Shown: in pieces, positions 1 through 37,416 of the stretch | Layout: each line of letters opens with the position of its first letter | How positions within the stretch are numbered: position 1 is the first letter of the stretch | Source: Bacteroidia bacterium | GTDB taxonomy: Bacteria; Bacteroidota; Bacteroidia; Flavobacteriales_E; Vicingaceae | NCBI GenBank assembly: GCA_030429925.1 | Contig: JAUIGQ010000011.1 | Span: 1 to 37,416 of the forward strand | Length of the DNA: 37,416 nt | Direction of reading: 5' to 3' | The notes under the pieces: generated by a model | Seen by the model: the letters and a program-made list of their open reading frames with translations, nothing else | The model's database searches: none | Told to the model about the DNA's origin: nothing | Translations under genes and position numbers: made by a program

Positions 1-797
1 AGGATACTGTCTCTTGTAATACCCGGCAAGATGGTTTTGGAAGTTAAGGAAGGAGTGATCAACTTCCCACCAATCATGAACATCACATTCATTGTTCCAG
101 ATTCTTCAATATACTTATGCTCTTTGGCATCAGTCCAGATCAATTGATCATACCCTTCTTCCTGAGCATATTTTGCAGGCAATAAGGAGGCAGCATAATT
201 TGCCGCAGCTTTCGCTGCTCCAATACCTCCTTCGCATGCTCTAGAATACGTTTCTTCAACTTTCACACTCACAGCACCTGAATAGTATCCTGCTGTGGGA
301 GAAGTGATCACCATGAACAAATATCTGGAACTGGCCTTTACTCCGATAAATTCATCATCGGCAATAAGGAATGGACGAATATAGAGGGCTTGTCCTTCTT
401 TCTTCGGCACCCAATCTCTATCCAAAGCAACTAATTGACGAATACCATCCATAAAGATAGCTTCGGGCACTTCAGCCATACTCATCCTTCTGGCCGATGT
501 ATTCAATCGTTCAAAATTCTTGTCGGCTCTAAATAACTGGATCTCACCCGCTTCATTCCTGTAGGCTTTCATTCCTTCGAAAATGGCCTGACCGTAATGG
601 AATACTGAGGATGAAGGTGCAAATGCGATCTTGGAATACGGTTTTATATGGGCTTGACCCCATTGACCGTTTGCATATTCTGCAATTAACATATGGTCGG
701 AGAACTCTCTACCAAACTTCAAATTATCAAAATCGACGTCTTTCAACCTAGACTCTGCTGTTCTTTCGACCTTGATGTTCAATTCTTCTACTGCCAT
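1..797 (-). CDS. ilvE: Branched-chain amino acid aminotransferase (5' part; runs off the left edge)
   Basis: This would be the PLP enzyme that transaminates leucine, isoleucine and valine with 2-oxoglutarate in the cytoplasm. It reads as an open frame of 265 codons from the ATG at 797-795 down to the window edge. Visible fold-type IV BCAT segments are FHYGQAIFEGMKAYR, ALYIRPFLIADDEFIGV, the stretch GGIGAAKAAANYAASL (around residues 194-209, with the lysine expected to bind PLP in GAAKAAANY) and, at the edge, GITRDSIL. The family is usually about 355 residues, so roughly 90 C-terminal residues lie outside the window. It is divergent from the fatty-acid hydroxylase at 923. A TATTTTTG -7 box lies at 831-838 on its strand with a TTG 17 bp upstream. 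No sign of damage is seen. The family call is firm; the exact ilvE role is standard inference. Confidence 0.93.
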   Translation of the reverse strand, partial: MAVEELNIKVERTAESRLKDVDFDNLKFGREFSDHMLIAEYANGQWGQAHIKPYSKIAFAPSSSVFHYGQAIFEGMKAYRNEAGEIQLFRADKNFERLNTSARRMSMAEVPEAIFMDGIRQLVALDRDWVPKKEGQALYIRPFLIADDEFIGVKASSRYLFMVITSPTAGYYSGAVSVKVEETYSRACEGGIGAAKAAANYAASLLPAKYAQEEGYDQLIWTDAKEHKYIEESGTMNVMFMIGGKLITPSLTSKTILPGITRDSI

Positions 798-830
798 TTA
801 TCAAATTAATAAAGTGATCCTCCCGTCGGA

Positions 831-858
831 CAAAAATAATCAACCTAATTTAATACAA
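831..858 (-). promoter_or_regulatory. Bacteroidota-type promoter of ilvE
   Basis: On the minus strand TATTTTTG (838-831) matches TAnnTTTG, and a TTG (858-856) sits 17 bp upstream as a possible -33 element. Transcription would start near 825, about 27 bp before the ilvE ATG. The -33 triplet touches the palindrome at 858-876. Confidence 0.55.
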
Positions 859-876
859 AATACACTTAGTGTATTT
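858..876. promoter_or_regulatory. Perfect 19-bp palindrome, likely operator
   Basis: Two 9-bp arms, AAATACACT and AGTGTATTT, surround a single central T and match perfectly. The site lies between the divergent ilvE and fatty-acid hydroxylase genes, next to the -33 region of ilvE and just upstream of the -7 box of the hydroxylase (887-894). Its size and position suit a dimeric winged-helix or TetR-type repressor. The MarR gene at 1563-2012 is an obvious but unproven candidate. Confidence 0.6.
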
Positions 877-886
877 GAACTTATTT

Positions 887-894
887 TAATTTTG
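887..894 (+). promoter_or_regulatory. -7 promoter element of the fatty-acid hydroxylase gene
   Basis: TAATTTTG matches TAnnTTTG exactly and lies 29 bp before the ATG at 923. No TTG is found at the ideal spacing, and the place where -33 contacts would fall overlaps the palindrome at 858-876. Confidence 0.5.
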
Positions 895-922
895 TTATAA
901 TGTCACTGATATTGGATTGATT

Positions 923-1561
923 ATGTCAGAGAGAACAGCGGATTATATTCAAAATGAAAGGAATGCAAGGGTTTTCAAAAGCCCGATCCTGAATTTTCTT
1001 AGTAAGACACACATATCTGTTCCACTTGTAATATTCTTTGGAACAAGCATAGCCTTATGCGCATACTCGCTTATTGAGTTCCGCTTTTCATTATCTAAAA
1101 TAGGTCTTTTGTTCCTCTTAGGACTGCTGAGCTTCACACTGGCTGAATACCTCATTCATAGATACTTATACCATCTTCCGGGCGTGTACAAGGAAGGAAA
1201 GGTCGCCTATGCACTGCATGGGATCCATCATAAATTCCCTAAGGATAAAAAATTACTGGTTATGCCTCCGGTACTTAGTGTAACACTTTCCTCCATGATC
1301 CTTGGATTGATCTATTGGATCTTTGGGAAGATTGGTTTTGCAATAACAGCCGGATTTCTTTTTGGATATGCCGCTTATCTTAGTGTTCATTATCTCGTTC
1401 ACGCCTTCAAACCTCCAAAGAACATCTTCAGGGAATTGTGGATCAATCATTCCATTCATCATTATCAAGATGACAATACAGCATTTGGGGTATCCTCTCC
1501 CCTATGGGATTATGTATTTGGTACCATGCCCGACAAGAAGAGCATGAGAAAGAGCTCCTAG
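923..1561 (+). CDS. Small fatty-acid hydroxylase superfamily membrane protein
   Basis: This is probably a di-iron membrane oxygenase of the fatty-acid hydroxylase/sterol desaturase superfamily (PF04116) that would hydroxylate a lipid acyl chain. The 212-residue product has at least four hydrophobic segments. Histidine clusters are in the expected order: HRYLYH, HGIHH, HYLVH and HSIHHYQD, the last followed by a C-terminal segment ending in WDYVFGTMP. The superfamily needs about eight histidines for the di-iron site, and these clusters can supply them. A TTG six bases upstream extends the frame, but the ATG at 923 is chosen. The gene ends with TAG one base before the stop of the convergent MarR gene. 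It resembles the short FA2H-like proteins rather than the longer sterol desaturase type at 7503. The substrate is unknown. Confidence 0.8.
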   Translation: MSERTADYIQNERNARVFKSPILNFLSKTHISVPLVIFFGTSIALCAYSLIEFRFSLSKIGLLFLLGLLSFTLAEYLIHRYLYHLPGVYKEGKVAYALHGIHHKFPKDKKLLVMPPVLSVTLSSMILGLIYWIFGKIGFAITAGFLFGYAAYLSVHYLVHAFKPPKNIFRELWINHSIHHYQDDNTAFGVSSPLWDYVFGTMPDKKSMRKSS

Positions 1562-1562
1562 A

Positions 1563-2012
1563 TCAATTTCGCAATTTATCAAGCAACTGATTTAGTTGCT
1601 TTGCTTCTTCTTCAGTCAGATGAGTAAGTCTGGCAATCAATTTTTCCTCTTCCTCATCAAGGATATTGAGCAACTTAAGCCCTTTTTCGGTGATACTAAT
1701 ATCCATTTGCCTGCGATCCTCCATATTCACCTTTCTATCAACCAGCTCCTTCTTTTGGAGCTTATCAACCAATCTGGAAACGTTGGACATTTTATCGATC
1801 ATACGTTCACAGATAGCATTTACTGCAATTGCTCCCGGATATTGTCCTCTAAGTATTCTCAGCACATTGTATTGCTCAGAAGTTAGATCAAAATTCTTTA
1901 AATGTCTAGAAATAAGATCTACTACCCATTTACCTGTAAAGAGCTGATTGATCAAGAGTTTATGATGCTCACTTCTAAACTTACCCTGTTTTATTTCCTC
2001 TTCTATCTTCAT
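1563..2012 (-). CDS. MarR-family transcriptional regulator
   Basis: The 149-residue protein has the MarR layout: an N-terminal dimerisation helix, a winged helix-turn-helix at about residues 45-110, and a C-terminal dimerisation helix rich in Glu and Leu. Diagnostic parts are LTSEQYNVLRIL, the recognition-helix region MSNVSRLVDKLQKKELVDR and the wing EDRRQMDISITEKG. MarR proteins bind short palindromes as dimers and are often released by small phenolic or lipid ligands or by cysteine oxidation. Only one cysteine is present here (ICERM), so a two-cysteine switch within one monomer is unlikely. The gene is divergent from the alpha/beta hydrolase at 2137 and convergent with the hydroxylase at 923. 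Control of these neighbours is inference. I did not find a copy of the 858-876 palindrome in its own upstream region. Confidence 0.9.
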   Translation of the reverse strand: MKIEEEIKQGKFRSEHHKLLINQLFTGKWVVDLISRHLKNFDLTSEQYNVLRILRGQYPGAIAVNAICERMIDKMSNVSRLVDKLQKKELVDRKVNMEDRRQMDISITEKGLKLLNILDEEEEKLIARLTHLTEEEAKQLNQLLDKLRN

Positions 2013-2136
2013 TCTATTTCGGAATCATTGGATCGAAATCTACGAAATAACAAAATTGTACTTTTTACTTCATATATCCTTAAAGAATTATTGAAAGAAA
2101 CATTCTTGATTTGCTTAACTTAGAGTTCATTTCACT

Positions 2137-3009
2137 ATGCTGCTAAAGATTAGAATACTATTTCTTCGTCTGTATTTCAACAGTATTGGCTTGTTAAACA
2201 AAGATAGATCGGCTGATAAGCTGATCCATTTATTCACTACACCAAGAGCTAGGGTTAGCAGAAAAAAAGAACATGAGATCCTCGACAGATCCCGAAAAAC
2301 ACATTTAAAGTTTGATGGAAAAGAGGTTTGCTTGTATGAATGGGGACAAGGGGAAAGAGTTGCAATGTTATTTCACGGATGGGAAAGCAATGCAGGTAGC
2401 CTTGGAGCTTACGTTGAGCCTTTGGTTTCATTAGGCTACCATGTATTGGCCTATGATAGTCTGGCTCACGGGAAAAGTGAAGGAAAGCAGGCCAATATGA
2501 TCGTCTTTAAAGAGATTGCAAGAAAGATCATTCAAGAAAAGGGTATTCCAGAAATAGCTATTGGACATTCATTAGGAGCCAATGTGATCCTATTACTTGC
2601 TTCTGAAGAAAAACTGCAGATCCCAAAGGTTGTCTTGATCAGTCCATTCAATCAGATGAAAGCTATCTTCTTAGGGTTTAGGTCGATCTTAAAGATCCCT
2701 GAAAGCATCTATTCTGTAATGCTAGACAAGGCTAGCAAAAGATTCAATTACAATATAAGAGAAATGGAATTTGGAAAGGTTGGTGCAAATTCCCCTTTGA
2801 ACTCGGTGCTGATCATGCATGACAAGAATGACAAGATCACCCCTTTTAGTCATTCAGCTAATATGTCAAAAAGATGGGGACTAGCAGAGCTAAAGCCAAT
2901 TGAAGGAAGCGGACATTATAAGATCCTATGGAATGAATCTGCTCTTGATACAGCCTTAAATTTCATAAAAGAGGAAACCGATTCTAACATTCAAACGTTA
3001 GTAAAATAA
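2137..3009 (+). CDS. Alpha/beta hydrolase
   Basis: The 290-residue product is a serine hydrolase of the alpha/beta fold, likely an esterase or lipase-like enzyme. The oxyanion strand motif is MLFHGWESNAGS (about 77-88), the nucleophile elbow is GHSLGAN with Ser145, the acid is most likely Asp232 in HDKNDKITP, and the base is His260 in GSGHYKI. The N-terminal 50 residues are basic and partly hydrophobic, without a clear signal-peptide cleavage site. It is divergent from the MarR gene with a 124-bp gap, a layout often seen when the regulator controls the enzyme. No TAnnTTTG box is evident in the gap. The substrate cannot be told from sequence. Confidence 0.85.
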   Translation: MLLKIRILFLRLYFNSIGLLNKDRSADKLIHLFTTPRARVSRKKEHEILDRSRKTHLKFDGKEVCLYEWGQGERVAMLFHGWESNAGSLGAYVEPLVSLGYHVLAYDSLAHGKSEGKQANMIVFKEIARKIIQEKGIPEIAIGHSLGANVILLLASEEKLQIPKVVLISPFNQMKAIFLGFRSILKIPESIYSVMLDKASKRFNYNIREMEFGKVGANSPLNSVLIMHDKNDKITPFSHSANMSKRWGLAELKPIEGSGHYKILWNESALDTALNFIKEETDSNIQTLVK

Positions 3010-3065
3010 ATAGACTTTATCTCGGGTCTTTGCTTTCCCATTTATTTTAGCACAAAGCTTTCAAA

Positions 3066-3773
3066 ATGAATAGATTGAACAAGAGCCTTCCTCCATCAAT
3101 CACCAATCTTATAATAGGATTGACACTTTTGACACTGCTTTCCATTCTTAGCTCATCTGACCATAAGCTAAGTAATTACACTTCTATATACAATCAACTG
3201 GAAGGCGATTCTAAACCTGAATTCAAATTATTCGAGAAAGCATATTTGGGCTATATAGATCTTAAATTAAGTGGCTTCCTTCATCCTGAAAAAGACATTC
3301 TCACTATCATCGACTTTAGACTTTCATCCAAGGAAAAGAGAATGTGGGTAATAGATCTTAAGGAAAAAGAAATTGTACACAATGTGCATGTAGCCCATGG
3401 AAAGAACAGTGGTGAAGAATACGCTACTTACTTTTCAAATACGCCAAATTCATTACAGAGTAGTCTAGGCTTCTATTTGACCGGAGAGACCTATATTGGA
3501 AAGAATGGACTCTCGTTAAAATTAAAAGGATTGGAAAGAGGATTCAACTCCAATGCCTACAAGAGATACATTGTATTGCACGGGGCAGAATACGCCGACA
3601 AGGACTATATTAAGGAACATGGAATATTAGGTAACAGTGAAGGTTGTCCTGCTGTGCCTATGGAAGTGCACAAAGAGATCATTGATCTGACTAAAGGAGG
3701 AACCATCCTCTTGATCTATTACCCGGATATAGCTTATTTGGAAGAGTCCACCTATATGATGGAGATCTTTTAA
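3066..3773 (+). CDS. Murein L,D-transpeptidase catalytic domain protein (YkuD_2)
   Basis: This belongs to the YkuD_2 branch (PF13645) of L,D-transpeptidase-like proteins, which are expected to act on peptidoglycan peptide stems in the periplasm. A hydrophobic stretch at about residues 14-30 acts as signal peptide or anchor. The catalytic core has VAHGKNSGEEYATYFSN, LKGLERGFNSNAYKR, His172 in IVLHGAEYAD and the nucleophile Cys194 in NSEGCPAVP, so the His/Cys pair is intact. The 235-residue length suits a protein with only this domain. It follows the alpha/beta hydrolase by 56 bp in the same direction. Its stop codon overlaps that of the convergent phosphohexomutase gene in the sequence TTAA at 3770-3773. 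Confidence 0.85.
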   Translation: MNRLNKSLPPSITNLIIGLTLLTLLSILSSSDHKLSNYTSIYNQLEGDSKPEFKLFEKAYLGYIDLKLSGFLHPEKDILTIIDFRLSSKEKRMWVIDLKEKEIVHNVHVAHGKNSGEEYATYFSNTPNSLQSSLGFYLTGETYIGKNGLSLKLKGLERGFNSNAYKRYIVLHGAEYADKDYIKEHGILGNSEGCPAVPMEVHKEIIDLTKGGTILLIYYPDIAYLEESTYMMEIF

Positions 3774-5182
3774 GCTCCTTTGATTGCTTTATGCACCTCT
3801 TCTAGTATCTTGAAGGCACCGGCCGTATCTTTTGATTCAGCATATGTTCTGAGCACAGGCTCTGTGCCTGAAGGACGGATCATCACCCATTCTTCATTCT
3901 CAAAATAGTATTTATATCCATCTACATTCTCAACCGCTTCCACCTTGTAGGGACCGAATGATTTATACTTGTCATCTGCACAGTTTTGCATGATACGCAA
4001 TTTATCAGCCTCGGCTAGATGCAAATCAATCCTTTCAAATTTGAATTCACCTATGGATCTGTAAACATCTTCGATCAGTCCTTCTAAACTCTTACCGGAC
4101 TTCACCATATACTCCCAGATAGTTAATCCCATCCAAATACCATCTCTTTCTGGAATATGTCCTTTAATAGCTATTCCACCTGATTCCTCTCCTCCTAGCA
4201 GTACGTCTTCTTTCACCATATATCCTGCAACATATTTGAAACCGATCTTAACGATCTCATAATCCAAGCCTAATTGATCGCAAAGCTTCTTCACCTTTGG
4301 TGAAACGGAAAATGCCAATACGACCTTCCCGTCGAATTTCTTTTCTTCAACAAGATATTTGATCAAGAGTAAGATGATATGGTGAGAGTCTACAAATTCA
4401 CCCTTGCTATTATAGAGGCCTATCCTATCCGCATCTCCGTCTACAGCTAATCCGCAATCTATATCTCCCTCAGCCAAGGCGATCATCTCAGAAAATTCTG
4501 AAAGATTCCTGTGAATTGGCTCCGGCGCTTGTCCGTCAAAACCCGGATTATGCTCTGCATGCAGGAAAGTGATATCCGGAAGCAATCTCCTCATTACATT
4601 CTGACCAGCTCCATACATTGCATCAAAGGCGAAATTCATATCAGAATTAGCGATAGCTTCCAAATCAAAGTTTTTCTTAACATGATCTATATACATCTCC
4701 TCCAGATCTACATACTTCACTGAACCTTTCTCCACTAATTTTTCAAGTGAGATGGATTCAAGATCAGTCGTGTTCGTATCGGGAATAAGATCCTCAACTT
4801 CTTGAACTTGATCAGGCAATAGCGGCCCGCCGAAACTACCTTTCAGCTTAAAACCATTGTAGGATGGAGGATTGTGAGAGGCAGTTATTACAACTCCTAA
4901 AGAGGCATTCAATTTTAGAGTGCCCAATGATACCATTGGGGTGCTCACAAATCCTTTTGCCAAATAAACTTGGATCCCAACATCTGCCAAGACTTTGGCA
5001 GTAACCTCGGCGAACATTTCTCCACCAAATCTGCAATCATGACCAATGACAACGGATGCATCGTTGAAATTGGACTTTAACCAATTCGCCGTACCGGTTG
5101 CTACCCTGGCAACATTATCAACTGTATAATCCTTTGCAATGATAGCTCTCCAGCCATCTGTACCGAACTTTAATTTCGCCAT
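3770..5182 (-). CDS. Phosphohexomutase (phosphoglucomutase/phosphomannomutase family)
   Basis: This cytoplasmic enzyme of the alpha-D-phosphohexomutase superfamily interconverts hexose 1- and 6-phosphates. All four signatures are intact in 470 residues: the phosphoserine loop TASHNP with Ser102, the metal loop DGDADR (Asp248, Asp250, Asp252), the sugar loop GGEESGG and the phosphate loop RPSGTEP near the C terminus. The N-terminal FGTDGWRA is typical of the bacterial phosphoglucomutase/phosphomannomutase branch. Whether glucose, mannose or both are used cannot be decided. A TACTTTTG -7 box sits at 5206-5213, 24 bp upstream of the ATG and just downstream of the mltG stop, so the gene probably has its own promoter. 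The 3' end overlaps the stop of the convergent L,D-transpeptidase gene. Confidence 0.92.
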   Translation of the reverse strand: MAKLKFGTDGWRAIIAKDYTVDNVARVATGTANWLKSNFNDASVVIGHDCRFGGEMFAEVTAKVLADVGIQVYLAKGFVSTPMVSLGTLKLNASLGVVITASHNPPSYNGFKLKGSFGGPLLPDQVQEVEDLIPDTNTTDLESISLEKLVEKGSVKYVDLEEMYIDHVKKNFDLEAIANSDMNFAFDAMYGAGQNVMRRLLPDITFLHAEHNPGFDGQAPEPIHRNLSEFSEMIALAEGDIDCGLAVDGDADRIGLYNSKGEFVDSHHIILLLIKYLVEEKKFDGKVVLAFSVSPKVKKLCDQLGLDYEIVKIGFKYVAGYMVKEDVLLGGEESGGIAIKGHIPERDGIWMGLTIWEYMVKSGKSLEGLIEDVYRSIGEFKFERIDLHLAEADKLRIMQNCADDKYKSFGPYKVEAVENVDGYKYYFENEEWVMIRPSGTEPVLRTYAESKDTAGAFKILEEVHKAIKGA

Positions 5183-5205
5183 GAATTCTTTCTTTTTTGG
5201 GCTGC

Positions 5206-5213
5206 CAAAAGTA
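5206..5213 (-). promoter_or_regulatory. -7 promoter element of the phosphohexomutase gene
   Basis: On the minus strand this reads TACTTTTG, an exact match to TAnnTTTG, 24 bp before the ATG at 5182. It lies in the 35-bp gap after mltG. No well-spaced TTG was found. Confidence 0.5.
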
Positions 5214-5217
5214 CTAT

Positions 5218-6258
5218 TTACTGTAGAATTTTCCTCCTATTTAACTCCCTTCTGTAAGCATTTGCAAATTGATTATGCTGACTTAAGGTTGAGGAAAAGT
5301 GATGATAACCTGAGAAGTCAGCCTTGGCGCACATGTAAAGATAATTGTGCTTCTCTGCATTCAAAACGGCTTCAATAGAATTGATCTCCGGAATATTGAT
5401 AGGGCCGGGTGGCAAGCCTGCATATTTATAGGTATTGTAGGGAGAGTTGATCGCTTTGTGCTCGTTCAAGACCCGCTTGATGGAATAGTCTCCAAGAGCA
5501 AATATCAAAGTTGGATCAGATTGCAGTCTCATCCCCCTTTTGATCCTATTCAAGTAAAGCCCTGCTACCTTTAGTCGCTCTTCAGGGTGTTCTTGTTGCT
5601 CTGCCTGGACAATAGAGGCAAGAATTGCAACCTCAGACTGACTTAAACCCAATGCATTGGCCTTGGCCTTTCGCTGATCATTCCAAAACCGCTTATACTC
5701 CTTTGCCATTCGACCTAAAAACTCATCTACTGAGGTATTCCAATAAAACTCATAGGTATTGGGTAAGAACATGGAGGGAAATGTTGCTATGGAAAATCCG
5801 AACTTGCCAGCCACCTCCGGATTGCGGATAGCTGCCAGTAGATCATTGGAATCCAGCTCAAGCTTTGCACCCGCTACTCCGGCTATTCTGTTAATATCTC
5901 TATGAGAATTGATAGTCAATCTAAGAGGCTCTTGCATGCCCGATCTGAGCAAATTAACCAGTTCATTATTGCTCATTTTATTCCTGATCAAATATCGACC
6001 GGGTATAGGATCTGAAAACGACTTTTTATCTGCCACCCAAAGAAAAGAAGAGGTATCCTTTAATACACCTTCACTGTAAAGCTGGCTAGTCAAGCTACTT
6101 AGATCAGAACTTGAAGGCACGTAGATATACTTCTGCTCAGAGTTCAAGCTAACACCCTCAATGAAGATCTTCTTGAGATAATTCAAGGCGACTATTCCAC
6201 AAGCAAGAAATAGAAGCAAGAAGGTTATAAGACCTATATTTATTTTTCTCTTTGCCAT
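5218..6258 (-). CDS. mltG: Endolytic transglycosylase MltG
   Basis: MltG is an inner-membrane lytic transglycosylase that cuts nascent glycan strands and sets their length. The 346 residues show an N-terminal transmembrane anchor (about 8-28), a LysM-like region and the YceG catalytic domain. Glu220 in AILASIVQAEQ fits the conserved catalytic glutamate of the family, and RGMRLQSDPTLIF, NSPYNTYKYAGLPPGPI and the C-terminal HHFSSTLSQHN are characteristic. Length is normal (about 340 in E. coli). It is divergent from trmD with a 75-bp gap. A TATTTTTG box on its strand at 6270-6277 leaves only about five bases of leader before the ATG. Confidence 0.93.
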   Translation of the reverse strand: MAKRKINIGLITFLLLFLACGIVALNYLKKIFIEGVSLNSEQKYIYVPSSSDLSSLTSQLYSEGVLKDTSSFLWVADKKSFSDPIPGRYLIRNKMSNNELVNLLRSGMQEPLRLTINSHRDINRIAGVAGAKLELDSNDLLAAIRNPEVAGKFGFSIATFPSMFLPNTYEFYWNTSVDEFLGRMAKEYKRFWNDQRKAKANALGLSQSEVAILASIVQAEQQEHPEERLKVAGLYLNRIKRGMRLQSDPTLIFALGDYSIKRVLNEHKAINSPYNTYKYAGLPPGPINIPEINSIEAVLNAEKHNYLYMCAKADFSGYHHFSSTLSQHNQFANAYRRELNRRKILQ

Positions 6259-6269
6259 TTCCGGGAGGG

Positions 6270-6277
6270 CAAAAATA
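6270..6277 (-). promoter_or_regulatory. -7 promoter element of mltG
   Basis: On the minus strand this reads TATTTTTG, matching TAnnTTTG, and ends 12 bp before the mltG ATG. The expected transcript leader is therefore very short. Confidence 0.45.
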
Positions 6278-6320
6278 GTGATTGCAAATAGTAGCAGATC
6301 ATTTTAAAAAATCAATTTTT

Positions 6321-6328
6321 TAGCTTTG
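6321..6328 (+). promoter_or_regulatory. -7 promoter element of trmD, almost touching the start codon
   Basis: TAGCTTTG matches TAnnTTTG and its last base lies six bases before the A of the trmD ATG at 6334. Transcription five to seven bases downstream of the box would give a leaderless or nearly leaderless mRNA. Confidence 0.5.
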
Positions 6329-6333
6329 CATTT

Positions 6334-7023
6334 ATGAGAATTGACATCATCACTGTGGTACCTGAGTTATTGGAGGGACCTTTTTCCGCTTCAATAATGA
6401 AGAGGGCTGCCGATAAAGGGATTGCAGAAGTACATCTTCACAATCTGAGAGACTATAGTAGCGACAATTACAACTCAGTTGATGATTATGCTTTTGGAGG
6501 AGGAGCGGGAATGGTAATGAGCATTGGGCCAATCGATAGATGCATAAAAACCTTGAAGGAAGAAAGGAAGTATGATGAAGTCATTTATATGAGTCCGGAC
6601 GGTCATCAATTGGATCAGGCTTTGAGCAATCAGCTTTCGCTGAAAGAGAACCTGATCATATTGGCCGGACATTATAAGGGAGTTGACGAAAGAGTAAGAG
6701 AGCATTTAGTTACCATGGAGATCTCCATTGGTGATTACGTCCTTTCAGGTGGCGAATTGGCGGCAGCTGTTTTAGCTGACAGTGTGATCAGGCTACTTCC
6801 AGGAGTGTTGAACGATGAAACATCTGCCTTAACAGACTCCTTTCAAGATGGCTTGTTGGCCCCTCCGGTATATACACGACCGGCAGAATATAACGGTTGG
6901 GAAGTGCCTGAAATACTCAGGTCGGGAAATTTGAAGGGAATAGAACAATGGAGGCATGATCAGTCTGTAGAAAGAACCAAGAAAAAAAGACCTGATCTTT
7001 ATAAAAAATATTCTTCAGACTGA
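6334..7023 (+). CDS. trmD: tRNA (guanine-37 N1)-methyltransferase TrmD
   Basis: TrmD methylates G37 next to the anticodon of some tRNAs using S-adenosylmethionine and prevents frameshifting. The 229-residue length is normal. The SPOUT trefoil-knot motifs are intact: YMSPDGHQ (about 85-91), [13 protein letters not shown] (109-121) and [12 protein letters not shown] (130-141). The catalytic aspartate region [10 protein letters not shown] (Asp168) and the C-terminal [19 protein letters not shown] are also present. It is followed by rplS, its usual partner, after a 66-bp gap containing a separate promoter. The more common neighbours rpsP and rimM are absent here, as is usual in Bacteroidota. A -7 box almost touches its start codon. 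Confidence 0.97.
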
Positions 7024-7024
7024 T

Positions 7025-7054
7025 TTGTGATATGAAGATAAAATCCTACTTTTG
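7025..7054 (+). promoter_or_regulatory. rplS promoter (TTG - 19 bp - TACTTTTG)
   Basis: This is the best-formed promoter in the window. TTG at 7025-7027, a 19-bp spacer, then TACTTTTG at 7047-7054 match the Bacteroidota consensus. The start would be near 7060, leaving about 30 bases before the rplS ATG at 7090. Confidence 0.75.
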
Positions 7055-7089
7055 CCTTCCAATTTTTGCAGAGGATAATTTAAGTCATT

Positions 7090-7452
7090 ATGGACGCAAT
7101 CAAGTTTGTAGAGCAAGATATTAACGGAACATCAGAACTACCTGACTTCAAAGCAGGAGATTCTGTATCTGTAAGTTATAAGATCAAGGAAGGAAACAAA
7201 GAAAGAATTCAGGTTTTCCAAGGAACAGTGATCCAGAGAAGAGGAAGCGGAGTGAATGAGACATTTACTGTAAGAAAAGTTTCCGGTGGTATTGGTGTGG
7301 AAAGAGTTTTCCCTATGAGTTCACCTTTCATTGAAAGTATTAAAGTGAATAAGAGTGGTTCTGTTAGAAGAGCAAGGATCTTCTACTTGAGAAACAGAAC
7401 CGGTAAATCTGCACGTATTAGAGAAAAGATCTTCGTTAAGAAAGAAGATTAA
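7090..7452 (+). CDS. rplS: Large-subunit ribosomal protein L19
   Basis: L19 sits at the interface between the ribosomal subunits. The 120-residue length and sequence are typical: [28 protein letters not shown] is spread over about residues 20-47, followed by [35 protein letters not shown] and the basic C-terminal region [17 protein letters not shown]. It has its own strong promoter and ends 18 bp before a 14-bp-stem terminator, so it is probably transcribed alone or as the distal gene after trmD. Confidence 0.98.
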
Positions 7453-7470
7453 TCAAATAGAGATTAAATA

Positions 7471-7502
7471 AAAAAGCCCTTCGACTTATCGAAGGGCTTT
7501 TT
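7471..7502. terminator. Strong hairpin terminator shared by convergent genes
   Basis: A perfect 14-bp stem, arms 7471-7484 and 7489-7502, with a 4-base loop CTTA. A-runs and T-runs flank the GC-rich core on both sides, so it can end transcription of rplS on the plus strand and of the hydroxylase on the minus strand, whose stop codon directly abuts it. Confidence 0.9.
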
Positions 7503-8396
7503 TTATGCTTCTTGTTTGCTAGCTTCCTTTGCTAGGTCTTCCTTGTGTTTTTCCACAGGACTGCCAAATAAGATCTGATAGACCTCCTTTATAGATCTGG
7601 CTCTAAGCAGATCCTTAAAGACCTCAATCCACTCGTGAAATACCAAAACTACAGGATTATATGATTTAACTGGCTTTGTGATGCCATATCTGGCAGGTTC
7701 ATCTTCTTCCTGAAATGTGCCAAACATTCTATCCCAAATAATGAAGGTGGAACCGTAATTCTTGTCGATATACCTTTCATTAACAGAATGGTGTACCCTA
7801 TGATGAGAAGGAGTGGTAAAGATATACTCTATGGGAGCGGGTAGCTTCCTTATGAGCTCAGTATGGATCCAGAACTGATAAAGCACTTCGATCTGATGTA
7901 CGATAAAGAACACCAATGGGTGAAAGCCCATCAAGATCACAGGCAAGAAGAAAATAAGCTTTAGATTCTGCGTCCATGACAGCCTAAATGACACTGAAAG
8001 GTTGTAGTGCTCAGAAGAATGATGCACTACATGCGTAGACCACCAGAACCGCTGTTCATGTGCAATTCTATGCGCCCAGTATCTGCAGAAATCAAGAACG
8101 ATCAAACAGAGAACATAAGACCACCATGTATGTGGGATCTTGATCGGGGCAAGATTATAGAAGAAGAGGAATACGGCAAACATTCCCAACTTCATAAAAC
8201 CATTCAACACTAAATTTCCCAAACCAATAGAAAGGGAGGCCAGAAAATCCTTACCACTATATAGGTTGGGAAACTTTTTACTTCCAAAGATATATTCAAG
8301 CAACACCAACAAGAACATGATCGGAGCTGCTATCCATATTACAGTATTAAAATCCAGATTGACGATATCCGCCAATTCTAACTTTTCTTGATCCAT
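7503..8396 (-). CDS. Sterol desaturase/fatty-acid hydroxylase family membrane protein
   Basis: This is a second PF04116 protein, longer than the one at 923 and of the sterol desaturase type. It has 297 residues with hydrophobic segments near residues 13-33, 50-85, 90-105 and 140-165. The di-iron histidine boxes are HRIAH, HVVHH, HHRVHH and the more distal VFHEW. YGSTFIIWDRMFGTFQEE is characteristic of the bacterial sterol desaturase-like group. The reaction would be oxygen-dependent hydroxylation or desaturation of a membrane lipid, but the substrate is unknown. The C terminus (after about 270) is charged and likely cytoplasmic. A TACTTTTG box at 8422-8429 lies 26 bp upstream of its ATG. Its stop abuts the terminator shared with rplS. 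Confidence 0.88.
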   Translation of the reverse strand: MDQEKLELADIVNLDFNTVIWIAAPIMFLLVLLEYIFGSKKFPNLYSGKDFLASLSIGLGNLVLNGFMKLGMFAVFLFFYNLAPIKIPHTWWSYVLCLIVLDFCRYWAHRIAHEQRFWWSTHVVHHSSEHYNLSVSFRLSWTQNLKLIFFLPVILMGFHPLVFFIVHQIEVLYQFWIHTELIRKLPAPIEYIFTTPSHHRVHHSVNERYIDKNYGSTFIIWDRMFGTFQEEDEPARYGITKPVKSYNPVVLVFHEWIEVFKDLLRARSIKEVYQILFGSPVEKHKEDLAKEASKQEA

Positions 8397-8421
8397 AAAG
8401 GGGAAAATCTTAGATGAGTGT

Positions 8422-8429
8422 CAAAAGTA
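8422..8429 (-). promoter_or_regulatory. -7 promoter element of the sterol desaturase-like gene
   Basis: On the minus strand this reads TACTTTTG, an exact TAnnTTTG match, 26 bp upstream of the ATG at 8396. No clear -33 TTG at the right distance. Confidence 0.5.
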
Positions 8430-8523
8430 ATTGTTAAAAGTTATGAAAAACGACTATTTAGGCAGAACTTTATATTCATTGAGTTCGTCTGCTATTTATA
8501 ACATCCATTCTCAGTTAAAAAAT

Positions 8524-9060
8524 ATGCGTAAAATATACTATACACTCTTAATTCTATTTTGTTTTTCAACCACTTACGCCCAGGAAAAAACTGAAGTAAA
8601 GTGGGTAAGTTTTGAAGAAGCTATAGAATTGAACAAAAAAGAAAAGAAAAAGATCTTGGTTGATGTTTACACCAATTGGTGTGGCTGGTGCAAGAAGATG
8701 GAAGCTACCACCTATAGCAATCCAGCTATTGCCGATTACATCAATGAGAACTATTATCCTGTTAAATTAAACGCAGAGAGGAAAGATACAGTAAGGTTGG
8801 GAGAACAAGTTTTCATCAATCAAAATCCACAAGGCAGAAGAACACCACATGACCTTGCAGTAAGTTTATTGAACGGGAAAATGAGCTATCCTTCAACAGT
8901 CCTTCTAGATGAGAATGTACAGATGCTCAACCCTCCGATCAATGGCTACCTGGATGCCGCTAGCATAGAGCCTATCTTGCACTACTTCGGTGATAACAAT
9001 CATAAAAAGAAGATTAGCTGGGAGGATTTTCAAAAGAACTTCGAAGGGAAAGTCAAGTAA
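8524..9060 (+). CDS. Secreted thioredoxin-fold protein
   Basis: A 178-residue exported thioredoxin-like protein, probably a periplasmic disulfide oxidoreductase. The open frame extends 93 bases further upstream, but the ATG at 8524 is chosen because it starts a classical signal peptide, MRKIYYTLLILFCFSTTYA followed by QEK. The thioredoxin active site CGWC is at about residues 53-56 in NWCGWCKKME, preceded by KKILVDVYT. The cis-proline region is MSYPSTVLLDEN. It resembles the Thioredoxin_7 / DUF255-like single-domain proteins of Bacteroidota. It stands alone between two genes with other functions, so partners cannot be inferred. Confidence 0.85.
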   Translation: MRKIYYTLLILFCFSTTYAQEKTEVKWVSFEEAIELNKKEKKKILVDVYTNWCGWCKKMEATTYSNPAIADYINENYYPVKLNAERKDTVRLGEQVFINQNPQGRRTPHDLAVSLLNGKMSYPSTVLLDENVQMLNPPINGYLDAASIEPILHYFGDNNHKKKISWEDFQKNFEGKVK

Positions 9061-9162
9061 AATCGGATTTAGTAAAATATTAAGAGAATCTTATTTTTTT
9101 ACTGTAAATCAAATATTTAGCTATTTATTACTTTCTTTGTCCATGTACTAATTTTTTTTATC

Positions 9163-9414
9163 ATGAACATTTACGTGGGAAACATTCCTTACAAATCCTC
9201 GGAAGATGATTTGGGAAATCTATTTGCAGAATTTGGTGACGTTACATCAGTTAAGATCATTCAAGACAAATTTACAGGCCGTTCTAAAGGTTTTGGATTT
9301 GTTGAGATGAGCGATGACACCGGACAAGCCGCTATCGATGCTCTAGACGGATTCGAACATATGGGTCGAAACCTTAGAGTTAGCAAAGCAAACCCAAGAG
9401 AAGAAAAGAACTAG
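9163..9414 (+). CDS. Small RRM-type RNA-binding protein
   Basis: A single RNA recognition motif of 83 residues with almost nothing else. RNP2 is IYVGNI (3-8) and RNP1 is KGFGFVEM (42-49), so the three exposed aromatic positions (Tyr4, Phe44, Phe46) that stack on RNA are present. Such glycine-poor short RRM proteins are widespread in Bacteroidota and cyanobacteria and are often abundant or cold-induced; their targets are largely unknown. The preceding 102 bp are very T-rich, with a near-match TTTCTTTG to the -7 box about 20 bp before the ATG. A hairpin terminator follows directly. Confidence 0.93.
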   Translation: MNIYVGNIPYKSSEDDLGNLFAEFGDVTSVKIIQDKFTGRSKGFGFVEMSDDTGQAAIDALDGFEHMGRNLRVSKANPREEKN

Positions 9415-9440
9415 AATATTATCGATATTTTCTCTTCCAC

Positions 9441-9469
9441 AAGACCTCGAATATCTCGAGGTCTTTTTT
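9441..9469 (+). terminator. Terminator after the RRM gene
   Basis: Ten-base arms AAGACCTCGA (9441-9450) and TCGAGGTCTT (9456-9465) with loop ATATC, followed by a T run. The T run overlaps the stop codon of the convergent CxxC gene. Confidence 0.88.
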
Positions 9470-9689
9470 ATTTCACCACTTTTCTATTGAGGTAGTTGAG
9501 GATATCAGAACCATAAGCTATTAGTAACTCTCCCTTGAATAGGGCCGGATAGGCAAAAGTCTTAATGGGCGGCTTCTCCTCTGATCGATCGACATTGTGA
9601 ATAGCTATTTCAAGTCCCATGGCCTTAACTTCTGAGACCACTTGTTCGCATTCATGACAATTTTCCGCTATAAAAAGTGTGAGGTTCAT
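9468..9689 (-). CDS. Small glutaredoxin-like CxxC protein
   Basis: The 73-residue product starts like a minimal glutaredoxin: MNLTLFIAENCHECEQ, with a CHEC pair at residues 11-14. Next come a middle segment with NVDRSEEKPPIK and a Pro (TFAYPALF, about 46-53) at the place of the cis-proline, and then GELLIAYGSDILNYL. The short length is near the lower limit of a thioredoxin fold. Its ATG directly follows the TAA of the Crp/Fnr gene with no gap, so the two are almost certainly co-transcribed and perhaps translationally coupled. A redox function beside the regulator is plausible but unproven. Confidence 0.72.
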   Translation of the reverse strand: MNLTLFIAENCHECEQVVSEVKAMGLEIAIHNVDRSEEKPPIKTFAYPALFKGELLIAYGSDILNYLNRKVVK

Positions 9690-10373
9690 TTATGCAAGTT
9701 TATCAATATCCCTGATCAGAAATTTCTTTCGCTCCATATAGATCTGACCTTCATCTTTCAACTCATTTAGAACGGTTGTGACAGTTTGTCGACTTGTTGC
9801 CGTAAGATTTGCAATATCTTGATGGGTTAGATTATGTTTTACAAGGATCTCATCACCTATGGCCTTTCCGTATTGGGCAGCCATCTCCTTCATAAAGAGG
9901 ACTATTCGCTCTCTTGCATCTTTAAAGATCAAGGACTCCAATCTCCTTTCGATCTTCCTCATCTTCTCTCCTACACTCCTGCCCATCTCAAGACTCAATG
10001 AAGAGTTGGACTTTAATGTTTCTTTGAACTCATCTACACTAATGGTGCACATCCTAGTCTCATCGTCCATGGCCACTGCAAAGTCTTTTCTCTTGTCTTC
10101 GCCCAGTACACCCATTTCACCAAAGACTTCTCCCGGATAAAGAATTGCCTTGATGATCTCCTTACCCTCTTCTGAGTAGCTACCAATCTTTACCCTACCT
10201 TTCTTTAAGAAGAAAACGATCTTGCTAGGTTCTTCAGGAAAATAAATGAATTGATTCTTCTCAGCAATTTTGACTGAGGTCTTCTTATCAAGCTCCAGTA
10301 ACTCTTCTTCAGAGAGATTTTTGAGGAGGTTGATCCTCTCTAAATGCCAAAGTTTAGATTGATTTGTACTCAT
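9690..10373 (-). CDS. Crp/Fnr-family transcriptional regulator
   Basis: A 227-residue regulator with an N-terminal cyclic-nucleotide-binding-like beta roll (about 10-130), a long dimerisation helix (about 130-160) and a Crp-type helix-turn-helix. The latter is visible as LTHQDIANLTATSRQTVTTVLNEL (about 182-205). The phosphate-binding loop reads GEVFGEMGVLGEDKRKDFAVA. It keeps the glutamate but has KDFA where cAMP-binding Crp has the RS pair, so cAMP binding is doubtful. It has a single cysteine and thus lacks the Fnr [4Fe-4S] cysteine set. It lies 20 bp after folD and directly before the CxxC protein. The effector is unknown. Confidence 0.92.
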   Translation of the reverse strand: MSTNQSKLWHLERINLLKNLSEEELLELDKKTSVKIAEKNQFIYFPEEPSKIVFFLKKGRVKIGSYSEEGKEIIKAILYPGEVFGEMGVLGEDKRKDFAVAMDDETRMCTISVDEFKETLKSNSSLSLEMGRSVGEKMRKIERRLESLIFKDARERIVLFMKEMAAQYGKAIGDEILVKHNLTHQDIANLTATSRQTVTTVLNELKDEGQIYMERKKFLIRDIDKLA

Positions 10374-10393
10374 GCTGGTTTACTGCCTTAAAA

Positions 10394-11278
10394 TTAGGCA
10401 TTATCAGCACTTCTTTTGTTGGCTAGAAGAGTATTTTGGAGCAGAGAAGCAATGGTCATTGGGCCTACGCCTCCAGGCACAGGAGTTATGAAAGAGCATT
10501 TCTCACTAACCTCATCAAATGCAACATCTCCCGCTAATTTATATCCGCTTTTCTTGCTAGAGTCGGGAAGTCTGCTAGTACCAACATCTATAACTACTGC
10601 TCCCTCTTTCACCATATCGGCCTTTAAGAAATAAGGCTTCCCAATGGCCGCAATAAGAATATCTGCTTGCAGGCACATCTCCTTTAAGTTCTTTGTTCTG
10701 CTGTGACAAAGGCTTACAGTTGCATTCGCTCCTTTCTTATTCCTGCTAAGGAGAAGGCTCATGGGTGTTCCAACGATGGAACTTCTGCCAATGATCACAC
10801 AGTGTTTTCCTTCGGGGTCGATTTGATATCTCTTTAGCAATTCCATGATTCCATTTGGAGTTGCAGGCAGAAAGGCCGGGAGACCTAAGCTCATTCGTCC
10901 AATATTCTCAGGGTGAAAGCCGTCTACATCCTTGGATGGGTTGATTGCCAAAGTGACTTTTTTCTCATCGATATGTTTTGGTAGGGGCAGTTGAACTATA
11001 AATCCATCAATGCTTGGGTCCTCATTCAACTCATGAACTTTAGAAAGCAATTCTTCTTCACTGATCTCATCATTGAATTTGATCAAAGTAGAATCAAATC
11101 CGACATAATCACACGCTTTTACCTTGGCATTTACATAGGTAATACTTCCACCATCCTCCCCAACTAGTATGGCAGCCAAATGAGGCACTCTTTTTCCACT
11201 TGACCTAAGCGAATTGACTTCTTCTCTTATTTCATCTTTGATCTCAGCTGATGTCTTTCTACCGTCTAGCTTCTGCAT
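10394..11278 (-). CDS. folD: Bifunctional methylenetetrahydrofolate dehydrogenase/cyclohydrolase FolD
   Basis: FolD oxidises 5,10-methylene-THF to methenyl-THF with NADP and hydrolyses it to 10-formyl-THF in one-carbon metabolism. The 294-residue length is normal. Diagnostic segments are [22 protein letters not shown] (split by the usual Tyr and Lys active-site positions), [15 protein letters not shown], the Rossmann motif [14 protein letters not shown] and [17 protein letters not shown]. Its ATG overlaps the ffh stop in the sequence TAATG, which favours translational coupling. The crp/fnr gene follows after 20 bp, so ffh-folD-crp-CxxC is read as one operon. Confidence 0.96.
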
Positions 11279-12624
11279 TACCTTTCAAAACCTCCTGGCA
11301 TTTTGGGCATATTGCGCATCATCTTTGCCATGTTCTTCTTATTGCCCATGAGTTTCATCATCTTGCTTGTATCTTCAAACTGCTTGAGCAATTTGTTCAG
11401 GTCGGCTACAGTTCTTCCACTTCCTTTTGCAATTCTCTTTCTTCTTGAGCCATTGATGATCTTTGGATTCTCTCTTTCTTCAGGAGTCATTGCCTGGATC
11501 ATTGCTTCAATGTGTTTAAAGGCATCATCGTCAATATCTACATCTTTGATCGCCTTGCCAACACCGGGAATCATTCCCATAAGGTCCTTCACATTACCCA
11601 TCTTCTTGATCTGACTAATTTGATCAAGGAAATCATTGAAGTCGAATTGGTTCTTGGCAATCCTCTTTTGGAGTCTTCTTGCCTTTTCCTCATCAAACTG
11701 TTCTTGTGCCTTCTCAACCAAAGAAACAACATCTCCCATGCCCAAGATCCTGTCGGCCATTCTCTTTGGATAGAAAACATCCAGGGCATCCATCTTTTCG
11801 CCTGTACCAACAAACTTGATCGGTTTGTCAACAACAGAGCGAATGGATAAAGCAGCACCTCCTCTAGTATCACCATCCAGTTTGGTAAGCACCACTCCAT
11901 CAAAATCTATCTTTTGATTAAATGCAAGTGCAGTATTCACAGCATCCTGACCTGTCATGGAATCAACAACGAACAGTGTTTCAGAAGGGTTGAGATTCTT
12001 CTTTAGAGATGAGATCTCATCCATCATAGCTTCGTCAACGGCCAATCGTCCAGCTGTATCAACGATCACAACATCACATGCCTTTTGCTTAGCTTGCTTT
12101 ATAGCTTCTTGAGCAATAGAGACCGGATCTTTATTTTCTTTATCAGAATAAACCTCGACTCCAATTTGCTCTCCCAACACATGAAGTTGATCGATGGCGG
12201 CAGGTCGATAAACATCAGCTGCCACTAAAAGAGGATTTTTGCTCTTTTTCTTTTTAAGAAAATGGGCGAGTTTCCCAGTGAAGGTTGTTTTACCCGAACC
12301 TTGAAGTCCCGAAATAAGAATGATTGCCGGTGAACCTTGAAGATTGATCTCTTCATGCTCATTCCCCATTAAGTTGGCTAGCTCATCGTGAGTGATCTTG
12401 GTAAATAGCTGACCCGGAGAAATTGAGGAGAGAACATTCTGTCCAATAGCCTTTTCTTTCACTGAATCTGCAAATTGCTTGGCTGTTTTATAGCTAACAT
12501 CTGCATCTAAAAGAGCTCTTCTGATCTCTTTTGAAGTTTCGGCTACGTTTACTTCTGAAATTTGCCCTTGACCCTTTAAAACCTTAAAGGCCTTATCTAA
12601 CTTATCTGATAAACTTTCAAACAT
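11278..12624 (-). CDS. ffh: Signal recognition particle protein Ffh
   Basis: Ffh is the SRP GTPase that binds 4.5S RNA and signal sequences and delivers nascent membrane proteins through FtsY. The 448 residues contain the N domain, then the G domain with G1 GLQGSGKTT (106-114), DTAGR and [10 protein letters not shown], and a C-terminal M domain. The M domain is rich in methionine ([21 protein letters not shown] is its final stretch) and has the RNA-binding motif near [25 protein letters not shown] -7 box at 12644-12651 lies 20 bp upstream of the ATG. It is the first gene of the operon. Confidence 0.97.
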
Positions 12625-12643
12625 AACTTTTCTGGAATGAGCA

Positions 12644-12651
12644 CAAAATTA
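12644..12651 (-). promoter_or_regulatory. -7 promoter element of the ffh operon
   Basis: On the minus strand this reads TAATTTTG, matching TAnnTTTG, 20 bp upstream of the ffh ATG. The -33 triplet is not clear (TTC near the right distance). Confidence 0.55.
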
Positions 12652-12697
12652 AGCATATTGCTTAGGCATTGAAAGAGAGGAGATATAGTATTTGGAG

Positions 12698-12789
12698 TAC
12701 TTAGAGTATGCAGGGTTGATGGATTAAATGTATAAATGAATAGAGGCTTGTAAGTAATCTAGCAAGAGCTGTCCTCTGAACTCTAAGTA
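12698..12789. repeat. Spaced 10-bp inverted repeat in the argS-ffh gap
   Basis: TACTTAGAGT at 12698-12707 is the exact reverse complement of ACTCTAAGTA at 12780-12789, with 72 bases between. The remaining 168-bp gap between argS and ffh holds the ffh promoter and nothing else I can recognise. It could be a remnant element or chance in AT-rich DNA. Confidence 0.4.
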
Positions 12790-12792
12790 TCA

Positions 12793-14580
12793 CTACATTC
12801 TTTCGGGAACATTTATCCCTAACAAACCCATTCCTCTGGAAATAACCTCTGCAGAAAGCTCGCAAATTGCCAATCTTAATTTCTTTCTAATCTCATTCTC
12901 TTCCTTGATCAAAGGTGTAGTATTCTGATAAAAATGATTGAACTGCTTTACGAAAGAATACAGATAATTTGCCAGATGAGCCGGGCTTTTTTGGTCGGCC
13001 GACTCCTCTATTACTTGAGGAAAGTTTGACAATGCTTTGATGACATTCTTATCTTCACCCTCCAGCTCAACAGCTCCATCTAATTTCAGGTCCTTCACTT
13101 CCAATCTTTTTAGAATGGACTTAATTCGAGCGTGAGTGTATTGTATGAATGGACCGGTATTTCCATTAAAATCAACAGACTCTTCAGGATTGAAAAGCAT
13201 ATTCTTTTTAGGATCTACCTTTAGAATAAAATACTTCAATGCTCCCAAGCCAATCATGCGGAAGAGCTCAGACCTTTCAGCATCATCCAGCTCGTCAATC
13301 TTTCCTAACTCCTTTGCAGTAGCTTCTGCTGTAGATTCCATTTCATTCATGATATCATCTGCATCTACCACGGTACCTTCTCTAGACTTCATTTTTCCAC
13401 TGGGAAGATCTACCATTCCGTATGACAAATGACTAATTCCCTCTGCCCAACCGAATCCCATTTTTTTAAGAATGAGCTTCAGCAATTTGAAATGATAATC
13501 TTGCTCATTTCCAACAACATAATAGTATTCATCGCAGTGAAACTCCTCTTCTCTGATGATCGCAGTTCCAATATCCTGGGTCATATAAACGGAAGTACCA
13601 TCAGCTCTCAATAATATTTTAGGATCCAATCCTTCCTTCTCAAGATTTGCCCATAAGGAGCCGTCCTCTTTTCGATAAAAATCCTTCTGATCTTCATGTT
13701 CTAAGACCTTCTCTTTTCCAATCAAATATGTATCTGATTCATAATATAGCTTATCGAATGAAGTGCCAATATGATCGTAGGTTTCATTAAAACCTTCATA
13801 CACCCATGAATTCATCTTTTTCCATAAGTCAGTCACTTCAGGATCAGCTGACTCCCATTTTCTAAGCATCTCTCTAGCTTCTTGGATCAGAGGAGCTTCT
13901 TGCTTTGCCTTTTCTTCATCCATCCCACCGTCAACCAACTTTGCAATCTCCTCCTTGTATTTCTGGTCGAAGATCACATAGTACTTTCCAACAAGATGGT
14001 CGCCTTTCATTTGTGCACTTTCCGGAGTCTCATTCTTACCGAACTTAAGCCATGCAAGCATAGACTTGCAAATATGTATTCCTCTGTCATTGATGATCTG
14101 GACCTTTACAACTTCATTTCCGGCAGCTGAGAGAATTCTACTGATAGAATCTCCAAGAAAAATATTTCGAAGATGTCCTAGATGAAGGGGCTTATTGGTA
14201 TTTGGAGAAGAGAATTCCACCATTTTTCTTCCCTTTTTCTCGCCTTGGTGAAATCCGAAAGTATCTTTCTCTTGAAGCGCATCAAACAAGAATTTATTCC
14301 AGTAATCATTATTGATCTCAAGGTTTAAGAATCCTTTTACCACATTATATCCGACAACCAGATCAGAAGAACTTAAAAGTTCCTTACCAAGAAGCTCTGC
14401 GGTTTCTTCCGGACCTTTTTTGGAAAATCTGCTCAAGGGAAAAGCAAGCACAGTGATGTCTCCTGCAAAATCCTTTCTAGTCTCTTGAAATTGGATCTCA
14501 CCTATAAAACCTTTCCAACTTAATTTCTGATTGATCAGCTCAGTGATTTGAACTGATAGCTCTTTCTCTAATTGCTTCAT
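12793..14580 (-). CDS. argS: Arginyl-tRNA synthetase
   Basis: Class I aminoacyl-tRNA synthetase for arginine, 595 residues, normal for the family. It has an N-terminal Add1 domain, then EFSSPNTNKPLHLGHLRN with HLGH at 133-136 as the HIGH signature. SGKMKSREGTVVDADD takes the place of KMSKS, which is typical of the many ArgRS that degenerate this motif. The anticodon-binding helical domain has PFIQYTHARIKSILKR and ends in the usual C-terminal methionine (PERM). Its ATG overlaps the TAA of the upstream arginase gene in TAATG, an unusual coupling of an arginine-degrading and an arginine-charging enzyme. Confidence 0.97.
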   Translation of the reverse strand: MKQLEKELSVQITELINQKLSWKGFIGEIQFQETRKDFAGDITVLAFPLSRFSKKGPEETAELLGKELLSSSDLVVGYNVVKGFLNLEINNDYWNKFLFDALQEKDTFGFHQGEKKGRKMVEFSSPNTNKPLHLGHLRNIFLGDSISRILSAAGNEVVKVQIINDRGIHICKSMLAWLKFGKNETPESAQMKGDHLVGKYYVIFDQKYKEEIAKLVDGGMDEEKAKQEAPLIQEAREMLRKWESADPEVTDLWKKMNSWVYEGFNETYDHIGTSFDKLYYESDTYLIGKEKVLEHEDQKDFYRKEDGSLWANLEKEGLDPKILLRADGTSVYMTQDIGTAIIREEEFHCDEYYYVVGNEQDYHFKLLKLILKKMGFGWAEGISHLSYGMVDLPSGKMKSREGTVVDADDIMNEMESTAEATAKELGKIDELDDAERSELFRMIGLGALKYFILKVDPKKNMLFNPEESVDFNGNTGPFIQYTHARIKSILKRLEVKDLKLDGAVELEGEDKNVIKALSNFPQVIEESADQKSPAHLANYLYSFVKQFNHFYQNTTPLIKEENEIRKKLRLAICELSAEVISRGMGLLGINVPERM

Positions 14581-15542
14581 TATCTAGCGTGCTCTTCTAA
14601 CTTCTTGGTTGTATTCACTAAAATATCAAATGCTGTTTCAGCCATAAAGTTCCCCTTATTATCCAATAAAGGGTTAATCTCTACCATCTCGAAGCAAACA
14701 ACCTTACCACTCTCAATGATAATTGATTCGATCAGCTCATTTGCCTCTTGAGGGGTAAATCCCCCATCAACAGGAGTACCTGTTCCGTAGCTTACAATGT
14801 CAGGGTCCATGCTATCTACATCAAAAGAGATGTAAATGATATCGCAATGCGCAAGTCGATCTAGCGCTTCAGTACAAGCATTCTTAAGACCCAGCCTTCT
14901 GCACTCTTCAACTGTAAAATTCTTTATACCCTTTTCCTTGGCCAAGGCATCTTCGGGTCCTTCTGTATCCCTAACACCAAAGAATATAAGGTCTGAAGGT
15001 TCAATCTTTGGCTCAATGCCACCACAGTTCTTTAAGGATTCCCAATAATCAACTGCTTCTTGTTTTGGCTTTGTTCTTTGGTTCTTCAGGTTATCCTCTG
15101 CAAGAGCAGTTGCTAGCGGCATGCCATGAACATTGCCACTGGGAGAAGTATAGGGAGAATGCAAATCACCATGAGCATCAATCCAAATAACTCCCAACTT
15201 TTTGTTTGGAAAAGCCTTCTTAATACCGGCAATGGTGCCACCGGCAGAGGCATGATCAGCTGCAAGCACTAAAGGGAAATTGTCGGCTTTAATTGAAGAG
15301 AACACAAGATTGGCTACTGATTCATACACTTTAGCTATGCCATCAATATGTATAGCACTAGGCGTAGGAGTTGGCTCCCACAACAGATCATTTGCATCTT
15401 CAACATTAAGTGATGAGTATTTTTTAAAATAATCAGAGTTTTTATTCAGAGAGGCAATTTTCAAGGCATCAATTCCCAGACTAGCTCCTCTTGTTCCTGC
15501 TCCAATCTCAGACCTATTCTCAATTATCTGAATCTCTTTCAT
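14580..15542 (-). CDS. Arginase/ureohydrolase family protein
   Basis: A 320-residue manganese ureohydrolase, most likely arginase (arginine to ornithine and urea), though formiminoglutamase or agmatinase cannot be excluded. Metal ligands are visible: His97 in LAADHASAGG, Asp122/His124/Asp126 in IDAHGD, and Asp241/Asp243 in SFDVDSMDP. The glutamate region FEMVEINPLLDNKG and the substrate loop SPSGNVHGMPLA are also there. The first motif is divergent: family members usually have GGDHS or AGDHS, here it is AADHA, although the metal-binding histidine is kept. An ornithine aminotransferase at 28986 would use the product. The promoter box TACTTTTG is at 15564-15571, so arginase leads the two-gene operon with argS. 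Confidence 0.87.
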   Translation of the reverse strand: MKEIQIIENRSEIGAGTRGASLGIDALKIASLNKNSDYFKKYSSLNVEDANDLLWEPTPTPSAIHIDGIAKVYESVANLVFSSIKADNFPLVLAADHASAGGTIAGIKKAFPNKKLGVIWIDAHGDLHSPYTSPSGNVHGMPLATALAEDNLKNQRTKPKQEAVDYWESLKNCGGIEPKIEPSDLIFFGVRDTEGPEDALAKEKGIKNFTVEECRRLGLKNACTEALDRLAHCDIIYISFDVDSMDPDIVSYGTGTPVDGGFTPQEANELIESIIIESGKVVCFEMVEINPLLDNKGNFMAETAFDILVNTTKKLEEHAR

Positions 15543-15563
15543 CTAACTATATTTTACAAAGGG

Positions 15564-15571
15564 CAAAAGTA
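15564..15571 (-). promoter_or_regulatory. -7 promoter element of the arginase-argS operon
   Basis: On the minus strand this reads TACTTTTG, an exact TAnnTTTG match, 22 bp before the arginase ATG at 15542. No convincing -33 triplet. Confidence 0.5.
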
Positions 15572-15634
15572 AGTAAGAATAAGTGTGACTAAAACAGGGA
15601 GGCTGATAGTCTAAGGATTTATATCAATATTATT

Positions 15635-15663
15635 TATCGATTCTAATAGTTAATTAATCGATA
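15635..15663. repeat. Inverted repeat in the divergent arginase/DUF4412 intergenic region
   Basis: TATCGATT (15635-15642) and AATCGATA (15656-15663) form 8-bp arms around a 13-base AT-rich spacer. It lies between the two divergent promoters, upstream of the -7 box at 15701, and could be an operator or an AT-rich cruciform. The rest of the 220-bp gap is AT-rich without other recognised elements. Confidence 0.4.
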
Positions 15664-15700
15664 TAATTTATATACTCATCTAGCTATTGAGAATAGTTTC

Positions 15701-15708
15701 TATATTTG
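15701..15708 (+). promoter_or_regulatory. -7 promoter element of the lipoprotein gene at 15763
   Basis: TATATTTG matches TAnnTTTG. It is 55 bp upstream of the ATG, giving a leader of about 50 bases. No TTG at the preferred spacing. Confidence 0.5.
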
Positions 15709-15762
15709 CCAAACAGATTAATTTGAATTAATTTTCGAACTGATCTTAAGTGGGAGTAATAA

Positions 15763-16473
15763 ATGCCGTTCACACCATCAATTCATAAGCGGATCCAATA
15801 CTTCTTCATCTTGCTATTATTCACAATTTCTTGTGATAGTGGCATATTTGAAAGTGGTATTAAGGAAGGGGTCGTTGAGTACAAGATTGAGTATCCTTAT
15901 TTAAAGGATGATCATATCATGATGGACCTGTTACCCAAGAAGATGGAGATGACTTTCAAAGACGGAGAATACCGTAATGAGATCTCTGCCGGCATGGGTC
16001 TTTTCAAGACAGCGATCATCAAGGAAAAGGAGAACCAAAAGCTGATCCATACCATTAAGCTGCTTAATAAGAAATTGGCAAGTGAATTAGAGTCTTCTGA
16101 TATCGAATCGCTAAACAAAGACTTTAACAAAATAGAGTTTGAGGCAACCGGAAATATGAAGGAGATTGCCGGATATCATTGCAAAGAAGTTATTGCCACA
16201 GTAAAAGAAGATTCTACTTGGGAGTTTAAACTATACTATACTGAAGAGATAGCTATACAAGACCCCAACTACCTAAACCCTTTCCATCCGATCCAAGGTG
16301 TATTAATGCAATATGAAATGATCAACCATGATCTTCATATGCTATTCACAGCAGTAAGTGTTCATAAAAAAGAGGTCAAGAGAGAAGACATTCTACTTGC
16401 CGAAGACTATGTGATCGTTACTCCGGAAAAGTTGGAAAGTGAATTGGATGCTATTTTTGAGAAGGTAAAATAA
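15763..16473 (+). CDS. Putative lipoprotein, DUF4412-like
   Basis: The 236-residue protein has a basic N terminus, a hydrophobic segment and a lipobox-like FTISC with Cys24, so it is probably lipidated and anchored in the envelope. The mature part resembles the DUF4412 group of Bacteroidota. It begins with a GVVEYKIEYPYL strand, carries KKMEMTFKDGEYRNEISAGMG spread over about residues 58-78, and has the signature EIAGYHCKEVIA (about 136-147) followed by a WEFKLYYTEEI strand. The next gene has the matching signature, so the two look like diverged paralogues. Function is unknown; folds of this kind recall beta-rich lipoprotein-carrier-like proteins. Confidence 0.68.
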   Translation: MPFTPSIHKRIQYFFILLLFTISCDSGIFESGIKEGVVEYKIEYPYLKDDHIMMDLLPKKMEMTFKDGEYRNEISAGMGLFKTAIIKEKENQKLIHTIKLLNKKLASELESSDIESLNKDFNKIEFEATGNMKEIAGYHCKEVIATVKEDSTWEFKLYYTEEIAIQDPNYLNPFHPIQGVLMQYEMINHDLHMLFTAVSVHKKEVKREDILLAEDYVIVTPEKLESELDAIFEKVK

Positions 16474-16520
16474 TACTGTCCCATTTCATTACTTTCACAA
16501 TTCAATTTAAAATCAATTAG

Positions 16521-17159
16521 ATGAAGATCAAAACTTTTTTAGCCGCAATGATGATATCATTCGGATTGTTTTCTCAAAATTTCGAGGGTACTATTACCTA
16601 TGAGCTGAGTTATGATAACTTGCCAGCTGAAGCGAAAGCTTATGAGAGTATGCTTCCAAAAGAAACTGTGGTAACGGTCGCTAACGATGTATCTAAAAGC
16701 GTTACTGACAATCCTATGACGGGAATGCCCACTGTTATTATTACCAATAATGAAAGTGGCGAATCATATCAACTTCAAGATGTAATGGGTGAAAAGTATG
16801 CGATCAAATTCAATTCCGATGAAGAAAATGATGAAGAGGCGGAAACTGAATATGAGGAAACCGGTGAAGAAAAAGAAATTAGCGGTTATAAATGCAAGGT
16901 TGCCACTGCTGAAACTGAAAATGCAATGTTGACTGTTTGCTATACCAAAGATCTTCCTGCCATCAAGAATGAAAGAGCAAAGGGATTAGATGGTTTCCCA
17001 CTGGAGATCATAATGGAAACTGATCAAATCACCTTTATTCAAACTGTAAGTAAGATAGATCAAGGAAAGACTGAAAAGCTAAAGTTTGAAGTTCCAAAAG
17101 GATATACTGAAATAAGCTTCAAAGACTTTCAAGAAAAATACGGACAAGGCGGAATGTAA
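16521..17159 (+). CDS. Secreted DUF4412-like protein
   Basis: A 212-residue exported protein with a short signal peptide, MKIKTFLAAMMISFGLFSQ, and no lipobox. FEGTITYELSYDNLP matches the beta strand that opens DUF4412 proteins, and EISGYKCKVATAE (about 132-144) matches the EIAGYHCKEV signature of the preceding lipoprotein. An acidic run of Asp and Glu residues (about 108-131) lies just before it, a low-complexity insert not seen in the neighbour. The gene follows its paralogue by 47 bp and is closed by a hairpin terminator. Molecular function unknown. Confidence 0.7.
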   Translation: MKIKTFLAAMMISFGLFSQNFEGTITYELSYDNLPAEAKAYESMLPKETVVTVANDVSKSVTDNPMTGMPTVIITNNESGESYQLQDVMGEKYAIKFNSDEENDEEAETEYEETGEEKEISGYKCKVATAETENAMLTVCYTKDLPAIKNERAKGLDGFPLEIIMETDQITFIQTVSKIDQGKTEKLKFEVPKGYTEISFKDFQEKYGQGGM

Positions 17160-17184
17160 AAATTCGCTTGTTGATAAATATTAC

Positions 17185-17216
17185 AAAGCCGTTTCTTCAA
17201 TCCTTGAAACGGCTTT
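17185..17216 (+). terminator. Terminator after the DUF4412 pair
   Basis: Eleven-base arms AAAGCCGTTTC (17185-17195) and GAAACGGCTTT (17206-17216), 10-base loop, followed by ATTTTTG. The T-rich tail is at the same time a perfect -7 box for ftsK. Confidence 0.85.
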
Positions 17217-17223
17217 ATTTTTG
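17216..17223 (+). promoter_or_regulatory. -7 promoter element of ftsK, overlapping the terminator tail
   Basis: TATTTTTG matches TAnnTTTG and lies 30 bp before the ftsK ATG at 17254. It shares its first base with the 3' arm of the terminator stem. Any -33 contact would fall inside the hairpin. Confidence 0.45.
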
Positions 17224-17253
17224 TCTTAGCACCTTATATAGAGCTATCCCTAA

Positions 17254-19773
17254 ATGGTCCAAAACCGCTTTAAGTCAGACTCGTCTTCAGAGAATAAAAA
17301 GCAAAGGAGTAAAAGTAAGAGTAAGAAGAAACTAAATCTTTCTCTAGACAAATTTGCCGGGAGGTTTGATTCTGAGAAAAGCAGACAAATCATTGGATTG
17401 GCTTTGATCCTTTTCTCCATCTATTTGCTAATAGCATTTGTAAGCTATCTTTTTACATGGAAGATCGATCAAAGTAAAGTGGAGCTTTCTTTAGTTGAGT
17501 TTCTATTCAATTCAGACATTAGAGTTGAAAATTGGCTTGGAAAGATTGGTGCCATAACCTCTCACATCTTTATTTATAAGTGGTTTGGAGTTGCTTCATT
17601 CATCTTTGTTTTCCTATTCTTTCTCTTTGGTTTTAAGGTTTTACTGAACGTAAGTCTATTGCCACTGAAAAGAAGTTTAAAGATCAGTTTGTTCTCTCTG
17701 GTTTGGCTTTCACTTTTCTTTTCCTTCTTTTTTTCTGATCAATTATTCTATTTAGGTGGAGCGGTGGGATATGAGTTGGACAATTATCTGCAAAGTATTC
17801 TTGGACTTGCAGGAACAGGTCTATTGATCTTTTTCACTTTAAGTGTTTTCCTTATCCTCTCTTTCAATGCTGCAGAATATTTAAAGCAGGCCTTTGCATA
17901 TTTGAGCAATATTGGTTCTAAAGAAGGGCAGGAACTTGAAGATATTGAAGCAGCTGATCCGGAGGATCACGGACTTGAAAAGGAAGAAGTGGCAAATGAG
18001 CTATCTACCGTTGATCTAAGCGCTGAAGAAGAAGATCAGAATGAAGAAGAACTGGAGTTAACCATTGAAACATCTGATGAGCCTGCTGAAGAGGAAAAGG
18101 ACCCTTCAATTGAGCTAGAAGCTGAGAACACTTCTGAAGAGGAGGAGGAAATAGCTAAGGAAGATGGAGACGATATAGGTTTAGAGATTGAAGAAACTTC
18201 GGAAAATGATGACACTTTAAGTGAGGAAGAACTAGATAAGAAAGTTGAAGAGTATGGTGAATACGATCCAACTCTTGACCTATCCTCATATAAGAAACCG
18301 GGAATAGATCTATTGAGAGATCACGGAGACGGGCAGATCAAGGTTGACAAGGAAGAATTAGAGGCAAATAAGAATAGAATTGTAAGCACTCTTGAGAATT
18401 ACAATATTAAGATCCAGACGATCAAAGCTACAATTGGTCCAACTGTCACTTTGTATGAGATCGTTCCTGCCCCAGGGGTTAGAATTTCTAAGATCAAGAA
18501 TCTAGAAGATGATATTGCCTTGAGCTTAGCGGCACTAGGCATAAGGATCATTGCGCCTATTCCCGGAAAAGGAACCATTGGAATTGAGGTACCGAATCAA
18601 AATCCGGATGTGGTTTCAATGAAGACCGTTATAGCTTCTGAGAAATTCCAAAACTCAAAATTCGATCTTCCGGTAGTTATAGGTAAGACCATTTCCAACG
18701 AAACCTATGCCTTTGATCTTGCAAAAATGCCTCACTTGCTAATGGCCGGAGCTACCGGACAAGGTAAGTCCGTAGGTTTGAATGCCATCCTGACTTCACT
18801 GCTATATAAAAAGCACCCTGCTCAATTGAAGTTTGTGCTAGTAGATCCAAAAAAGGTAGAACTTACCTTATTCAATAAGATCGAGAGACATTTCTTGGCG
18901 AAACTACCTGATACAGAAGATGCCATTATCACTGATAACCAAAAAGTGATCAATACGCTCAATTCACTCTGTATTGAGATGGATGATAGATACGAACTGC
19001 TCAAAACGGCATTTGTGAGAAACATCAAAGAGTACAATGCCAAGTTCATTGCAAGAAAGCTCAACCCCGAAAAAGGTCATAAATACCTTCCTTATATTGT
19101 TCTTGTCATAGATGAGTTTGCCGATTTGATGATGACTGCCGGAAAAGAAGTTGAGCAACCAATAGCACGTTTGGCTCAGCTTGCCAGAGCAATTGGAATA
19201 CATTTGATTATAGCCACTCAAAGACCTTCAACTAACATTATTACAGGTTCTATCAAAGCTAATTTCCCGGCAAGAGTTGCTTTTAGAGTAACTTCGGGAA
19301 TTGATTCGAGAACAATTCTAGATTCAGGAGGAGCTGAACAATTGATTGGACGTGGTGATATGTTATTATCAACAGGAAGTGATATAATAAGGCTTCAGTG
19401 TGCTTTTGTTGACACTCCTGAAGTTGAAGAGCTTACCGAGTTTATTGGCAATCAAAGAGGTTATCCTGATGCTTTTATGCTACCGGAATATGTTGGAGAG
19501 GACGGTCAGGCTGCAGGTGAAGTCGATCTATCAGAGAGAGATGCTTTATTCGACGATGCTGCGCGAATAATTGTCCAACATCAACAAGGTTCTGCATCTT
19601 TGCTTCAGAGAAGATTAAAGCTCGGTTATAACAGGGCAGGAAGAATTATAGATCAACTTGAAGCCGCCGGGATCATCGGTCCTTTTGAAGGCAGCAAAGC
19701 AAGGCAAGTTCTGATTGCCGATGAAGCCAGTTTGGAACAGTTGTTGAATGATGTGGAAAATAATAATCAATAG
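17254..19773 (+). CDS. ftsK: DNA translocase FtsK
   Basis: FtsK is a septal ATP-driven DNA pump that coordinates division with chromosome dimer resolution. The 839 residues show a basic N terminus, four transmembrane segments within about residues 45-210 and a linker of about 226-350 that is extremely rich in Glu and Asp. The alpha-beta motor follows, with Walker A GATGQGKS (499-506) and Walker B LVIDEFAD (about 617-624), then a C-terminal gamma winged helix (about 763-835; LLQRRLKLGYNRAGRIIDQLE). The IATQRPSTNIITG and RVTSGIDSRTILD motifs are classical. The gamma domain implies recognition of polarised KOPS-like DNA motifs, whose sequence is not deducible here. lolA follows after 6 bp in the same operon. 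Confidence 0.97.
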   Translation: MVQNRFKSDSSSENKKQRSKSKSKKKLNLSLDKFAGRFDSEKSRQIIGLALILFSIYLLIAFVSYLFTWKIDQSKVELSLVEFLFNSDIRVENWLGKIGAITSHIFIYKWFGVASFIFVFLFFLFGFKVLLNVSLLPLKRSLKISLFSLVWLSLFFSFFFSDQLFYLGGAVGYELDNYLQSILGLAGTGLLIFFTLSVFLILSFNAAEYLKQAFAYLSNIGSKEGQELEDIEAADPEDHGLEKEEVANELSTVDLSAEEEDQNEEELELTIETSDEPAEEEKDPSIELEAENTSEEEEEIAKEDGDDIGLEIEETSENDDTLSEEELDKKVEEYGEYDPTLDLSSYKKPGIDLLRDHGDGQIKVDKEELEANKNRIVSTLENYNIKIQTIKATIGPTVTLYEIVPAPGVRISKIKNLEDDIALSLAALGIRIIAPIPGKGTIGIEVPNQNPDVVSMKTVIASEKFQNSKFDLPVVIGKTISNETYAFDLAKMPHLLMAGATGQGKSVGLNAILTSLLYKKHPAQLKFVLVDPKKVELTLFNKIERHFLAKLPDTEDAIITDNQKVINTLNSLCIEMDDRYELLKTAFVRNIKEYNAKFIARKLNPEKGHKYLPYIVLVIDEFADLMMTAGKEVEQPIARLAQLARAIGIHLIIATQRPSTNIITGSIKANFPARVAFRVTSGIDSRTILDSGGAEQLIGRGDMLLSTGSDIIRLQCAFVDTPEVEELTEFIGNQRGYPDAFMLPEYVGEDGQAAGEVDLSERDALFDDAARIIVQHQQGSASLLQRRLKLGYNRAGRIIDQLEAAGIIGPFEGSKARQVLIADEASLEQLLNDVENNNQ

Positions 19774-19779
19774 TATAAG

Positions 19780-20430
19780 ATGAAACTTTTTACCAGTATT
19801 GTATTGAGCATTGCCTTTTCTATAGGAGTGATAGCACAAGACCAAAAAGCAAAAGGAATCCTTGACGAACTAAGTGCGAATACGAAAGCCTATAAAAGCA
19901 TGAAGGCTGACTTCGATTACAGAATGCTCAATAAATCGGACGATATAGATGAAACCCAAAGTGGCTCACTTATTTCCAAAGGAGAAAAATACAGATTGAA
20001 TATAGCCGGACAGTTGTTGTTATCCGATGGTAAAACTGTTTGGACCATACTTCAAGATGCTGAAGAAGTGCAGGTGAACAATGTTCCGGAAGGAGATGAA
20101 GAAGGTGACTTTGTTAGTCCAAATAAGATCCTGACCCTATGGGAAGAAGGGTTTAAGTTCAAATACGATAAAGAGGAAGCAATTGGAGGGGAAACTTATG
20201 ATGTGATCAATCTATACCCAATAGATGGTGAAGATAAGAGCTTTCATACCATCAAGTTATTTGTCAAGAAAGATAGAAGCAGAATTGGGAAGATCATAAT
20301 TAAAGGGAAGGATGCAACGGATTATATCTATACGATCAAGTCTTTTGAAGCAAATCCAGCGGTGAACGACCAGAAGTTCAGTTTTTCTGCCAATGATTAT
20401 CCTGACTTTGATCTGATCGATCTCCGCTAG
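19780..20430 (+). CDS. lolA: Outer-membrane lipoprotein carrier protein LolA-like
   Basis: A 216-residue periplasmic protein with signal peptide MKLFTSIVLSIAFSIGVIAQ and the half-barrel pattern of LolA. DELSANTKAYKSMKADFDYRM opens it, with FDY and a GSLISKGEKYRLNIAGQLLLSDGKTVW core spread over about residues 62-90, then FVSPNKILTLWEEGFKFKY and FSFSANDYPDFDLIDLR at the end. LolA shuttles lipoproteins from the LolCDE complex to the outer membrane. The position directly after ftsK is a common arrangement in Bacteroidota and supports the call. Bacteroidota LolA sequences are weakly conserved, so the exact function is less certain than the family. Confidence 0.85.
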   Translation: MKLFTSIVLSIAFSIGVIAQDQKAKGILDELSANTKAYKSMKADFDYRMLNKSDDIDETQSGSLISKGEKYRLNIAGQLLLSDGKTVWTILQDAEEVQVNNVPEGDEEGDFVSPNKILTLWEEGFKFKYDKEEAIGGETYDVINLYPIDGEDKSFHTIKLFVKKDRSRIGKIIIKGKDATDYIYTIKSFEANPAVNDQKFSFSANDYPDFDLIDLR

Positions 20431-20444
20431 AGTCTGCTACTTTC

Positions 20445-20909
20445 TTATAGACTTGCAATTGATCCATTAGGAATATCTTTAAGGTTAACTTTCTTTAATA
20501 GTCTTGATTTGATCGTAGATGATCCAATCTTGAAGGAAATTGGGAATGCCTTACCCTGACTATTATAATAGTATCCTTTAAGCTTTTTACTATCGTTCCT
20601 AACGAAATTGAATTTAACTTCTCCTTCTGTCCAATAAGGATTGTCTGCACTTACAACCACACCTATAAAGTCGTGATTGTTTTCAGTGTTCTTGATCAAA
20701 GCGATCAAGTATCTTCCATCTCTTGTTTGGTATAATCCTTCTAATGAATCAGGATTCCCATCGTGGAGATACTTTCCAAACTGGTTAACATCTAGGTTTA
20801 CTTGGTGCTCTTTTACAGGATGTAATGTCTTCACTCCTGAAGCTGAAGCCATCGAACTGAATAAAATTAGACAGCTCAGTAGCATTGCAATTGGTTTCAT
20901 AGTTTTCAT
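20445..20909 (-). CDS. Small secreted protein of unknown function
   Basis: I do not recognise this 154-residue protein. It has a clear signal peptide (hydrophobic stretch about 6-22, likely cleavage after SMASA). The mature part of about 130 residues is predicted beta-rich: LEGLYQTRDGRYLIALIK, HDFIGVVVSADNPYWTEGEVKF and SKKLKGYYYNSQGKAFPISF. An ATG three codons downstream (20900) is an alternative start. It has its own TACATTTG -7 box at 20939-20946. The gene is convergent with lolA, 14 bp apart, without a strong terminator between. The pattern of a small compact beta domain with a GLY..RY..ALI..N core might bind a small hydrophobic ligand, but this is a guess. Confidence 0.75.
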   Translation of the reverse strand: MKTMKPIAMLLSCLILFSSMASASGVKTLHPVKEHQVNLDVNQFGKYLHDGNPDSLEGLYQTRDGRYLIALIKNTENNHDFIGVVVSADNPYWTEGEVKFNFVRNDSKKLKGYYYNSQGKAFPISFKIGSSTIKSRLLKKVNLKDIPNGSIASL

Positions 20910-20938
20910 GACTAATTGAATTTTAATTATTTATAGGA

Positions 20939-20946
20939 CAAATGTA
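20939..20946 (-). promoter_or_regulatory. -7 promoter element of the small secreted protein gene
   Basis: On the minus strand this reads TACATTTG, matching TAnnTTTG, 30 bp before the ATG at 20909. An ATG triplet (one mismatch to TTG) stands 19 bp upstream, at the ideal -33 position. Confidence 0.55.
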
Positions 20947-21121
20947 TACCCGATATAGTATTATGCATAGCATAGTAGTATAAGTGGATTTATATTCTCT
21001 TAACAAACCCCATTTTACATGGCTTTCAGAGAATATTCAATAAATAAAGAAATGGATGAACGGTAAGCAGAATCATTTTGAATAATTCGCTTTGACCGTA
21101 TGACGATAAGCTGTTGATTTG

Positions 21122-21214
21122 GTTACAATTGAAGTAATTGTCAACCTTACTGATCAGTGATTTGGCTTGATTGAAGACTTCAATCCTAGCATAGTTCTAT
21201 TGTGAATAATAGAA
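21122..21214. repeat. Cluster of four inverted repeats downstream of the LysM gene
   Basis: In order: ACAATT/AATTGT around GAAGT (21125-21141, extendable to GTT/AAC with one bulge); the palindrome ACTGATCAGT (21149-21158); GATTGAAG/CTTCAATC around one base (21169-21185); TTCTATT/AATAGAA around GTGAAT (21195-21214). On the minus strand they follow the LysM stop codon within 100 bases. None has a strong T tract, so they are not standard terminators; they could protect or process the 3' end or bind regulators. Confidence 0.55.
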
Positions 21215-21218
21215 GAGA

Positions 21219-23033
21219 TTAATAGACTCTTTGGAGCTCGAAATCTTTATAGCGGACCAAATAGACTGAATGATTCTCATATCCACTTTCAATACCCGTT
21301 TTAAAGAATTGAAACTTTCTACTCAAGAATTCATCCTGGTATTCAACTAGCATCAAGCTAAAATTGGTGCCGAAATCATTCATCAATTTTAAATAATACA
21401 TACCAACGTCAAAACCGAGAACTGAAAATTTACTTGGTGGCATATTATTCAGATCTATATATCTCTCTTCGAAGGCTTGAAGATCTTTATCTCTATAGTT
21501 AATATACTCAGAAACCATCAAATGTACATTGAGGTTATGAAGGTATTCCACCTCTAAATAATCATAATTCTTCCAGTCTTCAATTCCTATCAAGGTAATA
21601 TCATAATCTTCCTCTTGGTTCAATTGGGTTATTAGCCGAGTAACAAAGGCTTCATCATCTGAAGGTGCAACAACTATGTTCCTTTGAGTGCTATCTAACC
21701 TCATCTTAAAGGCTGCGTAGTTCTTCACATCCCACACAACTTCCCTTAGAAGCTTTATGGTATCCTCCCCACTCTTGCTCTCCATCTGTCGATAAAAACT
21801 TCTTTTCAATAGATCCACCTGAGTTCTCTCTTTTATATGATCAGGATATACGATGATCATATTATGCCTTGAAAGAGAATCTGCCAAATAAGTCCCTAAG
21901 CTTTTCAATAAGACAGGATCAGAACTTACCACTTTACTCACATAGCTATTTCCCAATAAGATCTTATTGGATTGTTTTACCGGTGATACAATATTGATCC
22001 CTTTCTTCTTTGCGAAGTCCGATGCAATGACAAACTCATCATAAAAAAGTGGTCCAACAATCAAGTCTGACCCAACTAATGCAGAGTCCTTGATCAACTT
22101 TGATAGCTTGGCAGTATCATTAGCAGTATCAAAAACTCTCAATTTTAGATTGAGTCCTTCTTGAGTTATAGAATCTGCCGCCATTCGGAAACCATGGTAG
22201 AAGTCCAATCCATATTGAGCTTTAGAATAGAGTTTCTGGTACATCTTCATGCTCGCATTTGGAGTAGTGTCCTCAGCCATCTCCATCTCTTCTAGATAAA
22301 AAGGCAATAATAGACTAACCACATAATCATTCTTAAGGGCTGTGCTATCAAACTCAATGTCCTCAACCAGACTATCCCCGTATTCTTTTAGTATAGGAAT
22401 AGTGATCAGCTGATTAACCTTTAATCCATTCTCCAATCCAGTATTGACCTTTAGAATTGAATCTATGCTTACAGCATAAGCCTTGGATAATGAATATAGC
22501 GTTTCCTTTGGCATGACCCTGTGTGTAATATAGGGTGAAGATTCATTCGGCTCAATGAACTCATCTAACTTAGGTTCTGCTTTAAGCTTGGCAATTGGGA
22601 TCTTTAGCTTCATCCCTTTCTTTAATCCACTTTCTTCTACTTCTGGATTTACAGCCAAGATCTCTGAGATCTCCAATTCATATTCCTTGGCTATCGAATA
22701 GAGGGTATTCTTCTTTTGGACTTCATGGATCAAGAAATTTCCATCGGATTGCTCTGTATCTTCTTTTAATACCTCAATTCCTTTTAGTGGGATCTTTAGG
22801 GTATCCCCTATCCTCATTTCTGACCATAACTCCTCATTGGCTTTCTTTATATCATCAACAGTGATCCCATAGGTTTTACTTATCGAATAAAGAGTATTAC
22901 CCTTTACTATTGGATGAAGATAGAATCTTTCACCATTGATCTCAATAGCTTCAGGAAGTGAGTCTTTCGCAATGTCCTGAGAGAAAAGTGCTAGAGAAAG
23001 CACCATAAAAAAGAAAAGAGAAATAAACCTCAT
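21219..23033 (-). CDS. LysM-repeat protein with periplasmic-binding-protein domain
   Basis: An exported cell-wall-associated protein. The frame can be extended by five codons to a TTG that overlaps guaA, but the ATG at 23033 starts a proper signal peptide (MRFISLFFFMVLSLALFSQ) and leaves one base after the guaA stop. Three LysM repeats, at about residues 38-83, 101-147 and 169-214, each contain a TLYS(I/L) core and end in a (L/I)xIP strand; they should bind peptidoglycan. The remaining 390 residues resemble a type 1 periplasmic-binding-protein fold as in amino-acid ABC receptors (DLIVGPLFYDEF, GINIVSPVKQSN, IVYPDH, VVAPSDDEAFV). No ABC transporter is nearby. The pairing with guaA is widely conserved in Bacteroidota. 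Confidence 0.88.
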   Translation of the reverse strand: MRFISLFFFMVLSLALFSQDIAKDSLPEAIEINGERFYLHPIVKGNTLYSISKTYGITVDDIKKANEELWSEMRIGDTLKIPLKGIEVLKEDTEQSDGNFLIHEVQKKNTLYSIAKEYELEISEILAVNPEVEESGLKKGMKLKIPIAKLKAEPKLDEFIEPNESSPYITHRVMPKETLYSLSKAYAVSIDSILKVNTGLENGLKVNQLITIPILKEYGDSLVEDIEFDSTALKNDYVVSLLLPFYLEEMEMAEDTTPNASMKMYQKLYSKAQYGLDFYHGFRMAADSITQEGLNLKLRVFDTANDTAKLSKLIKDSALVGSDLIVGPLFYDEFVIASDFAKKKGINIVSPVKQSNKILLGNSYVSKVVSSDPVLLKSLGTYLADSLSRHNMIIVYPDHIKERTQVDLLKRSFYRQMESKSGEDTIKLLREVVWDVKNYAAFKMRLDSTQRNIVVAPSDDEAFVTRLITQLNQEEDYDITLIGIEDWKNYDYLEVEYLHNLNVHLMVSEYINYRDKDLQAFEERYIDLNNMPPSKFSVLGFDVGMYYLKLMNDFGTNFSLMLVEYQDEFLSRKFQFFKTGIESGYENHSVYLVRYKDFELQRVY

Positions 23034-23034
23034 A

Positions 23035-24567
23035 CTATTCCCATTCAATTGTAGCCGGAGGTTTGCTACTAATATCGTAAACTACTCGATTTACCCCCCT
23101 TACCTTATTGATGATCTTATTTGAAGTTTTAGCTAAGAACTCATACGGTAAATGACACCAATCTGCGGTCATTCCATCTGTTGAGCTTACAGCTCTTAAG
23201 GCTACTGCATTCTCATAAGTTCTCTCATCTCCCATTACTCCTACTGAATTTACCGGCAAAAGTATTGCACCCGCTTGCCAAACATCATCATATAAACCTT
23301 CATCCTTCAATCCTTGAATAAAGATATGATCCACCTCTTGCAATATACGTACCCTTTCAGCATTTACCTCACCCAAAATTCGAATTGCCAAGCCCGGACC
23401 GGGAAATGGGTGTCTTCCTAAAAGTTCTTCCGGCAAACCAAGAGACCGCCCTACTCTTCTTACCTCATCTTTAAATAGAAGTCTTAGTGGCTCAACTATT
23501 TTAAGTTTCATATAGTCTGGCAGGCCTCCAACATTATGATGAGATTTGATCGTTGCCGATGGGCCACCTGTTGCTGAAACCGATTCTATAACATCAGGAT
23601 AAATAGTACCCTGACCTAACCACTTGACGTCTTGGATCTGATGAGCTTCATCATCAAATACATCAATAAATGTATTCCCGATTGCCTTTCGCTTTAATTC
23701 AGGATCCTCTTTCCCTTCTAAGGCCGATAAAAATCTTGATTTGGCATCCACTCCTTTGATGTTCAATCCTAAGTTCTCATATTGCTTTAGTACTGAGTCA
23801 AACTCATTCTTTCTCAAGAGCCCATTGTCGACAAATATGCAATAGAGATTTTTGCCTATTGCTTTATTCAAGAGGATGGCTGCTACAGAGGAATCTACTC
23901 CCCCACTTAATCCTAATACTACCTTATCGCTCCCTAACTTTTCTTTTAGGTCAGCAATGGTTTCTTCAGCAAAGGCAGCCGGTGTCCAATCCTGACTACA
24001 TCCGCAAATACCAACCACAAAATTCTTTAGCAGTTTTAATCCATCAGTTGAATGGTATACCTCAGGGTGAAATTGAATACCATAGGTATCCTCACCTTTG
24101 ATGTGAAATGCTGCGACTTTTACATCATCAGTACTGGCAATCAATTCATAATTCTCCGGAACGGATTGAATGGTATCTCCATGAGACATCCACACTTGGG
24201 ATCTGTGCGGAATTGAGCTCATCAATGAAGAGTCTTCATTGACATAATTCAGATTAGCTCTCCCGTATTCTCTAGTATCCGATGGCTGAACGCTTCCGCC
24301 AAAATGATGAGAAAGCATTTGAGCACCATAACAAACACCCAGTAAGGGAAGCTTGCCTTTAACAGTGTCAAAATGATATTGTGGTGCCTCTTTGTCTAAA
24401 ACAGAAAAAGGACTCCCTGAAAGGATCACACCTTTAACATGTTCATCTATTTCCGGTAGTTTATTATAGGGATGGATCTCCGAGTAAACGTTTAATTCTC
24501 TTACCCTTCTTCCAATTAGCTGGGTATACTGTGATCCAAAATCAACAATGATGATCTTCTCTTGCAT
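23035..24567 (-). CDS. guaA: Glutamine-hydrolysing GMP synthase
   Basis: GuaA converts XMP to GMP with ATP and glutamine. The 510 residues contain the class I amidotransferase domain with Cys79 in GVCYGAQ and the His168/Glu170 pair in FHPEV, then the PP-loop ATP pyrophosphatase motif SGGVDSS (221-227). The dimerisation domain ends in the characteristic KPPATIEWE. Length is normal. The stop TAG is one base before the ATG of the LysM gene, so both are co-transcribed. A TATCTTTG -7 box at 24572-24579 lies only five bases from the start codon, suggesting a leaderless or nearly leaderless mRNA. Confidence 0.98.
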
Positions 24568-24571
24568 CGGG

Positions 24572-24579
24572 CAAAGATA
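24572..24579 (-). promoter_or_regulatory. -7 promoter element of guaA, almost touching the start codon
   Basis: On the minus strand this reads TATCTTTG, an exact TAnnTTTG match. Its last base is five bases before the A of the guaA ATG at 24567. Confidence 0.55.
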
Positions 24580-24646
24580 AAATTAATGCTTAGAGTGATT
24601 TTGCATTGAGCTATAAGAAATTTCAACAGTCAAGTTCAGAATTCGC

Positions 24647-25426
24647 CTAGAGGTTGAAAATCCCATCAAAAACTCTCATAGCAGGGCCTACAAGCCAAAT
24701 AGAATCAAAAGAGTTCTCTGCTCTATGATTTAATCGAATTGACAAGTTTCCGCCTTTTGTTTCAACAAAAACCTCATTGGCTGAAAGATGTTTCTTGAGA
24801 ACATAAGCAAGAGCTGCTGCAGTTACACCGGTTCCGCAGGACAGGGTCTCATCTTCCACTCCTCTTTCGTAAGTTCTCACCTTGATTCCATTCTCTAGGA
24901 TCTGCACAAAATTCACATTGGTTCCTTCTTCTTTATACTCTTCCAAGTTTCTGATCTTTCTGCCTTCAGCAAAAACATCAATCTGATCAACTTCTCCTAC
25001 AAATCGAATATAATGGGGTGAACCTGTATGAATGAACCAATCGTCTCCAATCTTTTCTATTCGATCAGTTCCAACATCTCCCATTCGAGTAGCAAATAAT
25101 TCACCCTCTATCGCCCCTTCATGTTTACCATCTATGGCTAAAAACTCAGAAGCTGATTTGATCATTCCCAGATCTCTGGCAAATGCCTGTGCGCATCTAC
25201 TACCATTCCCGCAAAAGCTCTTAGATCCATCAGCATTATAATAATCCATCTCAAAATCCAATTCTTCATGATCTAGAAGAATGATCAAGCCGTCTGCTCC
25301 AATTCCAAACTTCCTATCACAGATCTTTTTGATCTGATCAGAGCTAAAACTAAAGTTCTTACCCCTGCCATCAAGCATGATAAAATCATTTCCGGTACCC
25401 TGATATTTTACAAAGTGATATTCCAT
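24647..25426 (-). CDS. dapF: Diaminopimelate epimerase
   Basis: DapF epimerises LL- to meso-diaminopimelate, the last step before lysine and a peptidoglycan precursor. The ATG at 25426 (MEYHFVKYQGTGNDF) is preferred over the upstream TTG at 25435, giving 259 residues, normal for the family. Both catalytic cysteines are intact: Cys72 in FCGNGSRC and Cys197 in TLSCGTGVT. The substrate-binding MDYYNADGS and YERGVEDETLS are present. The gene is 80 bp upstream of guaA in the same direction and divergent from the HtrA gene. No TAnnTTTG box was found directly upstream. Confidence 0.97.
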   Translation of the reverse strand: MEYHFVKYQGTGNDFIMLDGRGKNFSFSSDQIKKICDRKFGIGADGLIILLDHEELDFEMDYYNADGSKSFCGNGSRCAQAFARDLGMIKSASEFLAIDGKHEGAIEGELFATRMGDVGTDRIEKIGDDWFIHTGSPHYIRFVGEVDQIDVFAEGRKIRNLEEYKEEGTNVNFVQILENGIKVRTYERGVEDETLSCGTGVTAAALAYVLKKHLSANEVFVETKGGNLSIRLNHRAENSFDSIWLVGPAMRVFDGIFNL

Positions 25427-25559
25427 GTATCTCAATAATGGCCTTACTTACAGGCTTAACAATATTTAACAGCCAGATTAAAACAGAGCTGCTAAATTAG
25501 CGTTTGAATTAGCGATTAAACAAGCCAGTAATTGTTCAAAATTCAATAAACTAAAGCAT

Positions 25560-27020
25560 ATGAAAAAGTTAATTAGCAGTTTTCTAATAGCGGCAATGGG
25601 TGGAGCCGTTAGTTTAAGCATGTATAAATATCTAGAGAAGGATCAACTTCCACCAACAAACACGGAAGAAAAGAACACTCAATTAGTAAACTTGATCACC
25701 TCCAATCCGGAAAATGCCATCGATTATGTGACCGCAGCTGAAATGACTGTCAATGGTGTTGTGCATGTTAAAACGGAGGGGACCATAGAGTACAGTCAGA
25801 GATCATTCGACCCTTTCAGACATTTCTTTTATGGAAATGGAACAATAGAAAAACAATATTCCCAGCCAATCAAAGGCACAGGTTCTGGAGTGATCATTAG
25901 CTCTGATGGTTATGTGGTCACCAACAATCATGTGATCCAAAATGCAGATAAGATCAAGGTTACCCTGAACAATAAAAAAACTTATGAAGCCAGCTTGCTA
26001 GGCTCAGATCCCTCAACAGATCTGGCAGTATTAAAAATTGAAGAAGAAGGATTGCCCTCCCTAGATTTCGGAAATTCTGATGACATTCATGTAGGAGAAT
26101 GGGTACTTGCAGTGGGAAATCCTTTCAATCTAACCTCAACCGTAACCGCGGGAATCGTTTCAGCAAAAGGCAGAGATATCAACATACTCTCTAATGATCC
26201 ATACACAGGAATGTCTTCTATAGAGTCGTTCATTCAGACTGATGCAGCAGTAAATCCCGGAAACAGCGGCGGTGCTTTAGTTAACACCAAAGGGGAGTTG
26301 ATTGGGATCAATGCTGCTATTAAATCAAATACAGGTTCTTTTGCAGGCTATTCATTCGCCATTCCATCCAATATTGCGAAAAAGGTAGTCTCAGATATCA
26401 TTGAATATGGAAATGTTCAAAGGGCATTTATTGGAATCAATATTAGAAACATCGATGAAGAATTGGCAAAGCAAAAAGAGATCAACGATCTAAATGGAGT
26501 TTATGTAACCGGTCTGGCACCCAATGGAAGTGCTAAGGAAGCGGGCATTGAAGAAGGAGATATAGTTAAGAAGATTGAAGGCTTAGAAGTAAAGAATGTA
26601 AATGAACTTCAAGCAAAAGTTGGGGAATACAGACCGGGAGATAAGATCACTGTCCTAGTCGATAGAGATGGAGAGATCTTAGAGAAAGAGATCGTATTAA
26701 AGAATCTTGAAGGAAAGACAAGCATAGTAATAGACAAAGATCTAGAACTGATCAAAAGCCTAGGAGCAAAACTTTCTGATCTATCTGAAGAAGATCTGGA
26801 AAATCTCGGTCTTGAAGGAGGAGTTAAGGTTGATGAACTATTTCCCGGCAAGCTAAAAGCAACAGGAATGCAGAGTGGATTTGTAATTACAAAAGTTGAT
26901 AATGAGCATGTGAAGAATAAAGAAGAATTCATTGCTATTCTAAAAGCTAAAAAAGGCGGGATTCTTCTTCAGGGTTATTATAATAAGGGCAAAGAGATCT
27001 ATTATGGCTTTGGTTTGTAG
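25560..27020 (+). CDS. htrA: HtrA/DegP-type serine protease with PDZ domains
   Basis: A periplasmic quality-control protease of 486 residues. It has an N-terminal signal peptide or anchor (about 4-20). The trypsin-like domain has an intact triad: His124 in VTNNHVI, Asp154 in STDLAVLKI and Ser236 in NPGNSGGALV. The first PDZ domain is at about 290-380 (FIGINIRNIDEELA, GVYVTGLAPNGSAKEAGI). A second, shorter PDZ-like region (about 400-486) starts with LGAKLSDLSEEDLENLGLEGG and ends with YYGFGL. The first loop is modified by an aromatic segment RSFDPFRHFFYGNG (81-94), typical of Bacteroidota Do-like proteases. It is divergent from dapF with a 133-bp gap and is closed by a terminator. Confidence 0.95.
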   Translation: MKKLISSFLIAAMGGAVSLSMYKYLEKDQLPPTNTEEKNTQLVNLITSNPENAIDYVTAAEMTVNGVVHVKTEGTIEYSQRSFDPFRHFFYGNGTIEKQYSQPIKGTGSGVIISSDGYVVTNNHVIQNADKIKVTLNNKKTYEASLLGSDPSTDLAVLKIEEEGLPSLDFGNSDDIHVGEWVLAVGNPFNLTSTVTAGIVSAKGRDINILSNDPYTGMSSIESFIQTDAAVNPGNSGGALVNTKGELIGINAAIKSNTGSFAGYSFAIPSNIAKKVVSDIIEYGNVQRAFIGINIRNIDEELAKQKEINDLNGVYVTGLAPNGSAKEAGIEEGDIVKKIEGLEVKNVNELQAKVGEYRPGDKITVLVDRDGEILEKEIVLKNLEGKTSIVIDKDLELIKSLGAKLSDLSEEDLENLGLEGGVKVDELFPGKLKATGMQSGFVITKVDNEHVKNKEEFIAILKAKKGGILLQGYYNKGKEIYYGFGL

Positions 27021-27042
27021 CCCTTATCCTAATTTTAAAGAG

Positions 27043-27078
27043 AAAGCCATTTGGAGTTCATTCAAATGGCTTTTTTTT
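27043..27078 (+). terminator. Terminator after the HtrA gene
   Basis: Eleven-base arms AAAGCCATTTG (27043-27053) and CAAATGGCTTT (27063-27073), 9-base loop, followed by a run of T. A classical intrinsic terminator. Confidence 0.9.
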
Positions 27079-27092
27079 GGCCCTTCTTTGAA

Positions 27093-27123
27093 TTGCTAAT
27101 ACTATTAAAATTGACGAAATTTG
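27093..27123 (+). promoter_or_regulatory. Probable gap promoter
   Basis: TTG at 27093-27095, a 20-bp spacer and GAAATTTG at 27116-27123. The last six bases fit TAnnTTTG, with a single mismatch (GA for TA). The start would be near 27129, about 36 bases before the gap ATG. Confidence 0.42.
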
Positions 27124-27164
27124 CAGACTTAAAATTTAAGCCCTCATTTATTTACACATCAACA

Positions 27165-28640
27165 ATGGAAAGCACGAATAATCAAGGAATAGTTGCTGAA
27201 GAATTTGAATCTGAACTAAACAACTGGGTAGATCACGAAAAGAAAGCAGTAGACCTCATCAATACAATGGGAAAGCTATTGTATGGCAATTCTGTAGAAC
27301 TGGTACTTTTTAGAAATCAATTGGCAGACCAAAGGGTTTCTGAGATCCTTAAATTGCATAGAAATGCACAGAATTACACAAACCGTCCGGTTAGCATCTA
27401 TGATACAGCAGATCTGGCAAAAGAGCTGTTAGAACTAGACCTTGCCCCTTCAAAAATTGATATTGGAAAATTAGCCAATGAGTGGCTGAAAGAAGAAGAG
27501 AACTTCTCTAACAAAAGAGAATTCTTAATTAGCAAACTGGAAAGATTTATAGGTGTAGATAAGCGTCCTTTGGAGCCAAAAGACGTTATTCTATATGGAT
27601 TCGGAAGGATTGGAAGGATAGCTGCCAGAGAACTGGTTAAGCAAGCGGGAAAAGGTCAGCAATTAAGACTAAGGGCTATTGTTACAAGAAACGATGATGA
27701 GAAGGCATTGGAGAAAAGAGCTGCCTTATTGAGAAATGACTCTGTTCACGGCGCCTTTAATGGAACTGTTGAGATCGACGCTAAAGAAAGGAAGATGAAC
27801 ATCAACGGTCAGGTGGTACATATGATCAACGCCAACAACCCTGATGAGATCGACTATACCAAATATGGGATCAAGGATGCTTTGATCATTGACAACACCG
27901 GAGTGTTCAAAGACAGAGCTGCTCTAGGAAGACATTTGAAGTCTAAAGGAGTTAGCAAAGTGATCCTAACTGCTCCGGGAAAAGAGATCCCTAACATTGT
28001 TTATGGTGTGAATCACAAAGAAGGCTTAGACATTGAAACAGAGAATATCTTCTCTGCAGCTTCATGCACCACCAACGCAATTGTTCCAGTATTAAAGGTA
28101 ATTGAGGATAGCTTGGGAATCGAGAAAGGACATATTGAAACTGTTCATGCTTATACCAATGATCAGAATCTTCTAGACAATATGCACAAGAGCAGCAGAA
28201 GAGGAAGATCAGCAGCTATCAATATGGTTATTACTGAAACCGGTGCCGGTAGAGCGGTTACCAAAGTAATTCCAAGTTTAGAGAATAAACTAACGGCAAA
28301 TGCAGTAAGAGTTCCAACTCCAAATGGCTCTCTTGCTATTATGAACTTGACGGTAAATAAAGAAACCAGTGTTGAGGATGTAAATGCTATCTTAAGATCA
28401 GCGGCCTTGGAAGGAAACCTGGTAAACCAAATCTTCTTTTCTACTGATCCTGAAACCGTATCATCAGATATCATTGGTAATACTTGTTGTTCAGTTTATG
28501 ACTCTCCTGCAACATTAGTATCTCCAGATAAGAAAAGCATTGTGTTGTATGTATGGTATGATAATGAGTTTGGATATACCAAGCAGGTGATCAGACTGGC
28601 AAAGTATGTTGCCAAAGTGAGAAGGTTGATCTATTATTAA
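27165..28640 (+). CDS. gap: Glyceraldehyde-3-phosphate dehydrogenase, long form
   Basis: GAPDH catalyses the NAD(P)-dependent oxidation of glyceraldehyde 3-phosphate. The frame extends further upstream through the preceding terminator, so the ATG at 27165 (MESTNNQG) is the realistic start, giving 491 residues. The classical domain begins only at about residue 139: Rossmann motif ILYGFGRIGRIAARELV, catalytic Cys301 in SAASCTTNAIVP, His328 in VHAYTNDQ, and a final NEFGYTKQVIRLAKYV. The 138-residue helical N-terminal extension is found in a known long GAPDH form of Bacteroidota; its role is unclear. Convergent with the PLDc_N-like gene, with a terminator between. Confidence 0.95.
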   Translation: MESTNNQGIVAEEFESELNNWVDHEKKAVDLINTMGKLLYGNSVELVLFRNQLADQRVSEILKLHRNAQNYTNRPVSIYDTADLAKELLELDLAPSKIDIGKLANEWLKEEENFSNKREFLISKLERFIGVDKRPLEPKDVILYGFGRIGRIAARELVKQAGKGQQLRLRAIVTRNDDEKALEKRAALLRNDSVHGAFNGTVEIDAKERKMNINGQVVHMINANNPDEIDYTKYGIKDALIIDNTGVFKDRAALGRHLKSKGVSKVILTAPGKEIPNIVYGVNHKEGLDIETENIFSAASCTTNAIVPVLKVIEDSLGIEKGHIETVHAYTNDQNLLDNMHKSSRRGRSAAINMVITETGAGRAVTKVIPSLENKLTANAVRVPTPNGSLAIMNLTVNKETSVEDVNAILRSAALEGNLVNQIFFSTDPETVSSDIIGNTCCSVYDSPATLVSPDKKSIVLYVWYDNEFGYTKQVIRLAKYVAKVRRLIYY

Positions 28641-28660
28641 TAGTCAATTAAAACTTTATT

Positions 28661-28692
28661 AAAGGCCTCCTCGAATTTTCTGGGAGGCCTTT
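28661..28692. terminator. Terminator between gap and the convergent membrane peptide gene
   Basis: Ten-base arms AAAGGCCTCC (28661-28670) and GGAGGCCTTT (28683-28692) with a 12-base loop, followed by TTCTTATTTT on the plus strand. The minus-strand tail is weaker, so it mainly serves gap. Confidence 0.85.
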
Positions 28693-28693
28693 C

Positions 28694-28879
28694 TTATTTT
28701 CTGCCGAAAAGAAAGTAAAAGATACTTCCCAAATAGGGAATGATAAAAATGATGATCACCCAGAAGATCTTCTTTTCAGGGCTAAATTTCCTTTTAACGA
28801 TCAAATCGATTATAGCCAACACGGGCAGCAATATTGCTATGGCAATCAAGATCAAGGTGAAAATTCCAAGTTCCATCAT
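28694..28879 (-). CDS. PLDc_N-like small membrane protein
   Basis: Only 61 residues from the ATG at 28879 (MMELGIF); a longer frame to 28936 exists but adds a non-hydrophobic, unlikely N terminus. Two transmembrane helices are visible (about 5-27 and 38-57), separated by a charged loop VKRKFSPEKK. The pattern of a first helix ending in ALLDL-like AIIDLI, then a K-rich loop, W, and finally PYLGSIFYFLFGRK matches the phospholipase D N-terminal helical hairpin (PF13396). This occurs alone as a small inner-membrane protein of unknown function in many bacteria. It lies 107 bp upstream of the OAT stop, in the same direction as OAT (downstream gene). Confidence 0.72.
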   Translation of the reverse strand: MMELGIFTLILIAIAILLPVLAIIDLIVKRKFSPEKKIFWVIIIFIIPYLGSIFYFLFGRK

Positions 28880-28985
28880 ATACTGTAGAGTTTGAATTGA
28901 TGATACTAAAGATAATCCAAGGATTTGAAAATGCAAATCTCTATCTTACATACTAGCCCGCAGTCACAAGTCTTCTATCCCAGAC

Positions 28986-30266
28986 CTAATTACTTCCCTC
29001 AAACTCTCTAATGGTCTTTCCAATAATGGAGACACAATCCATTAATTGCTCTTCAGTCATGATCAAAGGTGGAGCAAATCGGATGATATTGCCGTGGGTT
29101 GGCTTGGCCAACAGTCCATTTTCCTTCAGAGCCACACAAATATCCCAAGCGGTGGAGCTGTCTTCTGAATCGTTGATCACAATTGCATTTAACAAGCCCT
29201 TTCCTCTTACCAATTTCACTAAGTCCGAAGAATCAACGATCTTCTGCATTTCCGATCTGAAGAGTTCCCCCATTCTCTGAGCATTGTTAGCGAGATCTTC
29301 ATCTTCAACAACACCCAATGCCGCCATGGCTACTTTTGCCGCAATTGGATTTCCTCCGAACGTAGACCCGTGCTGTCCGGGTTGGATCACATTCATCACC
29401 TCATCATTGGCCAAGATCGCACTTACCGGATAGGCACCTCCTGAGATGGCTTTTCCCAAGACGATAATGTCGGGCTTAAAGCCTGCCTTGCTTTGGCATT
29501 TTGCTCCTTCGCATGAACATCCCTTGCAAACGGCTAAGAGCTTTCCGGTTCTGGCAATTCCGGTCTGTACTTCATCGGCGATAAAAAGCACTCCACTCTC
29601 CTGACACATTTTTGCCGCATTGGCTATATAATCTTCATCCGGAACAAAAACTCCGGCCTCTCCCTGAATGGGCTCTACCAACATTCCGGCTACATTGTCT
29701 TGCTTCAAAGCCTCCTCTAAAGCATCTAGGTCGTTGTATGGAATACGAATAAATCCTGGGGTGTATGGACCAAAATTATCCCTTGCATTGTCATCATTTG
29801 AGAATGAGATAATGGTAGTTGTTCTTCCGTGGAAATTCCCATCGCAAACAATGATCTTGGCAGCACTCTCAGGAATCCCCTTCTTCTCATAAGCCCACTT
29901 CCTGCAAACTTTGATTGCGGTTTCCACCGCTTCTGCTCCTGAATTCATCGGAAGCACTTTGTCGTAATCGAAGTATTCAGTCACATACTTTTCAAACTCT
30001 CCTAAAACACTATTGTAAAATGCTCTGGAGGTTAAAGTAAGCTTCTTGGCTTGCTCGATCATGGCATTGATGATCCTTGGGTGACAATGTCCTTGGTTCA
30101 AAGCAGAATAGGCACTGAGGAAATCGTAGTACTTCTTTCCTTCAACATCCCATACATAAACTCCTTCACCTCTGTCCAATACAACCGGTAATGGATGATA
30201 GTTATGCGCTCCATACTTATCTTCTAAAGCAATTGCTTCTTCTGAGGTCAATTTTGTATCTATCAT
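28986..30266 (-). CDS. rocD: Ornithine aminotransferase with cysteine-rich insert
   Basis: This PLP enzyme converts ornithine and 2-oxoglutarate to glutamate semialdehyde and glutamate. The 426 residues follow the eukaryotic-type OAT closely: [29 protein letters not shown], the PLP pocket [10 protein letters not shown] and FIADEVQTG (Asp231), the PLP-binding Lys272 in VLGKAISGG, and [11 protein letters not shown]. Between RTGKLLAV and FKPDIIV there is an insert with four cysteines (247, 250, 252, 257; C-x2-C-x-C-x4-C) that most OAT lack. Comparable inserts occur in related Bacteroidota OAT as far as I recall. The -7 box TACCTTTG is at 30290-30297. Together with the arginase at 14580 it completes an arginine degradation route. 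Confidence 0.95.
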
Positions 30267-30289
30267 CGTATTATTGTATTAGTGCTTTG

Positions 30290-30297
30290 CAAAGGTA
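30290..30297 (-). promoter_or_regulatory. -7 promoter element of the ornithine aminotransferase gene
   Basis: On the minus strand this reads TACCTTTG, matching TAnnTTTG, 24 bp before the ATG at 30266. It overlaps the palindrome CTTTGCAAAG (30285-30294), in a 46-bp gap shared with the divergent TMTC-like gene. Confidence 0.5.
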
Positions 30298-30312
30298 TTA
30301 ATTTAGGCACTT

Positions 30313-31749
30313 ATGACGAAGACAATGAAGGCTACGGACCTGCTTGAAAATAAGAGCAGTAGATTAAAGTGGCTCATCCTCATTTTTGGCTTTCTGATCT
30401 ATGCCAATACACTCAACCATGAGTTTGCATTGGATGATTATTCAGTCATTTTAGAGCACGCTCATGTGCAAGCCGGGATTGATGGAATTTCGGAGTTGCT
30501 CACAACCAATTATCGAAATGGACAGCAAGGTTTCAACGACGGACTATATCGTCCCTTGAGTCTGGTAACCTTTGCCATTGAGAAAAGCTGGTTCAACAGC
30601 AAGCCCACCATCTCTCACTTGATCAATGTATTGCTCTATGGATTCGGGGGGTTCTTTCTCTTTCTTTCTCTTCAAAGAATACTCAAACAGGAGATCCTCT
30701 TGATTCCCTTTGCCATATGCATGCTGTTCCTTGCACATCCCTTGCACACAGAGATCGTGGCCAATATCAAAGGTAGGGATGAGTTGCTGGCCTTCTTTGG
30801 ATTTGCACTCACCCTCTATTCCTTTTTGAGGATAAAAGAACATAAGGGCTTTTTAATTCTAGGTATACTGTCTTTCATTCTAGCACTCTTGTCCAAAGAG
30901 AATGCAGTGATCTTTGCCTTCTTCTTACCCGGAATCATGCTATTAGACCGAGAGAAGAACCTAAAGGATGTTCAATTGCATTTATTGATCCTGCTCCCAA
31001 TGGTGATCCTCTTCGTACTTTGGAGAAACCACATTATTGGAAGCATGGAGAATGCTGTTGACCCGGGCAACTTTGGCCTCCTGAATAATCCTATAGCAGC
31101 AACGGAGGATGCATCTCTTCGATGGGGATCTACATTCGCATTGCAATGGACCTTTCTCTCCAAACTTTTCTATCCTGTTCATTTGATCCATGATTATTCT
31201 TACAATCAGATCCCTTTAGTAAGACTACTCTCCCTAACTTCCCTCTTTGGTATCCTAGCTTATCTTGCCTTGATCATAGCAAGTTTTCTTGGGATCCTTA
31301 AAAAGAACAAATGGGGAATCATCTCTATTCTTTACCTGCTTTCTATTGGTGTGGCTTCTCAAATTCTTCTTCCCATTGGAATACAGTTTGCCGAGCGAAT
31401 GCTTTTTATGGCAGTACTCCCCTTCACTATCGCCTTGATCTTTTTGCTGAAGCATATATTTCAGGCTAAAAAGGACTACCTCTCCTTAAAGCAACAAAAG
31501 AACCTCTTGGCTATCTTCTTAGGATGCTTGATCATTTATGGTGGGAAGACCTTCAATAGAAATGCCGATTGGAAGAACAATTTCAGTTTATACAGCGCCG
31601 ATATCGATCATGCCTCCAATTCTGCAAGGGCCAATTACAACTATGGAAGCACCCTAACTGATCGCGCAGACCAGATCAACAACGCCAATGAAAAAAGCAT
31701 GCTGCTGAGGAACTCTATCAATTATCTCAGCAAAGCGGTAGCAATTTAG
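30313..31749 (+). CDS. TMTC-like membrane protein, N-terminal fragment before an in-frame TAG
   Basis: The first 478 codons of a gene that continues in the same frame after a TAG at 31747-31749. The product has about ten hydrophobic segments and the layout of TMTC/DUF1736 proteins, which are related to GT-C fold glycosyltransferases. An acidic pair lies in the first loop (FALDDYSV, Asp41/Asp42), DGLYRPLSLVTFAIE follows, and the loop NIKGRDELLAFFGF and LLSKENAVIF are typical. The end (ARANYNYGSTLTDRAD to LSKAVAI) is the first helices of a TPR domain. As it stands the protein would lack its TPR tail. It is divergent from OAT. Function, perhaps protein O-glycosylation, is inference from distant relatives. 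Confidence 0.8.
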   Translation: MTKTMKATDLLENKSSRLKWLILIFGFLIYANTLNHEFALDDYSVILEHAHVQAGIDGISELLTTNYRNGQQGFNDGLYRPLSLVTFAIEKSWFNSKPTISHLINVLLYGFGGFFLFLSLQRILKQEILLIPFAICMLFLAHPLHTEIVANIKGRDELLAFFGFALTLYSFLRIKEHKGFLILGILSFILALLSKENAVIFAFFLPGIMLLDREKNLKDVQLHLLILLPMVILFVLWRNHIIGSMENAVDPGNFGLLNNPIAATEDASLRWGSTFALQWTFLSKLFYPVHLIHDYSYNQIPLVRLLSLTSLFGILAYLALIIASFLGILKKNKWGIISILYLLSIGVASQILLPIGIQFAERMLFMAVLPFTIALIFLLKHIFQAKKDYLSLKQQKNLLAIFLGCLIIYGGKTFNRNADWKNNFSLYSADIDHASNSARANYNYGSTLTDRADQINNANEKSMLLRNSINYLSKAVAI

Positions 31750-31899
31750 CCTGATTATCTGGATGCTTGGAACAATTTAGGCATCACCTATAAAAAGCAG
31801 GGAAATTTTGCAGCTGCAGTAAATGTCTACAAACAAAACATCCAAAGAGATCCCAACTACAGCAAAAACTATTATAATCTGGCTACGGCTTATTATCAA

Positions 31900-32355
31900 A
31901 TGAAGGACTTCAGGAATGCTATTGAAAGTATGGCGGAATATACCTCTAGAATTCCCAACTCTCCTGATGCCTATATGCTCATGGCTCAAGCCGCAGGAAA
32001 TATTCAAAGTTTTGGCGAGGCTATCAGTTTTTTAAATGCCTACTTGCAATACCGACCTAATGATCCTAACGGCTTCAATATGTTGGGAATGGCCTATGGT
32101 TCACTGAACCAGTTTGCAAAGGCCAATGCCTCCTTTGAAAAAGCCCTGGCTATTGAACCAAACAAGGCCGATATCCTTTTTAACAAAGCCATCAATTACA
32201 ACCGACAAGGGGATATTGGCAATGAATTCAAAAGCCTGAGACGCCTTTTGGAAATTCAACCCAATCACCAGAATGCATTGAAGCAAATGATCTTGATCCT
32301 AGAGTCTCAGGGAAGAATGGAAGAAGCAGCAAATTATAGGAATAGACTCCAATAG
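31900..32355 (+). CDS. TPR-repeat C-terminal fragment of the interrupted TMTC-like gene
   Basis: The in-frame continuation after the TAG at 31747. The first available ATG is at 31900, giving 151 residues; the frame itself is open from 31750. It holds about four to five tetratricopeptide repeats (DAYMLMAQAAGNIQSFGEAIS, GFNMLGMAYGSLNQFAKAN, ILFNKAINYNRQGDIGNEF), with one more before the ATG. No promoter or ribosome-binding site precedes 31900, so independent translation is doubtful. Best read as the separated tail of the membrane protein. Confidence 0.6.
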   Translation: MKDFRNAIESMAEYTSRIPNSPDAYMLMAQAAGNIQSFGEAISFLNAYLQYRPNDPNGFNMLGMAYGSLNQFAKANASFEKALAIEPNKADILFNKAINYNRQGDIGNEFKSLRRLLEIQPNHQNALKQMILILESQGRMEEAANYRNRLQ

Positions 32356-32370
32356 GCGAGGGATTAGAGC

Positions 32371-32378
32371 TACTTTTG
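32371..32378 (+). promoter_or_regulatory. -7 promoter element of rlmD, almost touching the start codon
   Basis: TACTTTTG matches TAnnTTTG and its last base is five bases before the A of the rlmD ATG at 32383. The expected mRNA is leaderless or nearly so. Confidence 0.55.
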
Positions 32379-32382
32379 CAGT

Positions 32383-33810
32383 ATGGGAAGAAGGAGAAGA
32401 AAAAATATTGTCTACGAAGAAGTTGAGATCCTAGAAACGGCAGCAGAAGGGAAATCCTTGGCTCGAATTGAGGACAAAGTTCTATTTGTTCCGCAAACTG
32501 TTCCGGGCGACATTGTAGATGTTCAGATATCAAGAAAAAGGAAGAGATATCTAGAAGGAAGGGTTCTGAAATTCCATAAATACTCAGATCAAAGAGTAGA
32601 TGCTTTTTGCCAGCATTTTGGAACTTGCGGTGGATGTAAATGGCAATTCCTTCCCTATGAGGGACAGCTAGCTAACAAGCAAAAATGGGTAAAGGATTCT
32701 CTGGAAAGGATCGGTAAGATCCAGGGCTTAGAATACAGAGATATCAAAGGATCTGAAAAGCAAACCTTCTACAGAAACAAGCTGGAATTCACTTTTTCCA
32801 ACAAGGCTTGGATGACCCAAGAGCAGATTGACAGTGGTGAACCCATTGACAGAACCAACGCATTGGGCTTCCACATTCCGGGTAGGTTCGATAAGATATT
32901 AGACATTGACAAATGTTGGCTGCAAGGTGATCCTTCGAATGAGGTTAGGCTATGGGTAAAGACTTATGCCGAAAAGAACGAGCTCAGCTTTTTCGACCTG
33001 AGGGAGCAAGAAGGCTTTCTAAGAAATTTGATCATTAGAACCAGCAGCAATAGTGAAGTAATGGTGATCTTCTCTTTTGCTCATGAAGACCTTGATACAA
33101 GGGAAAAGCTTTTGAATGAGTTCAAAGCTGCTTTTCCAAACATTACTTCCATCATGTATGTGACCAATGAAAAGAGAAACGATACCATTCAAGATCAGGA
33201 GATCATCTGCTTCTCAGGTCGCGACCACATCTTCGAAGAAATGAAAAGTTTCAAAGGCGATGGGAAGGTTCAATTCAAGATCGGTCCTAAATCCTTTTAT
33301 CAAACCAATTCTGAGCAAGCGGAAGAACTGTATCGATTGGCTGTTGAGCTAGCCGACATTCAAGAGAATGACCTGGTCTATGATCTCTATACAGGAACAG
33401 GAACCATTGCCAACTATGTAGCCGGAATGGCCAAGAAAGTGGTCGGGATCGAATATGTGGAGGATGCCATCATTGATGCCAGATTCAATTCGGAATTGAA
33501 CAACATTCACAATACGGTATTCTACGCCGGCGATATGAAAGATGTCTTCAGCAAGGAGCTGATCGAAAAGGAAGGGAAAGCCGATGTGATCATTACTGAT
33601 CCGCCAAGGGCGGGAATGCACACTGATGTGGTGCAACAGATTCTGGAAAGTGAGGCGGAAAAAGTGGTCTACATCAGTTGCAATCCGGCTACTCAGGCCA
33701 GAGATTTGGAGCTGATGAAAGAGAAGTACGAGGCGATCATAGCACAACCGGTAGATATGTTTCCTCACACTCATCATGTGGAGAATATTGTCCTCCTAAA
33801 AAAGAAATAG
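32383..33810 (+). CDS. rlmD: 23S rRNA (uracil-1939 C5)-methyltransferase RlmD
   Basis: A TrmA/RlmD family RNA m5U methyltransferase of 475 residues. An N-terminal TRAM domain (about 8-65) is followed by an iron-sulfur cluster site, Cys76, Cys82, Cys85 (CQHFGTCGGCKW) and Cys178 (DIDKCW). The SAM domain has YDLYTGTGTIANYVAG, GIEYVEDAI, ITDPPRAG and the nucleophile Cys433 in VYISCNPATQARDL; the final base region HTHHVENIVLL is intact. Whether it is the 1939-specific RlmD or a related 23S/tRNA enzyme is not certain from sequence. The TPMT-like gene starts immediately after its stop. Confidence 0.9.
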   Translation: MGRRRRKNIVYEEVEILETAAEGKSLARIEDKVLFVPQTVPGDIVDVQISRKRKRYLEGRVLKFHKYSDQRVDAFCQHFGTCGGCKWQFLPYEGQLANKQKWVKDSLERIGKIQGLEYRDIKGSEKQTFYRNKLEFTFSNKAWMTQEQIDSGEPIDRTNALGFHIPGRFDKILDIDKCWLQGDPSNEVRLWVKTYAEKNELSFFDLREQEGFLRNLIIRTSSNSEVMVIFSFAHEDLDTREKLLNEFKAAFPNITSIMYVTNEKRNDTIQDQEIICFSGRDHIFEEMKSFKGDGKVQFKIGPKSFYQTNSEQAEELYRLAVELADIQENDLVYDLYTGTGTIANYVAGMAKKVVGIEYVEDAIIDARFNSELNNIHNTVFYAGDMKDVFSKELIEKEGKADVIITDPPRAGMHTDVVQQILESEAEKVVYISCNPATQARDLELMKEKYEAIIAQPVDMFPHTHHVENIVLLKKK

Positions 33811-34383
33811 ATGCAACCTGATTGGGAAAACAGATACCAAGAAAAAAGCACCGGCTGGGATATAGGACACATTAGCACTCCTTTGAAGGAGTATTTTGAT
33901 CAGCTGAAAAACAAGGATCAAAAGATCCTGATCCCAGGCTGCGGCAATGCTTATGAAGCAGAACACCTTTGGAGGTCGGGCTTTCATCATGTACACCTTT
34001 TGGACATTGCTCCTTCTCCCCTTCAGAATTTCAAAAGCAAGCTCAACGACTTTCCTTCACAACAGCTGATCCAAGAAGATTTTTTTCATCACCAAGGTGA
34101 ATATGATCTGATCATAGAGCAAACCTTCTTTTGTGCCATAGAACCGGAGCAAAGGAGAGCATATGCACTTAAAGCTCATGAACTGTTGAAAAAGGGTGGC
34201 AAGCTGGTAGGTTTACTTTGGTCGGTGGAATTGAATGAGGATCATCCCCCTTATGGAGGATCAAAAGAGGAGTATCTGGATTACTTTCAAGATAAGTTCG
34301 ACATCCACACCATGGAGAGGGCGCACAACTCTATCGCTCCAAGGGCAGAAAGAGAATTATTCATCATCCTCAAGAAAAAGTGA
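33811..34383 (+). CDS. SAM-dependent methyltransferase, TPMT-like
   Basis: A 190-residue class I methyltransferase of the thiopurine S-methyltransferase family (PF05724). It begins with WENRYQEKSTGWDIGHISTPLKEYF, spread over residues 5-29, has the SAM-binding loop ILIPGCGNAYEAEHL (about 39-53) and the acidic strand end HLLDIAP, and then YDLIIEQTFFCAIEPEQR and GGSKEEYLDYF. Bacterial members may detoxify metalloids or sulfur/selenium compounds, or make volatile thiol derivatives. The substrate is unknown here. The ATG follows the rlmD stop with no gap, so translation is probably coupled. Confidence 0.88.
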   Translation: MQPDWENRYQEKSTGWDIGHISTPLKEYFDQLKNKDQKILIPGCGNAYEAEHLWRSGFHHVHLLDIAPSPLQNFKSKLNDFPSQQLIQEDFFHHQGEYDLIIEQTFFCAIEPEQRRAYALKAHELLKKGGKLVGLLWSVELNEDHPPYGGSKEEYLDYFQDKFDIHTMERAHNSIAPRAERELFIILKKK

Positions 34384-34403
34384 TGGAAATAAGGCTCATT
34401 CCT

Positions 34404-34411
34404 TATTTTTG
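34404..34411 (+). promoter_or_regulatory. -7 promoter element of the phosphoribosyltransferase gene
   Basis: TATTTTTG matches TAnnTTTG, 15 bases before the A of the ATG at 34426, in the 42-bp gap after the TPMT-like gene. The leader would be about ten bases. Confidence 0.4.
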
Positions 34412-34425
34412 ATCAAATTAGCAAA

Positions 34426-34935
34426 ATGTCGAAAGAGCAAAGCCTCATATTGGATCACAACAAGATCGAGCAAAAGATCAACCGCATGGCCTATCAGATC
34501 TACGAAGATCATTACGACCAGAAGGAGATTATTTTAGCAGGGATCCAGGAGAATGGCTATTTATTGGCTCAAATGTTTCGCGACAAATTAAAGGAGATCG
34601 CTCCTTTTGAAGTAAAGCTAGAAGGATTGAAGATCGACAAGAAAAATCCATTGCAAAGTGAGCTGGAGATCAACCTCAGTGAAAAGGAATTGAAGAACAA
34701 ATGCATTGTGCTGGTTGACGATGTGCTCAATTCCGGAAAGACCATGATCTATGGGTTACAGGTGTTTCTTAAATCCCCGGTTAAGAAATTATCCATAGCG
34801 GTTCTGATCAATCGTTCTCATAATCGTTTTCCGGTGAAGGCTGATTATATTGGCATGTCGCTATCCACCACCTTGAAGGAACATATTGAAGTGGACTTTT
34901 CCAAAAAAGGAAAATTCGCAGCCTACCTCAGTTAA
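34426..34935 (+). CDS. Phosphoribosyltransferase family protein
   Basis: A 169-residue type I PRTase-fold protein. The PRPP-binding motif is IVLVDDVLNSGKTM (about 94-107) with the Asp98/Asp99 pair. The N-terminal half has ILDHNKIEQKINRMAYQIYE, reminiscent of PyrR/Hpt-type enzymes, and EIILAGIQENGYLLAQ gives the strand-helix before the flexible loop. It could be a nucleobase salvage enzyme or a regulatory PyrR-like protein; the lack of a pyrimidine operon nearby argues against PyrR. The last eight bases overlap the 3' end of the convergent aroK gene. Confidence 0.87.
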   Translation: MSKEQSLILDHNKIEQKINRMAYQIYEDHYDQKEIILAGIQENGYLLAQMFRDKLKEIAPFEVKLEGLKIDKKNPLQSELEINLSEKELKNKCIVLVDDVLNSGKTMIYGLQVFLKSPVKKLSIAVLINRSHNRFPVKADYIGMSLSTTLKEHIEVDFSKKGKFAAYLS

Positions 34936-35440
34936 GCTTTAATTGCTGGATGACCTTGGCCGGAGTTGGGTTATTGTCTTCCAATATGTGGTCGGCTTGT
35001 AAATAATAGTCTTCCCTTTCTCCCAATGTTTTCTTGACAAATTCCGACAATTGTTCTCCGCTAAGATCCTTGAGCAATGGTCGCTTGCCGATGTTTTGTT
35101 TTAGTCGGCCAATTAGAATGCCTGGTTCTACCTTCAAATAGACTGAACTGCCTGACTTCTTGATATGATCTATATTATTTGAGAAACAGGGAGTACCGCC
35201 GCCAAGAGCCAAGATCAAACCTGCATTCTTCTTGATCTCTTTGAGCGCCTTTGATTCAAGTGAGCGAAATACTTCCTCTCCCTCCTCTTCAAAGATCTGA
35301 GAGATGCTCTTCCCTCTATCTGCCTCAATTTTTTGATCCAGATCTATGAACTCTCTGTTGAGCTTTTTGGCCATTTGTCGACCGATCTTCGATTTCCCCG
35401 AAGACATGAATCCCATTAAGAAGATGTTCTCTTGACTCAT
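34928..35440 (-). CDS. aroK: Shikimate kinase
   Basis: AroK phosphorylates shikimate with ATP in the aromatic amino acid pathway. A longer frame exists to 35575, but the ATG at 35440 starts the normal N terminus MSQENIFLMG, giving 170 residues. The P loop is GFMSSGKS (10-17), followed by FIDLDQKIE, GEEVFRSLE with the shikimate-binding Arg, LALGGGTPC and the lid GKRPLL. The start overlaps the TGA of the upstream SDR gene (ATGA), so the two are coupled. Its 3' end overlaps the convergent phosphoribosyltransferase gene by eight bases. Confidence 0.95.
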   Translation of the reverse strand: MSQENIFLMGFMSSGKSKIGRQMAKKLNREFIDLDQKIEADRGKSISQIFEEEGEEVFRSLESKALKEIKKNAGLILALGGGTPCFSNNIDHIKKSGSSVYLKVEPGILIGRLKQNIGKRPLLKDLSGEQLSEFVKKTLGEREDYYLQADHILEDNNPTPAKVIQQLKLN

Positions 35441-36243
35441 TGGATAGGACTGTCTGGCTCTTTTTTCATCTTGTTGTACACCATCTTCTGAATGGTTTTC
35501 GGAAAGAACTTGGAAAGAAATACAGCTGCCTTTCCTTCTGTGGTCAGCACTATGGTTTGCTTCCTTTTCACACAAGCATTATAGATCTCTTTAGCCACTT
35601 CTTCAGCTGTCATCATCTTCTCTTCTTTCCTTGGGGATTCTGATTGAGAAGTACCTTCAGCATTTAATGCCGACTTTCGAATATTGGATTCTGTGAAACC
35701 CGGACAAGCGATCAGTACATGTAGGTCTTTACCCAAATTCTCTGTTCGAAGTGCTTCTAAGAATCCATGCATGGCAAACTTTGAAGCTGAATAGCCCGTT
35801 CTAGCGGGCAAGCCAACATATCCTGCAATGGAAGAAACGCCTACCACTGAACCTTTGCTCTTGAGCAAATGAGGAAGAGCATATTTGGTACAATAGACCA
35901 TTCCCCAGAAGTTAACATCCATCAATTGCTTCAAAACGGAAAGGTCAAGATCCTCCAAAGTTGCTCTCATGCTGATACCGGCATTGTTGATGAGAATGTC
36001 TATTTGTCCGTAATGGTGCACCGACTTAGCGATCAACTCCTTGCAATCCTCTTCTTTAGATACATCAACCTTCACAACCAATACTTCAGACCCTAGCTTC
36101 TTGATCTCCTCAGCTGTGTCTTCCAACTTCTCTTGAGAGCGAGCGGCGATCACCAGCTTAGAGCCAGCTTTGGCAAATTGGAGGGCAGTAGCCTTGCCGA
36201 TCCCCGAAGACGCCCCTGTTACGATTACCACTTTATCTCTCAT
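35437..36243 (-). CDS. Short-chain dehydrogenase/reductase
   Basis: A classical SDR of 268 residues using NAD(P). The nucleotide motif is TGASSGIG (9-16), NNAG is at about 86-89, and the catalytic Ser138, Tyr151 and Lys155 are in GVSSIAGYVG and YSASKFA. The basic residue pattern AARSQEKL after the second strand suggests NADP. The C-terminal helix, rich in Lys (KFFPKTIQKMVYNKMKKEPDS), is typical of the DHRS7-like group associated with membranes. The substrate is unknown. It is upstream of aroK and divergent from the GNAT-like gene with 42 bp between starts; a TATTTTTG -7 box is at 36270-36277. Confidence 0.9.
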   Translation of the reverse strand: MRDKVVIVTGASSGIGKATALQFAKAGSKLVIAARSQEKLEDTAEEIKKLGSEVLVVKVDVSKEEDCKELIAKSVHHYGQIDILINNAGISMRATLEDLDLSVLKQLMDVNFWGMVYCTKYALPHLLKSKGSVVGVSSIAGYVGLPARTGYSASKFAMHGFLEALRTENLGKDLHVLIACPGFTESNIRKSALNAEGTSQSESPRKEEKMMTAEEVAKEIYNACVKRKQTIVLTTEGKAAVFLSKFFPKTIQKMVYNKMKKEPDSPIQ

Positions 36244-36250
36244 CTATGCT

Positions 36251-36258
36251 TAGCTTTG
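36251..36258 (+). promoter_or_regulatory. -7 promoter element of the GNAT-like gene
   Basis: TAGCTTTG matches TAnnTTTG, 27 bp before the ATG at 36286. It faces the minus-strand box at 36270-36277, 11 bases away. Confidence 0.5.
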
Positions 36259-36269
36259 TTGAACTTTTC

Positions 36270-36277
36270 CAAAAATA
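36270..36277 (-). promoter_or_regulatory. -7 promoter element of the SDR-aroK operon
   Basis: On the minus strand this reads TATTTTTG, matching TAnnTTTG, 26 bp before the ATG at 36243. The start point would be close to that of the opposite promoter. Confidence 0.5.
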
Positions 36278-36285
36278 AGTGAAGC

Positions 36286-37416
36286 ATGTCAATCCGTGAA
36301 GTTCAGGACGCAAAAAGCGACAAGCAATTTCATAAGCTACCCTTTGAGATCTACAAAAACGACCCTCATTGGATCCCCCATTTGATCCAAGATGTAAAGA
36401 AAGTCTTCGATCCCAAGCAGAACAAATTCTTCAGGCATGGAAAATTGATCCGATGGATACTGGAGAAAGACGGTAAGGTGATCGGAAGGATCGCTGCCTT
36501 CATTGATGAGAAAACCAATAAGAAGACAGGCAAACCTATTGGTGGGATCGGCTTTTTTGAATGCATTGATGATCAGGAAGCGGCTTTCAAACTCTTTGAT
36601 ACTGCCAGAGAGTGGTTGGAGAAAGAAGGAATGGAAGGCATGGACGGCCCCATCAACTTTGGGGAGAAGGATAAATTCTGGGGATTGATCATTGAGAACT
36701 TTGATTATCCGCCTTATTACAATCAGAATTACAATCCGGAGTACTATGTAAAGTTCTTTGAAGAGTATGGGTTCAAGGTTTATTACAATCAGCTGATTTA
36801 CTATAGAAAGACCGAGAGTGGCTTGCATCAAGTTCATTTGGAGAAATCTGAGCGAATTCGAAAAGATCCCAAATACACTTTCAGCACCATTAGCAAGAAG
36901 AATCTGGAGAAGTATGCAGAGGATTTCAGAACCATATACAATAGAGCTTGGGTGAAGCACCAAGGATTTGCCGGCATGGAGAAAAGGCAGGCCATGACCA
37001 TCATGAAGGCCATCAAGCCCATTTTAGACGAAGACCTGATCTACTTTGCTTATTATGATGGAAGACCTGTTGGGTTCTTTATTGCCCTACCGGAGATCAA
37101 TCAGATCTTCAAGCATATGAACGGAAATTTGAACTGGTGGGGAAAATTGAAATTCTTGTATTACAGATGGAAGGGAGTTAAAACCTTTTTCGGCTTGGCC
37201 TTTGGCATTGATCCCGACTTTCAAGGGAAGGGATTAGAAGGAGCCATTTTTGAAGAATGCAAGAACATGGTGATGGGTAAATATGAGGATGTAGTAATCA
37301 CCTGGATCGGTGATTTCAACCCCAAAATGATCCGAGTCATTGAAAATTTGGGTGCAGAGCTCTTAAGAACCATGGCTACCTACCGCTTTTTGTTCGATCC
37401 AAATGCGGAATTCGAA
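36286..37416 (+). CDS. GNAT-like acyltransferase family protein (runs off the right edge)
   Basis: An open frame of 377 codons from the ATG at 36286 to the window edge without stop. It resembles a Bacteroidota family of about 380 residues usually annotated as GNAT-family or hypothetical. The N-terminal part has FEIYKNDPHWIPHLIQDVKK, spread over residues 21-40, then GKVIGRIAAFIDEK, GFFECIDDQEAAFKLFDTA and GPINFGEKDKFWG. The C-terminal half has AYYDGRPVGFFIALPEIN and GIDPDFQGKGLEGAIF, an acetyl-CoA-type loop with the spacing of the GNAT Q/RxxGxG/A motif (QGKGLEG). This looks like two tandem GNAT-like folds, the second more canonical. The substrate is unknown. Only a few residues are probably missing. 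Confidence 0.8.
   Translation, partial: MSIREVQDAKSDKQFHKLPFEIYKNDPHWIPHLIQDVKKVFDPKQNKFFRHGKLIRWILEKDGKVIGRIAAFIDEKTNKKTGKPIGGIGFFECIDDQEAAFKLFDTAREWLEKEGMEGMDGPINFGEKDKFWGLIIENFDYPPYYNQNYNPEYYVKFFEEYGFKVYYNQLIYYRKTESGLHQVHLEKSERIRKDPKYTFSTISKKNLEKYAEDFRTIYNRAWVKHQGFAGMEKRQAMTIMKAIKPILDEDLIYFAYYDGRPVGFFIALPEINQIFKHMNGNLNWWGKLKFLYYRWKGVKTFFGLAFGIDPDFQGKGLEGAIFEECKNMVMGKYEDVVITWIGDFNPKMIRVIENLGAELLRTMATYRFLFDPNAEFE

What the first reader, a model, noticed from the sequence alone, without database searches (positions are those of the whole stretch)
30313..32355. One in-frame TAG splits an otherwise intact TMTC-like membrane/TPR gene
Seen directly: the frame from 30313 is open to 32355 except for TAG at 31747-31749, and the protein on both sides fits one architecture (membrane half, then TPR half). 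The stop sits exactly at the variable residue before the conserved proline of a TPR (AVAI-stop-PDYLDAW). No other decay is visible. Alternatives are a recent nonsense mutation, phase-variable or strain-specific loss, an assembly error, or programmed read-through. TAG is a normal stop for many genes here, so code reassignment is unlikely.
Basis: partly seen in the sequence, partly recalled or inferred. Interest (0 to 1): 0.72.

Follow-up and report, generated by a model that had tools for sequence, protein, structure and literature searches.

The report
Glycosyltransferase-like gene broken by one stop
A dispensable membrane-protein gene in a draft genome of an uncultured relative of Flavobacteriales carries a single premature stop where its relatives encode tyrosine; this is most likely an ordinary recent loss-of-function mutation in a gene that related species have also lost.

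Summary
In detail: the frame 30313-32352 is open except for TAG at 31747-31749 (residue 479 of 680). The gene is a GT-C-like membrane domain followed by TPRs (TMTC-like). Nine orthologues from nine other genomes all encode tyrosine (TAT or TAC) at that codon; none has a stop, and eight are single uninterrupted genes. So the stop arose in this lineage only, by one third-position change. The sequence after the stop has evolved no faster than that before it and has no second lesion, so the lesion is young. The gene is dispensable: only 8 of 46 family genomes hold it, usually between rocD and rlmD; it is cleanly missing between those two genes in at least five related species and frameshifted in a sixth. 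TAG is a normal stop in this genome, no suppressor tRNA was found, and there is no recoding signal. Best explanation: a recent nonsense mutation in an accessory gene prone to loss, leaving a truncated membrane protein without its TPR arm. An assembly or consensus error is the main rival and needs raw reads. Programmed read-through is unlikely. Interest is low.

The parts
30313..32355 (+). TMTC-like gene (GT-C-like membrane domain + TPR repeats), interrupted
   Evidence: one frame, 56-58% identical over full length to the intact gene of the same-genus genome G001.
30313..31746 (+). Membrane (GT-C-like) half, 478 aa: product expected if TAG terminates; keeps DD (res. 41-42), YRP (79-81) and KE (195-196) motifs, loses TPRs
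   Evidence: invariant columns; best fold matches are GT-C enzymes PglB, OST, DPY19; E 0.02-0.3, TM about 0.4.
31747..31749 (+). Premature in-frame TAG; TAT/TAC (Tyr) in 9 of 9 orthologues; between the last helix of the first TPR and the following Pro
   Evidence: in the model of the intact orthologue a helix ends at residue 472 and the next starts at 477, with Tyr473 between.
31750..32352 (+). TPR half, 201 codons, open and coding-like, no second lesion
   Evidence: (TPR_8 E 5e-27).
31900..32355 (+). ORF from the first ATG after the stop; would start inside the TPR array; no relative encodes it as a separate gene
28986..30266 (-). Class-III aminotransferase (rocD-like), conserved left neighbour
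32383..33810 (+). TRAM + RNA m5U methyltransferase (rlmD-like), conserved right neighbour

Best explanation
A recent nonsense mutation. One third-position change turned a conserved tyrosine codon (TAT or TAC) into TAG in this lineage only. Translation is expected to stop at residue 478, giving the GT-C-type membrane domain without its C-terminal TPR arm, so a truncated and probably non-functional or reduced-function protein. The gene is an accessory one, with several paralogues in the same genome, and it is patchily present or damaged in this family, so the lesion is tolerated. Shown: the sequence, the tyrosine in all orthologues, the single origin, the synteny, and absence or damage in relatives. 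Inferred: that the base is real and not an error, that termination there is effective, and that the truncated protein has lost function.
For: The codon is TAT/TAC in 9 of 9 orthologues and a stop in none. Those in G001, G002, G015, G040, G010, G019 and G025 are intact single ORFs. The gene is at the same place, rocD | gene | rlmD, in seven relatives, so this is the positional orthologue. Tip branch of this copy: 0.40 before and 0.42 after the stop, with tree totals of 6.28 and 6.29, and Tajima counts balanced, so there is no long decay. Neutral simulation: absence of a second stop is compatible with up to about 0.1-0.15 substitutions per site since the lesion. Dispensability: orthologue in only 8 of 46 family genomes. 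rocD and rlmD are about 100 bp apart with no gene between them in G021, G030, G033, G026 and G012, all of one genus, and about 140 bp apart in G003. The sixth species of that genus, G036, has the gene with a frameshift near residue 534. Paralogues exist in the same genome. Prior from the literature: in-frame stops in bacterial genes are widespread and mostly short-lived (PMC7918605).
Against: No raw reads or second genome of the same species were available, so a consensus error is not excluded. The nearest relative is only 56-58% identical, so dN/dS on the short branch could not be computed. The intact downstream frame is also what read-through would give.
Confidence: 0.8

Rival explanations
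1. Assembly or consensus error, or a minor strain variant taken into the consensus of a metagenome-assembled genome: the real gene is intact in most cells.
For: The genome is a draft in 193 contigs, 93% complete. Nothing else is wrong with the gene. The orthologue in another fragmented genome, G036, also has one isolated lesion.
Against: Substitution errors that make a stop should be rare, and no other split gene was clear in 377 kb of the same genome. The gene is one that relatives lack or carry damaged, which favours a real lesion.
Confidence: 0.13
2. Programmed or tolerated read-through of TAG that makes a small amount of the full-length membrane-TPR protein, and mostly the membrane half.
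For: The downstream frame is intact and evolving at a normal rate. The literature argues that many in-frame stops in bacteria are under purifying selection (PMC7918605).
Against: The TAG is not conserved: 9 of 9 orthologues have a sense codon. No stable structure after the codon (z -0.1 to -1.1) and no Rfam element in the window. No suppressor anticodon among 28 tRNAs (the tRNA-Tyr gene itself is missing from the assembly). TAG ends many genes here, ftsK and rlmD among them.
Confidence: 0.05
3. Functional split: membrane half and TPR half now made as two proteins, the second from ATG 31900.
For: An in-frame ATG opens a 151-codon ORF.
Against: About 50 codons of TPR sequence would be lost. Every intact orthologue is one gene. 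The TPR part would have no signal or membrane anchor.
Confidence: 0.02

Closest known systems
Recent bacterial pseudogenes / in-frame nonsense substitutions (for example the survey by Belinky et al. 2021, PMC7918605)
   Same: One in-frame stop in an otherwise intact gene, lineage-specific, no accelerated decay yet.
   Different: Here shown in one genome only; population frequency and dN/dS unknown.
TMTC family, protein O-mannosyltransferases (Pfam PF08409; GT-C/PMT clan; PMC7801869)
   Same: N-terminal multi-helix membrane domain with DD, YRP and KE motifs, weak DUF1736 match, C-terminal TPRs.
   Different: Bacterial; DUF1736 score just under the curated cut-off for this protein (26 against 27 bits); activity not tested; this copy lacks the TPR part if TAG terminates.

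Membership tests
Nonsense-mutated (pseudo)gene | Orthologues have a sense codon where this copy has a stop | tested here: met
   Tyr TAT/TAC in 9 of 9 orthologues.
Nonsense-mutated (pseudo)gene | Base confirmed in reads or in a second isolate | not testable with these tools
   No reads and no genome of the same species were at hand.
Nonsense-mutated (pseudo)gene | Relaxed constraint after the lesion (expected only in old pseudogenes, not strictly defining) | tested here: inconclusive
   Tip branch 0.40 (before) and 0.42 (after): no relaxation seen; fits a lesion too young to show decay, but also a frame still in use.
Programmed stop-codon read-through | Stop conserved at the same codon in relatives | tested here: not met
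   No stop in any of 9 orthologues.
Programmed stop-codon read-through | Suppressor tRNA or recoding signal | tested here: inconclusive
   No CTA anticodon among 28 tRNAs, no structure or Rfam element; but tRNA-Tyr and some others are missing from the draft genome.
TAG code reassignment | TAG rare or absent as a true stop, frequent inside genes | tested here: not met
   TAG ends 40 of 125 long ORFs, ftsK and rlmD of this window among the genes that end in TAG, and no other clear in-frame TAG was seen in 377 kb.
TMTC-like GT-C/PMT glycosyltransferase | DUF1736 segment (loop TM7-TM8) | tested here: inconclusive
   26 bits against a cut-off of 27 here; 7 of 9 alignment members match at E <= 0.001.
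TMTC-like GT-C/PMT glycosyltransferase | Acidic DD motif in the first outer loop, RP and K-E motifs | tested here: met
   D41 D42, Y79 R80 P81, K195 E196 invariant in 9 sequences, compared with the motifs in PMC7801869.
TMTC-like GT-C/PMT glycosyltransferase | GT-C fold followed by TPR superhelix | tested here: met
   Membrane half: best matches PglB, OST, DPY19 and ALG12, moderate scores. TPR half: consensus TPR proteins.
TMTC-like GT-C/PMT glycosyltransferase | Mannosyl transfer to protein | not testable with these tools
   Needs biochemistry.

The most novel reading that the evidence does not exclude
In this species TAG at residue 479 is a leaky switch: most product is a TPR-less membrane enzyme and a little read-through gives the full protein, so the stop sets the ratio of two forms.
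Probability: 0.04. Interest if true: 0.45.

Novelty: new member of a known kind. Interest (0 to 1): 0.08.

Why it matters
It matters little beyond annotation. It is a clean example of a gene caught early in its loss: intact in some relatives, stopped here, frameshifted in a species of another genus, and absent from the same place in that genus's other species. It also shows that an intact downstream frame alone should not be taken as a sign of recoding.

Tried and rejected
A first, stricter scan for split genes missed the target itself, so thresholds were relaxed. Stops reported for paralogues (C163 in this genome, and loci in G015, G008, G003 and G036) looked at first like a recurrent pattern; tblastn showed none of them lies at the membrane-TPR junction, and the one in C163 falls at query residue 618, near the end of the gene. 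Read-through structure, Rfam elements and suppressor tRNAs: nothing found. NCBIfam gave only generic TPR matches, below the equivalog cut-offs. Searches for papers on the bacterial members found only the human TMTC analysis.

Full report
Observation. The frame from ATG 30313 is open for 478 codons, has TAG at 31747-31749, and continues for 201 codons to TAG 32353-32355. No other stop or frameshift is present. The first possible start after the stop is ATG 31900, 51 codons on. The window is one contig of a draft genome of 2.6 Mb in 193 contigs, 93% complete.

What the gene is. The part after the stop is a TPR array. The part before has a weak match to the DUF1736 segment of TMTC proteins (26 bits, cut-off 27), and 7 of 9 members of the orthologue alignment match it. 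Residues that are motifs in human TMTCs according to PMC7801869, the DD pair in the first outer loop, YRP and KE, are invariant here. A predicted model of the 478-residue part (pLDDT 82) has as best solved matches the GT-C enzymes PglB, OST, DPY19 and ALG12, with modest scores (E 0.02 or worse, TM about 0.4). The model of the intact orthologue from the same genus (pLDDT 83) places the tyrosine in the short turn after the last helix of the first TPR, before the next repeat. So it is a TMTC-like GT-C plus TPR protein; a mannosyl-transfer function is only an inference from the family.

What the relatives show. Nine orthologues (about 36-58% identical) from the same genus, other genera of the family, Salibacter and one more Bacteroidota genome were read at the codon: TAT or TAC, tyrosine, in all nine. 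None has a stop there. The gene lies between a rocD-like and an rlmD-like gene in seven of them, so the comparison is between positional orthologues. The TAG therefore most simply arose in this lineage by one third-position change.

Age and constraint. On a fixed tree the tip branch of this copy is 0.40 for the part before the stop and 0.42 for the part after, against tree totals of 6.28 and 6.29; relative-rate counts against the same-genus copy are balanced. A simulation of neutral substitution gives a probability below about 0.05 of no further stop once 0.15 substitutions per site have accumulated. The lesion is thus young compared with the split from the nearest relative held, or the frame is still used. 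These data cannot separate the two; the absence of the stop in all relatives and the dispensability of the gene favour the first.

Dispensability. Only 8 of 46 genomes of the family hold the orthologue at E <= 1e-110. In five species of one genus rocD and rlmD lie about 100 bp apart with no gene between them, and about 140 bp apart in a further species, G003. The only other species of that genus examined (G036) has the gene in that place, but with a frameshift about 55 codons after the site of the present stop. This genome also holds several paralogues. The picture is recurrent loss of an accessory gene.

Read-through and code. TAG ends 40 of 125 long ORFs in a 377 kb sample, and ftsK and rlmD in this window end in TAG. 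No other gene clearly split by an in-frame stop was seen in that sample. None of 28 tRNAs found has a CTA anticodon; the tRNA-Tyr gene was not found at all, so this test is incomplete. RNA folding around the codon is unremarkable and no Rfam family matches the window. Programmed read-through has no positive support.

Error. Raw reads were not available. A base error in a metagenome consensus would look the same. I give it about 0.13, a judgement, not a computed figure.

Place in what is known. [quoted passage not shown] This case fits that description. It is an ordinary recent nonsense mutation, of low interest, in an accessory gene.

Noticed in passing
L007 (G036:C150), about residue 534 of the orthologue: The orthologue in G036 has an independent single frameshift in its TPR half; the other five species of its genus that were examined lack the gene at this place.
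   Followed up: yes
L124-L127, L129 (G021, G030, G033, G026, G012): Empty site: rocD and rlmD are about 100 bp apart where this genome has the TMTC-like gene.
   Followed up: yes
L130 (G008), about 2902-3620: About 720 bp between rlmD and rocD that match neither the TMTC-like gene nor the neighbours; content not examined.
   Followed up: no
L050 (G012:C1) and L047 (G030:C46): Paralogues of the TMTC-like gene with internal stops: seven stops reported in G012, and one stop early in the gene (query residue 97) in G030.
   Followed up: partly
G000, L058 (C154 end): No tRNA-Tyr gene among the 28 tRNAs found; a tRNA-Thr lies at a contig end, so a tRNA cluster is probably cut by the assembly.
   Followed up: partly
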